In this document: one piece after another, positions 1 to 52,910 of the stretch
Layout: each line of letters starts with the position of its first letter
Numbering within the stretch: position 1 is the stretch's first letter
From: a virus
Length of the DNA: 52,910 nucleotides
Virus record (IMG/VR): IMGVR_UViG_3300032401_000016
Location: 1 to 52,910 of that record
Direction: 5' to 3' (one strand)
Notes under the pieces: generated by a model
Seen by the model: the letters and a program-made list of their open reading frames with translations, nothing else
The model's database searches: none
Told to the model about the DNA's origin: nothing
Made by a program: the position numbers and the translations under genes

Positions 1-2
1 CC

Positions 3-164
3 CACACGGACTCGCACGGCCAGTACGTGGCGCGCATCCGCGAGGCCGAGGAGGACGGCAACCCGATGCCGATGGTCGACCTCGACGTCGACCCGGTGAA
101 CCTGTGGCAGATGTATGACTCGCGCGACGACGTGACCCACACCGAACAGGAGGCCCAGACGTGA
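3..164 (+). CDS. C-terminal end of an unidentified protein (5' partial)
   Basis: The frame is open from the window edge to a TGA at 162-164. The last 53 residues are visible; they are acidic, with a run rich in Asp and Val and a tail EQEAQT. No motif is recognised. The stop overlaps the GTG of the next gene (GTGA), so it belongs to the plus-strand replication operon and is probably translationally coupled to it. Function is unknown. Confidence 0.7.
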   Translation, partial: HTDSHGQYVARIREAEEDGNPMPMVDLDVDPVNLWQMYDSRDDVTHTEQEAQT

Positions 165-748
165 GCATCAAGTATTACAGCATTTCGAAGGAGGCCGGAG
201 AGGCCGCGGTAGCCGCGACGAGCTTCGACATCGTGGAGCCGACCGAGGGGTGCGGGGTGCCGTTCAAGGTCCAGAGCGGCGGCAACCCTCCGCGCGAGTT
301 CAAGCGCTGGAGCGAGCCGCTGAAGGTCGTGAGGACCCACGCAGAGCCCCAGGAGTTCACGAATAAGGAGTCAGGAGAGAAGCGTCCCGTCACCACGTTC
401 TACCTCGCGCTCCAGGGCCGCGCGACCTCGATCCTCAACAAGGGCCGCTTCTTCCACGCGCGCCACAGCATCAACTTCGCGACGCTCCTGGGTCAGTCGA
501 CCGAGGACAAGGGCTCGAACGACCGCTCGATCAAGGCGCTCATCACGCTCTTCGACGCGTGCGGTACCAAGCTCCCTGGGGGCGAGATCACGGACGCGAT
601 CCTCCAGGTCGCGTTCCCCGAGAAGGGCGGGCCCGGAAACTCGATCCTCGCCGGCAAGGAGTTCACGGCCGTCGTGTGCGCGAGCCCCAGGACCGACGGC
701 AAGGAAGGCCGGAAGATCAACGTCGAGGAGTACGCCCCGAAGGCGTAG
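161..748 (+). CDS. Conserved-looking hypothetical protein, possible ssDNA-binding protein
   Basis: 195 residues from a GTG with AGGAGG seven bases upstream. The overlap with the previous stop supports this start. The protein is soluble and mixed alpha/beta in appearance, with many Lys and aromatic residues and no membrane segment. Its size and place just ahead of the nuclease and polymerase would suit a single-strand DNA-binding or recombination accessory protein, but I see no diagnostic OB-fold motif and the C-terminus (APKA) lacks the acidic tip of bacterial SSB. The role is inferred from position only. Confidence 0.6.
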   Translation: MSIKYYSISKEAGEAAVAATSFDIVEPTEGCGVPFKVQSGGNPPREFKRWSEPLKVVRTHAEPQEFTNKESGEKRPVTTFYLALQGRATSILNKGRFFHARHSINFATLLGQSTEDKGSNDRSIKALITLFDACGTKLPGGEITDAILQVAFPEKGGPGNSILAGKEFTAVVCASPRTDGKEGRKINVEEYAPKA

Positions 749-757
749 GGAGGCACC

Positions 758-1501
758 GTGGGACTTCGTGAGTCGTTCAGCAAGGACGGGCGGATGGTGC
801 TCTTCAAGGACAACCCGGCAACGCGGCTCGCGGATAGGATCGCGGAGCTCAACTCGATGTACGGGACCCGGGCGTCGGGCGGGGGTGTTCCCTCCGCTCC
901 GGCCCCGGAGCCCGGCGGGGAAGCCCCGCCCACCCTCAACAGCGGCCTGAGCGAGGACGGCGGGGGCGGACTCCGGATGGTGGCCGCGCTCCCTCCGGAA
1001 GAGCAGGAGCGCCTCAACAGGCGCGCGGTCGAGGCCGGCCTCATGGTCGACGACAGCATCCCGGCCGACAACTCGGACCTCGAACCGGCGGCGGACCCCC
1101 CGACCCGCAGCCTCGTCGGGAAGCGCGGAACGCCGGTGCGGGGAGTACAGATCACGGGGCTCTCGGCGGACCCGGCCGGGCCCGTGAGCTTCACGGACTT
1201 CCAGACGATCGACCTGAAGCAGCGGCTCGTGTACGTGGGCGGGTTCCCGTTCCCGTACGGAGACACCGAGGCGCGCGCGTTCGGCGCGCTCATCGTCGGC
1301 ATCATTCGTCGCGTTGTCGACTACGACCTGGAGAAGGCCCTTGCAAACCTTAGAGAAGACGTGCTGGCGGTGCCGGGGGCTGAAGCCACTGTCGGAGTAC
1401 CACCGGCGATCGCGGAGCAGGGACGGACTCCAGGGGCACTGCCGCTCGTGCCGTCGGGAGATGACCCGGGTGCACCAAGCGAAGTACGGCCGAACCCATA
1501 A
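758..1501 (+). CDS. Hypothetical protein with Pro/Gly-rich linker
   Basis: 247 residues from a GTG with GGGAGG upstream. A basic N-terminus (about 1-40) is followed by a Pro/Gly/Ala linker (45-75) and a mixed domain up to about residue 205. The last 50 or so codons overlap the HNH gene in another frame for 161 nt and lose the hydrophobic/helical character seen before residue 200, so the natural C-terminus may once have been near 1345. No family is recognised. Confidence 0.55.
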   Translation: MGLRESFSKDGRMVLFKDNPATRLADRIAELNSMYGTRASGGGVPSAPAPEPGGEAPPTLNSGLSEDGGGGLRMVAALPPEEQERLNRRAVEAGLMVDDSIPADNSDLEPAADPPTRSLVGKRGTPVRGVQITGLSADPAGPVSFTDFQTIDLKQRLVYVGGFPFPYGDTEARAFGALIVGIIRRVVDYDLEKALANLREDVLAVPGAEATVGVPPAIAEQGRTPGALPLVPSGDDPGAPSEVRPNP

Positions 1502-2033
1502 GGGGCTCGCGGCGCGGTACCGTACGAGCGGCTTCGATCCGGAGGCCGCGGACGTCCTCGCGCGGGCCGTCGTCAGCCCGTACGGGCAGTGCGAAATCTG
1601 CGGGCTTCCTCACCGGGTACTCACGCACTACCGGAAGCGCCGCATCCCGACGCCGATGCCGATGGAGGTGTGGACGCTCTCGGTCGACCACGTAAAGCCG
1701 CGCTCAAGGGGCGGGCCCAATACCCTCACGAACGCGCGGGTTCTGTGCGTGCTGTGCAACACGAGGCGCGCGGACGCGCGGTACACCGACGAGGTCGTGC
1801 TGCGATGGGTCCGCAGGCAGTGGTTCATGCTCCACACGAACCGCGACATGTGGTGGCTCAACACGGAGCCGGGCCGCGGGGGGAAGGCGTACCGGGGGCA
1901 GAAGCACCCCGAGTGGGTCCTGGACCTGCCGGAGGAGAACTCGGCGTTCCGCCGGGCGCTCGTAGGAGGAAAGGGTGGCGCGTGGCGCGATGCGAATCCG
2001 GTGTGCATTCTGCTGGAAGATGGCGCGCGCTAA
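1341..2033 (+). CDS. HNH endonuclease with N-terminal zinc-finger (endonuclease VII-like start)
   Basis: I chose the TTG at 1341 because GGAGAAGG precedes it and because the product then begins directly with a CxxC...CxxC finger typical of phage HNH/endonuclease VII-type proteins (CWRC, then CRSC). An upstream TTG at 1314 is possible. The HNH core has CEIC, then VDHVKPRSRGG with the catalytic His, an Asn, and CVLCN, the second half of a structural zinc site. Length is about 230 residues. It cuts DNA; it could be a free-standing homing endonuclease or a replication/recombination nuclease. It overlaps its upstream neighbour by 161 nt and its downstream neighbour by 59 nt. Confidence 0.85.
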   Translation: MQTLEKTCWRCRGLKPLSEYHRRSRSRDGLQGHCRSCRREMTRVHQAKYGRTHKGLAARYRTSGFDPEAADVLARAVVSPYGQCEICGLPHRVLTHYRKRRIPTPMPMEVWTLSVDHVKPRSRGGPNTLTNARVLCVLCNTRRADARYTDEVVLRWVRRQWFMLHTNRDMWWLNTEPGRGGKAYRGQKHPEWVLDLPEENSAFRRALVGGKGGAWRDANPVCILLEDGAR

Positions 2034-2310
2034 CGCGCTCGGGACACTGCGGGAGGACGTCTTCGCAATCACGTTCCCGGAGGCCCAGGTGTGCGAGGCG
2101 TGCGGGGAGCTGATGTACTCTCTCTTCTCGGAGCTCGCGTCGCAGCTCCGGGCCGGCGTAAACATCACCAGGGACGAGCAGGTCGAGCGCTTCATCGCCC
2201 GCCTCCGGGGACGCCCCGGGCGGCCCGTCGAGCCGGTGAGCCAGGAGCCGGCGCAGTTGGTAGACGACCTGCTGCGCGACATGAAGATCAAGCCCGAGGG
2301 GGACTCGTGA
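1975..2310 (+). CDS. Small CxxC zinc-finger-like protein
   Basis: 111 residues from a GTG preceded by AGGAGG (1964-1969) at a spacing of five. Two cysteine pairs (CAFC near the start and CEAC at about residue 40) suggest a single zinc ribbon followed by a helical, Arg-rich region. It overlaps the HNH gene end and its stop overlaps the polymerase start (GTGA), so it is probably co-translated with the polymerase. A polymerase or DNA accessory role is possible but not shown. Confidence 0.65.
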   Translation: MARGAMRIRCAFCWKMARANALGTLREDVFAITFPEAQVCEACGELMYSLFSELASQLRAGVNITRDEQVERFIARLRGRPGRPVEPVSQEPAQLVDDLLRDMKIKPEGDS

Positions 2311-4736
2311 GCCGCGTACTGGTGGTGATGCTGGCGCCCGAGAGCGTCGCGACGATGCGGTGGGTCCGGGAGCTCCTGACGCGCGATTGCGGGCTGCGCC
2401 CCACGGAGTACGAGTTCGCGTACCTGCTCGACGAGCCGGCCCGCGGCGCGAGCGGCCGGCCAACCGCGAAGCAGCTCGAGGCGAACCGCGCCCGGTTCCG
2501 GGCCCGCGTCGAGGCCTCGAGCGCCGACGTCGTGATTGCGATGGGTCCCTACGTGTTCCGCCACATCACGGGCCTCGGCGCTGGGATCGAGGACGCCAGG
2601 GGGTACATCCTCCCGTACGGCATGTGCAAGCCCGTGATCGAGCGCGAGCTCCAGCAGATCGGGCTCTACAAGAGCTCGAACAAGGCCCGCGGCGTGAAGG
2701 TCGGTGACCCGCGCTCCAAGCTCATGCCCGTGTCGAAGGACCCGCCGCTCCCGCCCGGGTGCAGCTTCGTGGTCCCGACCTACTCGGCCGAAATGGTACA
2801 GAAGAGCGGCTACAAGCTGATCTTCGCGCTGAAGAGCGACTTCTCGAAGGCCGCGTCGCTCGTGAACGCCGCCGCGTTCGGGGCCCCGTTCGACGACGAC
2901 GGGCTCGTGTACTGGACGAACCTCGAGCAGACCCGCGGGTTCGGGGACTTCAACGGAACGTACCGCCCGGAGATCGCGGCATCGTCCGACTACACGAGCG
3001 ACCTGCTCGCGTTCGACATCGAGACCGCGGGCAAGAACAGCCGGGTCATCACGTGCGTGAGCCTCAGCGACGGCGAGCTGACCCACACGCTGAAGTGGTG
3101 CGAAGAGACCCGCGCGTACGTGCAGCGCCAGATCGAGCTCGCGGTGGAGCGCGGCGCTCTGCTCGTGGCCCACAACATCCAGTTCGACGTCCCAATCCTG
3201 CGGGAGCACGGGGTCTCCGTGCCCGAAGGCGCGCTCACGTTCGACACGATGTTCGGGGCCGTGAACCTCCAGCCCGATCTACCGAAGGGGCTCGGGAAGG
3301 TCGCGTCGCTCTACCTGCGGCTCCGGGAGCCGTGGAAGTGGCCCGAGATCGCGGAGGTGGACCCGGAGCACTACAGCGCGAAGGACAGCTTCATCACCGC
3401 GCGGGTCGCGCGGAAGATGATCGAGATCATGAAGGGCACCGGGTGGTACGATCGCTTCGTGACGGTCATCATGGATCGGGTGCGGCTCCTCATGGACCTC
3501 GGGGAGGAGGGCATCCGCGTCGACCGCGCGGCCCTCGCGGCGTGGAACCGCACGCTCTCCCGGGGGCTCTGGCACTACGAGCGCCTGTGGGGCCGCGCGT
3601 TCCCGGGCCTGAACCCGCACTCGACCCAGCAGCTCGCGAAGCTCTTCTTCAACGAGTGGGGTCTCCCGGTACAGCGCAACCTACGCGAGGGCATCACGAC
3701 CGACGAGCTCGCGTGCGTGAACCTCCGGGAGTGCGTGGTGGCCGGGACGCGGGACAAGGACTCGGCGTGGGAGAAGGACCCGCGCTGCACCCCCCGGGTG
3801 TTCGACCTGCTCCTGAAGATCAGGTTCGAGTCGAAGGAGCTGAAGACGTACGCGAAGGCCCAGCTCGACGAGCACTCGCGCGTGTACCCGAAGTACCTGC
3901 CGGAGGCGAAGGACCGCGACAACACCGATGGCAGGAAACGGAAGGGCGCGGCCGCGACGGGCCGGCTCGCGAGTCGTGACCCGAACCTCCAGAACCCGAG
4001 CAAGGGCGCGCGGCGGGTCTTTATCCCGGACCGCGACGACATGTGCTTCATCCAGTGGGACTACCGGAGCGCGGAGCCGGCGGTGATCGGGTGGCTCTCG
4101 GGCGACAAGCGGCTGCTCGAGGCCCTCGCGGCGGGCAGGTTCCACCAGCGCAACGCCGACGAGATCGGGTGCGAGCGCCGGACCGCGAAGAACGTGTTCT
4201 TCGGCTCGTGCTACGGGGCCGGCCCCGCGACGATCAGCGACACGATCAAGCGGAACGACCACATCTTCGTGCCGGTCGCGGAGTGCAAGCGCGTCCAGAA
4301 CAGGCTGTACCAGCTCTACCCCGACGCGTTCTCGTACCTCACGACCCAGGGCACGCTCGCGGTCGAGCAGGGGTACCTCGTGAACCCGTTCGGGCGCGTC
4401 CGGTTCTTCTACGGCGGGACGCGCGACATCCCGGCCGCGAAGGACAACCAGCCCCAAAGCACCGTGGCCGACATGATCTGGGACGTCATGCGCCCGATGT
4501 CCGACATGCTGCGGCGGCGGGGAGGCCGATTCACGACCACGACCCACGACTCGATCCTCGGGCAGGTCCCGAAGTCCGCGGTCGTCGGGGCCATTGCCGA
4601 GGGCCGCGCCATCATGCAGCGGGAGTTCCCGCAGGTCGCGCCCGGGTTCTTCTGCCCCGTCGACGTCGAGGTCGGGTGGCCCGGCGCCTCGTGGGGCAAC
4701 CTAGTGAAGGAGGCCGAGTTTGGATTCGCCGCGTAA
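2307..4736 (+). CDS. Family A DNA polymerase with 3'-5' exonuclease domain
   Basis: 809 residues from GTG 2307, which overlaps the previous stop; the frame is open upstream but turns Arg/Pro-rich there. Residues 1-200 contain a stretch resembling the uracil-DNA-glycosylase fold seen at the N-terminus of some phage polymerases (about 75-100). The exonuclease has D237/E239, the HNxxFD motif (289-294) and YxxxD (356-360). Polymerase motif A is D585 in DYRSAEP, motif B has K628 and Y636, and motif C is HDS (D748). The two catalytic aspartates are present, but the usual HDE is HDS and the motif A Arg is Ala. This is the replicative polymerase of the phage. Confidence 0.97.
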   Translation: MSRVLVVMLAPESVATMRWVRELLTRDCGLRPTEYEFAYLLDEPARGASGRPTAKQLEANRARFRARVEASSADVVIAMGPYVFRHITGLGAGIEDARGYILPYGMCKPVIERELQQIGLYKSSNKARGVKVGDPRSKLMPVSKDPPLPPGCSFVVPTYSAEMVQKSGYKLIFALKSDFSKAASLVNAAAFGAPFDDDGLVYWTNLEQTRGFGDFNGTYRPEIAASSDYTSDLLAFDIETAGKNSRVITCVSLSDGELTHTLKWCEETRAYVQRQIELAVERGALLVAHNIQFDVPILREHGVSVPEGALTFDTMFGAVNLQPDLPKGLGKVASLYLRLREPWKWPEIAEVDPEHYSAKDSFITARVARKMIEIMKGTGWYDRFVTVIMDRVRLLMDLGEEGIRVDRAALAAWNRTLSRGLWHYERLWGRAFPGLNPHSTQQLAKLFFNEWGLPVQRNLREGITTDELACVNLRECVVAGTRDKDSAWEKDPRCTPRVFDLLLKIRFESKELKTYAKAQLDEHSRVYPKYLPEAKDRDNTDGRKRKGAAATGRLASRDPNLQNPSKGARRVFIPDRDDMCFIQWDYRSAEPAVIGWLSGDKRLLEALAAGRFHQRNADEIGCERRTAKNVFFGSCYGAGPATISDTIKRNDHIFVPVAECKRVQNRLYQLYPDAFSYLTTQGTLAVEQGYLVNPFGRVRFFYGGTRDIPAAKDNQPQSTVADMIWDVMRPMSDMLRRRGGRFTTTTHDSILGQVPKSAVVGAIAEGRAIMQREFPQVAPGFFCPVDVEVGWPGASWGNLVKEAEFGFAA

Positions 4737-5073
4737 TCCGCCGGAGGACCCGGAGGTGCGGATGGCCCGGGAGCTCGCTGAAGGCAGGAAGCGGTACGAC
4801 GAGAAGTTCAAAATCGTGCAGCTACCCGGGTACCCACCGGCCTTGAAGCTCGTGGCCGATGAGCAGCCGGAGCCCTCGGGGCGGGGCCCGGAGGTCGCGC
4901 CGCTCGTGATCGCCGACATCGTCGCGCGGGTGAAGATGGGGGAGAAGAAGTACGGGGAGCGGCTCCGGGCCAACAACGGGCGCGACGCGCTGCTCGACGC
5001 GTACCAGGAGGCCCTCGACCTTGCGCTCTACCTGCGGCAAGAGATCGAAGAGAGGACTACACCGTGCCCATGA
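4720..5073 (+). CDS. MazG-like / phage NTP pyrophosphohydrolase-like protein
   Basis: 117 residues from a TTG with AAGGAGG upstream, overlapping the end of the polymerase by 17 nt. The C-terminal half has the pattern KYGERL...NGRDALLDAYQEALDLALYLRQ, which matches small phage all-alpha nucleotide pyrophosphohydrolase-like proteins (often annotated dATP/dGTP diphosphohydrolase). The acidic helix EALDLALYL would carry metal ligands. It probably hydrolyses a (d)NTP to clean or bias the nucleotide pool. The substrate is not determinable from sequence. Confidence 0.75.
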   Translation: MDSPRNPPEDPEVRMARELAEGRKRYDEKFKIVQLPGYPPALKLVADEQPEPSGRGPEVAPLVIADIVARVKMGEKKYGERLRANNGRDALLDAYQEALDLALYLRQEIEERTTPCP

Positions 5074-5684
5074 CGGTAGAGGGGAATTGCGGGCTGTTCG
5101 TTGCGGCGAACGCGCTCCGTGAGCTGAGGAAGTCCGAGCGTATGTGCTCGGAGGACCCCGAGACCTGGCGCCTGTGGCGCCGGACCACCCAGGAGGTGCT
5201 TAGGATGTGCGAGAGAGGGATGCCGGCTACCGACGGGCCGCGGAACTACGTCGGCTACAACGTGCCCGAGCCGAGGCCGGGGCGGCTCATTCCGGTTGAC
5301 GGTGACCCCAGCAAGCTCAATGCGGTCGACCTTATGGTGGCCCCGATCCTGTACCCGCAGTGCTGCGAGCCGCGAGTCGCGGCCAACCAGTCCAGCGTCG
5401 CGCTCGAGGCGGACGCGCTCGTGCACGGGGCGCGCGGCGAGAACTACGGGCACCCGCTCGACGACTTCGGGCGCACGGCTGGGATGCTGAACGCGATGTT
5501 CCAGCACAAGCTGAAGGCGGACTTCACGGCCGAGGACGTCGCGAAGATTCTGATCTGCGTGAAGCTCAGCCGCGAGACGAACTGCCCGAAGCGCGACAAC
5601 CGGGTTGACATCGCGGGCTACGCGGAGACGCTCGACATGGTCGTGCACGAGCGCGCGCGGCGCGACTGCGAAGTGTACGCGTGA
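5064..5684 (+). CDS. DUF6378-type (MazG-like) protein
   Basis: 206 residues from GTG 5064; an in-frame ATG lies two codons on. Residues about 115-195 carry the pattern HGARGENYGHPLDDF...AEDVAKILICVKLSRE followed by DNRVDIAGYAETLD, which I recognise as DUF6378, a phage family related to all-alpha MazG pyrophosphohydrolases. The N-terminal 110 residues, with several Cys, are unassigned. It overlaps both neighbours by a few bases, so two MazG-like genes are translated in tandem after the polymerase. Confidence 0.75.
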   Translation: MPMTVEGNCGLFVAANALRELRKSERMCSEDPETWRLWRRTTQEVLRMCERGMPATDGPRNYVGYNVPEPRPGRLIPVDGDPSKLNAVDLMVAPILYPQCCEPRVAANQSSVALEADALVHGARGENYGHPLDDFGRTAGMLNAMFQHKLKADFTAEDVAKILICVKLSRETNCPKRDNRVDIAGYAETLDMVVHERARRDCEVYA

Positions 5685-6043
5685 TCCCCGCTTCCGAGCT
5701 CGCGCGTATGCCCATCAAGGCGCTGCGGGAGAAGACCGCGGACGCCTTCAGGGACGCCGAGAAGACCCAGCGCAAGCTCGCGGACGACATCGAGAAGCTC
5801 GAGGCCCTGTGTGCCGCGTACCTCGAGGTCGCCGCTCAGGCGCGCCTCGGGGTCAGGATGAACGACATCGCGAGCGACGCCTACTACCACGCGCGGGGCC
5901 CGTACGCGACGTCCACGATCCCGCGGGACGAGGTCAAGCTGATCTGCGCCCTCGCGGTCCGCGAGCCGTTCTGGGGGTGGGTCGTGCGGGTGCTCTCGAG
6001 GGTAGCAAGTACGCGGCTCCAGGAGGACGCCAATGCCGAGTAG
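5681..6043 (+). CDS. Hypothetical protein with N-terminal coiled coil
   Basis: 120 residues from a GTG overlapping the previous stop (GTGA). Residues about 10-50 are charged heptad-like helix (Lys/Glu/Ala/Leu); the rest is mixed, with a Trp-containing C-terminal helix. No catalytic motif is recognised. Position inside the replication operon is the only hint of role. Confidence 0.6.
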   Translation: MIPASELARMPIKALREKTADAFRDAEKTQRKLADDIEKLEALCAAYLEVAAQARLGVRMNDIASDAYYHARGPYATSTIPRDEVKLICALAVREPFWGWVVRVLSRVASTRLQEDANAE

Positions 6044-6422
6044 TCAGACCAGCCGCCAGTACCGGTGGCAGCAGAAGACGCTCGCGGGCGGAGGGTGTAT
6101 CTCGTGCGGTCACCCGAAGCTCCCGAGCTCCGACCGGTGCTTCCGCCACTACGTGATGCGCGTCATGAGGCGCGCGGGCCTCAAGCCCCAGAACCAGGTG
6201 ATGGGCCGGAACCGCGACTACCTCATCACGTGGCTCCGGGGGATGTACATCGAGGCGCGGGTCTTCGGGGAGGCGCGGCCGGACCTCACGACCGAGGCCC
6301 TCGGGAAGTGGGAGGCCTCGAGGTTCACCCACCTCAAGAGCGGCGCCGCGAGGTTCGCGCGCGTCGCGCTGTCCGTCGAGAGGCGGGCTCGAAAGGACCG
6401 TAATGCCAGTACCGATGAGTGA
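6033..6422 (+). CDS. Small basic Cys/His protein, putative zinc-binding
   Basis: 129 residues from ATG 6033 with AGGAGG in front. CISCGHPKLPSSDRC plus a following His (about residues 22-40) looks like a zinc knuckle; the remainder is very basic (Arg/Lys) and helical. It could bind nucleic acid. It overlaps the endolysin start by 20 nt. No family name can be given. Confidence 0.6.
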   Translation: MPSSQTSRQYRWQQKTLAGGGCISCGHPKLPSSDRCFRHYVMRVMRRAGLKPQNQVMGRNRDYLITWLRGMYIEARVFGEARPDLTTEALGKWEASRFTHLKSGAARFARVALSVERRARKDRNASTDE

Positions 6423-6915
6423 CCGGATCAGGCTCGTCGTCGACAACATCATCCGGCGCGAAGGCGGCTACACGAACCACCCGAACGACCCGGGTGGCCC
6501 CACGAACTACGGCATCACGCTCGCCGACCTCTCGGAGGTCAGGGGGGCGCCGCAGACGGCCGCGAACGTGAAGGCCCTCACGCGCGACGAGGCCTCGATG
6601 ATCTATCTCAACCGCTACATCGTGGGGCCCGGGTTCGATCGCCTCGATTCTCCGCTCTTCGAGCTTGTAGTCGATACCGCGGTCAACAACGGGCGCGGGC
6701 GCGCGATCCTGTGGCTCCAGCGCGCGTGCGGTGCGGTTGAGGACGGGATTCTCGGGCCGAAGACCGTGCGGGCCGCGGCCGACGGGGGCCAGCACACGTA
6801 CGACGCGCTTCTGAAGCTGCGGCTCAAGGCGTACGGCGCGCTCGTGTCGCAGAACAGCTCGCTCTCGGTCTTCATCGCCGGCTGGATCAACCGCGTGTGC
6901 GAGTTCATGCCGTGA
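6403..6915 (+). CDS. Endolysin, glycoside hydrolase family 108 with peptidoglycan-binding domain
   Basis: 170 residues. The N-terminus has the GH108 signature: E20 in REGGYTNHPNDPGGPTNYGIT-like order, with E20 the expected catalytic acid. Residues about 95-150 match the C-terminal peptidoglycan-binding module of this family (GxxDGxxGPKT-like). There is no signal peptide, so it would need a holin. It cleaves the glycan strand of murein at lysis. It sits in the replication operon, far from the holin-like gene at 13711-14088. Confidence 0.92.
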   Translation: MPVPMSDRIRLVVDNIIRREGGYTNHPNDPGGPTNYGITLADLSEVRGAPQTAANVKALTRDEASMIYLNRYIVGPGFDRLDSPLFELVVDTAVNNGRGRAILWLQRACGAVEDGILGPKTVRAAADGGQHTYDALLKLRLKAYGALVSQNSSLSVFIAGWINRVCEFMP

Positions 6916-7721
6916 GGGGCTACCGGGTGATCCTCGAGCACGAGGGCCCGCTGCTCCTCACGCGCGTCACGAATCACATCAGCGAGGAAATCTCCGCGCA
7001 GTTCCGCGGGACGTCCGCGATCCAGGAACTCGTGGGCTACATGCAGCGCAAACTCGATCGGGGGAGGGAAGCCGTGAAGCTCTTCGTATTCGATACCGAG
7101 ACCGGCGGGCTCGATCCCGCGGCGCACAGCCTCCTGACGATTGGGGGCGTTGCGTGGGACGAGGGCGAGATCGTGGGCTCGATTGAGCTGAAGATCAACG
7201 AGCCCGAGATTATCGCGACCCCCGAGGCGCTCGCGGTCAACAAGATCGACGTCACCCGGCTCCCGTACGACGGGCTCCGGCCGCTGGAGGCGGTTCGGGC
7301 GCTCGAGGGGTTCCTCGCGTCCCACTGGAGCGAGGGCCCGATCACGCTCGCGGGCCACAACGTGCAGTTTGACTACGGGTTCCTGAAGCGCCTCTACCGG
7401 CTTTCGCACGAGCAGGCCTACGAGGTGTGGTCGGCGTGCTCCGCGGCCGGTGAGCAGCCCGAGCTGCGGTGGGCGACGTGGCAACAGCGCCTCGACCGCA
7501 GGTTCTCGTACCGGCTGCTCGACACCCAGACGATCGCGCTGTTCCTGAAGCTCACGGGGATCGCGCCGCAGCCGGGCGGAACCACGAAGCTCGAGCGGCT
7601 CTGTAGGTACTACGGGGTCGAGAACCCGGAGGCCCACACCGCGCTCTCGGACGCGAAGGCGACCGCGGAGCTCCTCACGAAGATGATCCTGCTCGTGGGG
7701 GACCGGAACAAGGGGAGGTGA
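6912..7721 (+). CDS. DnaQ-like 3'-5' exonuclease (DEDDh)
   Basis: GTG 6912 overlaps the endolysin stop and follows the local style; GTG 7074, preceded by GGGGAGGG, is an alternative that starts just before the domain. From 6912 the product is 269 residues with DxE at 61/63 (VFDTETGG), an AGHNVQFD second motif and a final HTALSDAKAT motif whose His and Asp complete DEDDh. It removes nucleotides from 3' ends, as proofreading or RNA/DNA trimming enzymes do. The polymerase already has its own exonuclease, so this may act on host nucleic acid. Confidence 0.88.
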   Translation: MRGYRVILEHEGPLLLTRVTNHISEEISAQFRGTSAIQELVGYMQRKLDRGREAVKLFVFDTETGGLDPAAHSLLTIGGVAWDEGEIVGSIELKINEPEIIATPEALAVNKIDVTRLPYDGLRPLEAVRALEGFLASHWSEGPITLAGHNVQFDYGFLKRLYRLSHEQAYEVWSACSAAGEQPELRWATWQQRLDRRFSYRLLDTQTIALFLKLTGIAPQPGGTTKLERLCRYYGVENPEAHTALSDAKATAELLTKMILLVGDRNKGR

Positions 7722-7724
7722 GCC

Positions 7725-7955
7725 GTGTGTTCGAGTGGTACTGCTGCGACATCTTCTGGTGGATCAGGCGGTAGATCGCAGACCTGCGCGGACCTGTGGT
7801 ACGACTTGAATCTGAAACTCCACGCGTGCGACAACCCCGCGTTTGGAAGTTCCGGATTCTGCCTGCACCATCTGCCCGATCACGAGGCCCTGTGGCGCCG
7901 CGAGGCGATGAAGGTGCTGATGGAGATTAGGGACAAGCTGTATCACCTGGGCTAA
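7725..7955 (+). CDS. Hypothetical small Cys/His protein
   Basis: 76 residues from a GTG with GGGGAGG upstream. It starts with a Ser/Gly-rich stretch, then CADLWYDLNLK and a Cys/His cluster (HACDN, FCLHHL) that may bind a metal. The C-terminal helix is amphipathic. No family is recognised. Confidence 0.5.
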   Translation: MCSSGTAATSSGGSGGRSQTCADLWYDLNLKLHACDNPAFGSSGFCLHHLPDHEALWRREAMKVLMEIRDKLYHLG

Positions 7956-7977
7956 CGCCCGCTACGGAGGAGGAAGC

Positions 7978-8916
7978 GTGCTGCTGTTCGTTCTGAAGTT
8001 CGTGGTGCTGGCCCTGATCGGGCTCGCGTTCGCGTCGAAGGTGAAGCGCGTCATCAAGGAGACGACGGTCCGGTACGACATGCAGGGCAAGCCCCAGAAC
8101 GTCGAGGTCGAGGTCCCCGGTATCCACATCCCTACGATCGTGGCGGGCGTCGTGGCGCTGATCGTCGCCGGGCTCCTGATGACGTCGTTCGGGGCGCTCG
8201 GGGCCGGCGAGCGGGGGGTCGTGCTCCAGTTCGGCGCGACGACCGGGCGGGTGCTCCAGCCCGGAATCTACGCGGTCGTGCCCCTGATCGAGTCGGTCCA
8301 CGCGGTTGATGTGCAGGTCCAGAAGGAGGAGGTCAACAAGGCGACGGCCGTGAGCCACGACCTCCAGCAGGTCTGGACGAACGTCGCGCTCAACTACTAC
8401 GTGCGCCCCGAGGGCGTCTCGATCCTCTACAAGACGGTTGGCGACGCGTACAAGAACCGGATCATCGACCCCGCGGTCCAGGAAGCCCTGAAGGCCGTGA
8501 CCGCGCGCTTCAGCGCGGAGGACCTGATCGCTCGACGCAACGAGGCGAAGGTCGAGCTCGTTATGGAGATTCAGAACCGGCTCGCGACCCACAACATCGT
8601 GGTCGACGCCGTGAGCCTCACGGACTTCCAGTTCACGGAGGAGTTCACGAACGCGATCGAGGCGAAGGTCACGGCCGCGCAGCTCGCGCTGAAGGCGGAG
8701 AACGACCTCGATCGCGTGCGGTTCGAGTCGGAGCAGCGCCTGAACCGGGCGGAGGCCGAGGCGAAGTCGATCGAGATTCAGGCACGCGCGATCCAGAACC
8801 AGGGCGGCGCGGAGTACGTGCGGCTCCAGGCGATCTCGAAGTGGGATGGGAAGCTGCCGGTCAACATGTACGGGAGCGCGCCGGTGCCGTTCCTCAACAT
8901 CGCGGCGCACCAGTAG
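7978..8916 (+). CDS. Band-7 / SPFH (prohibitin-like) membrane protein
   Basis: 312 residues from a GTG with GGAGGAGG upstream. It has an N-terminal hydrophobic segment (1-20) and a second membrane segment (about 50-73), then the SPFH core beginning AGERGVVLQFGATTGRVLQPGIY and continuing through ALNYYV, ARFSAEDLI and a long charged helix (about 200-285) rich in Ala/Glu, as in prohibitins. SPFH proteins form large membrane-bound cages that can hold proteases such as FtsH. In a phage it could protect a lysis or replication protein or remodel the host membrane. The role is inferred. Confidence 0.88.
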   Translation: MLLFVLKFVVLALIGLAFASKVKRVIKETTVRYDMQGKPQNVEVEVPGIHIPTIVAGVVALIVAGLLMTSFGALGAGERGVVLQFGATTGRVLQPGIYAVVPLIESVHAVDVQVQKEEVNKATAVSHDLQQVWTNVALNYYVRPEGVSILYKTVGDAYKNRIIDPAVQEALKAVTARFSAEDLIARRNEAKVELVMEIQNRLATHNIVVDAVSLTDFQFTEEFTNAIEAKVTAAQLALKAENDLDRVRFESEQRLNRAEAEAKSIEIQARAIQNQGGAEYVRLQAISKWDGKLPVNMYGSAPVPFLNIAAHQ

Positions 8917-8954
8917 TGTTCGCGCACGTCAGGCACGTCTATCTCGGTGGGCTC

Positions 8955-9122
8955 ATGAGCCAGATCGCGGTGTTCGACGCGTCGAAGGAGGTGGTGCCGG
9001 GAATCCGTCAGGGATGCCCCCCGTGGTTCGCGAGGGTCTCGTTCCCGACGTTCGACATCTACCTCACGGAGGAAGACGCGAAGGAGCTCGCGAGGCAGTT
9101 GCTCTCTCCCGCCGGCTATTAG
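8955..9122 (+). CDS. Hypothetical small protein
   Basis: 55 residues from ATG 8955 (weak GGTGG upstream); an in-frame GTG at 8916 overlapping the previous stop would add 13 residues. The sequence is acidic and amphipathic with a helix EEDAKELARQLL near the end. It is the last gene of the left plus-strand operon, directly before the terminator. Function unknown. Confidence 0.5.
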   Translation: MSQIAVFDASKEVVPGIRQGCPPWFARVSFPTFDIYLTEEDAKELARQLLSPAGY

Positions 9123-9134
9123 CCAGAAACAAAG

Positions 9135-9167
9135 AACCCCCGGGGCCTCACGGCTCCGGGGGTTTTT
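9135..9167. terminator. Strong intrinsic terminator at a convergent junction
   Basis: An 11-12 bp GC-rich stem (AACCCCCGGGGCC / GGCTCCGGGGG, one mismatch) with loop TCAC is followed by TTTTT on the plus strand. The left flank is A-rich (AAACAAAGAA), so read from the minus strand the stem is followed by a T-containing tail. It can therefore stop both the plus-strand replication operon and minus-strand transcription arriving from the tRNA array. Confidence 0.9.
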
Positions 9168-9180
9168 GCGTTCGGGCGGG

Positions 9181-9438
9181 TTAGCGCACGAGCTTGTAGA
9201 GCGACGCCGGGTCGGGCGAGACCTCGGTGCCGTCGAGGGTGATCTTGTCGAGCATCATGCCAGCGTCGGGCGTGATCTCGAACGTGATGTCGGTTCCGCC
9301 CGCGACCTGCGTGGTTCCGGGCGAGACGGTTCCGCCGGGGCCGGCGTTGACGGTGATCGTGAAGAGCGCGACGAGGGCCTTGAACGTGGCCTCGAGGATG
9401 TGGTCGGCCTGGACGTTGATGAGCGTGAAGCGTGCCAT
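9181..9438 (-). CDS. Small protein with one InlB-B/Flg_new-type bacterial repeat
   Basis: 85 residues from ATG 9438. Residues about 30-75 (ITVNAGPGGTVSP...FEITPDAGMMLDKITLDG) match the divergent InlB B-repeat seen in bacterial surface proteins, a small beta-rich unit. There is no signal peptide. A virion decoration or cell-surface binding role is possible. It is the last gene of the minus-strand unit that starts at the tRNA array and ends at the convergent terminator. Confidence 0.6.
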   Translation of the reverse strand: MARFTLINVQADHILEATFKALVALFTITVNAGPGGTVSPGTTQVAGGTDITFEITPDAGMMLDKITLDGTEVSPDPASLYKLVR

Positions 9439-9439
9439 G

Positions 9440-9589
9440 CTAGTTATGCCCCTCGGTCCTGAAGCGGACCGTGATGGTTTGGTCGCTCCTCACGTTGCGG
9501 AGCGTGAGGCGGACCGGGTGGCGCCGGCCGTGATGGCGGTGGCGGTGGTGCTTCTTCCCGAACAGGAGCTCGAACAGGTACCAGATCAT
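9440..9589 (-). CDS. Small His-rich, basic membrane-anchored peptide
   Basis: 49 residues from ATG 9589, preceded on its strand by GGGGGA. It begins MIWYLFELLFG, a short hydrophobic helix, then a Lys/His/Arg cluster (KKHHRHRHHGRRH) and a beta-like tail. The frame is open upstream but that part is Arg/Pro-rich and lacks a ribosome site. Stop and next start are one base apart. Function unknown; metal or nucleic-acid binding by the His/Arg run is possible. Confidence 0.5.
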   Translation of the reverse strand: MIWYLFELLFGKKHHRHRHHGRRHPVRLTLRNVRSDQTITVRFRTEGHN

Positions 9590-9607
9590 CGTTCCCCCAG
9601 ATAGAAA

Positions 9608-9641
9608 CGCCCCGCGAAGCCTTGGTGCGGCCCGCGGGGCG
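9608..9641 (-). terminator. Terminator-like hairpin between two small minus-strand genes
   Basis: A perfect 9-bp stem CGCCCCGCG/CGCGGGGCG with a 16-nt loop; on the minus strand it is followed by TTTCTAT. It would at least attenuate transcription leaving the tRNA array and the 52-residue gene. Confidence 0.5.
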
Positions 9642-9647
9642 CGGTAT

Positions 9648-9806
9648 CTACCAGGAGAGCCCGAGGCGCCTAAGCACCGCGTGGGCCTTCCGGTTCTCGG
9701 TCCGCACGCGCTGCCGTTCGTACTTCCTGGTGAGCCTGTTGTGGGCGCTTTGTCGCGCCTTCTTGCTGTTGCCCCCAACCTTGATCTTCTTGATCTTGAG
9801 GTCCAT
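9648..9806 (-). CDS. Small basic hypothetical protein
   Basis: 52 residues from ATG 9806 with GGAGGACGTC directly upstream; stop TAG at 9648-9650. The sequence is very basic and helical (KIKKIKVGG, then KARQSAHNRLTRKYERQR), like small nucleic-acid or ribosome-binding peptides. It lies just downstream of the tRNA array on the same strand. No family is recognised. Confidence 0.65.
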   Translation of the reverse strand: MDLKIKKIKVGGNSKKARQSAHNRLTRKYERQRVRTENRKAHAVLRRLGLSW

Positions 9807-9817
9807 GACGTCCTCCT

Positions 9818-9834
9818 GCTGCGTCTAGCGCAGC
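9818..9834 (-). other. Hairpin between minicistron and small basic gene
   Basis: GCTGCG/CGCAGC stem with five-base loop CTAGA on the minus strand. It starts right at the stop codon of the 5-codon minicistron and ends just before the AGGAGG of the 52-residue gene, so it could couple or block translation of the latter. Confidence 0.45.
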
Positions 9835-9851
9835 TACGAAAGGTCTGTCAT
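9834..9851 (-). other. Five-codon minicistron with strong ribosome-binding site
   Basis: ATG 9851 is preceded on the minus strand by AGAAGGAGGATCAC and encodes MTDLS then TAG. It may be the stub of a lost gene, a leader peptide, or a lambda bar-type minigene that ties up tRNA; it lies about 20 nt after the last tRNA (Ile) of the array. Confidence 0.4.
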
Positions 9852-9870
9852 GTGATCCTCCTTCTGAAAA

Positions 9871-9944
9871 TGGTCGTGGGCAGGGAATCGAACCCTAGCT
9901 TGACCGTTATCGGCGGCCTGTCCTACCACTAGACGATCCCACGA
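9871..9944 (-). tRNA. tRNA-Ile(GAT)
   Basis: Last tRNA of the array. Anticodon stem GGCCG/CGGTC with loop CC GAT AA (C33 instead of U33). The acceptor pairs well as TCGTGGG/CCCACGA, but then no discriminator base is left before CA, and position 8 is A; the alternative register restores U8 and A73-CCA with a mismatched 7-66 pair. Confidence 0.75.
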
Positions 9945-9948
9945 AAGT

Positions 9949-10024
9949 TGGAGTCCTCGGCAGGAGTTGCACCCGCGTCATCCGGGTTCGAAGCCCGGCG
10001 GTCTGTCTGCTGGCCTACGAGGAC
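9949..10024 (-). tRNA. tRNA-Arg(TCG)
   Basis: Acceptor GTCCTCG/CGAGGAC, discriminator T, CCA encoded. Anticodon loop CT TCG AA on a 5-bp stem CCGGG/CCCGG. The T loop is TGCAACT (G55). Reads CGA and wobble partners. Confidence 0.85.
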
Positions 10025-10034
10025 GTGACGTATG

Positions 10035-10097
10035 TTGATTTTTCGTCCATGTACGGATGCGGTGGCAGTTGGCGCACACCACGTCACACTCTGTATG
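10035..10097 (-). pseudogene. Relic of the 3' end of an HNH endonuclease gene (copy 1)
   Basis: Between two Arg tRNAs the minus strand encodes CDVVCANCHRIRTW (10047-10088), the C-terminal CxxCxxCH signature of phage HNH nucleases. There is no usable start and the frame enters the tRNAs on both sides. It shares about 25 of 30 bases with the relic at 12088-12145. Confidence 0.7.
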
Positions 10098-10174
10098 TGG
10101 TCTCCTCGGCACGGATCGAACGTGCGGCCTCGATCTTCGCAGGATCGCGCTCTGTCCTACTGAGCTACGAGGAG
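10098..10174 (-). tRNA. tRNA-Arg(GCG)
   Basis: Acceptor CTCCTCG/CGAGGAG, A73, CCA encoded. Canonical D arm (U8 A9 GCTC). Anticodon stem CGATC/GATCG with loop CT GCG AA. Confidence 0.92.
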
Positions 10175-10179
10175 AAATC

Positions 10180-10257
10180 TGGAGGCCCTGGTGGGAGTCG
10201 AACCCACACTGTTCCGCGCTTAGGAGGCGCGGTGCCTGTCCGGTTGGCGACAGGGCC
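10180..10257 (-). tRNA. tRNA-Arg(CCT)
   Basis: Acceptor GGCCCTG/CAGGGCC, T73, CCA encoded. Six-pair anticodon stem with loop CT CCT AA; T loop TTCGACT. Reads AGG, rare in this GC-rich genome. Confidence 0.92.
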
Positions 10258-10262
10258 GGTGT

Positions 10263-10496
10263 CTACTTCGTGCCGTGCTCGCGATCGAGCGCGTCCGAGA
10301 GGCGCCCTTCGAGGATCGCGATCTTCGTGAGCGCATCGGAGAGCCGGCTGTTGACGAGCACGTGAATCTCCTGGAGCTTCTCCGCCGTAGCGGTCACGTT
10401 CTTGACGCTCTTGCGGGCCTGGAGAATCACAACGATCAGGGTCGGGAGGCTTGCGATCAGCGCGATGATGATAGCGATGGTGTCGGCGTGCGTCAC
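10263..10496 (-). CDS. Small membrane protein with C-terminal coiled coil, inside the tRNA array
   Basis: 77 residues from GTG 10496. A hydrophobic segment (about 5-26, IAIIIALIASLPTLIVVIL) is followed by a charged helix containing EKLQEIHVLVNSRL, a pattern common in small phage inner-membrane proteins. It could be a holin- or spanin-like lysis accessory, but this is a guess from shape. It lies between tRNA-Arg(TCT) and tRNA-Arg(CCT), with its stop six bases from a tRNA end. Confidence 0.65.
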   Translation of the reverse strand: MTHADTIAIIIALIASLPTLIVVILQARKSVKNVTATAEKLQEIHVLVNSRLSDALTKIAILEGRLSDALDREHGTK

Positions 10497-10501
10497 GAAG
10501 G

Positions 10502-10571
10502 GGCCCTCGGCGGGACTCGAACCCGCGGAAACCGGCTTAGAAGGTCGGTGGTCGTCCAGCGACACAAGGGC
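10502..10571 (-). tRNA. tRNA-Arg(TCT)
   Basis: Acceptor GCCCTTG/CGAGGGC; CCA is not encoded (C CCT follows). Short D loop. Anticodon loop CT TCT AA on a stem with an A30-C40 mismatch. T loop TTCGAGT. Reads AGA. Confidence 0.8.
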
Positions 10572-10576
10572 AGTAC

Positions 10577-10648
10577 TGGCGCAAAGCCGAGGTGTCGATC
10601 CCCGCTCGGCGGGTTTTGGAGGCCCGCCTGGACGCCGGTCCGCGATGC
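10577..10648 (-). tRNA. tRNA-Trp(CCA), degenerate
   Basis: Anticodon loop CT CCA AA is identical to bacterial tRNA-Trp, with a C31-A39 mismatch closing it. The acceptor pairs poorly in the middle (two T mismatches), the D loop is four bases, and the T loop is ATCGACA. CCA is encoded. It may be decaying or need correction. Confidence 0.6.
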
Positions 10649-10655
10649 GTACGTC

Positions 10656-10731
10656 TGGTCGGCCTCGTCGGATTCGAACCGACACTGTGCGGTGTTTGAA
10701 GCCGCCGCCTCTGCCGTTGGGCTACAGGCCG
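10656..10731 (-). tRNA. tRNA with apparent Leu anticodon (CAA) on a class I body
   Basis: Acceptor CGGCCTG/GAGGCCG with a 7-66 G-G mismatch, A73, CCA encoded, D arm TAGCCCAACGGCAGAGGC. The anticodon stem GCGGC/ACCGC has a C31-A39 mismatch and encloses TTCAAAC, giving CAA. The variable loop is only five bases, unlike normal tRNA-Leu. Confidence 0.65.
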
Positions 10732-10736
10732 AAATC

Positions 10737-10823
10737 TGGTCGTCAAGGGGGGACTTGCACCCCCACGAGCTCGCGCCCACACGGCTCTCAACCGTGCGCG
10801 TCTGCTGATTCCGCCACTCGACG
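10737..10823 (-). tRNA. tRNA-Leu(GAG)
   Basis: Class II tRNA with long variable arm. Acceptor CGTCGAG/CTTGACG (one G-T), A73, CCA. Anticodon stem CACGG/CCGTG with loop TT GAG AG. Confidence 0.92.
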
Positions 10824-10831
10824 ATGTGTTC

Positions 10832-10907
10832 TGGTAGCCCCCCAGGGATTCGAACCCTGACTGGCGCGCTTCTGAGGCGCGTGCCTCTGCCGTTGGGCTA
10901 GAGGGCC
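10832..10907 (-). tRNA. tRNA with Leu anticodon (CAG) on a class I body
   Basis: Acceptor GGCCCTC/GGGGGCT, A73, CCA. Anticodon stem CGCGC/GCGCG with loop CT CAG AA. The variable loop is short (CCAGT), so it lacks the class II arm of ordinary tRNA-Leu; the D arm is the same as in the CAA tRNA at 10656-10731. Confidence 0.8.
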
Positions 10908-10913
10908 ATGAGC

Positions 10914-10988
10914 TGGAGCGGGCAGCGGGATTCGAACCCGCGACTTCGGCCTTGGCAAGGCAGCGTGCTACCGCTACACCATGCCCGC
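10914..10988 (-). tRNA. tRNA-Gly(GCC)
   Basis: Acceptor GCGGGCA/TGCCCGC, T73, CCA. Anticodon loop TT GCC AA on CTGCC/GGCCG (one mismatch); T arm GCGGG TTCGAAT. Confidence 0.93.
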
Positions 10989-10993
10989 GAATC

Positions 10994-11067
10994 TGGAGCG
11001 ATCAGCGGGAATCGAACCCGCGTCGTCGGTTTGGAAGACCGAGGCCCTACCGCTGGACGATGATCGC
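10994..11067 (-). tRNA. tRNA-Gly(TCC)
   Basis: Acceptor GCGATCA/TGATCGC, T73, CCA. Anticodon stem TCGGT/ACCGA with loop CT TCC AA. Next to the other Gly tRNA. Confidence 0.94.
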
Positions 11068-11072
11068 GTTTC

Positions 11073-11143
11073 TGGTAGCGGGTACGCGAGTCGCACGCGT
11101 CGAGCCTGGCGTATGAGACCTGGCCGATCCTGGATCACCCGCA
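11073..11143 (-). tRNA. tRNA-Met(CAT)-like, divergent
   Basis: Anticodon loop CT CAT AC on an imperfect stem CAGGT/GCCAG. Acceptor TGCGGGT/ACCCGCT has a T1-T72 mismatch (an unpaired 1-72 is an initiator feature), A73, CCA. The D arm is hard to fold and position 8 is G. T loop TGCGACT. Confidence 0.6.
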
Positions 11144-11148
11144 ACGTC

Positions 11149-11224
11149 TGGAGCCCACGGCGAGAGTCGAACTCGCTGGGACCGACTTACAAGGTCGGTG
11201 CGCGTCCACACGCGCAACGAGGGC
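11149..11224 (-). tRNA. tRNA-Thr(TGT)
   Basis: Acceptor GCCCTCG/CGTGGGC (T5-T68 mismatch), T73, CCA. D stem GCGC/GCGC. Anticodon stem CCGAC/GTCGG with loop CT TGT AA. Confidence 0.9.
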
Positions 11225-11229
11225 ACTTC

Positions 11230-11305
11230 TGGAGCCGCACCCGGGCTACGATCCCGGCACCTCCCCCTTACCAAGGGGGTGCTCTGCCGACTGAGCTAGA
11301 GCGGC
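11230..11305 (-). tRNA. tRNA-Thr(GGT)
   Basis: Acceptor GCCGCTC/GTGCGGC, T73, CCA. Anticodon stem CCCCC/GGGGG with loop TT GGT AA. T loop ATCGTAG (A54). Confidence 0.92.
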
Positions 11306-11321
11306 ACGAACGTATGCTTTC

Positions 11322-11339
11322 TGCGTACGATCGTACGCA
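11322..11339. repeat. Perfect 18-bp palindrome between two Thr tRNAs
   Basis: TGCGTACGATCGTACGCA reads the same on both strands, within a 46-nt spacer that is longer than the usual 5-nt spacing in the array. Confidence 0.9.
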
Positions 11340-11351
11340 CACTGCGTAAGC

Positions 11352-11422
11352 TGGAGCCCTGGCCGAGAGTCGAACTCGGGGAGGCCGCGCTACGAGGGCG
11401 GCCCGCGTCCAACGCCGAGGGC
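11352..11422 (-). tRNA. tRNA-Thr(CGT)
   Basis: Acceptor GCCCTCG/CCAGGGC (C6-C67 mismatch), T73, CCA. Short D arm GCG TTGGA CGC. Long anticodon helix GGCCGC/GCGGCC with loop CT CGT AG. Confidence 0.82.
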
Positions 11423-11427
11423 ACTGC

Positions 11428-11503
11428 TGGTCACCCTCACGGGGATTGCACCCGTGTTTCCGGCTTGAGGGGCCGGCGTCCTGGGCTACTAGACGAGAGG
11501 GCG
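11428..11503 (-). tRNA. tRNA-Glu(CTC)
   Basis: Acceptor CGCCCTC/GAGGGTG, A73, CCA. Anticodon stem CCGGC/GCCGG with loop CC CTC AA: C at position 33. T loop TGCAATC. Confidence 0.85.
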
Positions 11504-11595
11504 AAACTCATGACCGGTGCTCTTCCAGTTGAGCTATGCCGACCGCGGGGCCCCGCAGCCGGCCGGGGACTCGAACCCCTATCTCCGGTCCTACT
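11504..11595 (-). tRNA. Candidate circularly permuted (3'-half then 5'-half) tRNA
   Basis: Read on the minus strand, a 3' tRNA half comes first: anticodon 3' strand ACCGG (11585-11589), variable loop, T arm GGGG TTCGAGT CCCC, acceptor 3' strand GCCGGCT. After linker GCGGGGCCCCGC (11545-11556) a 5' half follows: GGTCGGC, D arm TAGCTCAACTGGAAGAGC, anticodon 5' strand CCGGT (11513-11517). CCGGT/ACCGG pair perfectly and the acceptor strands pair at all seven positions (two G-T), with the linker extending the helix. The break falls in the anticodon loop. The piece fills exactly the gap between tRNA-Gln(CTG) and tRNA-Glu(CTC). Confidence 0.65.
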
Positions 11596-11670
11596 TGGCT
11601 GGCGGGGAAGGACTCGAACCTTCGTGCCTCGGGTCAGAGCCGAGTATCCTGGCCGCTGAATGACCCGCCA
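11596..11670 (-). tRNA. tRNA-Gln(CTG)
   Basis: Acceptor TGGCGGG/CCCGCCA, G73, CCA. Anticodon stem CTCGG/CCGAG with loop CT CTG AC. The U1-A72 pair and G73 fit glutamine identity. Confidence 0.93.
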
Positions 11671-11674
11671 AAGA

Positions 11675-11749
11675 TGGCTCACTCGGTAGGACTCGAACCT
11701 ACGCGCAGCCGGTTAACAGCCGGCGGCTCTGCCGCTGAGCTACGAGTGA
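11675..11749 (-). tRNA. tRNA-Asn(GTT)
   Basis: Acceptor TCACTCG/CGAGTGA, G73, CCA. Anticodon stem GCCGG/CCGGC with loop CT GTT AA. Canonical in all arms. Confidence 0.95.
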
Positions 11750-11756
11750 ATAAAGC

Positions 11757-11830
11757 TGGTGCCGCCCGCGCGGATGGCTACGCGCATCGCCGGGGGTAAA
11801 GGCCCCGCACTCTACTTGAGCTAGAGCGGC
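11757..11830 (-). tRNA. tRNA-Lys(TTT)
   Basis: Acceptor GCCGCTC/GGGCGGC, A73, CCA. Anticodon stem CGGGG/CCCCG with loop CC TTT AC: C33. The T arm is odd, with loop TAGCCATC if the stem is GCGCG/CGCGC. Confidence 0.78.
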
Positions 11831-11836
11831 GAAACT

Positions 11837-11912
11837 TGGTGAGGCCCCTCGGCTTCGAACCGAGACCTGAGCGGGTAAGGGCCGCTCGCTCTGCCAGTTA
11901 AGCTAGAGCCCC
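11837..11912 (-). tRNA. tRNA-Lys(CTT)
   Basis: Acceptor GGGGCTC/GGGCCTC, A73, CCA. Anticodon stem AGCGG/CCGCT with loop CC CTT AC: C33. T loop TTCGAAG. Confidence 0.88.
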
Positions 11913-11917
11913 GAAGT

Positions 11918-11989
11918 TGGTGGAGATGTCGGGTATCGCGCCCGCGAGGGCTGCTTGCAAGGCAGCCGTGTGACCTTTCACACATCCCC
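11918..11989 (-). tRNA. tRNA-Ala(TGC)
   Basis: Acceptor GGGGATG/CATCTCC, A73, CCA. Anticodon stem GCTGC/GCAGC with loop CT TGC AA. T loop CGCGATA (C54). The usual G3-U70 alanine determinant is present. Confidence 0.88.
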
Positions 11990-11994
11990 ATATC

Positions 11995-12080
11995 TGGTGG
12001 CGCCGGCAGGACTCGAACCTGCGAAGCCCGGAGGCATCCGGTTTACAGCCGGAGGCGATTGCCGCTACGCGACGTGCGCC
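11995..12080 (-). tRNA. tRNA-Tyr(GTA)
   Basis: Class II with a long variable arm, as expected for bacterial Tyr. Anticodon loop CT GTA AA. Acceptor GGCGCAC/CGGCGCC with two mismatches next to the body, A73, CCA. Confidence 0.88.
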
Positions 12081-12148
12081 GAAACTTTTCGTTTGTGTGT
12101 GCGAACTGCATGGCAGTTGGCACATACTACATCACACTTTTCGATAGA
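12081..12148 (-). pseudogene. Relic of the 3' end of an HNH endonuclease gene (copy 2)
   Basis: The minus strand between His and Tyr tRNAs encodes CDVVCANCHAVRTHKRK. Compared with the relic at 10035-10097, the differences within CDVVCANCH are all synonymous. No start codon is available. Confidence 0.7.
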
Positions 12149-12223
12149 TGGGGTGACCGACGGGGTTCGAACCCATCCTGCCGCGTTCACAGCGCGACGT
12201 GCTTCCGCTACACCACGGCCACC
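12149..12223 (-). tRNA. tRNA-His(GTG)
   Basis: Acceptor GTGGCCG/CGGTCAC with an encoded G-1 opposite C73, the histidine identity pair; CCA encoded. Anticodon loop CT GTG AA. Confidence 0.94.
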
Positions 12224-12299
12224 ATGTCGATTGGCGGAAGGGGCGACCCCGATCGCGGGCCGGCTACGACCCCCCGGCGCGCCGGGGGCCGATCTCTCT
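12224..12299. other. Structured GC-rich spacer in the tRNA array
   Basis: 76 nt, tRNA-sized but with no foldable tRNA. It holds an 18-bp palindrome CCCCCGGCGCGCCGGGGG (about 12271-12288) and a GGGG TCG CCCC hairpin. It may be a heavily decayed tRNA or a processing structure. Confidence 0.5.
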
Positions 12300-12374
12300 T
12301 GGTCAGGCCAGCCGGAATCGCACCGGCGTCATCGCCTTGAAGGGGCGAGGTCCTGTCTGCTAGACGATGGCCCG
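12300..12374 (-). tRNA. tRNA-Glu(TTC)
   Basis: Acceptor CGGGCCA/TGGCCTG, A73, CCA. Anticodon stem TCGCC/GGCGA with loop CC TTC AA: C33. T loop TGCGATT. Confidence 0.88.
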
Positions 12375-12380
12375 AATGTG

Positions 12381-12461
12381 TTACGGGTCGACGACGACTT
12401 CCGGCCCGCAGTTGACGAAGAGGAACCGCACGAGGAGAGCGAAGAGGCTGTAGTCGAACAC
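12381..12461 (-). CDS. Possible 26-residue hydrophobic peptide
   Basis: GTG 12461 preceded by GAGGGGGTG, stop TAA at 12381-12383. The peptide begins MFDYSLFALLVRFLFV, a short membrane helix, then NCGPEVVVDP. It fills the whole gap between Asp and Glu tRNAs. Too short to be sure it is made. Confidence 0.35.
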   Translation of the reverse strand: MFDYSLFALLVRFLFVNCGPEVVVDP

Positions 12462-12493
12462 GAGGTATCACCCCCTCTTCGGACGGCCGTAGA

Positions 12494-12568
12494 TGGCGGA
12501 CTCTGGGGGTTACGATCCCCGCCCTGCGCGTTGACAGCGCGCTGTGCTACCACTACACCACAGGGTCC
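12494..12568 (-). tRNA. tRNA-Asp(GTC)
   Basis: Acceptor GGACCCT/AGAGTCC with one C-A mismatch, G73, CCA. Anticodon stem GCGCG/CGCGC with loop CT GTC AA. T loop ATCGTAA. Confidence 0.88.
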
Positions 12569-12574
12569 GTACGT

Positions 12575-12650
12575 TGGTAGCTCCTCTCGGCTTTGCTCCG
12601 AGTGCCTCCGCTTTGTAAGAGCGGCGCTCTCCTGATTGAGCTAAGGAGCT
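12575..12650 (-). tRNA. tRNA-Val(TAC)
   Basis: Acceptor AGCTCCT/AGGAGCT, A73, CCA. Anticodon stem CCGCT/AGCGG with loop CT TAC AA. T loop AGCAAAG. Confidence 0.92.
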
Positions 12651-12655
12651 ATGCT

Positions 12656-12732
12656 TGGCGCCTCCGGGCGGAATCGAACCGCCTACGCGCTGCTCTTCAG
12701 GCAGCCGCTACTACCGGTGAGCTACAGGAGGC
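12656..12732 (-). tRNA. tRNA-Phe(GAA)
   Basis: Acceptor GCCTCCT/CGGAGGC (last pair mismatched), G73, CCA. Anticodon stem GCTGC/GCAGC with loop CT GAA GA. Confidence 0.9.
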
Positions 12733-12739
12733 GTGAAAC

Positions 12740-12832
12740 TGGAGGAAGGCGGGTCGAGTTGAACGCCCAACACGGTACATGCCGTGTGCTACGGTTTTCG
12801 GGACCGTCCGCTTACCATTCGCGCAGCCTTCC
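12740..12832 (-). tRNA. tRNA-Ser(CGA)
   Basis: Class II with a long variable arm. Acceptor GGAAGGC/GCCTTCC, T73, CCA. Anticodon stem ACGGT/ACCGT with loop CC CGA AA: C33. Confidence 0.88.
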
Positions 12833-12838
12833 GAAACT

Positions 12839-12912
12839 TGGGACCCGATTGTGGCTTGACACCCTCCCCGTCGACAGGGGGCATGGCTCGAGTCGACACC
12901 ACACTGGCCTTC
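12839..12912 (-). pseudogene. Degenerate tRNA (Asp-like anticodon loop)
   Basis: Exactly tRNA-sized interval ending in CCA, between Cys and Ser tRNAs. A CCCC/GGGG stem encloses CTGTCGA (GTC if read as an anticodon), but acceptor and T arms do not pair well. Probably a decayed gene. Confidence 0.45.
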
Positions 12913-12984
12913 TGGAGTCCGCGCCCGGTAACGCTCCGGGGTAGGCGTGCTTTGCAGGCACGCGCGCGACTTTCACTCGCGGAC
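12913..12984 (-). tRNA. tRNA-Cys(GCA)
   Basis: Acceptor GTCCGCG/CGCGGAC, T73, CCA. Anticodon stem GCGTGC/GCACGC with loop CT GCA AA. Small D arm; T loop AGCGTTA. Confidence 0.9.
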
Positions 12985-12989
12985 AAAAC

Positions 12990-13079
12990 TGGCGGAGGCG
13001 CGAGGGATCGAACCTCGGCGCGCTGTTGAGCGCGGCTACGGTTTAGCAAACCGTCCCGTTACCGCTCCGGCACGCCTCC
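12990..13079 (-). tRNA. tRNA-Ser(GCT)
   Basis: Class II. Acceptor GGAGGCG/CGCCTCC, G73, CCA. Anticodon stem ACGGT/ACCGT with loop TT GCT AA; variable arm GCCGCGCTC...GCGCGC. Its 5' base is also the last base of the next protein gene's stop codon. Confidence 0.94.
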
Positions 13080-13249
13080 TACTTCTTCTTGCCCTTCATC
13101 ACCTTGATCGCCTTCTTCACGACCTTGTGGAGGGACTTGTCTTCCTTCTCGGCCTTCTCGTAGGCTCGGGTCTCGCCGGCCTCGTGGGAGACCGTTTCCT
13201 TCTCGCGGCGCGCGTCGGCACGCATCTTCGGATTGACACGACGTGCCAT
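13079..13249 (-). CDS. Small Lys/Arg-rich protein inside the tRNA array
   Basis: 56 residues from ATG 13249 with AGGAGAAGAA upstream. Highly charged helix with a very basic C-terminus (KKAIKVMKGKKK), resembling several other small proteins of the structural operon that end in Lys tails. It overlaps the 5' base of tRNA-Ser(GCT). Could be nucleic-acid binding; no family recognised. Confidence 0.65.
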   Translation of the reverse strand: MARRVNPKMRADARREKETVSHEAGETRAYEKAEKEDKSLHKVVKKAIKVMKGKKK

Positions 13250-13258
13250 TTCTTCTCC

Positions 13259-13334
13259 TGGTCGGGTGGCGCGGATTCGCACCGCGATTGGCTCGCTTCC
13301 AGGGCGAGGGGCTTGGCTGTTAGCCGACCGCCCG
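13259..13334 (-). tRNA. tRNA-Pro(TGG)
   Basis: Acceptor CGGGCGG/CCACCCG with a C5-A68 mismatch, A73, CCA. Anticodon stem CTCGC/GCGAG with loop CC TGG AA: C33. C1-G72 fits proline identity. Confidence 0.9.
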
Positions 13335-13338
13335 AAAC

Positions 13339-13414
13339 TGGTGGAGAGAGCAGGATTCGCGCCTGCGTTAGCTCGCGTCCGAAGCGAGAGTCTTATCTGC
13401 TAGACGACCTCTCC
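13339..13414 (-). tRNA. tRNA-Pro(CGG)
   Basis: Acceptor GGAGAGG/TCTCTCC, A73, CCA. Anticodon stem CTCGC/GCGAG with loop TT CGG AC. T loop CGCGAAT (C54). Confidence 0.9.
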
Positions 13415-13420
13415 GTAAAC

Positions 13421-13498
13421 TGGTTGGGAAGGCGGGATTCGAACCCGCGACCACCTCCATCCCGAGGAGGTACGCTGACCGGGCTGCGCTACTTCCCA
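13421..13498 (-). tRNA. tRNA-Pro(GGG)
   Basis: Acceptor TGGGAAG/CTTCCCA, A73, CCA. Anticodon stem CCTCC/GGAGG with loop TC GGG AT: C33. D and T arms canonical. Confidence 0.9.
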
Positions 13499-13506
13499 AT
13501 GAAGTC

Positions 13507-13580
13507 TGGCTGACGGGGCTCGGTTCGAACGAGCGCTGGATGGGTCAAAGCCACCTGTGCTTCCGCTACACCACCCGTCA
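13507..13580 (-). tRNA. tRNA-Gln(TTG)
   Basis: First tRNA of the array after its promoter. Acceptor TGACGGG/CCCGTCA, G73, CCA. Anticodon stem GGTGG/CCATC with loop CT TTG AC. Confidence 0.93.
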
Positions 13581-13616
13581 AAGGTAGGTGGGTCGGTACC
13601 ACGACCCGCAGAAGGA

Positions 13617-13645
13617 AATGTAGCACACGCCCCGGCCCGTGTCAA
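13617..13645 (-). promoter_or_regulatory. Sigma70-type promoter of the tRNA array
   Basis: On the minus strand TTGACA (13645-13640) is followed by a 17-base spacer and TACATT (13622-13617). It points into the tRNA array, whose first tRNA starts 37 bases further on. A GGGTCG/CGACCC hairpin sits in the leader (13589-13606). Confidence 0.82.
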
Positions 13646-13657
13646 GAGGAAAAGTTC

Positions 13658-13681
13658 GGGGGCGAGCCTGGGCCCGCCCCC
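13658..13681 (-). terminator. Hairpin separating the structural operon from the tRNA array
   Basis: GGGGGCG/CGCCCCC seven-pair stem with a 10-base loop, followed on the minus strand by GAACTTTTCC. It lies between the holin-like gene and the tRNA-array promoter, so it probably ends or weakens late-operon transcription. Confidence 0.65.
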
Positions 13682-13710
13682 TACCCCTTAACCCCTTCTA
13701 AACCATAGAG

Positions 13711-14088
13711 TTACATGGGCGGAAGGGGCGGCGGCGGGGTCTTGTCCGCGATCTTCTGGGCCGCGGCGGCCGCGCGCTGCGCGAGGATGAACTTCAGGAC
13801 GCTCAAGAACGTGCGGCCCGTGGCCTTCGCGCTCGACTGCATACCGCTCGCGAGGACCGTGGTTGCGGCCGACTCGAACAGGACGCTGTACGCGGCGGCC
13901 CCGATCACGCTGAAGATGCCGGCCTCGGCCGGCTTGATCTCGAGCGCGAGCCTTCCGAAGAACTGGAGCAGGAAGTTCACGATCGGGATCGCCTGGTTGT
14001 TGAGCGACGTCTTGTTCTTGAGGAGGTACCCGACGACGAGCGCGATGCCCACCGCGAGGGCCTGGTTGAGGATCAGAGTGAGGTCCAC
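13711..14088 (-). CDS. Holin-like small membrane protein
   Basis: 125 residues from GTG 14088 with AAGGAGAA upstream. A first hydrophobic segment lies at about 4-23 (LILNQALAVGIALVVGYLL) and a second at about 57-85; the C-terminus is Ala/Lys-rich with a Pro run. It is the last gene of the leftward structural operon, a usual place for a holin, but there is no family signature and it could instead be a virion membrane-interacting protein. The endolysin is 7 kb away on the other strand. Confidence 0.6.
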   Translation of the reverse strand: MDLTLILNQALAVGIALVVGYLLKNKTSLNNQAIPIVNFLLQFFGRLALEIKPAEAGIFSVIGAAAYSVLFESAATTVLASGMQSSAKATGRTFLSVLKFILAQRAAAAAQKIADKTPPPPLPPM

Positions 14089-14130
14089 AGCGTTCTCCTT
14101 GTGGCGGTTCGTGTTCCGGAGCCGTCGCCG

Positions 14131-16719
14131 CTACCGCCGTTCACGGTCGCGCTCCTCTTGCTGCGCCTGCGCTACACCAGCGACGCGCGCGAGCCGGTCG
14201 CGTGCCTTATCGCGCCTCTTCATTGCTTCCTCGGCCTTCGCGGTCTCTCCGTTAATCAGGAGCGACCGCACCCTCATGTTGGCGTCGTCGAAGTCGCGCT
14301 TCGCGTCGACGAGAGCCGCGTTCTTGATGCCGGGCCCGGTGCGGGTGATCGAAGTCTGGGTCATTCCCCCGAGGGCCGACATCGTCCGCTTCGCGGCTTC
14401 CTTCTGGCCCCACGTTTTCGCGGCGAGGATGTGCTCCCGCGTCATGCGTACCTGCGGGACCAGCCCGGTCACGAGGTCCGACCCGCTCTCCTCCTGACCG
14501 GTGAGGAGATTGCGCTTGTAGCCCATCTCGATCGCCATGCGCGCCGGCATCAGGGACCCGGCCCAGAAGCGACCGGCGCCCGCCGCGACCGATCCCGCAA
14601 GTTCGGCGGGGGTCTGGTAGCGTTCGGTGACACGCCGGAGACGGCTCGGAAGGTTCCCGAGCCCGAACATGCTGGCGACCTGCTCCGGGACCCAGTACTG
14701 GATGCGCTTCACGACAGGCTTTCCGGTCGGGTCCTTGAGCGGGCGCCCATCTGGCCCTGCCACGATCACGTGGAGTCCGAGCTGCTCGAACTCCGGAAGC
14801 GAGCGCTCGACCGCGGCGAACTCGTCGTCCTGGTAGTTCCACATCATGATCGCGGTCGGCACCGCCGCGATTCCCGCGAGCATCGTGCCCCGCGTGCTCT
14901 TGTCGGTCGAGAGCGCAAGAATCTTCGGGGTCACGGCCCCGAAGAACGTGTAGAACGGGGCCATGAAGCGCGCGGTCGGGTTCCGCATGATCGCGGGACC
15001 CTTCGAGAAGTCGACCGTGATGTTGCGGCCCACGCGCCCGTACTCCGCGAGGTTTCCCAGGCGCTTCAGGGCCTCCTCCCCGGCCGCGATCTTCGGGGTG
15101 AGCTCCCCGGCCTGCCGCAGATTCGCGAGGAACTGGAGCGCGCCCGGGACGGCCTTCTTCAGGAGGTTCCGGCTGTCGGTCTCGTGGAGCTCCTTGAGGA
15201 TGCCCGACACCGGGGCGCCTCCCACGTCGTACGTGAAGGTCGAGGACGCGAGGCCCTCGTGGAGCGCGCGCGCGTACTTCCGGCCGCCCTTCCCGAAGAA
15301 CACGCCTCCGATCGCGGACCCGAACGCGTCGGGCCACTCGCGCAGGAACCCGAGCACCCGGCCGGGGCCGCCCTCGGCCGCGAGCGTGGTGAGCGCGAGC
15401 GCGTGGTCCGACACGAAGTTCACGGACGTGACCGCGGGGTTGTAGCTCGTGAACATGCGGGTAAAGGCCTGGGCGCCGCGGTAGATGCGGTTCTCGGACT
15501 CGCCGGGGATTCGGGGGTTGAAGTTCTCGAGCGCCTCCGCGACGCGCTTCGGGAGCACGAAGCCCCTCGCGAGCTCGTTGGCCCGCGCGCGCTTCATCGC
15601 GGCGGTCTGGCGGGCCGTGAGCCCGTCGATCGCTCCGTCCATCGCCTGCTGGATCGGGTCCTTCGCGCCCATGTAGCCGATCTTCCCGGGCCTCGGGACG
15701 TAGTACGCGAGCCCCGGGGGCAGCGGCCCGCCGGCCTCCCGAATCGCCTTGATCTCCGAGCGGTCCGTGAAGTTGATGGTCTGGTCGTTCAGGACCTTCG
15801 TGAGGAGGTCCTCCTCCGCGACGCGGCGCCGCACTACCGAGAGGTAGTCCGAGAGAAGCGTTACGGCGTCGGTGTTCCGGTGTCCGCCTTCGTGTCCGCG
15901 GCGCAGGAACTGCACGAGCGGCTCCGACATCACGCCCTCTTCCCCGCGGTCCTTCGAGACCGCATCGAGGACCATCGCCATCCTCTTGATGGGGGAGTAG
16001 GCCTCGTTGCGGCTCTCCTCGCTGACCCACCCGCGCTCCACCGCGGTCTCGAACGCGTCGTCGTACTTCTGGCGGACAGACTCGTGCACCGCCCTCGTGT
16101 CGCCATCGAGCGCGGCCCACAGGCGGGGCACGGCACCCTCGAGCTCGGCCTTCGTCAGCCCGTCGACGGTGTCCACCTTGTTGTGTGCGATCTGCGCGAG
16201 CCGGTCCGCGTTCACCATGAAGTCCGAGAGCTGGCGCGCCTTCGCGTACGTCTGGCGCCCCAGTCCGGAGATCGGCTTGAAGACGTCATCCTTGAGCTCG
16301 AGCTCGACCTGCTCGCGGATACGGCGCTCGAACGCGCGGGTCTCCCCGAAGTCCTCGCGCATCTTCTTCGGGAGCCCGGCCTCGCCGAGGAACAGGCTCC
16401 CGAGCCAGACCTTCGCGTCGTCCGTGATGTCGGCGATCGTCTTGCGGGTCGCGGGCGCCGGTACCGTACGGCTCGCGCGGCGCATCGACTCGGGGCCCGC
16501 GAACGGGACATCGAGCCCGGCCTCCCGCACGCCAGCCGGGAGCTCGCCGGCCGCCGGCATACGCTTCAGGGCCCGCTCGAGGATCGCGGGCGCCGCCGCG
16601 GTACCGCGCGCCCCGGCCTCCGGCACCGCGCTCTCCGCGATGCCCCTGAATGCCTGGCTCAATCCCCGACCGAGGCCTCGTGCCGCCTCTACGAACGGTT
16701 CTACCGGGAGCGGTGTCAT
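14131..16719 (-). CDS. Large virion/polyvalent protein with LPD38-like region
   Basis: 862 residues from ATG 16719, which overlaps the previous stop (ATGA). Long helical, Arg/Lys/Glu-rich sequence; around residue 575 a NPTARFMAPFYTFFGAV segment followed by hydrophobic helices resembles the large polyvalent protein-associated LPD38 type found in phage ejected proteins. It probably enters the host with DNA or forms part of the ejection channel. It forms a pair with the 1588-residue protein upstream. No enzymatic motif seen. Confidence 0.7.
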   Translation of the reverse strand: MTPLPVEPFVEAARGLGRGLSQAFRGIAESAVPEAGARGTAAAPAILERALKRMPAAGELPAGVREAGLDVPFAGPESMRRASRTVPAPATRKTIADITDDAKVWLGSLFLGEAGLPKKMREDFGETRAFERRIREQVELELKDDVFKPISGLGRQTYAKARQLSDFMVNADRLAQIAHNKVDTVDGLTKAELEGAVPRLWAALDGDTRAVHESVRQKYDDAFETAVERGWVSEESRNEAYSPIKRMAMVLDAVSKDRGEEGVMSEPLVQFLRRGHEGGHRNTDAVTLLSDYLSVVRRRVAEEDLLTKVLNDQTINFTDRSEIKAIREAGGPLPPGLAYYVPRPGKIGYMGAKDPIQQAMDGAIDGLTARQTAAMKRARANELARGFVLPKRVAEALENFNPRIPGESENRIYRGAQAFTRMFTSYNPAVTSVNFVSDHALALTTLAAEGGPGRVLGFLREWPDAFGSAIGGVFFGKGGRKYARALHEGLASSTFTYDVGGAPVSGILKELHETDSRNLLKKAVPGALQFLANLRQAGELTPKIAAGEEALKRLGNLAEYGRVGRNITVDFSKGPAIMRNPTARFMAPFYTFFGAVTPKILALSTDKSTRGTMLAGIAAVPTAIMMWNYQDDEFAAVERSLPEFEQLGLHVIVAGPDGRPLKDPTGKPVVKRIQYWVPEQVASMFGLGNLPSRLRRVTERYQTPAELAGSVAAGAGRFWAGSLMPARMAIEMGYKRNLLTGQEESGSDLVTGLVPQVRMTREHILAAKTWGQKEAAKRTMSALGGMTQTSITRTGPGIKNAALVDAKRDFDDANMRVRSLLINGETAKAEEAMKRRDKARDRLARVAGVAQAQQEERDRERR

Positions 16720-19700
16720 TGGGTACCCCTCGTGGCGGCCGGCTCCTCCGGCCCGTATCCCTTCGGCAGGGCCCGGCCCTCGCCCGCCCGCTGGAACCGG
16801 TACGGGAGCTCGACGCACATGCGCTGGAACTTCGGCCACGTGTCGGCGATGATGCTCGAGAACGTCCCGCGCGGGCTTACGGCGTTGCCCACCCCGAACG
16901 TGGTGTTCGGGAGGATTTCAAGGATAATGCTCGTCTGCTCGTTGGTTGGGCGGTACGTGAGCTCGGCGTTGAGCTCTCCCCGCGCCTGGACCCGGATGAA
17001 CCCGAGGTTCAGGAGCGTCTGGTTCGACCCGTTGTTCGCGCCGATCGTGGGCGGGGCCGTGACTCCGGCGCCCCTCAGCATCTGGTCGGCCACCATGCTG
17101 TGGCGCCCGTCCTTCGCGGCGATCAGGGTCCCGTTCGGGGCGAGCCACAGCATCGTGCGGCCCTTCGAGAGCCCGACGTCCTTCGGGCTCGTGACCATGT
17201 GCTTCACGGTCGTGACCATCTTCTGGACCGTGTCGTTCCACTTGTAGGTGTCCTCGATTCCGCGCTGGAACTCCCCGAACGTCTTCGCCTCGATGATGTT
17301 CGAGGGCCACAGGCCGCCGGACTCCGTGTAGATTTCGGCCGTGATGCCGGCCTCGTTCCCGTGCTCCTGGTGCATCTTGTACTGGCGCGCGATCGTCTGG
17401 ACCTGCTCCGGAGTCGGGGCCTTCCCGATGCTCACGGCGAAGTTGTCCATCCCCGGGTTCACGCGGATCATGCCCTCGCGCTGGAAGGCGACCGACGCGT
17501 CGCCCTCGTACTTCACCTTGAGCTTCTTGTACGCCCCCTCCGCGAGCTCGTGGTGGGTGTCGGTCCCGAGCCGCATCACGCGTCCGTCCGGGACCACGTA
17601 CGCGGGCTCGAGGAACGACCCGTCCGCGGGCTTCACGACAGCGAGCTCACCCTTCCCGAGGGGGCGCTTCGAGTAGAGCGCTACGACCTGCTCCCAGAGC
17701 GCCTTTCCGGCCGGCGGCTTCTTCGCGAGCGACTTCTTGAGGAGGTCCGCCGGGGCGATCATGGGCTCCGGGGCAGCCGCCCCGAGCGCGAGCGCGCCCT
17801 GCTCGGGCGGCGGGATGAAGCGTCCCGGGGCCTTCGCGTGGCTTTCGGCCCGGTTCTTGAACACGATCTCGCTCGCGGCCGCGAACGCGAGGTCCCCGGA
17901 GTCGCGCGCGCCGGCCTCCCGCCACAGGCGCTTCTCGCGGTCCCACAGTACGGCCTGGAGAGCGTCGGGGTCGATCCCGAGCTGGTTCGCCATGTCGATG
18001 ATCGTGGCGCGGATAACCTCTCCCTCCTCGTCGTTCACGGGCGCGTCAATCAGCACGCCGTTCTTGTCGAACGGGGTGCCCATCAGCCGGTGCCACCAGC
18101 GCGTCATCCACACGTCGACCGTGACCTCGTCGTGGATGCCCATCAGGTTGAGCCAGAACCGCCCGACCTTCGGACCGAACTCCGAGACCGCGTTGTAGAC
18201 CCCCTTCTCGTTCTTCGTGAGGAGGTAGTCGACGAGCTGCTGCTCACCGCCGTGCTCCTGGACGAGCTTGGAAACCTTCGTGAGCGACGGGCGGACGTTG
18301 CGGCCGAGCTCCTGCCCGAGGCGCGCGATGATCGGAACCTTGCCGGTGCGGGAGTAGTGGTCCCAGACGCGCGACGCGGTGTCGACGTTGAGGATCGGCT
18401 TGCGGGTCGGGCTTGTGATGGCCGTGACCATCTTGTAGACCCCGAGTCCCCCGGGGTTGCCGAGGAGGTGCGGGAACTCCTTCTGGACGTTCTTCTCGAA
18501 CGCCGCGATGTCGTCGTGGTACCAGACCGCGGCCTTCGGGTTCGCGTCCATGTACTTCTTGACGTTCTCGAGGATGTCGGACTCGGCTCGCGAGCGCGCT
18601 TCCACAAGGTCCGCGGCCTTCGGGACCCCCTTCGTGAGCCGCCGCGCGACGTGGGTGGTCGAGACCCTTTCGGTGCTCGTGGTCGGGGCCCCGGCGCTCA
18701 GCGAGTCGTAGACCTTGCCCTTTCCGCGGGCCTCGATGATGCCCGAGAACTCCTTCTCCGGGAGGATTGCGCCCTTCGGCTTCGCGAGCGTGAACGGACG
18801 GGCCTCCGAGGCCTCCTTCGAGAGGATTTTTCCGAAGCGGACCGACGCGGTCTGCCCGAGCGTCTCGGTCGCGAGGGCCGGGATCGCCATGTTCGAGAAC
18901 AGCTCGCTGTGCGCGAGCCACGCGTTGTACGCGCCGCGGGTGTCGAATCCGTAGCCGCTCGCGGAGTGCCCGAACAGGTCGTGCACGGCGCGCAGCATGT
19001 CGTTGTCCTCCGGGCTCATGAACGGGTGGGAGTAGTCGTCCGGAGTCTTCGGGAGCCGGATCGTGTTGTTCTCCCGCAGGTCCCGGTTCAGGCTCTCGAC
19101 CGATCCCCTGTACGGGTCTCCGGTCCCTTCGAACACGAAGTTGATTCCGGAGTCCTGGGCCTTCTTGAACTGGCGCTTCACTTCGTTCTTCAGCGCGTCG
19201 TAGTGCTTCTTCGCGCTTGGGTCCTTCTCCGGGAGCTTGTTGTAGAGGGACGCGATGTCCCTGCCCCACGAGTTGCGGAACTCGAGGAAGTCTCGGGCGA
19301 CCGGCGGAAGCCCGCCCCCGAGTTCGTCCATGTAGTGCGACGCGATGACGCGCGAGTAGTCGTTCCCGACGGTCCCGCGCGAGTTGTGCATCGCGAGCGC
19401 GCTCTGGTAGAGGCGGTTCAGGTGGGGCTGAACGGCTTCCCCGAAGTCCTGAAGCATCATCGTCGAGAAGTCCGCGAACTTCGTGGCGCCCCGGAGAATG
19501 TAGTTCGCTCCGATGATCGCGGCGTCGCGGATGTTCGCGGGGTCGATGTAGCCGCCCTCACCGGCAAACAGGTTGTAGAAGTCCGTCTGGACGCCCTTGA
19601 TCTCTCCGGACGCGACGCGCGCCTGCTGGCGCTCGAGGATTCGGGCCTTCGCGGCCACGATGTTGCGGTCGGCGAGCTCCGTGAACTCGCGCCAGTGCCC

Positions 19701-21482
19701 GGGCCCCGGGAGCGGGGCGTCGGTAGCGCCCCGGAGGTTCGAGCTCGGGCGCTGCATGTAGACGACGTCGGGTCCGCCCGGGGTCCAGTTCGGCTCCCGG
19801 CGGTACTCCTTGAACCCGAAGAGCTTGTAGAAGTCCGGGAGGTACGGGTCGAACACGTCGAGGTGGGTCGCGCCCATGTCTACGGCGTCCTGGGCCGCGA
19901 TCGCTCCGGCCCCCGGCCTTCCGGCGTTGAAGAGCGACGCGAGCTCGAGCCCGCCATCCTCTCGGGGGATCAGCGCGAAACCGGTTTTCCCGTCGGGGGC
20001 CAGGTACGTCTTCGCGCCCTTCCCCGCGAGGTCCTCGGCCGTGTAGGGCGTCAGCATACTTCCGACCGTGTTCCCGGTCCGGGTCGGGACGTCCTTCACG
20101 GCCTGCACGGCCGCGACGAACGCCGCGGGGTCCGCGGGCTGGACCGTGCGGGCTCCCCCGAACGCCGCCGAGGGCTCAAGCGGCGCTGCGGCCGGGGGAG
20201 TCGGGGGGCGCTCCGGGAGGACCTGCTCGATCGGGCTCTGGAGCCCCGGGACGCTCTGGGGCGGCGCGGCGGGCAGCGGGCCCTCGGCCGTGACCCCGAG
20301 GGGGGCTACGGGCGGTCCGGGCGGGACTGCGGTGGGCTCGAGCACGGCGGCGCCGGCGGCCGGCCGGGGCTGCTCGAGCGGCCCTACGACCTCCAGCGGC
20401 TGCTGGGGCGCGCGGGGCGCCTCTACCATTCGGCCCTCGGGGGCGAGGCGCGCGGCCGGGCCCTCGGGGGGAGGCATGGGGGCGGCTCCCTGGAGGCCGG
20501 GAACGCGTCCCTCGATGGTGTTCGGCTCCGGCCCGAGGCCGGGGTACTGGCCGGCCGGGGGCTCCGTCACGGTGCGCGGCGGGCCGGCCGGCGGGAGCTC
20601 GACCGGGTGCGGCTCGACCGGCTCCGGAACGGGCTTGGTCCCGAGGCGCTCGGCCACCGAGGCCTCGAGCGGCGCGGCCGGGGTTCCGAGCCAGTAGCGG
20701 AGCTGGCGGCCCGCGGCCTCGCCGCCGGCGTGGAGCCCGGCCCCGATGAGGGAGCCGGCCACGACGCCCTGGGCGACGTTCGACACGAGCTGCTGGGGGT
20801 CCTCGCCCTTCAGGGTCCCGAGGATGCCCTCGTACGTGCCGCCGTACGTGGCGCCCGCGGCCGCCGCGCGCTGCCACGCGGCCGCGCCGGCCTCCGCCAG
20901 CCCGCGCCCGAGGGCCTGCTCGGCCTTGTAGCCGGCGAACAGCGACCCGACCTCGGCCGCCGCGCGCGGGAGGGCCTCGACGGCCTGGGCTGGACCCGTC
21001 TCGATTCCGGTGGCCTTCTTGAGGCTCTTCCGGGCCCCGGCCGGGAGGGCCGCGGTCGGGAGGTACATGAGCTTCCCGACGGCTTCCGAGCCCTCGCGCA
21101 GGGTGTTGAGTACCCCGCCCCCGAGGGCCCCAGCCGCTCCCCGCACGGCCTCGGCCTCCGGGGTCTTCAGGCCCGCGAGGGCCTCCGGGATTCCGGGGCT
21201 CACCATGCGGCCGAGCTGCGACAGGACCCCCCGTCCCTTGGGCGGGACCGGGGCCGGGCCGTAGGTCTTCGCGAGCCCGACGAGGAACTGCTCCTCCGTC
21301 AGGTCCCCGAAGTCGACCTTGTGGACGCCCTTGATGAGCTTTTCGTCATCTAGGTCCTCGAGCTCGGGGTAGAGCGAGCGCAGCCCGGCCACTGGCCCCT
21401 GGGGGCTCGGGGGGGCTACGGGGGGCGGCTCAGGTCGGGTGCGCTCGGGTGCTACCGGCTTCCAGCCCTGGGGGTCGGCCAC
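16716..21482 (-). CDS. Giant polyvalent virion protein (1588 aa) with GNAT-like and VHDxFGH domains
   Basis: GTG 21482. An N-terminal acidic helix region is followed by a long Pro/Gly/Ala linker (about 280-480). Residues about 495-580 have an acetyltransferase-like pattern (GATHLDVFDPYLPDFYKLFGF). Around residue 830 lies AVHDLFGHSASGYGF, a motif I know from other phage polyvalent proteins but whose function is unknown. Around 1125 VTVDVWMTRWWHRL begins another recurring phage module. It is probably packaged and delivered into the host at ejection, with several enzymatic modules acting early. Domain borders are approximate. Confidence 0.75.
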   Translation of the reverse strand: MADPQGWKPVAPERTRPEPPPVAPPSPQGPVAGLRSLYPELEDLDDEKLIKGVHKVDFGDLTEEQFLVGLAKTYGPAPVPPKGRGVLSQLGRMVSPGIPEALAGLKTPEAEAVRGAAGALGGGVLNTLREGSEAVGKLMYLPTAALPAGARKSLKKATGIETGPAQAVEALPRAAAEVGSLFAGYKAEQALGRGLAEAGAAAWQRAAAAGATYGGTYEGILGTLKGEDPQQLVSNVAQGVVAGSLIGAGLHAGGEAAGRQLRYWLGTPAAPLEASVAERLGTKPVPEPVEPHPVELPPAGPPRTVTEPPAGQYPGLGPEPNTIEGRVPGLQGAAPMPPPEGPAARLAPEGRMVEAPRAPQQPLEVVGPLEQPRPAAGAAVLEPTAVPPGPPVAPLGVTAEGPLPAAPPQSVPGLQSPIEQVLPERPPTPPAAAPLEPSAAFGGARTVQPADPAAFVAAVQAVKDVPTRTGNTVGSMLTPYTAEDLAGKGAKTYLAPDGKTGFALIPREDGGLELASLFNAGRPGAGAIAAQDAVDMGATHLDVFDPYLPDFYKLFGFKEYRREPNWTPGGPDVVYMQRPSSNLRGATDAPLPGPGHWREFTELADRNIVAAKARILERQQARVASGEIKGVQTDFYNLFAGEGGYIDPANIRDAAIIGANYILRGATKFADFSTMMLQDFGEAVQPHLNRLYQSALAMHNSRGTVGNDYSRVIASHYMDELGGGLPPVARDFLEFRNSWGRDIASLYNKLPEKDPSAKKHYDALKNEVKRQFKKAQDSGINFVFEGTGDPYRGSVESLNRDLRENNTIRLPKTPDDYSHPFMSPEDNDMLRAVHDLFGHSASGYGFDTRGAYNAWLAHSELFSNMAIPALATETLGQTASVRFGKILSKEASEARPFTLAKPKGAILPEKEFSGIIEARGKGKVYDSLSAGAPTTSTERVSTTHVARRLTKGVPKAADLVEARSRAESDILENVKKYMDANPKAAVWYHDDIAAFEKNVQKEFPHLLGNPGGLGVYKMVTAITSPTRKPILNVDTASRVWDHYSRTGKVPIIARLGQELGRNVRPSLTKVSKLVQEHGGEQQLVDYLLTKNEKGVYNAVSEFGPKVGRFWLNLMGIHDEVTVDVWMTRWWHRLMGTPFDKNGVLIDAPVNDEEGEVIRATIIDMANQLGIDPDALQAVLWDREKRLWREAGARDSGDLAFAAASEIVFKNRAESHAKAPGRFIPPPEQGALALGAAAPEPMIAPADLLKKSLAKKPPAGKALWEQVVALYSKRPLGKGELAVVKPADGSFLEPAYVVPDGRVMRLGTDTHHELAEGAYKKLKVKYEGDASVAFQREGMIRVNPGMDNFAVSIGKAPTPEQVQTIARQYKMHQEHGNEAGITAEIYTESGGLWPSNIIEAKTFGEFQRGIEDTYKWNDTVQKMVTTVKHMVTSPKDVGLSKGRTMLWLAPNGTLIAAKDGRHSMVADQMLRGAGVTAPPTIGANNGSNQTLLNLGFIRVQARGELNAELTYRPTNEQTSIILEILPNTTFGVGNAVSPRGTFSSIIADTWPKFQRMCVELPYRFQRAGEGRALPKGYGPEEPAATRGTQ

Positions 21483-21485
21483 GGG

Positions 21486-22433
21486 TTACCCTCCGGTCGC
21501 GGCGGCGCGGATCGCGTCGATCTTGCCCTGCCGCGGGCTGGCCGGCGTGGTGGGCGAGGCGGCGGCGCCGGCGCCGGGCGTCGAGGGCGTGAGCTTCCCG
21601 TCCGCGTAGTCCTGGAGGACCTGGCGGTCGGACGCGTCCATGTCGGCGTTCTCCCGCGCCTTGAGCTCGTCCTTCTTGGCCTCCGTCAGCATCGCGAGGC
21701 CGCCGAGCGCCCGGATGTACGCGTCGGTCGAGGTCTGGATCGCCATGCGGCGGCGCTCCATCGCCTGCGCGACGTGCTTCGGGACGCTGTAGAGCGACTG
21801 GAGCTGGTCGGTCTTGAGGGCCGCGTTGAGTCGCGCGAGGCTCTCCTTCCCGCCGTACGTCGCCCTGATCTTCTCGAGGGCGCGCTGGTGCTCGACCTTC
21901 CCCTCCTCCTCCTTGCGGGCGCGCTCGTCCTTCGCATTCTTCGCGTTGAGGGCCCCGATTTCCTCCTCCTTCTTGAGCGCGGTCTTCACGTCGTTCGAGC
22001 GGAGCGCCATGTCGGCCTCGGCCTTGAGGCGCGAGAGGTGGAGATCACGCAGGCCGCCGACCCGGGTCTGCTGCGACGCGAGCGACTCGCGGCGCCGCTG
22101 CTCGACGGTCGAGAGGACCTGCTCCGCGATCCCGGACTGGCCGGTGAGCGAGGAGCCCATGATCCCCATCGCGGCCGCGCCCGCGGCCTGGAGCGGGTTC
22201 ATCGGGGCGACCTGCGGCTCGGCCTCCTGCCGCGAGGCCTCTTCCTCGAACATCTTGCGGACGTCGTCGTTGAGCCGGAGCTGACCCTGGTCGATCATCG
22301 AGGAGAGCCGCCCGAAAACGCCGCGAATGCGCTGCACTTCTGGGTCGTTCTCGTCGGCGGGTACTTCCTGCGGGGTCGCGCTCGTGGGGGCCGTCAGGCT
22401 CTGTCCCTGGAGTGTGTTCTGGAGGTCTGCCAT
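21486..22433 (-). CDS. Internal virion protein, coiled-coil
   Basis: 315 residues from ATG 22433. A central region of about 120 residues is nearly all charged helix (Lys/Glu/Arg/Ala/Leu), flanked by flexible ends; a small hydrophobic AAGAAAMGIMGSSL patch lies near residue 90. Size and position between tail genes and giant proteins fit a podovirus core/ejection protein. No family name. Confidence 0.55.
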   Translation of the reverse strand: MADLQNTLQGQSLTAPTSATPQEVPADENDPEVQRIRGVFGRLSSMIDQGQLRLNDDVRKMFEEEASRQEAEPQVAPMNPLQAAGAAAMGIMGSSLTGQSGIAEQVLSTVEQRRRESLASQQTRVGGLRDLHLSRLKAEADMALRSNDVKTALKKEEEIGALNAKNAKDERARKEEEGKVEHQRALEKIRATYGGKESLARLNAALKTDQLQSLYSVPKHVAQAMERRRMAIQTSTDAYIRALGGLAMLTEAKKDELKARENADMDASDRQVLQDYADGKLTPSTPGAGAAASPTTPASPRQGKIDAIRAAATGG

Positions 22434-22442
22434 TGGGGCTCC

Positions 22443-23150
22443 TTAGAAGCGGTACGGCGACTTGTTGGAGAACATCTTCCCGAAGGTCGGGGAGAGCGCG
22501 TTGTTCTTGTACCCTCCGAGGTCCGGAAGCAGGGGAGTCCCAGGGGTTCGGAGGAACTGCGGGGTGCTCATCGAGTTCTGGAACTGCTGGAGCGCGCCGC
22601 CCGTGTAGCTCGCGGCGCCGCCGGCCGGCGCGGTCTTCGCGGGCAGCATCGAGAGCCCGACCCCGGCTCCGCCCGTGATTGCGCCACCGATCTTCTCTGC
22701 GAACGTCGGGGTCTGGGCCTCCTGCATACGGCCCTGGGCCGCGATCCCCATCCGGTTGTTGACGTTCGAGGTCACGGACCCGAGGGCGCCCGCGAGCGTC
22801 TGGGCCCGGCCCTGGAGCTCGAGCGCGGTGCCGGCCTCCGCGCCGGTAGCGGCCGCGAACGACGTCATGCCCGAGGAGCCCTCTCCGCCAAGACCCGCCT
22901 TCGCCATCCTGTCCTGGATGTTCTGGCTGATTCGCCCGCCCGCGAGCTGCGCGTCGCGCGCCATCTTCTGCCCAACCGGTGAGGTGATGAGCGTATTGAA
23001 GAGGTCGAGCGTCTCCTTGCTGATCGTCTCGGTTCCGAAGAACCTCTTGAGCTCTTCGGGGCTCATTGGGGTCTTGCGCTTTCCGAAGAGGCCGATGATG
23101 CTACCGAGAACTCCGGCTCCGGCGAGTACCGCCGCGATCGGGAATGGCAT
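22443..23150 (-). CDS. Internal virion / ejection protein
   Basis: 235 residues from ATG 23150 with AGGAGAACCAA upstream. It starts with a hydrophobic, Gly-rich helix (MPFPIAAVLAGAGVLGSIIGLF), then helical Ala/Gly/Gln-rich sequence. This shape is common in small podovirus ejection proteins that cross the host envelope. Direct neighbours are the collar-like fibre and the coiled-coil virion protein. Confidence 0.55.
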   Translation of the reverse strand: MPFPIAAVLAGAGVLGSIIGLFGKRKTPMSPEELKRFFGTETISKETLDLFNTLITSPVGQKMARDAQLAGGRISQNIQDRMAKAGLGGEGSSGMTSFAAATGAEAGTALELQGRAQTLAGALGSVTSNVNNRMGIAAQGRMQEAQTPTFAEKIGGAITGGAGVGLSMLPAKTAPAGGAASYTGGALQQFQNSMSTPQFLRTPGTPLLPDLGGYKNNALSPTFGKMFSNKSPYRF

Positions 23151-23159
23151 TTGGTTCTC

Positions 23160-24440
23160 CTAGACGCCCGCGCCCATGAGGGTGCGATATGGGGTCACGG
23201 CCGCCCCGGCCGGTGAGTACTGGATGAAGATGACGCGTCGGTACGGCGGGTAGGCCGCCTCGGACGCGCAGTCGTCTACAGCGACAGTGATGGAGTTGTT
23301 GGTGGCGGTCTTGGTAGTCACCGACCAGGTGTGGATATGGGCAGGAAGAGAGGCCGCAGCCCCAGTGCCGGTCCTTCGACTGATGGTCCCCGAGCCACCC
23401 AGGTCCGTCCCCACCCCACCGTGGTCGTGGCCGTCCTGAGTAGGCGCGCATCCGGTGGTCGTGTGGCTATGGGCTTGGGAACCACCATTTACTCCTACCT
23501 CGGTGTCGTTCGCGCATCCCTTGAGGAAGTAGCCGTCCATCGCGGTGTAGCGGGACCAGTCGGCGGGGATTGCTGAGTTTAGGCCGCCCCACATACAGAT
23601 GATGTTGGTCGGAAAGTCCGCGCCCGCGTTGTTGTTCTTGATGATGTTGAGCTTCTTCCAGAGGGGCTCTTGGTTCGTGGCGTTGATGGTGACCGTATAC
23701 GACTGGTTCGTAGCGACAGCGGCTGCCCCAATCTGGACCGAGTGCGTGTGGCTCGTCGTGTTGAGCGTGATTGCACTGCCGCCCGTGGTCGCTACGTTCG
23801 CGGTTCCAACCTCGGTATATGAGGTAGTGTTCGTGTGGCTGTGTGAGTTCTGGGTGTGGGTGTGGCCCGGCTCTGTGTGGATGTGGGTAACCGCTCCCCC
23901 AGTACCTGAGCCTCCTGCACCCGCCGCTGCCCCAAGTAGGTAGTTGTCCTGCTCGACCCGCGCCCAGTTGGTAGGGAAGGTGTCGGACACGAAGAACGCA
24001 TACGCCCCGGCCGGAATCCCAGTGGCTGCTCCACCAGACTTGATGAAGATTACCTTGCGGTATGGAGGATGGTTGTCGGTGCTGTTGTTCACCGTCATCG
24101 TCGAGGCGATGTTGGTAGCGATGGCTGTAGCCGAAGACTTGATGTCGTGGGTGTGGGTTTCCGAAGCAACCAGAGACCCAGTGGCTCGGACTGCCTGAGT
24201 GAGGTCGGGACCGGAGGTCGTCTGGAAGTTGTGGAAGTGCGAGTTCTGGATGGGGGTATGGGCTGGCGAGGTGTGGTTGTGGCTCGCATTTCCCCGAGAG
24301 GTACTGAGGTCCCCGTCGAGCCCGCCCGGCGCGCCCTGGACATAGCACGAATCCAGGTTGGATTCCCGCGACCAGCCCGCCGGAATCAAGGCAACCGTAT
24401 CAGGCCAGCAGCAGATGACGTCAGTTGCTACAGTCGGCAC
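23160..24440 (-). CDS. Collar-like tail fibre protein with three tandem domains
   Basis: 426 residues from GTG 24440 (GGGGA upstream). Three repeats (about 1-140, 145-275, 280-426) each start with a line like DTVALIPAGWSR, contain an HxH-rich stretch (HNHTSPAHT, HIHTEPGHTHT, HSHTTTG) and end PPYRKVIFI, PLWKKLNII or PPYRRVIFI. HxH clusters in tail-collar domains bind metal in trimeric fibres. Codon use is more AT-rich than the neighbours, suggesting exchange as a host-range cassette. It probably contacts the host surface. Confidence 0.75.
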   Translation of the reverse strand: MPTVATDVICCWPDTVALIPAGWSRESNLDSCYVQGAPGGLDGDLSTSRGNASHNHTSPAHTPIQNSHFHNFQTTSGPDLTQAVRATGSLVASETHTHDIKSSATAIATNIASTMTVNNSTDNHPPYRKVIFIKSGGAATGIPAGAYAFFVSDTFPTNWARVEQDNYLLGAAAGAGGSGTGGAVTHIHTEPGHTHTQNSHSHTNTTSYTEVGTANVATTGGSAITLNTTSHTHSVQIGAAAVATNQSYTVTINATNQEPLWKKLNIIKNNNAGADFPTNIICMWGGLNSAIPADWSRYTAMDGYFLKGCANDTEVGVNGGSQAHSHTTTGCAPTQDGHDHGGVGTDLGGSGTISRRTGTGAAASLPAHIHTWSVTTKTATNNSITVAVDDCASEAAYPPYRRVIFIQYSPAGAAVTPYRTLMGAGV

Positions 24441-24663
24441 CGATGCGTCCCCGTAGGTAGTCCTGAAGTTCCGTGAGCGACTGAGTGAGTTCTTTCACAA
24501 GCTCACGCATGTTCGATCCCCACGAATAGCTTCTGGTTTCCGGAAGAATCGCGAACTTCGTTGTGCTACGCATCGGCTCAAGCTGCCGTACGCAGACGTA
24601 CGCGTCGGTGACGTTCTGAAAGACCTGGGTCTTGCCGTCGTCGTGCTCGATCGTGATTTTCAT
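24421..24663 (-). CDS. Hypothetical small structural-operon protein
   Basis: 80 residues from ATG 24663, overlapping the fibre gene by 20 nt. It starts MKITIEHDDGKTQVFQNV, a beta-hairpin-like opening, followed by an amphipathic helix (MRELVKELTQSLTELQDYL). Possibly a small fibre or base accessory; unassigned. Confidence 0.5.
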   Translation of the reverse strand: MKITIEHDDGKTQVFQNVTDAYVCVRQLEPMRSTTKFAILPETRSYSWGSNMRELVKELTQSLTELQDYLRGRIGADCSN

Positions 24664-24872
24664 AGGGACTGTACGGCCGCGTTTACGTCATCGAGCGCGG
24701 TCTTCACGTTGGCGATCTGCGTGTTGAACGCGGCCTTCGCGGCCGTGAGGCCGGCGGCCGAGAGCCACGACTTATGGTCGAGGATCGGATCGGAAATATC
24801 GCGAAGGGCGACGAGGAGGCTGATCTGCTGATTGTAGTACTGGAGCCACGTCATACCAACCGGAAGGGCCAT
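24660..24872 (-). CDS. Hypothetical small helical protein
   Basis: 70 residues from ATG 24872. Short alpha-helical protein with Ala/Leu-rich C-terminal helix (KTALDDVNAAVQSL), in the tail-gene block, with ATGA-type overlap to the next gene. No family recognised. Confidence 0.5.
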   Translation of the reverse strand: MALPVGMTWLQYYNQQISLLVALRDISDPILDHKSWLSAAGLTAAKAAFNTQIANVKTALDDVNAAVQSL

Positions 24873-24875
24873 GTG

Positions 24876-25271
24876 TTAGACCTCGATGTAGGTGATGGAA
24901 CCGCTGATCTGGCACGCCGTACCGAGCGTGACGTAGAAGTTGGTGTTCGTGGCGGCGGTCTCCATCCACCCCTTGGGGTTGTAGGGGAGGACGATACCGC
25001 CCCCGGCCTTGATGGTGGCCGCGCCGGCCAGGACAGTGCCGCCGGTGTTGCTGCTGAGGGCGACCGTCGCGTCGGCGGCGACCGTGAACCACATCGCGAG
25101 GATTCGGAGCTTCTTGTTGGCGACCGCGGCGAGTAGCTCCCCGGTCGTGGCCCTGTTGATCGCCGCGAACTTCGGGACGAGGGCTGTGAGGTCGTTCATC
25201 ACGGCGTCGGTGACGTCGGCGGCCGCGATGCTCTGGGTGATGCGGGTGGAGAGCGGCGTGTAGGTAGCCAT
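24876..25271 (-). CDS. Putative minor virion protein
   Basis: 131 residues from ATG 25271. N-terminal helix (ITQSIAAADVTDAVMNDL) followed by a beta-rich Gly/Thr half with the repeating style of small tail or head decoration proteins (GGIVLPYNPKGW). Stop and start of the upstream gene touch. The function is inferred from position and composition. Confidence 0.5.
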   Translation of the reverse strand: MATYTPLSTRITQSIAAADVTDAVMNDLTALVPKFAAINRATTGELLAAVANKKLRILAMWFTVAADATVALSSNTGGTVLAGAATIKAGGGIVLPYNPKGWMETAATNTNFYVTLGTACQISGSITYIEV

Positions 25272-26776
25272 TACGCTCCTTCGACGACAACCATGAGGTC
25301 ACGAGGCGCGGTTCCGGTCTCGATGGAGTCGACGTCGATAGTAAGCACGTCTCCGGCCGCTACCGACCGCTTGTCGGAATCGGGAAGCGACTGAACCTGC
25401 TTCGTGACCGTGTAGGCGATCGAGGGCTTGCCGGTAGTCGCGTAGATGGTGCTTCCGTTCTTGTTGATGTCCACCACGGTCGATCCGCCGGTCCCGGGAG
25501 TAGTCCGAGTGAGCCACACGGCCGTGATCGTGAACGCGGTCGGAGCTACGAAGCTGCCGTCCACGCTCACCTCACTGGCCCGGTACGGCCCGTTCGCGTT
25601 CCACGTGTAGAGTACTCGTGTCGGGAGCCCCGATGGTGGTGTCCACTGGAGCGTTCCGGGCGTCGCCGTATGCTGGAGCACCGAGAGCGCGGCGCCCTGG
25701 GCCGCCGGCAGCAGCAGCGCGTAGTCCGTGACGGAGCTCGGAGGGCTGATCTTGATGCTCTGGCCCGCCCCGTTCTGGAGGTCGAGCAGCGTCCGGCCGT
25801 TCGACGCGTTGTTCTTAATGACGAGACCGGTAATCGCCTGTCCATCGGTCCCGCGGCCGCCTGGGAGCTGGAGCTGGCCCCAGTCCCATTGGACGAACTC
25901 GGTACCACTGGCATTAAACGTACCGGACCCGACTACGATGATGATCCGAATGCGGAGGTCAAGAAACACCCCACCGGTGGCTACAATGGAGCCCGCTTCG
26001 GCCGGCAGCACGTTGTACGTAAATTGCTGAAACGCGGTGGTAAGCGACGCCTTGGGTACCGACGTGGAGCACACATTCAACGCGCTTCCCTGCTTCAGCA
26101 CCAGTTGGACTGCAAAATCCGCGGCCCCCGGGTTCACGTGCCGGAGCCCGAACGCGAGCACGAACCCGGTGTCTGTTCCTGGGTCCACGATGTCCGCGAT
26201 CGACATCTCCAAATAGTAGGTTCCGGGCGACATCGTGCCGCCGTTCGTCTGTAGCCACGAAGTGTCGCCCACGCCGGGCCACGAGTCCTCGTTGATCTGG
26301 TCTTCCGCGTTTCCTCCGAACGGGTTCGTCCACGGCTTCGTCGGGTCATTCGCGATATACGCGTCGGGCTTCGACTTGACGGTTACTTCCGGCGGTACAA
26401 CAACATGGAGGCGCGCGAGTGGTGTCGTGGTCCCGAGCCCGAGCCGCTGCTGCACGTCGTCGAACGCGCACAGGTCCGGGGTCCCGAGATAGATTTTTCC
26501 TAGCACCGGGTGGATCGTGGACCGGAGCTTCAGGAAACCGCTCGCGTTCTTCGACCCGTGAGCAACCTGGCCGCCTTCGCGTCCGAGGAGCACGAAGTAG
26601 TCCCCAAACGGGCCCGCAACGGGCTCGCCCGCGGAGTTCGACTGGAGGCCTCGGTCGTGTAGCTTGATCGCGGCCCCGATCTCCCGGAGGAACGGGTTCA
26701 GCTTCGTCTCGATCTCGCGAACCATCTGGATCGGCTCGTACTTCCTCGAGAACCGGAGCTTCGGCGGAGTCCTCAT
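25271..26776 (-). CDS. Tail fibre/appendage protein
   Basis: 501 residues from ATG 26776, overlapping the upstream stop. The N-terminal 60 residues are helical and could attach to the tail; the rest is beta-rich (Gly/Thr/Ser/Val) with a final domain after about residue 400 resembling a compact beta sandwich (FTITAVWLTR, VVDINKNGSTIY). Such architecture is usual for virion appendages that bind host or decorate the tail. No enzymatic motif. Confidence 0.6.
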   Translation of the reverse strand: MRTPPKLRFSRKYEPIQMVREIETKLNPFLREIGAAIKLHDRGLQSNSAGEPVAGPFGDYFVLLGREGGQVAHGSKNASGFLKLRSTIHPVLGKIYLGTPDLCAFDDVQQRLGLGTTTPLARLHVVVPPEVTVKSKPDAYIANDPTKPWTNPFGGNAEDQINEDSWPGVGDTSWLQTNGGTMSPGTYYLEMSIADIVDPGTDTGFVLAFGLRHVNPGAADFAVQLVLKQGSALNVCSTSVPKASLTTAFQQFTYNVLPAEAGSIVATGGVFLDLRIRIIIVVGSGTFNASGTEFVQWDWGQLQLPGGRGTDGQAITGLVIKNNASNGRTLLDLQNGAGQSIKISPPSSVTDYALLLPAAQGAALSVLQHTATPGTLQWTPPSGLPTRVLYTWNANGPYRASEVSVDGSFVAPTAFTITAVWLTRTTPGTGGSTVVDINKNGSTIYATTGKPSIAYTVTKQVQSLPDSDKRSVAAGDVLTIDVDSIETGTAPRDLMVVVEGA

Positions 26777-29586
26777 TAGCGGTTGCTCTGCTCCTTTCCG
26801 TGGGACACGACGTCGAGCCCGATGTAGTGGACCGAGAGGTCGGCCACGACGGTCGGGAGCTTCACGATCTTGACCTCGTGGGCCTCGGCCTGCGCGTCGA
26901 GGTGGGTGCGGATCAGGCCGCCCACGAGTGTGTCGGCCACGAGCGTCACGCGGTCCCCGATCGCCTCGCCGACGTTCTGTCCCCGGACCGTGAGTTCGAT
27001 CGCCCCGGTGCTGAACGTGAGCGTGACGCCGGTTCCGGCGGCGATCGCTGCGAGTGAAATCGTGATGCTGCTCGAGCTTGCCTTCGCCGAGACCTTCGTT
27101 CCGGGCTGGATTCCGGCCCCGCTGATCTTCATTCCGACCGTGACGTTCGTGAACGTGGCGCTCGAGGTGACGGTGGTGGGGGTCGAGAGGGTGGTGTTTC
27201 CGGCCGCGGTGAACGCGGTTCCGGCCGCGCTCGTGCGCGCGTACACCCGGTGGATTCGGGCCTTCGACCCGAGGTCCGCGATGTACTGGAGCCGGGTCCG
27301 GAGGACCGGAGAGATCGTCCCGCCGGCCTCGGGAACGAGCCCGGAGTTCTCAACGTACACGACCCCGTCGCTCGAGTGGCCGGTCAGGAGGTACGGGACC
27401 CCGTTGATCTCGGCCTGCGCGGTGCTGCGGGCCGCGACGTTGAGCGGGCCCATTGCGGGGAGCTGGCCCCCGGACTTCACGTGGAGCCGGTTGTAGCTGA
27501 ACTGGAGCGCCTTCGTGTTCGCGGTACCGCCGTACGGGGTGTAGTAGAGCACGAGCGCCTGGTTCTGGACATCGTTGCGGAGCACCGCGCTGCTGAGCGC
27601 CGAGACCTTCACGGTGGCGGCCCAGTCGAGGTCGATGTTGAGAGGCTGGTCCGTCATTCCGTCGGTCGCGCGGAGCCCGGTTTGCGACGCGTACGCGAGC
27701 ATCGGGCCCTGGCCCATGTCGAAGATGCACGCGGCGTTCTTGCCCGGGATTCCCGAGACGGTGCTGATGTCCTCGAAGCACCGCGAGCGGTCGAAGTCCG
27801 CGTCGGTCTGGCGCGGGAGGTAGTTGAGCCGTACGATCGACGAGACCATTCCGACCACCATCAGGTTCCCAACCCGTCGGATGCACGTCACGCGGTTGAG
27901 CTTCTTCGACTGGAACGCGATGACGTATGGGGGAGGGAAACTCTCGGGCTTATCGGGGACCGAGTAGCGGATCGCATGGGGCTTGAGCGGGTCGTTCAGT
28001 ACGATCTGGCCGTCGAGCACGTCGCCGGTATCGGCGTTTGGCGGAGGGAAGTCCGCGCCGTATGAGGTCGTGACCCCGATTTCGCTCTCGAGCGTGATGT
28101 ACCGGAACGGGCGGTTCAGGGTTTTGTCGATGATCGCCCCACTCGAGAAGACGCGCACTCCAACCGCGTCGATTCTGAGGGTGTCGTTGTGGGCGGTCCC
28201 GATTTTCCCGATGATCGCCCCGAACTCGGCAGAACCGTCGTCCACGAAGTCGGCCGCGACCCACGCCTTACCCCACGCGTCTCCGGGGCCGCCGACCGTT
28301 ACCCATCCGGCGTAGATGTCGTTCCCGTAACGCGTGACGTTCTCGGACGCGTTGAAGCGGAATTCGCGCCGGGGCGATGTGTACTCGGTCGCGGAGCTTC
28401 CAAGCTCAGCGTTCTTCGATAGCGAGACCCACGCGCCGGCTACGCTACTGTTTCCGTCGTTTGTCCACTGTCCGAAGACCGTGACTTCGATCCCGGTAAT
28501 GGTGCCGGTGATCGCTGGGATCGCGAACTTCTGAAGGACGTTTGCCGCGAGATCATTAGAAGAGGTGGCGTACGTCCCGTTGCGCCTCCCGAGCATGTTG
28601 GTGGGGCTCGTAAACTGCGTGTACACTCCCGACCACGCAACAACGGCGCTGGCAAATCCAGTAGCCCCGGTCGCACCCCACCCGAACGTGCCGTTCGCGG
28701 CCCCGAGTTGGAAGGTTGTTGGGACGTCCGCGAGCGCAGTTCCCTGGCCCCCGACCGTGGCGACGAGCGAGAACTCAGCGAGGGCCGGAACCGTTGCGGC
28801 GTCGGCCGCGCGGTTCGACATGTAGATGCGCCACGCGTTCGCGGTGTTCTTTCCGTCGGTCCCATCGTTGATGAGGGGCGCGTGTCGAGTCACGATCACG
28901 CTCTGGGTCGCGTAGCTCGTGATCGTGACGTACTGGAGGTACGGCTTCCCGTTCTTGTCGTATGGGATGAAGGTGCTCTCAACCTCGTCGGCCTGACCCG
29001 GGTTGTAGACCTCGGTAACGAGGAACCAGTAGACTCCATCGCCGAGCAGGAGCGGCCACGATCCGGCCATCGTCGCCACCGAGAACGGAGTTGTGCTGCC
29101 GCTCGCGCCCGGGTCGACCGGCTCCATCCCCATCGCGCGCGTTACGAGGACGGGCGGGTTACCGTCGGTCGGCGCGTTGTAGGCTACCCTTCGGGGCCTG
29201 TTCTGGGCCCCGAGCAGCAGGTAGTTGGCGCCCTGAAACTGGATTGTGTCCATCTGGTCGTTGGTGCCGGCCACGAGCGTGAGGCCCATGCCGGTGAACG
29301 TGCCGGTCACGGCCGAGAACGGGGACGAGAAGAGCTTCGTGCCGACCGGTCCACCCCACGCGATGAGCTGGTCGCCGGCCTCGTCGAACGCGAGGTGCGC
29401 GAGCCCCTTCACGGGGTATGAGGCCTCGACGGTCCCGTACGCCAGCCTTCCCGGGAGCCTGTGGACCGCGGCACTGTACGGCTTCAAAATCAGGTCGTCG
29501 GCCTGCTGTAGCTCGCCATCCGCGAGCAGAGTCGCGTCGCGCGCCGTTACGAGACCGCTGTTGAGGGGCTCCTTCGTCATCGCCAT
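26776..29586 (-). CDS. Tail tubular protein B-like (nozzle) protein
   Basis: 936 residues from ATG 29586; the open frame upstream is Ser/Arg-rich and not used. It begins TKEPLNSGLVTARDATLLADGELQQADDLILKPYS, like the propeller-type nozzle proteins of short-tailed phages whose N-terminus lists ADDLxxxPYG. It is beta-rich throughout. It directly follows the tail tubular A-like gene, the normal order in T7-type tails. It would form the distal tail tube. Confidence 0.7.
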   Translation of the reverse strand: MAMTKEPLNSGLVTARDATLLADGELQQADDLILKPYSAAVHRLPGRLAYGTVEASYPVKGLAHLAFDEAGDQLIAWGGPVGTKLFSSPFSAVTGTFTGMGLTLVAGTNDQMDTIQFQGANYLLLGAQNRPRRVAYNAPTDGNPPVLVTRAMGMEPVDPGASGSTTPFSVATMAGSWPLLLGDGVYWFLVTEVYNPGQADEVESTFIPYDKNGKPYLQYVTITSYATQSVIVTRHAPLINDGTDGKNTANAWRIYMSNRAADAATVPALAEFSLVATVGGQGTALADVPTTFQLGAANGTFGWGATGATGFASAVVAWSGVYTQFTSPTNMLGRRNGTYATSSNDLAANVLQKFAIPAITGTITGIEVTVFGQWTNDGNSSVAGAWVSLSKNAELGSSATEYTSPRREFRFNASENVTRYGNDIYAGWVTVGGPGDAWGKAWVAADFVDDGSAEFGAIIGKIGTAHNDTLRIDAVGVRVFSSGAIIDKTLNRPFRYITLESEIGVTTSYGADFPPPNADTGDVLDGQIVLNDPLKPHAIRYSVPDKPESFPPPYVIAFQSKKLNRVTCIRRVGNLMVVGMVSSIVRLNYLPRQTDADFDRSRCFEDISTVSGIPGKNAACIFDMGQGPMLAYASQTGLRATDGMTDQPLNIDLDWAATVKVSALSSAVLRNDVQNQALVLYYTPYGGTANTKALQFSYNRLHVKSGGQLPAMGPLNVAARSTAQAEINGVPYLLTGHSSDGVVYVENSGLVPEAGGTISPVLRTRLQYIADLGSKARIHRVYARTSAAGTAFTAAGNTTLSTPTTVTSSATFTNVTVGMKISGAGIQPGTKVSAKASSSSITISLAAIAAGTGVTLTFSTGAIELTVRGQNVGEAIGDRVTLVADTLVGGLIRTHLDAQAEAHEVKIVKLPTVVADLSVHYIGLDVVSHGKEQSNR

Positions 29587-29587
29587 G

Positions 29588-30523
29588 TTAGATGTCCCAG
29601 TAGGTCCAGATGTCGAAGTCGACGTAGTTCTGCTCGCCGGCCTCCTTCTGCGAGAACAGGCGGACGTCCTCGTCCTCGCTCTCGAGCTCGTCGAACTCGA
29701 CACAGCGCTGGATGCCGGTCTCGACCTCCTTCATAAGGATCGGGAGCCGCTGGTCGTCCTCGGCCTTCACGCGCATCAGCGCTACTCGAGCGTCGTCGAG
29801 GAACACGTACAGGAACGAGTCGGGAATGTCGATGTAGGTGCCGGTCGGGTCCATCCGGCGATAGTACTTCAAGAAGAGCGTGTCACCCTGTCCCGGGACC
29901 GGGTAGAGCTTCATGTGCTTGTGTTGGGCCCCGACGTTGAACGTGTGGACGTTGTAGATCGTGTAGTGGGTCGGGACACCGCCGCGTGACTGGTTCGAGA
30001 CCTTACGGTCGAGCTCGCGCTGGCGGTAGTAAACGAGCGTGCGGGGACTCGTCATGAAGCGCACGGTGTAGGGGCGCTGGAAGTTCGGCGGGAGGTAGTA
30101 GATGTTGGTGCCCGCGATGATCGGGATGTAGGCCGAGAACGTCATGTCGATCCCGGCGGGGGCGGGGGTCGAGGCCGCGGAGAGCGTGAACGACGTGATT
30201 CCGTTCCCGCTCGTCTCGGTCACGGTTGCGACCGTCGTGGCGGCCGGGATTCCGGTGCCAGTTACGGTCTGGCCCACGTTGACCCCGAAGATTGCCCCGG
30301 GGGTCGCGTTCGTGACGGTGAGCCCGTCAGGCGCGATGATGCAGCCCGCGATGACGGTGGGGATCGAGTTGTCCTGGAGAAGGAACGTCCAGTCCTTGAT
30401 CGCGTTCCACTTCGCCATCGTGGACGCGATCGCGTCGCCGGCTGCGAGCACGAGGTTCGGGTCGTCCTGCGCCGCGATGATTCGAGCGACGTAGATCTTC
30501 GCATCCGACAGGAGCATCGACAT
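29588..30523 (-). CDS. Tail tubular protein A-like adaptor
   Basis: 311 residues from ATG 30523. An N-terminal helical part (MLLSDAKIYVARIIAAQDDPNL) and a later RPYTVRFMTSPRTLVYYRQREL stretch with helical C-terminus are typical of gp11-type adaptors below the portal; residues about 60-135 look like an inserted beta domain. It links the portal to the nozzle. Pro and aromatic residues around 230-260 fit a ring protein. Confidence 0.7.
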   Translation of the reverse strand: MSMLLSDAKIYVARIIAAQDDPNLVLAAGDAIASTMAKWNAIKDWTFLLQDNSIPTVIAGCIIAPDGLTVTNATPGAIFGVNVGQTVTGTGIPAATTVATVTETSGNGITSFTLSAASTPAPAGIDMTFSAYIPIIAGTNIYYLPPNFQRPYTVRFMTSPRTLVYYRQRELDRKVSNQSRGGVPTHYTIYNVHTFNVGAQHKHMKLYPVPGQGDTLFLKYYRRMDPTGTYIDIPDSFLYVFLDDARVALMRVKAEDDQRLPILMKEVETGIQRCVEFDELESEDEDVRLFSQKEAGEQNYVDFDIWTYWDI

Positions 30524-30526
30524 CGG

Positions 30527-31081
30527 CTAGACCTCGTACCACGAAACGGTGCCGTCGAGTCCGCACCCCGTGAGGTAGCCGCCCCCGTACGAGCGTACGC
30601 AGAGGCCCTGGCCGGGAGCGAGCGTGATCGGGAACGAGGGGTCGATGACGTCGACGGACGCGGTCGCGTCGAGACCCGCGCCCACGCCGAGCGACGAGAA
30701 CGGGCCCTCGAACACGACGCTGGTGACCGTGAGGCCGGCCTCCGCGTAGCGGACGTCGGTGACGGCGCTAGCCGCCTGTCCGGTCGCGTTCGGCACGGCC
30801 GCGAGCGCGGTCCCGCCGGTGGGGGTCGCGGTCGAGAAGCGCGCGAACACCATGCCACCGCGCGCCGCGCGGCCCGCGACGACCGCGGCCGTGAGGGCCG
30901 CGTGGAGGTGCGTGATGATGCAGCTTTTGGTGGCGGATGTGTTCCTCATCGCCCAGATCGTGAGGTCCGCGGCCCGGTCGCTGGCTGCGTTAGCGCAGAA
31001 GAGGGGCGCCGAGTAGGCGGGGAGGCTTCCGATGTGGCGTCCGAGGACGTCGGACTGGTAGACGGGCAGGCTGTACGGCAT
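30527..31081 (-). CDS. Putative minor structural protein
   Basis: 184 residues from ATG 31081 (overlaps the glycosyltransferase stop by one base). Beta-rich with Gly/Ala/Thr, one AFxxxHLHAALT-like helix, and an ending (GQGLCVRSYGGGYLTGCGLDGTVSWYEV) resembling small virion or receptor-binding beta barrels. Related in style to the 131-residue protein at 24876-25271. Unassigned. Confidence 0.5.
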   Translation of the reverse strand: MPYSLPVYQSDVLGRHIGSLPAYSAPLFCANAASDRAADLTIWAMRNTSATKSCIITHLHAALTAAVVAGRAARGGMVFARFSTATPTGGTALAAVPNATGQAASAVTDVRYAEAGLTVTSVVFEGPFSSLGVGAGLDATASVDVIDPSFPITLAPGQGLCVRSYGGGYLTGCGLDGTVSWYEV

Positions 31082-32337
31082 TAGACCTCCAGGGCTTCCG
31101 CTCGGCGGACCGCCCGAAGTTCCTGGTAGAAGGCGAAGAGGCCGGGGATCGTGGCGGCCGGGCTTCGGTTGGCGCGCACCCACTCGCGCGCGTTCTCGGC
31201 GAGAGTGCGGCGGAGCTCCGCGTTCTCGATGAGGGTCCCGAGCTTCTCCACGAAGTCATCGGGGGTATCGTAAAGGAGCGCGGTCTTGCCGTGCTCGACC
31301 TCGTCGGAGTACGGCGGCAGGTTCGACACGAGCGAGGCCTCGGGGGAGGGCCCGATGCTCGACTCGTACCACTTGATCGCGCTCTTGCAGCGGTTGAACA
31401 CGCTCTTCGCGAGCGGAGAGAGGCTGATGTCGCACTGGAGCCCGTGGCGCTTGATCTTGTAGGCCGAGTAGTCGAGCCAGTCGTGGTACTCAACCTGGCT
31501 GTCCGGGATCACGTCGTGAATCCACGGGAACTTGGTCCCCCAGATTACAAACGTGACCTGCGGGTACCGCTGGGCGATTGTGCGAAGCGCATCGCGAAGC
31601 GGGTACCAGTCCGGCATGTGGGACTGGCCGCCCTGCCACAGGATTCGGACCCTGTCGTCGGTGCGGGGAGCTAGGTTCGGGTACCAGTAGTCGGTTTCGA
31701 CGACCGTGTTAGGGAACACGTATACACGCGGGCACTTGTGAATCTCGCGATAGTACTTCGCAAGCATTTTTGAGGGGACTGTTACACCGTGGCACAGGCG
31801 CGCGATTGCGTGGCACGAGTTCACGACTTTCCGATTTCGTGCGATGTCGAACAAATGGCCCGATTCATCGAACGTTTCTCGGTCGCGCCACACGAGGAAC
31901 TCATCGCCGTTTGGCATTACGGTTGTGATTTCGTCGCCGGACTCCAGCAGCCTGCCGTTCCCGTCGCGCGTCCCTAGCCGCCCGAACGCGGGATTGAACG
32001 GGTGAATGTAGTCGACGTTGTCGTCCAGGTCGTACACAAGTGACGGGGGGTAAATCGCGGAGCCATCCGGCCCCTTGCCGGGCTTCATGTCGCAAATGAT
32101 TTCAGGTACGCCGCCCATTGTGTCTCCGGTGGTCGCGAACAGCAGCGCGATGTCTGCGTTCACAAGGGCCTGGATCGTATTTGCCTGGTGCGCCCCGGAG
32201 TCGAGCCACGTTTCCGCGAGTCCCATAGCCGAAAGCGCCGCAAGCGGCACGTGGACTCTGTAGTAGTTGCACGCGTTGAGTTTCGCGTTCGGATCGAACG
32301 AGAAGACCCCCAGCTTTTCATCCCGAAGCGCGGTCAC
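31081..32337 (-). CDS. GT4-like glycosyltransferase
   Basis: 418 residues from GTG 32337 with GAAAGGAACC upstream. The C-terminal half carries the GT-B pattern: VRILWQGGQSHMPDW, a variable region, then KWYESSIGPSPEASLVSNLPPYSDEVEHGKTALLY with the expected Glu, and a final ELRRTLAENAREWV helix. It would move a sugar from a nucleotide-sugar donor. It sits among tail genes and has lower GC than them, so it was probably acquired. The target could be virion protein, phage DNA or a host glycan. Confidence 0.82.
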   Translation of the reverse strand: MTALRDEKLGVFSFDPNAKLNACNYYRVHVPLAALSAMGLAETWLDSGAHQANTIQALVNADIALLFATTGDTMGGVPEIICDMKPGKGPDGSAIYPPSLVYDLDDNVDYIHPFNPAFGRLGTRDGNGRLLESGDEITTVMPNGDEFLVWRDRETFDESGHLFDIARNRKVVNSCHAIARLCHGVTVPSKMLAKYYREIHKCPRVYVFPNTVVETDYWYPNLAPRTDDRVRILWQGGQSHMPDWYPLRDALRTIAQRYPQVTFVIWGTKFPWIHDVIPDSQVEYHDWLDYSAYKIKRHGLQCDISLSPLAKSVFNRCKSAIKWYESSIGPSPEASLVSNLPPYSDEVEHGKTALLYDTPDDFVEKLGTLIENAELRRTLAENAREWVRANRSPAATIPGLFAFYQELRAVRRAEALEV

Positions 32338-32350
32338 GCGGTTCCTTTCG

Positions 32351-32692
32351 TTAGAGGACGATCTTGCTGCGGACGTCGTAGTCCTTAAGCGGCCCTGCGA
32401 GGAGCTCGTAGAAGAGCTTCTTGTCCGTGAACGCGTCGGGCATCACCTGTAGGATCGCGGCGCGAACAGACGCTGGGATGCGTGCGACGAGCTGGAATTG
32501 GCGCCCCGGAGTGAACCCGGTCTTGCGGGTGAAGCGCCCAAGTACCGAGATTTCGTGCTGCATGTCCCGATACATCTTCACGCCCTCCGCGATCTCACCG
32601 ATCCTCGGCACGAGCGGAGTAAGAACTTCCGGAGTCACAACAGCCTCCATGAGGTTTTTGTCCGCGAAGCTCAGGACGTGCTTCTGGCCCAT
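32351..32692 (-). CDS. Hypothetical structural-operon protein
   Basis: 113 residues from ATG 32692, overlapping the previous stop. Helical, mildly basic, with a Met/Val/Pro-rich N-terminus (MEAVVTPEVLTPLVPRIGE). Just downstream of the basic-tail proteins and the capsid gene, so a head completion or internal role is possible. No family recognised. Confidence 0.5.
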   Translation of the reverse strand: MGQKHVLSFADKNLMEAVVTPEVLTPLVPRIGEIAEGVKMYRDMQHEISVLGRFTRKTGFTPGRQFQLVARIPASVRAAILQVMPDAFTDKKLFYELLAGPLKDYDVRSKIVL

Positions 32693-33051
32693 TACTTCTT
32701 CCCTTTCTTCAGTCCCTTGAGGAGCTCGTTGTACATCGAGTCGGCCTTCGCGGCCGCGGTGGGCGAGATTGGGGTGCCCCCAAGGATCGTGCGCTGCGGG
32801 GCCACGGTCGGCTTCGGGCTCGGAACGCTCTTAGGTCCCGGCTTCACCCGGACCGAGTCGGCCACGAACGTCGCGGGCCGCGTCGCGCGAGCGACTACTC
32901 CGCGTCGCATGGTGTCCTCACCGACGGTTTCGGCCATCTGCGGGTCCATCCCGGCCGTGTCGACCGGGTTGTCCTTCCGGACGCGCTCTTGGAGGCGCTT
33001 CGTCGGTACGATTCGGCGTCGAACCCCGACGGTGTCGATCTGCGAGGGCAT
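32692..33051 (-). CDS. Small virion-type protein with Lys-rich tail
   Basis: 119 residues from ATG 33051, which overlaps the TAA of the preceding gene (TAATG). Disordered-looking, Pro/Val/Arg-rich, ending NELLKGLKKGKK. One of a set of small proteins in this operon that end in a basic tail. Confidence 0.55.
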   Translation of the reverse strand: MPSQIDTVGVRRRIVPTKRLQERVRKDNPVDTAGMDPQMAETVGEDTMRRGVVARATRPATFVADSVRVKPGPKSVPSPKPTVAPQRTILGGTPISPTAAAKADSMYNELLKGLKKGKK

Positions 33052-33230
33052 TACTTCTTCCTCCGGCGGCCGGTAGGCCACCTCGTGTGGGTATTTCCGT
33101 CGGCCGCGAGGCGCTCCGCCTTAACGTCGAGTTTTGTGGGCCGCGGATTCGCGTGGCCGTCGGCGTGGCCTTCGAACGCACGCTCGCGCGCTCGAATTCG
33201 GTTCATCGGTACCGCCCGCTTGGGTGCCAT
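33051..33230 (-). CDS. Small basic protein
   Basis: 59 residues from ATG 33230. Arg/His-rich (MNRIRARERAFEGHADGH), ending TGRRRKK. A nucleic-acid or capsid-interior role is plausible. The frame is open further upstream but that part is Arg/Ser-rich and unlikely to be used. Confidence 0.5.
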   Translation of the reverse strand: MAPKRAVPMNRIRARERAFEGHADGHANPRPTKLDVKAERLAADGNTHTRWPTGRRRKK

Positions 33231-33234
33231 CGGC

Positions 33235-33498
33235 CTACAGCATCGGGCCGGGAGGGGCCTTGCGGGGCGCCTGGTAGTTCTTGCGGGTGTCGGCGCCGGT
33301 GCCGAGCTCGATCGGGCCGCTCTTCGGGGCGCTGCCCTGGTCGCCGTCGTTCGGGCCTCCCTCCGAAATCGAGAACTCGCCGCCGGACTGTACCGGTGCG
33401 AGCGCCGGACCCATGTCGGGGGCCTGCCGCACGTTGCCGTGCTTGATTCCCTGTTCATCGTTCGAGGTCTGGAACCCCTGTCGTGGTGCTCGTGCCAT
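33235..33498 (-). CDS. Small disordered protein downstream of the capsid gene
   Basis: 87 residues from ATG 33498 with GGAGGAACG upstream. Pro/Gly/Gln/Ser-rich and without predicted secondary structure by eye; could decorate the head or be a linker. Unassigned. Confidence 0.5.
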   Translation of the reverse strand: MARAPRQGFQTSNDEQGIKHGNVRQAPDMGPALAPVQSGGEFSISEGGPNDGDQGSAPKSGPIELGTGADTRKNYQAPRKAPPGPML

Positions 33499-33519
33499 GT
33501 TCGTTCCTCCGTTGGGGGA

Positions 33520-33541
33520 GGAGGGGGCCGTGGCCCCCTCC
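33520..33541 (-). terminator. Hairpin after the major capsid gene
   Basis: Perfect inverted repeat GGAGGGGGCC/GGCCCCCTCC with a two-base centre (in practice an eight-pair stem with a six-base loop). No T run follows, so it is more likely an RNA-stabilising or partial terminator element that sets high capsid mRNA relative to downstream genes. Confidence 0.4.
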
Positions 33542-33558
33542 CGGACGTCCATCACCCG

Positions 33559-34557
33559 TTAGGTGACGGAGCTCTTGTTGTTGATCGCGAGCATCATGCC
33601 GTTCGCCTTCTCGTTGAGCACCTCGAGGGTGCACTCGCCGACGACGATACCGGCCACTGCGTCACCGCGCTTCCCGAGCAGCGTGTGCTGCATCGGGCGG
33701 AGCCACGCGAGGCGGTTGATGGCGCGCTGGAGGAAGAACAGCGCTCCGGTCGTGTGGAGGGCCGAGGCCTGGGCTGACGAGGTGTTCGTCGACTGCGGGA
33801 CCCAACGATCCAGCACGATCTGGAGCAGACCGAAGTCGCTGTCGTACATGTCGACAGCGGCGACGAGCTTCTTCTCCACGGCCGCGATGTTGCGGTTTCC
33901 AGCGATCTGCTGGAAGTTGCTGATCTGGCGCTTCAGCGAGGGCGAAGCGTAGACCTGCTCGGGGTTTCCCCCGGCCTCGTAGATCGTCTGGAGAATCTGG
34001 TTGAAGCTCACGGGCGTGAGGACCGAAGCGCTCGCGGTGGCGGTACCACCGTCCGCGGCCGCGGTGTTGGTCACGATGAAGTTCTGGAAGCTCCTCATCG
34101 TGCGGGCAGCGGCCGAGGCCGAGCCCGATGCCGAGGCGCTGGCACTGAACACGCGCTTCTCGAGCTTGATCGCGAGGCGCTTCGTGGCCTTCTGGATTTC
34201 GTACGCGTAGGCGTCCTTGAATCCGGCGGGGCTCACGGCGCGCTGCGACTCGCTCACGCCGATGTCCTGGCGGAGAATCTGCGTCACGTTCAGCACACGA
34301 AAGGGGGTCGAGGACCCGTCGTACGAGTAGTCGGCGCCTTCCTGCGCGCCGGTGTCGTCGACCGATCCGAGGGTGTCGGTCAGCCACTCGTGTACGACGT
34401 GGCTGGCGGTGGTCTTCGGGGCCTGGGTCACCCAGGGGGTGTCCCACGGGTCCACGTTCGTGATGAGGTCGAGCAGGTCTTCCCTGTTCGCCCCCGATCC
34501 GGCGAGGAACCCGAACTTGTAGACGCCGAAGTTTCCGGGAACTACGGTTCCGGGCAT
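33559..34557 (-). CDS. Major capsid protein, SU10-like (DUF5309)
   Basis: 332 residues from ATG 34557. Residues 28-60 (DLITNVDPWDTPWVTQAPKT) and the following TASHVVHEWLTD match the SU10-type major capsid family (DUF5309). The rest fits an HK97 fold, with an Ala/Ser loop near 140 and the TTGALFFLQRAI block near the C-terminus. It forms the icosahedral shell; scaffold is directly upstream and portal further up, the standard order. Confidence 0.92.
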   Translation of the reverse strand: MPGTVVPGNFGVYKFGFLAGSGANREDLLDLITNVDPWDTPWVTQAPKTTASHVVHEWLTDTLGSVDDTGAQEGADYSYDGSSTPFRVLNVTQILRQDIGVSESQRAVSPAGFKDAYAYEIQKATKRLAIKLEKRVFSASASASGSASAAARTMRSFQNFIVTNTAAADGGTATASASVLTPVSFNQILQTIYEAGGNPEQVYASPSLKRQISNFQQIAGNRNIAAVEKKLVAAVDMYDSDFGLLQIVLDRWVPQSTNTSSAQASALHTTGALFFLQRAINRLAWLRPMQHTLLGKRGDAVAGIVVGECTLEVLNEKANGMMLAINNKSSVT

Positions 34558-34575
34558 TGATGTTTCTCCGTTGGG

Positions 34576-35619
34576 TTAGCGCTCGACGCCGAAAAGCTCG
34601 TCGGGCAGGGTCTTGCCGATCATTTCGCGAAGCCACGGCTCCTTGTAGCCGGCGCGCCACAGGCTCTCGAGGCGGTTAGCCTCCTCCTGGGACGGTCCGA
34701 ACTGCGCTGGAGAGGTCTCGTGGACCCCGCTTACTTGGCTGGTGATGAGTCCCGCGTCTTTGCGGGCCGCGAGTACCTCTTCCTGGCGGGCCTGCACGTT
34801 CACCTCGATCTGGTGTTCGCGCGCGCCGCGCTGAGTGAAGTCGTACTTCAGCCACGCGAGCTCCATCGCGCCCTTGTAGTCACCTCGGGTCCACGCGCGC
34901 CCGACGGCCTCGGAGAGTTCAGGGTCGGCCTGAACGAACTGCACGAGCTCGTCGCGGAACGTCATGGAGTTGGGGTAGCGCTCGGCCATGAACTGGTCGG
35001 CCTTCGCGTACTCGTCCCTGGGGGCGAGCACGGACTGCACGGCGTCCATAGCTTCGATCCGGGCGAGCGCGGCGAAGTCCGCCGGGTCCACCTCGTACTT
35101 GTCGGCCAGCCGCTTGAGGAGTTCCTCTCGCTCGCTGGACCGCTGCACGGGATCGGTGCGCGTTTCGGGCATGATGGGCGGAGTCAGGGGGGTTCCCTGG
35201 CCCCGGAGGAGCTCGTTCTGACGCAGGAGCTCCTTGTTAGCATGGAGGAGCTTGTGGTACGAGTCCTCGGCGAGGCGCTCGCCCTCCGCTGTCCTCTCAT
35301 ACTTGCCAAGCAGCCTGCCGGCACCCGCGGGTTGCCCGTCGGGAGGTTCGGTGCTGTCAGCGGTTGGCGCGGCGGGCGGGCGGGCCTGGGCAGGGTCGGC
35401 CTGCTGAGGCTGCTGGCCTGGCGCCGGTTGTGCGGGGACCGGTCCCAGCGGCTGCGGTGCCGCCGGCGCCTGGGCCGGGTCGTCCGGCTTCGGCGGGATC
35501 GGGAGCGGATTCCCTACGTTGTGCATCGGGGCCTGCCTCTCCACCTCGTTGAATACGTCTTCACCGATGGTGGCCGCGAGCAGGTCGCGAACCTGTTGGG
35601 GATGCGTGAACTCTGGCAT
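34576..35619 (-). CDS. Capsid scaffold-like protein
   Basis: 347 residues from ATG 35619. The N-terminal 110 residues are Pro/Gln/Ala-rich and disordered, followed by a long charged helix and a final MIGKTLPDELFGVER end. Acidic, helical, just before the capsid gene: the usual properties of a phage scaffold. No protease motif is visible. Confidence 0.72.
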   Translation of the reverse strand: MPEFTHPQQVRDLLAATIGEDVFNEVERQAPMHNVGNPLPIPPKPDDPAQAPAAPQPLGPVPAQPAPGQQPQQADPAQARPPAAPTADSTEPPDGQPAGAGRLLGKYERTAEGERLAEDSYHKLLHANKELLRQNELLRGQGTPLTPPIMPETRTDPVQRSSEREELLKRLADKYEVDPADFAALARIEAMDAVQSVLAPRDEYAKADQFMAERYPNSMTFRDELVQFVQADPELSEAVGRAWTRGDYKGAMELAWLKYDFTQRGAREHQIEVNVQARQEEVLAARKDAGLITSQVSGVHETSPAQFGPSQEEANRLESLWRAGYKEPWLREMIGKTLPDELFGVER

Positions 35620-35621
35620 GA

Positions 35622-35807
35622 CTACCCCTTCTTTCGAGAGGGACGAGCGGCCCGCTGGGGTCGGCCCTTGCGCTCCGCCTGCACCTTCTCGGGGAGGTGC
35701 ATCCCCTTGCTGGCCCGGTCGTACTCATCGACGACCTTCTTAGAAATTTCTCCTTTGCTGAGCATGGCGTGGAACTTCCTGCGCTGCGCGTCGCTCTTGT
35801 ACGGCAT
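35622..35807 (-). CDS. Small conserved-type phage protein (YKSDAQRRKFHAM motif)
   Basis: 61 residues from ATG 35807. The opening MPYKSDAQRRKFHAMLSKGEIS is a pattern seen in many small phage proteins next to head genes; the tail is basic (RPQRAARPSRKKG). Function unknown; perhaps head-interior. Confidence 0.6.
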   Translation of the reverse strand: MPYKSDAQRRKFHAMLSKGEISKKVVDEYDRASKGMHLPEKVQAERKGRPQRAARPSRKKG

Positions 35808-35809
35808 GT

Positions 35810-36172
35810 CTACTTCCTCTTCTTCGCGCGGATCGCCGCGACCTTGGCTTTCGCGGCGTCGATCTTCGGGAGCGTGTCGCGAATCGCCTTGTGGGCCTTG
35901 TACATGCGGTGGGCCGCGAGCCCGCCGGAAACCATGTTGGCGGCCTCGATCCCGGCCGCGAGCGGGAGCCCTACGGGCCCCATAACCGGGTTCGCGCCGA
36001 CGAGCGGGAGGAACTCGGCCTTGCGGATGCGGGCTGTCATGTCCTCGCGTTCGGGCTCTAGGACCTTCGAGGCACGCTCCCACGCCGAAGAACCCCGCGG
36101 ATACAGTACTTCACCGGTCTTCCGCATTCGGCCTGCTACTCGTTCAGCGGGAGTCTGTCGGGGCTTCGCCAT
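35810..36172 (-). CDS. Small protein with hydrophobic centre and Lys tail (paralogue 1)
   Basis: 120 residues from ATG 36172, overlapping the previous TAA. Starts MAKPRQTPAER like its neighbour at 36172-36618, has a Gly/Ala/Pro hydrophobic middle (about 55-85) and ends KIDAAKAKVAAIRAKKRK. Similarity of both ends to the neighbour suggests duplication. Confidence 0.55.
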   Translation of the reverse strand: MAKPRQTPAERVAGRMRKTGEVLYPRGSSAWERASKVLEPEREDMTARIRKAEFLPLVGANPVMGPVGLPLAAGIEAANMVSGGLAAHRMYKAHKAIRDTLPKIDAAKAKVAAIRAKKRK

Positions 36173-36618
36173 TACTTCTTCACCTTCCGCTCGGAGCGGA
36201 TGCGCGCGACCTGCGCCTTCTGCTTGTCAATCTCCGGCTTTACGCGCGCGATCCACTTCTTGGACTTGTCGAGCGAGGCGGCCGCCTTGCCCCACCCCGC
36301 GGCACCAAGGAGGGCGGCGCCCGCCGAACCGGCGGCCGCGGCCTGACCTCCCGCACGTAGCGCTCCAGCAACTTTACGCATCCTTGGAATAGCGCTGGTT
36401 GCCTGGTACGTCCACCCGGCCTTCATGGCGTGGTTCGCACCGGCCTTGTCCAACGCGAGGCCTCCTACGCCTGGGATCACGGTGCCGAGGGTTCCGGCCA
36501 GGCCACGCTTGTTGACCTCGCTAGTTTCCGGTTCGAGGACACGGTCCGCGTACTCGTTGGGGGTCTCCCACTGCCGCTTCGTCTGCCGCTCCGCGGGTGT
36601 CTGTCGCTTCTTTGCCAT
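36172..36618 (-). CDS. Small protein with hydrophobic centre and Lys tail (paralogue 2)
   Basis: 148 residues from ATG 36618. Shares the start MAKKRQTPAER and the end IDKQKAQVARIRSERKVKK with paralogue 1; the middle is Gly/Ala-rich and may be membrane-active. Possibly a minor ejected virion protein. Unassigned. Confidence 0.55.
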   Translation of the reverse strand: MAKKRQTPAERQTKRQWETPNEYADRVLEPETSEVNKRGLAGTLGTVIPGVGGLALDKAGANHAMKAGWTYQATSAIPRMRKVAGALRAGGQAAAAGSAGAALLGAAGWGKAAASLDKSKKWIARVKPEIDKQKAQVARIRSERKVKK

Positions 36619-36619
36619 G

Positions 36620-36991
36620 CTAGTAGTCCTCGTCCTCGTGGGGGATGCCCGCGGGACCGATCTCGCCGCTCGCGGCGCGATCCGCGTAGTGCTGCTCCTC
36701 GGCCTTCTGCCGCGCGTCGGCCTGCTCGCGCTCCTGGAGCTCCTGAATCGCGTTTTCCGGGAACGAAAGCAGCGCGTTAATGACCATGATGCCACCACGA
36801 CAGTAGTCATCAGGTTTCGCGTTATGGCGTTCACGAGCCGGGGCCGCAAGGTCGTGATAGAAGCCCCGCAGCATTCCCTCAAGGAATGGTTTGTAGAACG
36901 TCATGTACGCGTCAGAATTAACGATGAACGCGATCGCGTTCGCTTGGTCCGTGTTGATGTCGAGATTGATTCTCTGGGACTCAAAATCCAT
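36620..36991 (-). CDS. Hypothetical protein in the head-gene block
   Basis: 123 residues from ATG 36991, which overlaps the TAA of the epimerase gene. A folded helical first half (INTDQANAIAFIVNSDAYMTFYKPFLEGML) is followed by an acidic helix (NAIQELQEREQADARQKAEEQ) and an acidic end. No family recognised. Confidence 0.5.
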   Translation of the reverse strand: MDFESQRINLDINTDQANAIAFIVNSDAYMTFYKPFLEGMLRGFYHDLAAPARERHNAKPDDYCRGGIMVINALLSFPENAIQELQEREQADARQKAEEQHYADRAASGEIGPAGIPHEDEDY

Positions 36992-37893
36992 TACCGGGTC
37001 CACTTATGGCCTCCAATCATTGGGTACTCGTGCTTGAACCACTCCTGAGTCAACTCAAGACCGTGTTGAAGATCGGTTTTTGGCCGCCACCCAAGTAGCG
37101 TGCGCGCCATTGTCGAGTCGATTACGCGCCTCGGGATTCCATCAATTCCGCGAGGTTTCTCATGACGGGGAGTGACGCCCATCAGCCGCGCGAGGTCGTT
37201 TACCGATGTTTCGATGCCGGTCCCGAGATTCATCATGACGCCACGCAACCTCTGTGATCGGTACAACGCGATCACGAGGGCATCCACCGCGTCGTCGATG
37301 AATAGGTAGTCACGTGTGTCGGTTCCGTCCCCGTAGATCACCGGGTCCGGCTTCCGCATGAAGTTCGAGACGACCCCACAGTAGGGATTCGTTTCAAGCT
37401 GGTGTGGGCCGTACACGTTAGAGAGCCTGACGGTGACCGCACCACCGCGTGCCGCGAGGTGATCTCCGGTCAATTTCGTTGATGCGTAAATGCCGCGCGG
37501 ATTTGTGCGCGTATCCTCGGTAATGGGCTGAACGTCGCTCCGCCCGTAAATCGACACAGAACCTGTGTAGACTACTCCGGCACCAGTAAAACGTGCAGCG
37601 TCCAGTACGCGCTGCATCCCGGCCACGTTTGTACGGATTGCGCGCATTGGCTCGATTTCCGCGAGCGTGATGTTCGTGGTCGCGAGGTGCGCGATGAGCT
37701 CAACCCCGCGAAGCGCTTCATACATGGCGAAATCCGCGATGTCAAGAAACAGGCGCGAAGCTCCCTCTGGGATCAACGAACCATCCGCCGTTGAGAGGTT
37801 GTCGATCACGAGTACGTCGTGGCCGGCGGCTACGAGGTACTTCGCGAGCCTGGAACCGATAAATCCAGCCCCGCCCGTCACCGCGATCTTCAT
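36991..37893 (-). CDS. NAD-dependent nucleotide-sugar epimerase/dehydratase (extended SDR)
   Basis: 300 residues from ATG 37893. N-terminal Rossmann motif TGGAGFIGS (about 7-15), DNLS after strand 2, a catalytic YxxxK (YASTK) and SNVYGPHQ as in GalE-type enzymes; RDYLFIDDAVDAL later. It makes or converts a nucleotide sugar, probably the donor for the neighbouring glycosyltransferases. Translationally coupled to the upstream two-domain glycosyltransferase (ATGA). More AT-rich than the flanking head genes, a sign of transfer. Confidence 0.9.
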   Translation of the reverse strand: MKIAVTGGAGFIGSRLAKYLVAAGHDVLVIDNLSTADGSLIPEGASRLFLDIADFAMYEALRGVELIAHLATTNITLAEIEPMRAIRTNVAGMQRVLDAARFTGAGVVYTGSVSIYGRSDVQPITEDTRTNPRGIYASTKLTGDHLAARGGAVTVRLSNVYGPHQLETNPYCGVVSNFMRKPDPVIYGDGTDTRDYLFIDDAVDALVIALYRSQRLRGVMMNLGTGIETSVNDLARLMGVTPRHEKPRGIDGIPRRVIDSTMARTLLGWRPKTDLQHGLELTQEWFKHEYPMIGGHKWTR

Positions 37894-39125
37894 GAGGGCC
37901 TCACTTGGTAGATGATGTTGCTGCGCCACACAAGATCGTGCTTTCCGTTCGGATAGAGGTAGAGCGTCGAGAGGATGAAGTCGAAGTCCCCTTCGTATCG
38001 GTCACCCCACACGCCGAGCCTGTCGGGGACGTTCGGGCAGACAAACATCGGTCCCCCGACGTTGCCCTCATACACGACCCAGTGGGCCGGGAGCATCTTC
38101 CCGTCCCCGTACGCCATCGCGAACATGAAGGGCCGATCGGGGAGCCGCGCGATCTGGTCGCGCACGATGTCCAGCGCACGAGGGCTCAGGGAATCGTCAT
38201 CATCGACAAACATCAGGTGGGTCCCCGTGGCACGCTTAATCGCGGCCCGCCGCTGTGGGTTGCCGAACGATCCAGGAGCCTCGTCTCTCCAGTACTTGAA
38301 CCGTGGGCCCATTCGTGAGACGAACTCCTCCGGATCATTTCGAAGGTTGTTTCCGACTACGAGGACCTCGTCGTTGTCGCCGAGCTGCTGAGCGAGCTCG
38401 TTGAGGGTTCGCTCAAGTGCGGGTCTACCGATCGTCGGTACGATGATCGAGAAGCGAACGTCGAACGGCGCGCGGTTCTCGATGTAGTACGCGTATTCTT
38501 CCGGGCGTTCATCGGGCCGCGTGAACGAAATTACGCGGTCCAGCCATACGGTATCGTTGAACCAGAGCAGCTTGGCGGCCTGGATCATGACCTGATCGCC
38601 GATGTACTCGAGGCCCATCTTCGGGAGCACGGAAGCGCGGCCCGGGAGCACGAGGCAATGCCCGTCGAGCGCGTATAGCCCACTCAGGTTCTCGAGCCCG
38701 TCGCGCAGCGGCTGCGTGAACGACGGCGTGAACCATAGCTTGCCCCACACGAAGCTGTCGATCTGCGCGACGATCAGCGAGCTAGGGTGCCGCTCGCGCT
38801 CCTCGCGGATCGCGTCGAACGCGCCGGGGACAAACACATCGTCGTCATCCTGGTATACGATGCTGTCAACAGTTCCGTGGAGCTCGTCGAGCGCGAAGTT
38901 GAGGTGCTCGTGGCCGTACTCCGCGCTCGGTCTCCTATCGCGCACCACATACTCAAACCCGAACGACTTCACGAACTCTACGTAGGCGTCGGCCGGCGTG
39001 CCGTCGAACACCACCAGCACCCGGTCGCCGGGCTCTAGTCCCTGGGCCTTGATGCTCGCGAGCGCCGCGGCTAGTGATGGGCGCCCAAACGTCGTCACGG
39101 GTACCCCGATCGTCGTACGTACCAC
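37890..39125 (-). CDS. Two-domain family 2 (GT-A) glycosyltransferase
   Basis: 411 residues from GTG 39125 with GAAAGGAACC upstream. The first GT-A domain begins TTIGVPVTTFGRPSLAAALASI and has an acidic DXD-type motif in QDDDDVF; the second begins at about residue 225 with FSIIVPTIGRPALERTLNEL and has FVDDDDSLSP. Two catalytic modules in one chain may add two sugars in sequence. It sits between the portal and the epimerase. Confidence 0.88.
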   Translation of the reverse strand: MVRTTIGVPVTTFGRPSLAAALASIKAQGLEPGDRVLVVFDGTPADAYVEFVKSFGFEYVVRDRRPSAEYGHEHLNFALDELHGTVDSIVYQDDDDVFVPGAFDAIREERERHPSSLIVAQIDSFVWGKLWFTPSFTQPLRDGLENLSGLYALDGHCLVLPGRASVLPKMGLEYIGDQVMIQAAKLLWFNDTVWLDRVISFTRPDERPEEYAYYIENRAPFDVRFSIIVPTIGRPALERTLNELAQQLGDNDEVLVVGNNLRNDPEEFVSRMGPRFKYWRDEAPGSFGNPQRRAAIKRATGTHLMFVDDDDSLSPRALDIVRDQIARLPDRPFMFAMAYGDGKMLPAHWVVYEGNVGGPMFVCPNVPDRLGVWGDRYEGDFDFILSTLYLYPNGKHDLVWRSNIIYQVRPS

Positions 39126-39136
39126 GCGGTTCCTTT

Positions 39137-41050
39137 CTACTGTACAGGCGAGAGAGTGCCCTGGAGGTCCTGCGGGAGACCGGGGCCCTGCTGCTGGAGA
39201 GCGACCGGAACCTGGCCCGAGAGAATCTGGCCGGAGGTCGGGACGTTCGTGGCCTGCCCGTTGCCGGCGAGATCGAGCGCCTCCTTCATCGCGGGCTGCT
39301 GCTGCACGATCTCGTTGATGTTCGGAATCTCGAGCGCCCGCATGATCGAGCGGAGGAAATTCACCATGTTGATGTTGCCCATGATCTGGGGGCTCGCTCC
39401 GATGAACTGGAGCACCTGGAACAGGTTCTGCTGCTGCACGGTCTTCGAGAGCGCGGCTGAGGCGCCGAGGGCCCTCGCTGCGTAGTCCGGGGCGAGGTCC
39501 GCGTCCTCGATCGTCGCGCGGCTCGGGGGGTAAGGGCTGTTCGTGATCGGGTCGATCTCCGACGCGCTGTCGAGAATCAGGACCTCCTTGGGGGTCGGGA
39601 GGAACTGCTTGTCGAGCGCGACGAACATGTTCGCGAGCTTCTCGAGGTAGACCTCCTCGTAGATTCGGCTCTCGAGCATGAGGCGGGTGCCGGCGGCCTC
39701 GCGGCGGCCGACGAACTCGCGCGCGGTCTGGCGGTCCCCGCCGGGGAGCCCGCTCACCGCGTCCTCGATGATCCCGGTCCCCATCTGCGCGAACTCGCGC
39801 ATCTGCGAGACCTGCTGCACCCCGACCTGGATTCCGCTCAGGTTTGCCTGGAGCGGCCACACGACGCTCTGGGGCGGTCCGTCGACTCCGATGAAGCGCC
39901 CGGGGCGCGCGAAGAGGTTGCGGGTGTTGAGGCCCTTCGAGCGGTCGTAGAACCACATCGGGTCGATCACGAGGTCGGTCGCGTCGAGCTGCTGGTTGAT
40001 GTAGCGGTTCGCGGCGATCTGGAGCTTCTCCGCGATGTCGGCCTTCCCGGGAGAGTCGAAGTAGTGGGGGTCGGGGGTCGGGGAGAACGCGACGAACGGG
40101 ATGCGGCCGTGCCAGAACGGGTTCGGGCGGTTCCGCATCAGGTACTTGCGGTTCGCGACCGTGATGACGCGGTTCGTGCACCCGTCGTCCGCGAGCTCGG
40201 TCGGGACCATCCCCCAGAGCTCGAGGAGCTCCACGGGACGCGAGTACTTGTCCATCCAGCGGGCTTCCTGCTCCGTCATCCCGGTGCGGGCCTGGAAGCG
40301 CCGCATCAGGACCTCGTCCGCGGCCTGCTCGGCGTTCGTGCCGCCCTCGGTCTCGAGGCGGGTTACCTCGTCCTTGTCGAAAATGCCCTGGGACGTGAGG
40401 AACCGGAGCTCGTCGACGTCGAGGAAGTAGCGGCGGATGAACCACTGGTGCTTGCGGATCGGGCCGCGGCCGGGCTGCGGGAACGCGTCGAGCCGGTCGA
40501 CGTTCTCGTAGTTCGGGCCGTCGAACGTCGTGACGTTCTGGCGCCGGATCGTGCGGACCCGGGTGCCGGAGAGCGGCATCGCCTCGACCTTCTCGAGGAT
40601 GCGCGACTCCTCGCGGTGGTCCCACATCACGGCCGAGATCGCGACGCCGTAGAGGTCGGCCGTCACGAACGTGTCGACCTCCTTCATGAAGGCCTCGCAG
40701 TCCTTCATCTGCGCGGACACGAGGGCCTCCCACTTCCTGGCGGTCGGGGCGTCGTCGGGCCCGTAGCCGTAGAAGTACACGAGCGGCCACGCGTTCAGGC
40801 TCGTCGCGACCTTGCGGGCCGCGTCGCTCCAGATCGTCTGGAAGATCAGGGGGATGTGGATGTTGTTCTTGTGGGGGTGGAATCGGCCGGTGTAGACTCC
40901 ACGGAAGAGGTCGTAGAGGCGGGGGAGCCGGTTGCGAACGCCGAGGAAGTAGTTCTCCGAGAACTTGTGGCGCCCGCAAACGACGTCGACGATCTGGTCG
41001 CGTCGAGCGATCGCGCCGCTGGCCCTCGTGAGCTTGTAGTTAATCCCCAT
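39137..41050 (-). CDS. Portal protein
   Basis: 637 residues from ATG 41050. Typical portal sequence of short-tailed phages: an N-terminal helical wing (RNRLPRLYDLFRGVY), a YRR-containing stem region, the loop-and-helix block PFVAFSPTPDPHYFDSPGKADIAEKLQIAANRYINQQLDA, and a long Gln/Ala/Leu helical end. It forms the dodecameric ring for DNA entry and tail attachment. Terminase lies just upstream. Confidence 0.92.
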   Translation of the reverse strand: MGINYKLTRASGAIARRDQIVDVVCGRHKFSENYFLGVRNRLPRLYDLFRGVYTGRFHPHKNNIHIPLIFQTIWSDAARKVATSLNAWPLVYFYGYGPDDAPTARKWEALVSAQMKDCEAFMKEVDTFVTADLYGVAISAVMWDHREESRILEKVEAMPLSGTRVRTIRRQNVTTFDGPNYENVDRLDAFPQPGRGPIRKHQWFIRRYFLDVDELRFLTSQGIFDKDEVTRLETEGGTNAEQAADEVLMRRFQARTGMTEQEARWMDKYSRPVELLELWGMVPTELADDGCTNRVITVANRKYLMRNRPNPFWHGRIPFVAFSPTPDPHYFDSPGKADIAEKLQIAANRYINQQLDATDLVIDPMWFYDRSKGLNTRNLFARPGRFIGVDGPPQSVVWPLQANLSGIQVGVQQVSQMREFAQMGTGIIEDAVSGLPGGDRQTAREFVGRREAAGTRLMLESRIYEEVYLEKLANMFVALDKQFLPTPKEVLILDSASEIDPITNSPYPPSRATIEDADLAPDYAARALGASAALSKTVQQQNLFQVLQFIGASPQIMGNINMVNFLRSIMRALEIPNINEIVQQQPAMKEALDLAGNGQATNVPTSGQILSGQVPVALQQQGPGLPQDLQGTLSPVQ

Positions 41051-41630
41051 TCGGTACTTCCTTTGGCTTCAGCCAAGGCGGTAGCTCGAGCTTCAGCTCG
41101 CGGCCGTTAACGTCGACCACGGTGCCGGTCTCGAGCGCGTGCTCGAAGAGCGCGCGGGTGAGGTCGACGTCGTCCATGCAGTACTGGAAGAGCTTCGCCC
41201 AGTGGCCGTCCTTCGCGAGCTGGGGAGCCGCCGCCCCCTTCCCGGTCTTGGTGCGCCCGATCGTGCGGAGCGCGACGTCGCCGAGCTTGTTGCCCTTGAA
41301 CTGCTTCACGCCGGTGCGCCGGAGCGCGTCCCAGATCGTGGTGAGCAGGTCGAGGTGGTGCTTGAGCCGGAGCTTCCGTCCGAGGATGCCCTCGACGATG
41401 GGGATGTCGAAGGACCGGGAGTTGAACCCGACGACGAGGTCGGCCGACTCGAGGTGCGCCGCGCAGTCCGCGACGCAGTGGTCGTCGTACAGGTACGTGC
41501 GGCGCTGCTCGGAGTCCCAGACCGCGAGCGCGGAGATTCCTCCCTCGCCGCGCCTCATGGCCTCCCAGCCGTCCTCGAGCTCGTCGGCCATCAGGCGGGT
41601 CTCGAGGTCGAACACAACGATGTGGGGCAC
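41040..41630 (-). CDS. RNase H-fold 3'-5' exonuclease (DEDDy type)
   Basis: 196 residues from GTG 41630. D8/E10 (VFDLET), N70/D75 (GFNSRSFDIP) and Y150/D154 (YCMDDVD) are the three exonuclease motifs, the last of YxxxD type. It resembles YprB-like RNase H-fold nucleases. It overlaps the portal start by 11 nt and lies between packaging genes, so it may process DNA or RNA during packaging, or be a cargo gene. Confidence 0.82.
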   Translation of the reverse strand: MPHIVVFDLETRLMADELEDGWEAMRRGEGGISALAVWDSEQRRTYLYDDHCVADCAAHLESADLVVGFNSRSFDIPIVEGILGRKLRLKHHLDLLTTIWDALRRTGVKQFKGNKLGDVALRTIGRTKTGKGAAAPQLAKDGHWAKLFQYCMDDVDLTRALFEHALETGTVVDVNGRELKLELPPWLKPKEVPNGD

Positions 41631-41642
41631 GGAGAGTCCTTT

Positions 41643-42074
41643 CTACTTCGGGTTCTTAGCGGCCCTCGCGCGAAGCGCGCGGTTCACAACCTTACGCATC
41701 TCGATCTGGGGCTTTAGGGCCGCGATCTTATGCTCGTTCTCGGTCTGCTTCCACGCGGGAACCGCGCTCACGATACCGCTGTACATCCCCGCCTGCGCTC
41801 CAATCGCCGTGCCGAGGGGGCCGAATAGGGACCCGATCGCTCCGCCGGCCACGGTGCTCGCCCCTACGTGCGCTCCGAAGCGGCCCAAGGAAACCTCGCC
41901 CTTCGAGGGCTTCGTCGGCTTCTTGGGGATCGAGGTGCCCGTTCCGTCGCGCGGTGCCTCGAGGAGAGGCGTCATCTTGATGGGCCGCGAGACGCCGCGG
42001 GGGCCCTCAGAAAGCGGTGTGAGCTTCATGGCCCGCGAGGCGCTCTTCTCGATCGGGTTTGGGCGCTTTGGCAT
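41643..42074 (-). CDS. Small protein with Gly-rich hydrophobic centre and basic tail (paralogue 3)
   Basis: 143 residues from ATG 42074. Pro/Lys-rich first 65 residues, a Gly/Ala hydrophobic block (GAHVGASTVAGGAIGSLFGPLGTAIGA region, about 70-100), then KPQIEMRKVVNRALRARAAKNPK. The tail is reminiscent of the two paralogues at 35810-36618. May be a small virion protein that interacts with membrane or DNA. Confidence 0.5.
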   Translation of the reverse strand: MPKRPNPIEKSASRAMKLTPLSEGPRGVSRPIKMTPLLEAPRDGTGTSIPKKPTKPSKGEVSLGRFGAHVGASTVAGGAIGSLFGPLGTAIGAQAGMYSGIVSAVPAWKQTENEHKIAALKPQIEMRKVVNRALRARAAKNPK

Positions 42075-42083
42075 CCTGGTCTC

Positions 42084-43901
42084 CTAGTAGTGGAACGACT
42101 CGGCGCTCGTCTCCGGCGCGAGGTTCGGGTGCTGCTCGTCGTATCGCTTCATGAGCTCGAGGTCGCCAATCCGGCCCCCAAAGCCCTTGAGGTCCTCGTC
42201 GCCCGGCGAGATCGGGTAATCGCCTTCGTTCGGGTCTCGGCCGCCCATCGCGTAGTAGGGGCGGTACCACCAGTGGAGCTCGTCCTTGTCCTCGTCGCCG
42301 AACACGTCGGCCGAGCAGTCCGAGAGGTCGCGGGGCTTCACGAACCCGACGCGAAGCATTTCGTACTCGAGCCGCGCGCGGTTCTGGGCATCTTCGAGGA
42401 GCCTTACGTAGCCCTCAACCCACAGCGCAGCGGCCGCGCGGATGCGGTCGTCCTTCCCTGTCTTCCGGTTGATCTCGATGATGTCGGGCACCCGGATTCG
42501 GGCGCCCTCGAGCGCCTGCTTCACGCTACTCGTCCAGAGGCCCGAGAGGCCCCCGGGGTTCTTGTCGGCCGTGATGACCCGCACCCGAATCATCCGGCGC
42601 CGGAGCTCGAGCATCGTCTTCACGAGCTCGTCGTTGAAGTCCTCGGCGCGCCACGTCGCGTCCATCTTCGCGCCATCGAAGTACACGATCCCGTTCCGGG
42701 ACGCGGGGTGGAGCCACACGGCGATCACGTTCGTGTCGCCCTTGCGGCGCCGGTCCTCGGTCCGGTACGCGGTGTCGCAGTGGACCGTCGCGTACTCGAT
42801 CGCGGGGAGGTGCTGGCGCGGCGAGCAGTCCTTCGGGCACGCGGCTGTGCACGCGATCCGCATCGTCGCGACCTGTTCCTTAACGAGCGGCATGTGTTCT
42901 CCGGTCGCGGGGTCGTTGTCGAGTTGCGCGGCGTAGTCGGACGCGTCGCGCGCCTCTTCCTGGAGCAGGCGCTTATGGGACCACACGCACGGGAGCACGG
43001 GCTCGCCTTGCTCGTAGTTCGTGGTGTTCATGTGGTCGCGCGCCTGGAGGTAGTAGACCCGCCAGCGCCCCGAGCCGATCTTCTTCGCGAGCTCCGGGTC
43101 GTTCGGGGGCATCCCGTCCCACGAGAGCACCCCGTCGTCCGCGAGCGCCTTCCCGATGATGTCGTCGATCAGGTAGCGGTTCCCGACGAGCATGTAGAAC
43201 CCGTCCTTGCGGACGGCCGGGAACACCGCGTCGTGCGCGATCTGGACCGACTTGAGCCACGCGCCGCCGGTGTCGCGGAGCTTGTTGCGGGAGATTGGGT
43301 CGTCGAACACGACCGCGAGGGGATGGTAGCCCGTGATGCCCTTGTCGACTCCGAACGTGTCGAACGAGGGTTCCGAGAGCCCGGTTGCGGTGCGGTACGC
43401 GTGCTCGAAGCGCTCGTACGACCACTCGCGGCGCGGATCGTACCACTGACCGAAGAGCCAGCAGAACCACGCGTACGGGTTCGTTCCGCGGACGACTTCC
43501 TTGACTGGCTTCAGAAAGTCCTTGGCCTTCGGGTGGACCTCGGAGCCGATAACCGTTGACATGTTAGGCTCGTCGAGGTGCATCCACAGCATGGCGATCT
43601 TGGTCGCCGTCACCGTTTTCCCGAAGTCGCGCGGGAGGACTACGCCCACCTGCCAGAGTTCTACGTTACCGGCGCGGCGGCTTTCCTTCCACTCGATGAT
43701 CTGGTTCTGAAGCCAGCGAAGGAACGGGCGGTGGACCGGCTCGTAGAACCACCGGATGCCACCCGTCTCGCGGATGAAGGGGTCGATTCCCCAACCGAGC
43801 CGCGCGAACCACCAGAGCGCGTCAGGATGGGTGTCGAGGCCCTTGGGCGCCATGACGTCGCGCCAGAGTTCGCGCTCGGCGTCGAGCGACCACTGGACCA
43901 C
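42084..43901 (-). CDS. Terminase large subunit
   Basis: 605 residues from GTG 43901. ATPase: Walker A-like PRDFGKT (90-96) and Walker B LAVVFDD (195-201). The C-terminal nuclease domain begins with TVHCDTAYRTEDRRRKGDTNVIAVW, whose Asp is the expected metal ligand. It drives DNA into the prohead through the portal. Downstream of the small subunit, the usual order. Confidence 0.95.
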   Translation of the reverse strand: MVQWSLDAERELWRDVMAPKGLDTHPDALWWFARLGWGIDPFIRETGGIRWFYEPVHRPFLRWLQNQIIEWKESRRAGNVELWQVGVVLPRDFGKTVTATKIAMLWMHLDEPNMSTVIGSEVHPKAKDFLKPVKEVVRGTNPYAWFCWLFGQWYDPRREWSYERFEHAYRTATGLSEPSFDTFGVDKGITGYHPLAVVFDDPISRNKLRDTGGAWLKSVQIAHDAVFPAVRKDGFYMLVGNRYLIDDIIGKALADDGVLSWDGMPPNDPELAKKIGSGRWRVYYLQARDHMNTTNYEQGEPVLPCVWSHKRLLQEEARDASDYAAQLDNDPATGEHMPLVKEQVATMRIACTAACPKDCSPRQHLPAIEYATVHCDTAYRTEDRRRKGDTNVIAVWLHPASRNGIVYFDGAKMDATWRAEDFNDELVKTMLELRRRMIRVRVITADKNPGGLSGLWTSSVKQALEGARIRVPDIIEINRKTGKDDRIRAAAALWVEGYVRLLEDAQNRARLEYEMLRVGFVKPRDLSDCSADVFGDEDKDELHWWYRPYYAMGGRDPNEGDYPISPGDEDLKGFGGRIGDLELMKRYDEQHPNLAPETSAESFHY

Positions 43902-43904
43902 GCG

Positions 43905-44183
43905 CTAGAAGGGCCGGGGGACCCGGCGCTCGAGGTCGGTCGTGTCGATGCGGCTAAAGCCGGCGTCAGGCCTGCCCTTCGCCGCCATCCCTAGCGGAGA
44001 GCGGCGAGCCTCGAGGGCCTGCTCCTTCATGTGGTCCCAGAGCGACTTCCCGAGGTTCTTCTCGTCGGCCTCCTTGCGGGCGGCTTCGATCGCCCGAAGG
44101 CAGTCGTCGCAGTACGGCTGGTACTCCTGGCCCGATAGCTTCGGGCCGTTGCAGTTGCCGCACGTGTAGCGGATGTGACTCAT
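43905..44183 (-). CDS. Zinc-ribbon protein
   Basis: 92 residues from ATG 44183, overlapping the previous stop (ATGA). CGNC and CDDC, 15 residues apart, form a clear zinc ribbon, followed by a charged helix and a basic end. Between terminase subunits; may help packaging. No family name. Confidence 0.65.
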   Translation of the reverse strand: MSHIRYTCGNCNGPKLSGQEYQPYCDDCLRAIEAARKEADEKNLGKSLWDHMKEQALEARRSPLGMAAKGRPDAGFSRIDTTDLERRVPRPF

Positions 44184-44368
44184 TGGGTCTCCGTCCATGT
44201 CCGGCCGTTGAAGGTCCCGGCGCGCGTCCCGAAGTGGACGTAGACCGCGCGCGTGAAGTCCTCGCCGGGCTTGAGGTGCGCGAAGCACTCCTTGAGCTTG
44301 TAGCCGTAGAAGAACTTGGTCGTGCGGCCACGAACAACGGTCACGCAGTACAGCTTCTTCGGGATCAT
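44180..44368 (-). CDS. Hypothetical 62-residue protein
   Basis: ATG 44368 with GAAAGGATC upstream; both ends overlap neighbours by ATGA. Small beta-rich protein (KKLYCVTVVRGRTTKFFYGYKL). Unassigned. Confidence 0.55.
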   Translation of the reverse strand: MIPKKLYCVTVVRGRTTKFFYGYKLKECFAHLKPGEDFTRAVYVHFGTRAGTFNGRTWTETQ

Positions 44369-44541
44369 GTGATCCTTTCTTCGGGGGTGCAGACGAGCCC
44401 GAGGGTGTCGTACGAGGCCTCGCGGGCTGACCGGAGTCGGAGGATGAACTTGTCGATCGTTTCGTGGGGGCGCTGGTGGATCACGCGGGGGAGGAACCCG
44501 AGCGCTAGTTGAGCTTCGCGGCGATCGCGTTTCTCCACCAC
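44365..44541 (-). CDS. Hypothetical small basic protein
   Basis: 58 residues from GTG 44541; starts further upstream are possible. Its stop overlaps the next ATG (ATGA), which supports translation. Helical and basic (RREAQLALGF, IDKFILRLRSAREAS). It overlaps the metalloprotease-like gene by at least 37 nt in another frame. Confidence 0.45.
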   Translation of the reverse strand: MVEKRDRREAQLALGFLPRVIHQRPHETIDKFILRLRSAREASYDTLGLVCTPEERIT

Positions 44542-44873
44542 GTTCGCTTTCGTGTGTCCGCGTCTACGTAGACCCACAGCGCCTTTCCCCATGCTTCGAT
44601 GATCTCCTCTTCGAGGTCGTCGGCGACCGCGGCGTCGAGATCGAGGACCTCGGAGGCCACAACGTGCGCGAGCTCGTGGAGCACGAGCAGGATCAGGCCG
44701 TCCTGGTCCCCGTCGATGTGAATGTGTACGTCAATCGGTGAGCGGCCCTGGCTCTGGTTCCACTTCACCTTCGCGCGGTCCGCCTGGAGTGGCGACGAGC
44801 TGATCGTCGTGTCGGGGCGCTGGATCAGGGTCCGGCACCGGGTGTGGAGGGTCCGGAGCGAGAGCGGCCGCAT
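44505..44873 (-). CDS. HELAH zinc-metallopeptidase-like protein
   Basis: 122 residues from ATG 44873. LILLVLHELAHVVASEVLDL contains HExxH, the zinc-binding and catalytic motif of zincins, and an acidic helix (EEEIIEAWGKALW) downstream may supply the third ligand. Small phage and bacterial proteins of this shape are annotated as putative metallopeptidases. Substrate unknown; its place by the terminase suggests maturation of a head or packaging protein. Its first 47 codons overlap the terminase small subunit frame. Confidence 0.72.
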   Translation of the reverse strand: MRPLSLRTLHTRCRTLIQRPDTTISSSPLQADRAKVKWNQSQGRSPIDVHIHIDGDQDGLILLVLHELAHVVASEVLDLDAAVADDLEEEIIEAWGKALWVYVDADTRKRTWWRNAIAAKLN

Positions 44874-45459
44874 CGGGTTGCTCCTTCCGCCCGAAGGCGC
44901 GTTCGAACGCGAAGCTCGCGATCCGGAGCCCGACGGCCTCGCACAAGAGCGAGAGCCGCGTGATGCGGTCGTCGTCCGTGAGGGGCCGGCCGGGCCCGAG
45001 CTGATCGCGTGCCCCGAGCTCCGACTTGATCTTGTTGTACATCGCGAGCGCCGCGAGGCGAACCTGCGGGGACTCGACCCGGCTGTTCGCGAAGCGGCGG
45101 CAGAGCCTGAGCTGCTCCTCGATCGAGAACTCGTGGCCGGCCTCGGCCTCCGCGTTCGCGGCCTTCGTGAGGAGCTCCGCGGTCCCGGACGCGATCAGCG
45201 CCTCGGGGTCGTCGTCGGGAGCGGCGGGGGTGGCCGGCCGGGGGGTGGCCTTGGGAGGACCCGCGGTCGAGGTCCAGTCGCCGAAGGACGGAGGGACTCG
45301 GCCCTCGGTCCGGAGCACCGCCCGCACGCTCGTGACGAGCCGCATCGAGACCTGGCAGGCCTTGACTACGTCCTCGTTGCGGTGGCGCGGGTTTAGGAGT
45401 AGGAAGCGCTCGACTGCGAGCCACTTCTTCGATCGCTTGTTCTGTGGTCGCTTGGACAA
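44731..45459 (-). CDS. Terminase small subunit-like protein
   Basis: 242 residues from TTG 45459 with AAGGGA upstream. The N-terminus is basic with a helix-turn-helix-like part (KKWLAVERFLLLNPRHRNEDVVKACQVSMRLV), followed by a Pro/Ala linker, a helical oligomerisation-type region (LCRRFANSRVESPQVRLAALAMYNKI) and a Pro/Glu-rich tail that overlaps the next gene for 143 nt. First gene of the leftward operon and upstream of the large subunit. Confidence 0.68.
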   Translation of the reverse strand: MSKRPQNKRSKKWLAVERFLLLNPRHRNEDVVKACQVSMRLVTSVRAVLRTEGRVPPSFGDWTSTAGPPKATPRPATPAAPDDDPEALIASGTAELLTKAANAEAEAGHEFSIEEQLRLCRRFANSRVESPQVRLAALAMYNKIKSELGARDQLGPGRPLTDDDRITRLSLLCEAVGLRIASFAFERAFGRKEQPDAAALAPDPPHPVPDPDPAPRHDDQLVATPGGPREGEVEPEPGPLTD

Positions 45460-45666
45460 CTCGTTGTCCCTTCGTCGTTTGCGAGCCAAAATGCGGCGCG
45501 CGGGGAGAGGCGCGTACCCCCCTTTTTGTACCCGTATCGGTATGTATGGGGGCCCTCCCCCGGCCCCGCGCCGCCCGGCGCCCGCGCGCTGGCTGGGCCC
45601 TCGTCGAGGGGGAGGGGGCAGGCGGGCCCTTGGCGCGCTTCTTGCCCGGGATCGCCCCACGCGCGC

Positions 45667-45695
45667 ATTGTCTCACCCGCGCTCGCGCGTGTCAA
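45667..45695 (-). promoter_or_regulatory. Sigma70-type promoter of the structural operon
   Basis: On the minus strand TTGACA (45695-45690), a 17-base spacer and GACAAT (45672-45667). It shares TTGACACG and the 17-base spacing with the tRNA-array promoter. It points at the terminase small subunit, about 200 bases away. Confidence 0.78.
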
Positions 45696-45714
45696 GCGAA
45701 ATCGGCACGCGTCT

Positions 45715-45723
45715 TGCTATAGC
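45715..45723 (+). promoter_or_regulatory. Possible extended -10 promoter for the rightward genes
   Basis: TGCTATAGC fits TGn plus a -10 hexamer (TATAGC). No good -35 is seen, and it is almost back to back with the leftward promoter. Weak evidence. Confidence 0.35.
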
Positions 45724-46308
45724 GCACAGCGTGCCAACCCGGGCTCCCGCGTTCCGCACTGTACGCGATGGCGTAACGCCCGATCGCCCTCGAAAGCGCG
45801 CGAGGCCCCGCCCGCAACCCCTTGCGGCGCAACGATGCGCGCGGCGCGCGGACTGGCACGCCCCGTGCACTGGATCCCGGGTAGCTGGCCGGGTACATCG
45901 GGCCGGTACAGGAGGCGCGGCGCTACGGCTGCCGGCCCACCACGCGGTGCGGACGCTCGACCGTGTAGACTGGTGGGGACCGGGTGTCACCGCCGCCGGG
46001 ATCCCGAAGCGGGGGACAGCGCTCGACCGGCCGTCTACAGACGCCGGCCAGGCGCGCGGCCCCAGCGACCCGGACCCGCCCACCGACCCTTCGGGGTAGG
46101 GGCACACGGGCTACAGGCTCCGAGCCAGCGAGAGCATCCGCCCGTCCATTCTGGTGTAGACGACGCCGCCACCGTGCGGCACAGTACAGCGGACCCGAGC
46201 GCGCGCCCAGCGGTGGGCGGGCGCCACGGTCCGCCGGCCCCAAGGGCGCCGCCTTCACGGTGGCGGGGCTGAGCAGCTACAGAGCGCGCCCGCACACGGA
46301 GGTCTAAC

Positions 46309-46494
46309 GTGATGGACAACACCGAGACGATGGACACTCAGAAGAAGCTCGCCGAGAGCGCCCTGGAGCGCTCCGACCATTACGCGGCCCCCGCGTCGCA
46401 AGTCATCGTCCTGCGCGCGATGGTGCACGCCGTCCTTTGCCTCGCGGCCACCATCGCCCGGGGCCAGCGCTACCCGTTCAACAAGGGGGCCTAA
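46309..46494 (+). CDS. Small early protein, hypothetical
   Basis: 61 residues. GTG 46309 follows GGAGGTCTAAC, the same junction used before the next genes; ATG 46312 is the second codon. N-terminal acidic helix, then an Ala/Val/Leu-rich helix (VLRAMVHAVLCLAATIA) that might sit in a membrane. First gene of the rightward block. Confidence 0.6.
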   Translation: MMDNTETMDTQKKLAESALERSDHYAAPASQVIVLRAMVHAVLCLAATIARGQRYPFNKGA

Positions 46495-46495
46495 C

Positions 46496-46747
46496 GTGCC
46501 CGCGATGATGCACACCGGAATGCACACGACCCGCGTCCGCAGCTTCGGCTACGACCCGCAGCAGGGCGGCTCCACGACCCGCGAGCACGACGTCACCATC
46601 GAGCTTACCATCGACGTCGGGCGCCTCGTCCAGAAGATGGCCTCGCAGGCCCTGCGCTCCAAGAACCGCAAGAGCACCCTCGCCGACAGCATCATCGTCG
46701 CGCACGTCATCAACTCCAAGTGCATCGACCTGAGCGCGGAGGCCTAA
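46496..46747 (+). CDS. Small early protein, hypothetical
   Basis: 83 residues from GTG 46496 after GGGGGCCTAAC. Met/His-rich start (MPAMMHTGMHTTRV), then a beta strand and a basic helix (MASQALRSKNRKSTLADSI). Unassigned. Confidence 0.55.
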   Translation: MPAMMHTGMHTTRVRSFGYDPQQGGSTTREHDVTIELTIDVGRLVQKMASQALRSKNRKSTLADSIIVAHVINSKCIDLSAEA

Positions 46748-46748
46748 C

Positions 46749-46946
46749 GTGGCGGTCCGAGGCTTCGACAAGCTCCCGCGCTGCAACGTAAACTGCTCGG
46801 GCGGTTCGCTCGCCCAGCTTGAGGCCGCAGTCGTCAACGCGGCCCGCATGGGCTTCGACGCGGCGCACCTCAAGCGCCACGTGGCCGGCGTCCTGAAGGC
46901 GTGCGCCGAGGGCCGCTACACCGACGAAAGCGAGGGGACCAAGTGA
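46749..46946 (+). CDS. Small early protein, hypothetical
   Basis: 65 residues from GTG 46749 after GGAGGCCTAAC. CNVNC near the start and helical ALA/His-rich remainder (LEAAVVNAARMGFDAAHLKRHVAGVL). The stop overlaps the next GTG (GTGA). Confidence 0.55.
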   Translation: MAVRGFDKLPRCNVNCSGGSLAQLEAAVVNAARMGFDAAHLKRHVAGVLKACAEGRYTDESEGTK

Positions 46947-47251
46947 AAACCATCCTAAACGACGCCACCCGGAAGCTGGAGCCCGTCGAGGACCCGAGCG
47001 AGACCCGGGCCCGCGAGGCCCGCCACGCCGCGCAGCGGGCCGCCTGGGACCGCCCGGTGCGCTTCACCGTCGAGCGCCGCAACGCCTGGGGCCGCGTGGT
47101 CTATGCGGTCCTCGACACCTACCGCGTCGCCACCCGTGAGCAGCCCGACGCGCGGCTGGTCGCGCGCTGCGACTCGCAAGCGCTCGCCGCGAACGTCTGC
47201 ACCGCGATGAACGCGTTCGAGAAGCGCAACCTGGAGGCCCTCAACAAGTAG
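46943..47251 (+). CDS. Small early protein, hypothetical
   Basis: 102 residues from GTG 46943. Charged helical N-terminal half (PSETRAREARHAAQRAA), then a beta-rich part with VVYAVLDTYRVATRE. Unassigned. Confidence 0.55.
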   Translation: MKTILNDATRKLEPVEDPSETRAREARHAAQRAAWDRPVRFTVERRNAWGRVVYAVLDTYRVATREQPDARLVARCDSQALAANVCTAMNAFEKRNLEALNK

Positions 47252-47259
47252 GAGGCCCC

Positions 47260-47502
47260 GTGCTTACCCTCAAGCGCAAGCCGTTCCCGTTCGATCGCGG
47301 GTTCACCGACACCGCCACCGGGGAGCACCTCGACGCCTTCGAGCGCCGGTGCGACACCGACGGGGACCCGCTCAAGAGCCCGTTCACCTGCTCGCTCTGC
47401 GACCGGGTCCTCAAGTGGGGCTCCCACTTCTGGCGCAGCGCCCCCGCTCTCCGGAACGCCACCCGCGCCGTCTGCAACGAGTGCGCCACCGTCACCGACT
47501 AG
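47260..47502 (+). CDS. Zinc-ribbon-like small protein
   Basis: 80 residues from GTG 47260 with TAGGAGG upstream. CSLC and CNEC, about 27 residues apart, suggest a zinc ribbon. Possibly binds nucleic acid or a host protein. Unassigned. Confidence 0.6.
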   Translation: MLTLKRKPFPFDRGFTDTATGEHLDAFERRCDTDGDPLKSPFTCSLCDRVLKWGSHFWRSAPALRNATRAVCNECATVTD

Positions 47503-47513
47503 GAGGCACCACC

Positions 47514-47738
47514 ATGCTGGCACACGAACGGCGCCTGTACCGATTCTCGTGCAGCGCGACGCTGGAGTTTGCGGTCGAGTCCGACTGCTACGCCGGCGCG
47601 CGCAAGCTCGCCGAGGCCTATATCGCCGACAACCTCGGCGGCATCACCATCGACGAGTCGCTCGGGGGCGTGACGGTCGCGCCCGACGGCGGCGAGTACC
47701 TCGTGTTCGAAGACGTGAACCCCGACCAGGAGGCGTAA
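47514..47738 (+). CDS. Small early protein, hypothetical
   Basis: 74 residues from ATG 47514 with AGGAGG upstream. Beta-alpha-beta pattern (RLYRFSCSATLEFAVES, ARKLAEAYIADNLGG, GVTVAPDGGEYLVF) like small phage ferredoxin-type folds. Unassigned. Confidence 0.6.
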   Translation: MLAHERRLYRFSCSATLEFAVESDCYAGARKLAEAYIADNLGGITIDESLGGVTVAPDGGEYLVFEDVNPDQEA

Positions 47739-47740
47739 CC

Positions 47741-48115
47741 GTGGCCCACTTCATCGTCAGCGCAACCGGGCGCGCCTCGACGCGCGCCACCCGCATCGGC
47801 ACCAAGAAAACCGGGGTCGACGCCCACGCGCGCGGCTGGGACATCGGTGGCCGCGTGTCGTGCTGGCACGCGGACGACACCGACTACGTCGCGCTCTACA
47901 TCACCGCCGGAAGCAACAACAGCTACACCGACGCCCACGTCGCGACCTTCAAGCTGACGGGCGACGGCCCCAAGCGGGTCGAGGCGTCGGCGGCGCTCCA
48001 GGCCATCATCGACCGCGGGGCCGAAATCCTCAACGGCCCCCCCGAGAACAAGGAAGAGCGGGCGCTGGAGGTTCTCCAGGCCCTCGTCGACTACCAGGAG
48101 GTGACACCGTGCTGA
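47741..48115 (+). CDS. Hypothetical protein
   Basis: 124 residues from GTG 47741 after GGAGGCGTAACC. Beta-rich first half (HFIVSATGRAS, GGRVSCWHADDTDYVALYITAG), helical acidic end (ERALEVLQALVDYQ). Unassigned. Confidence 0.6.
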   Translation: MAHFIVSATGRASTRATRIGTKKTGVDAHARGWDIGGRVSCWHADDTDYVALYITAGSNNSYTDAHVATFKLTGDGPKRVEASAALQAIIDRGAEILNGPPENKEERALEVLQALVDYQEVTPC

Positions 48116-48288
48116 ACCTAACCGACTCCATCATCGACTTCGAGCAGGGCGCCCTCGACGAGGACGCCACGATCGCGCTCTTCCAGGCCCTGATCGACAA
48201 CGGGATGGCCTGGACCCTACAGGGTTCCTACGGCCGCACGGCCGCCTCGCTCATCGAAGCGGGGCTCTGCACCAGGAAGGGGGCCTGA
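48109..48288 (+). CDS. Conserved small phage protein (DUF7417-like)
   Basis: 59 residues from GTG 48109, overlapping the previous stop. The core (DSIIDFEQGALDEDATIALF...ALIDNGMAWTLQGSYGRTAASLIEAGLC) is a sequence found in very many unrelated phages; I associate it with DUF7417. Function unknown. It is a useful marker that this block is real phage early DNA. Confidence 0.8.
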   Translation: MLNLTDSIIDFEQGALDEDATIALFQALIDNGMAWTLQGSYGRTAASLIEAGLCTRKGA

Positions 48289-48289
48289 C

Positions 48290-48865
48290 GTGTTCCACGC
48301 GTGGAGAATCGGCTACATCACGGACGGCAGCGTCCTGTGCGAGAAGTGCGGCAGCGACGAGATCGCCGAGGCGGTCAACGCCGCGGTGCGCGAGCAGAAC
48401 AGCGCGCGCGCGCTGGAGGGGATGCCGCCCCTGACCGAGGAGGAGGAGCAGAGCGTCCTCGACGACTACCAGAGCGAGGACATCCGCCCCCTCTACGACA
48501 TCGAGGTCGGCGACTCGTGCGGCGAGTGGTGCGACAACTGCGGGGCCGAGGTCGTGGAGCCCTGCGAGCCCGAGCCCGGCGACGTGTGCCCCAACTGCGG
48601 AGCCCAGGGCCCCGACGTGGAGCCCGAGGAGGACGAGGAGGACGACGACGGGGCAAACTACCCGCCCAAAGGGGAGGACGGCGGCAGCGAGCCCTCGCAG
48701 GAGGGCCCGTGCGGGTGCGCCGAGTGCGGCGAGCCCCGTGAGGACGAGGAGTGCGCCCACTGCCGCGCGTGCGGCGGGCGACCGCCCCAGGACGCGCCGG
48801 ACGACTGCCCCCCAAGCGACGCCGCGACCGCGACCGGGATGTACGACCACGACGACACCACCTAG
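48290..48865 (+). CDS. Acidic multi-zinc-ribbon protein
   Basis: 191 residues from GTG 48290 after GGGGGCCTGAC. At least five CxxC units (CEKC, CDNC, CPNC, CAEC, CRAC) separated by strongly acidic and Pro/Gly-rich stretches including EEDEEDDDG. It looks like a metal-bound, DNA-mimic-like acidic protein; a host inhibitor is one possibility, not shown. Confidence 0.65.
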   Translation: MFHAWRIGYITDGSVLCEKCGSDEIAEAVNAAVREQNSARALEGMPPLTEEEEQSVLDDYQSEDIRPLYDIEVGDSCGEWCDNCGAEVVEPCEPEPGDVCPNCGAQGPDVEPEEDEEDDDGANYPPKGEDGGSEPSQEGPCGCAECGEPREDEECAHCRACGGRPPQDAPDDCPPSDAATATGMYDHDDTT

Positions 48866-48884
48866 ACCCCACAGGAGGACGACA

Positions 48885-49097
48885 ATGTACAAGCCCTGGA
48901 AGGCCTCGATCATCGAGGACCGCAACCCACTGAGCGGGGACCTGCTCGGCTACTTCGCGGTCTTCGAGAAGTACGCCACCGACCACAGCGGCCACCCGTA
49001 CAGCACCGACTGCGCGCCGTGCAGCACGATCGAGGACGCGAACCAGAAGATGCTCGCGATGATCGCGGCCCACACGAAGACCGGAGGCGCCAAGTGA
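48885..49097 (+). CDS. Small early protein, hypothetical
   Basis: 70 residues from ATG 48885, with AGGAGGACGACA directly upstream, the same leader as at 49792. Mixed fold with CAPC near residue 45. Unassigned. Confidence 0.6.
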   Translation: MYKPWKASIIEDRNPLSGDLLGYFAVFEKYATDHSGHPYSTDCAPCSTIEDANQKMLAMIAAHTKTGGAK

Positions 49098-49303
49098 CGA
49101 TCGTCTTCCGCTCGCAGGTCGGGGTGCTGGAGCGCCACGACTGCGACACGCCGGGCTGCACGATGCCCGCCGGCTACAGCTACAAAATCGGGATCGTCGA
49201 GGCGTTCGTGTGCGCGCCCCACGACCTGCTCGTGGCCGCCGAGTTTGCGGCCGAGCCCGCCACGATGGTGCTGGCGGTCGCGGCGCTGGAGCCCGCGCGC
49301 TAA
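49094..49303 (+). CDS. Small early protein, Cys-containing
   Basis: 69 residues from GTG 49094 overlapping the previous stop. CDTPGC and a later Cys may bind metal; the C-terminal half is an Ala/Val helix. Unassigned. Confidence 0.55.
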   Translation: MTIVFRSQVGVLERHDCDTPGCTMPAGYSYKIGIVEAFVCAPHDLLVAAEFAAEPATMVLAVAALEPAR

Positions 49304-49430
49304 AGCCGCGGGCCCCGATGCCGACAACGTGTGGGACGGCGCCGGACGCGCCGGCCAGCGCGGACGGGCCCCACGGGCCCCCCGCAAGGGCGGCGCCGGC
49401 CCCTTGACAAACCAGCCAGGAGGTGCTTCA

Positions 49431-49799
49431 ATGACCCGCATGGACAACATCGCCAAGGCCAACCCGGTCGGCTTCTACCTCGCGTGTAAGAGCGACCCGA
49501 GCGTTCTGGACGACGACTCGTCCGACCGGCGCTACGCCGAGCAGCACAAGGACCACGAGCCCGGCCAGTGCCCCGAGTGCGACGCGGGCCAGGTGTGCTG
49601 CCCGATCTGCCACGCGCCCTCGCGGTTCGGCGACATGGTGCCGCTCTCGACCGAGCACGTGTGCCTCGACTGCGGCAACGACGCGGAGGCCTCGGCGGAG
49701 GAGTTGCGGATGCTCGCCGACTACGAGAACGAGAGCGAGGACGCGATACACGACTGGCGCATGGGGCACGAGCGCCACCAGGAGGACGACAATGCGTGA
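49431..49799 (+). CDS. Zinc-ribbon protein, acidic
   Basis: 122 residues from ATG 49431 with AGGAGG upstream. CPEC, CCPIC and CLDC form one or two zinc sites in the middle; the ends are acidic helices. Similar in style to the multi-ribbon protein at 48290-48865. A 127-base spacer without a gene precedes it. Confidence 0.62.
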   Translation: MTRMDNIAKANPVGFYLACKSDPSVLDDDSSDRRYAEQHKDHEPGQCPECDAGQVCCPICHAPSRFGDMVPLSTEHVCLDCGNDAEASAEELRMLADYENESEDAIHDWRMGHERHQEDDNA

Positions 49800-50019
49800 G
49801 GTCACGATCGGCAGGTACAAGCACACACCCGGCCGTTGGGTCATCACCCTATGGCCCGAGGGGGCCCACTCAGGCGCGTTCCAGGTGCCCCCCTCGTGGT
49901 TCTTCAACACGCTCGAAGAGGCGCTGGAGAAAGCGCGCACGATCCTCGCCCACGAGGGCATCTACAGCTACCCCGACCCGGAGGACAAGCAATGGTCGCA
50001 CCCCGCACCGTCACGCTAA
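49792..50019 (+). CDS. Small early protein, hypothetical
   Basis: 75 residues from ATG 49792 (AGGAGGACGACA leader). Aromatic-rich beta start (REVTIGRYKHTPGRWVITLWPEG), one helix (TLEEALEKARTILAHEG). Unassigned. Confidence 0.6.
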   Translation: MREVTIGRYKHTPGRWVITLWPEGAHSGAFQVPPSWFFNTLEEALEKARTILAHEGIYSYPDPEDKQWSHPAPSR

Positions 50020-50171
50020 CCGACGGCGGGTCCCACTGGACCGCCATCCTGACCGAGGGCCACGAGGCCGTCTCGGTCACCGCGCCCTCGTGGCGCGCCA
50101 TCACCGAAGTCGCGCGCCTGTTCCTGATGGGCGAGCCCCCGTACGACGTCCCCGACCAGGAGGCCAAGTGA
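49992..50171 (+). CDS. Small early protein, hypothetical
   Basis: 59 residues from ATG 49992 with GGAGGACAAGCA upstream. Beta hairpin then a helix (WRAITEVARLFLMG). Its stop overlaps the next GTG. Unassigned. Confidence 0.55.
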   Translation: MVAPRTVTLTDGGSHWTAILTEGHEAVSVTAPSWRAITEVARLFLMGEPPYDVPDQEAK

Positions 50172-50383
50172 CCACGCACACGGTGCCGATGGCAGAGTTG
50201 GAAGTAGGGCTATCCCGGGCGGGTGTGCACAACGCCAACCGGTGCTTCACCGACCGGAAAGAGGCCCTGGCATTCGCCCGGGACATCCGGAAGCGCGGCG
50301 GCGTCGCGACCACCAAGAAGGTCAGCTTCGAGGGCCTGGGCTACAGCGTCGCCTGGTTCGTCGAGTGGAAGGAGGTCGCGTGA
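50168..50383 (+). CDS. Small early protein, hypothetical
   Basis: 71 residues from GTG 50168. Beta-alpha-beta pattern with KEALAFARDIRKRGG; Lys/Arg-rich. Stop overlaps the next GTG. Unassigned. Confidence 0.55.
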   Translation: MTTHTVPMAELEVGLSRAGVHNANRCFTDRKEALAFARDIRKRGGVATTKKVSFEGLGYSVAWFVEWKEVA

Positions 50384-50565
50384 ACCCGGACCGCCTGCCG
50401 GCCATGCCGGCCATGCCCAAGCTCTTCGCGTTCGACGTGACCGTGGTAGTCTCGGCGTTCAGCGCGGACGAGGCGCTCGACAAGCTGCTACACTTCAACC
50501 ACACGACCCCTCAAATGAGGGTCTGGAAGGCCACGGTCTACGGCGGCGAGGAGGTGGCGTCATGA
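50380..50565 (+). CDS. Small early protein, hypothetical
   Basis: 61 residues from GTG 50380. Beta strand (KLFAFDVTVVVSAF) and helix (ADEALDKLLHF), similar in outline to the protein encoded just upstream, suggesting an old duplication. Unassigned. Confidence 0.55.
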   Translation: MNPDRLPAMPAMPKLFAFDVTVVVSAFSADEALDKLLHFNHTTPQMRVWKATVYGGEEVAS

Positions 50566-50792
50566 ACGTTCCCGGAACGATCAGCCAGTACCCCCGGAAC
50601 CCGATGGGCGCCGACTACGTCCCGGAGACCGAGGAGGGCCGCGCCCTCCTGGCGCGCTGGGCCCAGGAGCGCGAGCAGACCATGCGGTTCGATGAGACGC
50701 GCTACGGGCTCACGGCGCTCGTGGGACTCGACAACAAGGACGGGCTGATGGCCGCGATGCGCTACGTGCTCACGGGCTCGTACGCGAAGTGA
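50562..50792 (+). CDS. Small early protein, hypothetical
   Basis: 76 residues from ATG 50562 overlapping the previous stop. Helical, charged (EGRALLARWAQEREQTMRF). Unassigned. Confidence 0.55.
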   Translation: MNVPGTISQYPRNPMGADYVPETEEGRALLARWAQEREQTMRFDETRYGLTALVGLDNKDGLMAAMRYVLTGSYAK

Positions 50793-51061
50793 TCGAGCCC
50801 GGCGTGCTGCCCTACAGGTGCGGGGACGAGGGCTGCGCGTGCCACACGGACCCCGAGCGGGGGGCCGACCTGCGGGTCCGGCCCCTCAGCTTCGACGCGC
50901 GGAAGCTGCGCCGCCCGCGCGCGTACGTCTACGACCCGGACGGGATGATCGTCGACCGGTTCGCGGCGCCCGACGACACGACGCTGCTCCAGATGATCCA
51001 CGCCGCGTACCCCGCGGCCTCGATGGGCTACCGGAAGGAGGACGACCAGAGTGGAGGTTGA
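50789..51061 (+). CDS. Small Cys-containing early protein
   Basis: 90 residues from GTG 50789. CGDEGCAC-H near the start is a possible zinc site; a strand-rich middle with RAYVYDPDGMIVDRF follows. Stop overlaps the next gene by 11 nt. Unassigned. Confidence 0.55.
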   Translation: MIEPGVLPYRCGDEGCACHTDPERGADLRVRPLSFDARKLRRPRAYVYDPDGMIVDRFAAPDDTTLLQMIHAAYPAASMGYRKEDDQSGG

Positions 51062-51242
51062 CCTGCGGGACCTGCGCTACCGCATCACCGCGTGCACCGC
51101 GGGCCAGCGCCTCACGGTCTACGACCGCGCCGAGTGGGCCGAGCGCGAGGCAACGCTGCTTGAGGGCCTCGTGTTCGCCACGCCGGCCGACGCGCTCCAC
51201 TTCGTGGGAGTGCATTACCCGAACGCATCGGAGGACATGTGA
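51051..51242 (+). CDS. Small early protein, hypothetical
   Basis: 63 residues from GTG 51051 with GGAGGACGACCAG upstream. Mixed fold with RAEWAEREATLLEGLVF helix. Unassigned. Confidence 0.55.
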   Translation: MEVDLRDLRYRITACTAGQRLTVYDRAEWAEREATLLEGLVFATPADALHFVGVHYPNASEDM

Positions 51243-51478
51243 TCGCGGAACGCTTCAAAACCCTGAACGACCAGATGTGGCAATCGCTCCGAACCGCCGA
51301 CGCGCTGCTGGACGAGTCCTACGCGGCCCCGATCGAGAACGGGGAAGCCGACCTGACGATCCAGCGCGCGCAGTACTGGCTCGGGCGCGCGGTCTTCTTC
51401 CAGACGCAGATCGCGATGGAGGCTCGCTACCCGATGCCCGCGCCCAACCCGTCCACCGAGCCCGCGACCCCCGCATGA
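51239..51478 (+). CDS. Small early protein, helical
   Basis: 79 residues from GTG 51239. Mostly alpha-helical (LNDQMWQSLRTADALLDES, RAQYWLGRAVFFQTQIAMEA). Stop overlaps the next ATG. Unassigned. Confidence 0.55.
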   Translation: MIAERFKTLNDQMWQSLRTADALLDESYAAPIENGEADLTIQRAQYWLGRAVFFQTQIAMEARYPMPAPNPSTEPATPA

Positions 51479-52089
51479 CGCTCCACGAAGAGACCACGAA
51501 AGCCCTCGCCGCGCTGCCGCCCGACCGGGCGCGCGCGCTCGTGATGATGGCGAACGAGTGGCTGTTCGGCCGCCGGTCCCCGAACCTCGACTACAGCGAG
51601 CGCCTCACGATCCGGGGGCCCGACGGGCAGCCCGCGAGCCCCGAGCGGATCGCGCTCTCTCGCGCCGCGCTCCTGACCAGGGTCCTGAAGCTCGCGACCT
51701 ACTCGGGCAGCCCGCCCGAGCCCTACACCCGGTTCCCGCGTCCCGGCGACGGGTTCGCGTCGATCGAGTCCTGGCGCCTCCACTGCGCCGCCCACCCCGA
51801 AGGAGGACAACCGTGTACCTCGACTTCCCCGCCGCCCACCACAAGGAGGGCCGCGGCGTCATCCGGCTCTTCGCGTACGACGAAGGAATCCCGGGCCACA
51901 TCTACCTCGAAGCCCGGTTCCACCCCGACAGGCCTCCCTATACAGCCCTCATCGTGCCGGCCGGCTCCACGCCGTTCGCCGAAGCCGAGAAGCTCGCCCA
52001 CTCGATCCTCGCGGCGGTCCGCGACGTCCGCAAAGCACAAAACGCCCCGTGCCCCACGTGCGGCCAGAAGAAAGAGAGGTCCTAAGTGA
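51475..52089 (+). CDS. Helical protein whose frame runs through the whole next gene
   Basis: ATG 51475 overlaps the previous stop. The first 113 codons are protein-like (helical, HEETTKALAALPPDRARALVMMANEWLFG). From about 51813 on, the frame is Ser/Thr/Pro/Arg-rich and lies entirely over the next gene, with its TGA at 52087-52089. The original stop has probably been lost. Function unknown. Confidence 0.5.
   Translation: MTLHEETTKALAALPPDRARALVMMANEWLFGRRSPNLDYSERLTIRGPDGQPASPERIALSRAALLTRVLKLATYSGSPPEPYTRFPRPGDGFASIESWRLHCAAHPEGGQPCTSTSPPPTTRRAAASSGSSRTTKESRATSTSKPGSTPTGLPIQPSSCRPAPRRSPKPRSSPTRSSRRSATSAKHKTPRAPRAARRKRGPK
51813..52085 (+). CDS. Small protein with C-terminal CxxC
   Basis: 90 residues from GTG 51813 with AAGGAGGACAACC upstream. 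Beta-rich first half (VIRLFAYDEGIPGHIYLEARF), helix, and a final CPTCG. Nested inside the frame of the upstream gene. Unassigned. Confidence 0.6.
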   Translation: MYLDFPAAHHKEGRGVIRLFAYDEGIPGHIYLEARFHPDRPPYTALIVPAGSTPFAEAEKLAHSILAAVRDVRKAQNAPCPTCGQKKERS

Positions 52090-52220
52090 CCCCGTCCGAG
52101 TTTTTCAGCTTCGCGACCGACTTCATTCTGAAGGCCCTCACGATCATCGTGATCGGCGTCCTCTTCACGCTCGTGTGGGTGACGGTCTTCTCGAACGTCC
52201 TCCAGTGGCTCTTCCAGTGA
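52086..52220 (+). CDS. Single-span membrane peptide
   Basis: 44 residues from GTG 52086, which directly follows the TAA of the previous gene. Central hydrophobic helix (ALTIIVIGVLFTLVWVTVF, about 17-35). Size and shape would suit a small holin, pinholin or host-membrane inhibitor. It overlaps the next start (GTGA). Confidence 0.6.
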   Translation: MTPSEFFSFATDFILKALTIIVIGVLFTLVWVTVFSNVLQWLFQ

Positions 52221-52588
52221 GCCCCGCCCGCAGGTTCGACCCGCACCTCGTGTGGCTGGTGCTCGCGACGCTCGCGGCGGCCCTGGCGGCCGCGGCGCTC
52301 CTAGGGCTCTTCGAGGACGTCCTGAAGGCGCCCGCCCGCCCCGAGGCCTCGTCGAGGGCCAGCCAGGAAGGGCCCGCCCTTGCCCCAGGGCGCCGTTTCG
52401 TGGTCGACCTGGCCCCCGGGACCCACCTCGTCCGCGGTTGGGCCTCGGAGGGCGACGGCCCGATCGTCCGCCAGCGGCTGCCGGCCGGCTGCGTCCTGCT
52501 GGTCCCGGACCCCGACGGCTCCTACCGGAGGGCGTGGGCCGGGTCGGGCGAGGCGCTCGTCTTCGGCCGCGGCCGCCCTCGAATGTAA
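52217..52588 (+). CDS. Membrane-anchored protein
   Basis: 123 residues from GTG 52217. An N-terminal anchor (HLVWLVLATLAAALAAAALLGLF, about 9-31) is followed by a Pro/Ala linker and a beta-rich domain that would lie in the periplasm. Forms a pair with the membrane peptide before it. Unassigned. Confidence 0.6.
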   Translation: MSPARRFDPHLVWLVLATLAAALAAAALLGLFEDVLKAPARPEASSRASQEGPALAPGRRFVVDLAPGTHLVRGWASEGDGPIVRQRLPAGCVLLVPDPDGSYRRAWAGSGEALVFGRGRPRM

Positions 52589-52739
52589 GGAGGAGGAGGG
52601 GCCGGCGGCCCGAGAAAGGGGGGTCGGTGGACCCCCTCCTCCATTCAGGGTTCAAACTGTAGTTATCTTCTTCTTATTGGGAGGCGCTGCAAGATGGCGC
52701 CCTACTGTCGATTACCCGGAACGCTAGGGGGATAACAAG
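52589..52739. promoter_or_regulatory. Spacer with hairpin and AT-rich stretch
   Basis: GGGGGTC/GACCCCC with a four-base loop inside a longer GGAGGAGG/CCTCCTCC inverted repeat (about 52592-52644) may terminate the small-gene unit. An unusually AT-rich stretch (52650-52680) and a GGCGC...GGCGCC repeat follow, ahead of the next gene. Promoter boxes are not clear. Confidence 0.4.
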
Positions 52740-52910
52740 ATGGGGAGGTTTTTGCTCTACGGGAAGATGCGGCGGGAGCGGGTGCCTTCGGCCCGCGCGA
52801 AGACCGTCCGGGTGCCCGGCGGTCGGCTCCCGAACCCGTACCTCGGGCACCGGCGCGACGGGCTCACCCGCAGGGAGCCGCTCTACAACAACCTCACGGC
52901 CGGCGACGCG
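52740..52910 (+). CDS. Basic protein, N-terminal fragment (3' partial)
   Basis: ATG 52740 with AGGGGGAT upstream; 57 codons are open to the window edge. Very basic start (MGRFLLYGKMRRERV, KTVRVPGGR), then a Pro/Arg-rich part. Too little is visible to assign. Confidence 0.6.
   Translation, partial: MGRFLLYGKMRRERVPSARAKTVRVPGGRLPNPYLGHRRDGLTRREPLYNNLTAGDA

What the first reader, a model, noticed from the sequence alone, without database searches (positions are those of the whole stretch)
11504..11595. A circularly permuted tRNA gene in a phage tRNA array
Between tRNA-Gln(CTG) and tRNA-Glu(CTC) the minus strand holds a 3' tRNA half followed by a 5' half. The two anticodon-stem strands (CCGGT and ACCGG) pair perfectly and the two acceptor strands (GGTCGGC and GCCGGCT) pair at all seven positions with two G-T. 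The 12-base linker GCGGGGCCCCGC extends the acceptor helix. Permuted tRNA genes are established in some algae and archaea, and permuted two-piece tmRNA genes in some bacteria; I know of none in a phage. RNase P and 3' trimming of the flanking tRNAs would free a molecule nicked in the anticodon loop, with about 9 and 6 loose bases, held by pairing like two-piece tmRNA. It could be a decoy for anticodon nucleases, a substrate for ligation, or a frozen duplication remnant.
Basis: partly seen in the sequence, partly recalled or inferred. Interest (0 to 1): 0.9.

Follow-up and report, generated by a model that had tools for sequence, protein, structure and literature searches.

The report
Permuted tRNA mimic in phage array
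Between two ordinary tRNA genes this soil-virus genome carries a small RNA built like a tRNA turned inside out, with its amino-acid end sealed shut; other viruses, including cultured Streptomyces phages, carry the same thing, so it looks like a kept tRNA look-alike (kin to bacterial Y RNA but without its usual partner protein Ro) and not a tRNA for making protein.

Summary
On the minus strand at 11512-11590, between tRNA-Gln(CTG) and tRNA-Glu(CTC), a tRNA 3' half precedes its 5' half. Stems: acceptor 7/7 (continued by 4 bp of linker under a GGCC loop), anticodon-type 6/6, D 4/4, T 4 bp. The predicted fold has z = -3.6.

The same permuted element recurs in tRNA arrays of other phages, including ten Immanueltrevirus records (cultured Streptomyces griseus phages such as Percastrophe) and Streptomyces phage Abafar. 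In Abafar the acceptor stem differs in sequence yet still pairs. Across 11 elements, acceptor strands pair 97% with their own partner and 47% with another's. In several elements the acceptor is only 3-5 bp and capped by a GNRA tetraloop, so it cannot become a charged tRNA.

The topology is that of the tRNA-like module of bacterial Y RNA (YrlA, RF02553), known to be a circular permutation of tRNA. The array elements lack room for the Ro-binding stem, and no TROVE/Ro60 gene was found in any of 11 records, against 37 of 47 for other phage Y-RNA-like elements.

Verdict: a tRNA-array-embedded, Ro-less, Y-RNA-like tRNA mimic; a new variant of a known kind. Decoy or competitor function is inferred. 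Processing to a nicked or ligated tRNA is less likely. Expression is untested.

The parts
11512..11590 (-). whole permuted tRNA-like element (79 nt)
   Evidence: native-order RNA fold, z -3.6; detector score 29.1 (locus L001 = window 9990-13110)
11585..11590 (-). anticodon-type stem, 3' strand GACCGG (comes first)
   Evidence: pairs 6/6 with 11512-11517; same stem sequence in Percastrophe, Abafar and L158
11564..11580 (-). T arm AGGGG-TTCGAGT-CCCCG (4 bp + A.G mismatch)
11557..11563 (-). acceptor stem, 3' strand GCCGGCT
   Evidence: pairs 7/7 with 11538-11544
11545..11556 (-). linker GCGGGGCCCCGC: 4 bp extension of the acceptor helix and GGCC tetraloop closing it
   Evidence: fold; no CCA encoded
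11538..11544 (-). acceptor stem, 5' strand GGTCGGC
11519..11534 (-). D arm GCTC-AACTGGAA-GAGC
   Evidence: best phage BLAST hits of this half are mostly tRNA-Trp genes
11512..11517 (-). anticodon-type stem, 5' strand CCGGTC (comes last)
11596..11670 (-). upstream neighbour tRNA-Gln(CTG), with encoded CCA; its 3' processing would free the 5' end of the element (inferred)
   Evidence: ARAGORN; sequence
11428..11503 (-). downstream neighbour tRNA-Glu(CTC); RNase P cleavage at its 5' end would free the 3' end of the element (inferred)
   Evidence: ARAGORN

Best explanation
The element is a phage-encoded, circularly permuted tRNA mimic of the Y-RNA (YrlA) effector-module type, built into the tRNA array and without the Ro60-binding stem. 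Shown by sequence and comparison: 3' half before 5' half; a closed, paired acceptor arm; intact T and D arms; an open anticodon-type stem; a slot between two tRNA genes; recurrence with compensatory changes in other phages; absence of Ro60. Inferred: it is transcribed with the array; 3' processing of tRNA-Gln and RNase P cleavage at tRNA-Glu release it as a stable 80-90 nt RNA; its elbow is modified and bound like a tRNA's; having no anticodon loop and no CCA end, it can neither be charged nor cut by anticodon nucleases or CCA-cutting enzymes. The function I think most likely is competition: it occupies a tRNA-binding host factor, either a tRNA-targeting defence nuclease or the tRNA-like-RNA site of PNPase to which YrlA docks. 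I give about 0.75 to the class assignment and about 0.3 to the competitor function.
For: Fold and pairing. Same topology as RF02553 positions 23-88: short stem, 4-nt connector, T arm, capped acceptor, UA, GCUC..GG..GAGC D arm, stem. YrlA is a circular permutation of tRNA (PMC11472068). Independent array-embedded copies: L118, L141, L143 (two in tandem), L158, L159, L162, Percastrophe and nine related Streptomyces phage records, Abafar. Acceptor strands pair 97% with their own partner, 47% when swapped, 0 of 20000 permutations. Abafar and Percastrophe have different acceptor stems that both pair, with the rest conserved. No TROVE in 11 array-element records, including the complete Percastrophe, HaugeAnator and Abafar genomes, against 37/47 of other phage records with Y-RNA-like elements, p = 1.5e-6. 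Streptomyces phage BRock carries a similar element with a TROVE gene and a tRNA array side by side. A competitive-inhibitor role was proposed for the YrlA tRNA-like domain (PMC7790460).
Against: RF02553 scores the window element at only 16.4 bits (cut-off 69), although Ro-associated phage elements also reach only 33-50 bits. Ordinary adjacent tRNAs also give 20-31 bit YrlA hits. No close relative of the window carries the identical element, so covariation for this exact copy is untested. The window is a possibly incomplete IMG/VR record, so absence of Ro60 is not proof. No expression data. The target is unknown.
Confidence: 0.6

Rival explanations
1. A true circularly permuted tRNA gene (perhaps tRNA-Trp): the linker is cut out by RNase P and 3' trimming, CCA is added, and the halves work nicked, or are ligated in the anticodon loop into a decoding tRNA.
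For: Joined halves score as a good tRNA with a neutral loop. The 5' half resembles phage tRNA-Trp. The only Trp-like gene seen in the array (10581-10655) is not called by ARAGORN or cmscan. Acceptor stem is full length here. RtcB exists in relative G053.
Against: Natural flanks give no T33 and no consistent anticodon. No CCA encoded. The linker lengthens the acceptor helix, and leader pairing with the 3' end is reported to inhibit bacterial RNase P (PMC9433436 abstract). Sister elements have 3-5 bp tetraloop-capped acceptors. No RtcB in the window, Percastrophe or Abafar.
Confidence: 0.12
2. A frozen remnant: tandem duplication of one tRNA gene followed by loss of the outer halves, now decaying.
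For: The two halves clearly come from one tRNA (all 12-13 acceptor and anticodon pairs match). One T-stem mismatch and two G-T acceptor pairs. No identical copy in close relatives.
Against: The same order with intact but different stems recurs in many unrelated arrays, and in Streptomyces phages is kept with compensatory change. The linker is not a normal CCA-plus-spacer but a perfect hairpin cap.
Confidence: 0.14
3. An ordinary Y RNA that works with a Ro60 protein from the host, or with one missing from this record.
For: Topology matches the YrlA module. Phage Y RNAs beside Ro60 are common: 37/50 records. L039 has an outer 5-bp helix that could be a Ro stem.
Against: Only 5 and 8 nt separate the stem from the neighbouring tRNAs, so there is no room for a Ro-binding stem. 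No TROVE in 11 array-element records, three of them complete cultured genomes. YrlA is defined by a large terminal stem (PMC8394870).
Confidence: 0.11

Closest known systems
Bacterial Y RNA YrlA (Rfam RF02553), tRNA-like effector module (PDB 6CU1)
   Same: Circularly permuted tRNA topology, capped acceptor, short connector before the T arm, TAGCTC...GG...GAGC D arm
   Different: No terminal Ro-binding stem, no Ro60 gene, sits inside a tRNA array between two tRNA genes, scores far below the RF02553 cut-off
Putative phage Y RNAs beside Rsr/Ro60 (e.g. Listeria phage CKA15, PMC12282133; Streptomyces phage BRock; 37 IMG/VR records here)
   Same: Same core module in phages; Y RNAs proposed beside an Rsr-like gene in CKA15
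   Different: Those in the 37 records and BRock have a TROVE gene, and nearly all are stand-alone genes; the array elements have neither feature
Circularly permuted tRNA genes of algae and archaea (PMC3978253, PMC3218864)
   Same: 3' half before 5' half
   Different: Those are spliced at a bulge-helix-bulge into normal tRNAs; here no such motif, no CCA, and sister elements cannot form a full acceptor
Two-piece (permuted) tmRNA (RF01849-RF01851)
   Same: Acceptor strands joined by a linker in the precursor
   Different: Has a D stem and an anticodon-type stem; no tag reading frame or pseudoknots; only a T-arm match to tmRNA models

Membership tests
YrlA / bacterial Y RNA (RF02553) | tRNA-like module, circularly permuted, with closed acceptor arm | tested here: met
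   RF02553 positions 23-85 align with all four helices; fold
YrlA / bacterial Y RNA (RF02553) | covariance score at or above the Rfam cut-off (69 bits) | tested here: not met
   16.4 bits; note that Ro-associated phage elements also reach only 33-50 bits
YrlA / bacterial Y RNA (RF02553) | large terminal stem formed by the 5' and 3' ends (Ro-binding) | tested here: not met
   only 5 and 8 nt to the neighbouring tRNAs; a flank-fold comparison with Ro-associated elements was not discriminating
YrlA / bacterial Y RNA (RF02553) | encoded with a Ro60/Rsr (TROVE) gene | tested here: not met
   no PF05731 match in the window; the record may be incomplete
YrlA / bacterial Y RNA (RF02553) | binds Ro60 and PNPase, carries tRNA modifications | not testable with these tools
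   needs biochemistry
circularly permuted tRNA gene | 3' half upstream of 5' half with matching acceptor and anticodon stems | tested here: met
circularly permuted tRNA gene | joined halves give a decoding tRNA with T33 and an anticodon | tested here: not met
   natural flanks give arbitrary anticodons without T33
circularly permuted tRNA gene | splice motif (bulge-helix-bulge) at the permutation site | tested here: not met
   no outer helix around the anticodon-type stem in the window; L039 has one
circularly permuted tRNA gene | circular intermediate and mature, charged tRNA in cells | not testable with these tools
   needs RNA from infected cells
two-piece tmRNA | tag reading frame, pseudoknots, no D stem | tested here: not met
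   92-nt slot with a 4-bp D stem; no tmRNA family match beyond the T arm

The most novel reading that the evidence does not exclude
Phage tRNA arrays encode a Ro-independent class of circularly permuted, acceptor-capped tRNA mimics that protect the phage by occupying host tRNA-targeting immune enzymes. Such array-born mimics may also be the evolutionary source of bacterial Y RNA.
Probability: 0.27. Interest if true: 0.88.

Novelty: new variant of a known kind. Interest (0 to 1): 0.7.

Why it matters
Phage tRNA arrays are usually read as sets of decoding tRNAs. A recurrent member that cannot decode shows that some array slots hold tRNA look-alikes, which fits the current view that phage tRNAs serve in conflict with tRNA-cutting defences (PMC10264068). 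It also separates the tRNA-like module of Y RNA from Ro60, suggesting that the module can work alone and might have arisen in tRNA arrays. Cultured Streptomyces phages (Percastrophe, Immanuel3, Abafar) carry it, so deletion and RNA-binding tests are possible now.

Tried and rejected
BLAST of the region and of the element against phages: halves hit ordinary tRNAs only. Specific DNA pattern of the window element in IMG/VR: none. DNA polymerase and SPFH proteins as baits: no close relatives with the array. DNA match of the element in 29 capsid relatives: only a T-arm piece. Group I introns as a permuted intron-exon explanation: no Rfam match near L039, L118 or L124. Candidate L120:11-83 passes the geometric screen but does not fold as a tRNA and lies far from tRNAs: chance. 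Candidate in G011 (L035/L129 13343-13420) has an ambiguous acceptor overlapping a second T-arm-like sequence; left out of all counts. L124 5463-5584: acceptors complementary, D arm unclear; left out. ARAGORN on rotated sequences: too noisy beside isoacceptor pairs. Outer-stem fold of +/-35 nt flanks did not separate Ro-associated from array elements cleanly (p = 0.03, flanks contain tRNAs). tmRNA and terminator readings rejected (no T run).

Full report
What was checked. The window is a 52,910-base IMG/VR virus record with terminase, major head protein, family-A DNA polymerase and endolysin genes. Its minus strand between about 9.9 and 13.6 kb holds a tRNA array, 28 genes by ARAGORN. The element proper is 11512-11590: a 6-bp anticodon-type stem (GACCGG/CCGGTC), a T arm, the 3' acceptor strand, a 12-nt linker, the 5' acceptor strand, a D arm, and the closing stem strand. 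Neither ARAGORN nor cmscan calls it.

More than chance. The native-order fold is the permuted cloverleaf, -44.3 kcal/mol, z -3.6 against dinucleotide shuffles, 0 of 200. With a neutral anticodon loop of my own choosing, ARAGORN scores the joined halves at 119.1. The strict detector gave one equal hit in 90 Mb of Markov-random sequence. The capped-acceptor detector gave none at score 27 or above in 102 Mb. One of 329 adjacent ordinary tRNA pairs in these arrays passed 26, which shows the size of the array-specific false-positive risk. The window element scores 29.1 and neither half belongs to an intact tRNA.

Relatives by capsid protein. Two scans with the major head protein gave 29 and 70 loci, partly the same records. 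tRNAs lie in 19 of the 74 relative records searched. Their tRNA neighbourhoods hold two further convincing permuted elements. L039/L125 in G016 has acceptor 7/7, T 5/5, D 4/4, anticodon-type 5/5, and an outer 5-bp helix. L118 in G053, 5 nt after tRNA-Met, has all stems intact with a 1:72 mismatch. A third candidate, in G011, is ambiguous and not used.

Other phages. A pattern for the same anticodon stem found L141, with the acceptor capped by GCAA, and L143, with two tandem units both capped by GAAA, each between two tRNA genes. Most of the inspected ones are stand-alone Y-RNA-like genes. L158, L159 and L162 sit in single slots inside tRNA arrays.

Cultured phages. Streptomyces phage Percastrophe (MG663583, 16103-16179) has an unannotated element between tRNA-Pro and tRNA-Gly with acceptor 7/7, T 5/5, D 4/4 and anticodon-type 6/6. 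Ten database records, nine distinct phages, carry it at 98.7-100% identity, and phage Abafar carries a 73% homologue in the same slot. In Abafar the acceptor is CAG(C)TCACC/GGTGACTG, where Percastrophe has TGGGTGA/TCACCTG; both pair, while T arm, D arm and GACCGG stem are conserved. HaugeAnator changes one acceptor G-T to G-C. Abafar's own minimum-energy fold keeps the main helices but is not a perfect cloverleaf.

Covariation. Across 11 array or array-edge elements, acceptor strands pair 97% with their own partner and 47% with another's; none of 20,000 permutations reaches the observed value. Anticodon-type stems: 98% against 70%. L141 and L143b were found with a pattern that fixes that stem, so the second figure is partly selected; the acceptor figure is not affected by that pattern.

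What it is. RF02553 (YrlA) positions 23-88 have the same order and helices. The window element aligns over 23-85 at 16.4 bits, far under the cut-off of 69. The YrlA module is a circular permutation of tRNA (PMC11472068). YrlA has a large terminal stem that binds Ro60 and a tRNA-like domain that binds PNPase (PMC8394870). In 50 IMG/VR records carrying such elements, 37 hold a TROVE gene, usually near the element. None of 11 array-element records does, including complete Percastrophe, HaugeAnator and Abafar; Fisher p = 1.5e-6. The eight IMG/VR records among them may be fragments. In phage BRock an element of this kind, a TROVE gene and a tRNA array lie side by side, which ties the two types together.

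How it most likely works. Shown: permuted order, paired and capped acceptor arm, array slot, conservation with compensatory change, no Ro60 found. Inferred: release by processing of the flanking tRNAs; tRNA-like shape and modification; inability to be charged or to be cut in an anticodon loop or CCA tail; competition for a tRNA-binding factor. That last step was proposed, not shown, for YrlA (PMC7790460). Current work on phage tRNAs and tRNA-cutting defences makes a nuclease a reasonable target (PMC10264068; PMC12851939). PNPase is the other candidate.

Sister elements with 3-5 bp tetraloop-capped acceptors cannot yield a chargeable acceptor. No CCA is encoded. The natural flanks provide no T33 and no fixed anticodon. 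RtcB is absent from the window, Percastrophe and Abafar, though present in G053; other RNA ligases were not searched for genome-wide. For the window copy alone, with its full-length acceptor, the tRNA reading is not excluded.

Limits. No expression data; hosts of the metagenomic phages unknown; the primary Y-RNA papers (Chen 2014, Wang 2018) are not in the library, so prior report of Ro-less array elements cannot be ruled out; searches of the held literature found none.

Noticed in passing
L143 1046-1172 (-), IMGVR_UViG_3300031760_000002: Two permuted, GAAA-capped elements in tandem between tRNA-Trp and tRNA-Tyr. L159 seems to carry a second, further reduced unit just upstream of its element.
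   Followed up: partly
IMG/VR records G081-G130 (loci L153-L227): Large unannotated set of phage Y-RNA-like genes, 37 of 50 records with TROVE, none reaching the RF02553 cut-off of 69 bits: the Rfam model or cut-off seems too narrow for phage Y RNAs.
   Followed up: partly
window 10581-10655 and 11068-11145 (-): tRNA-Trp-like and tRNA-Met-like genes with stem mismatches that ARAGORN and cmscan miss; the array may lack sound Trp and Met genes.
   Followed up: no
L118 8400-8477 (-): Directly after the permuted element another T-arm half (CATGAGTGGAAGTAGCGGCTAGGGTTCGAGTCCCATAGGCC) without a clear partner; CATGAG and AAGTAG also flank the window element.
   Followed up: no
L129 13343-13420 (+) and L124 5463-5584 (+): Two more possible permuted or decaying elements in arrays of capsid relatives, with unclear acceptor or D arm.
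   Followed up: partly
G053 55742-56977 (-): RtcB RNA ligase gene in one of the phages with a permuted element.
   Followed up: no
L276 1317-1391 (+), Myxococcales MAG contig CAJXPN010000571.1: Only exact match of the ACCGGAG..CCGGT element in the scan of bacterial and archaeal genomes: a capped element with a TTCG loop, no tRNA nearby.
   Followed up: partly
L120 8580-8660 (+): A long hairpin RNA-like sequence fills the gap after tRNA-Pro in a relative's array.
   Followed up: no
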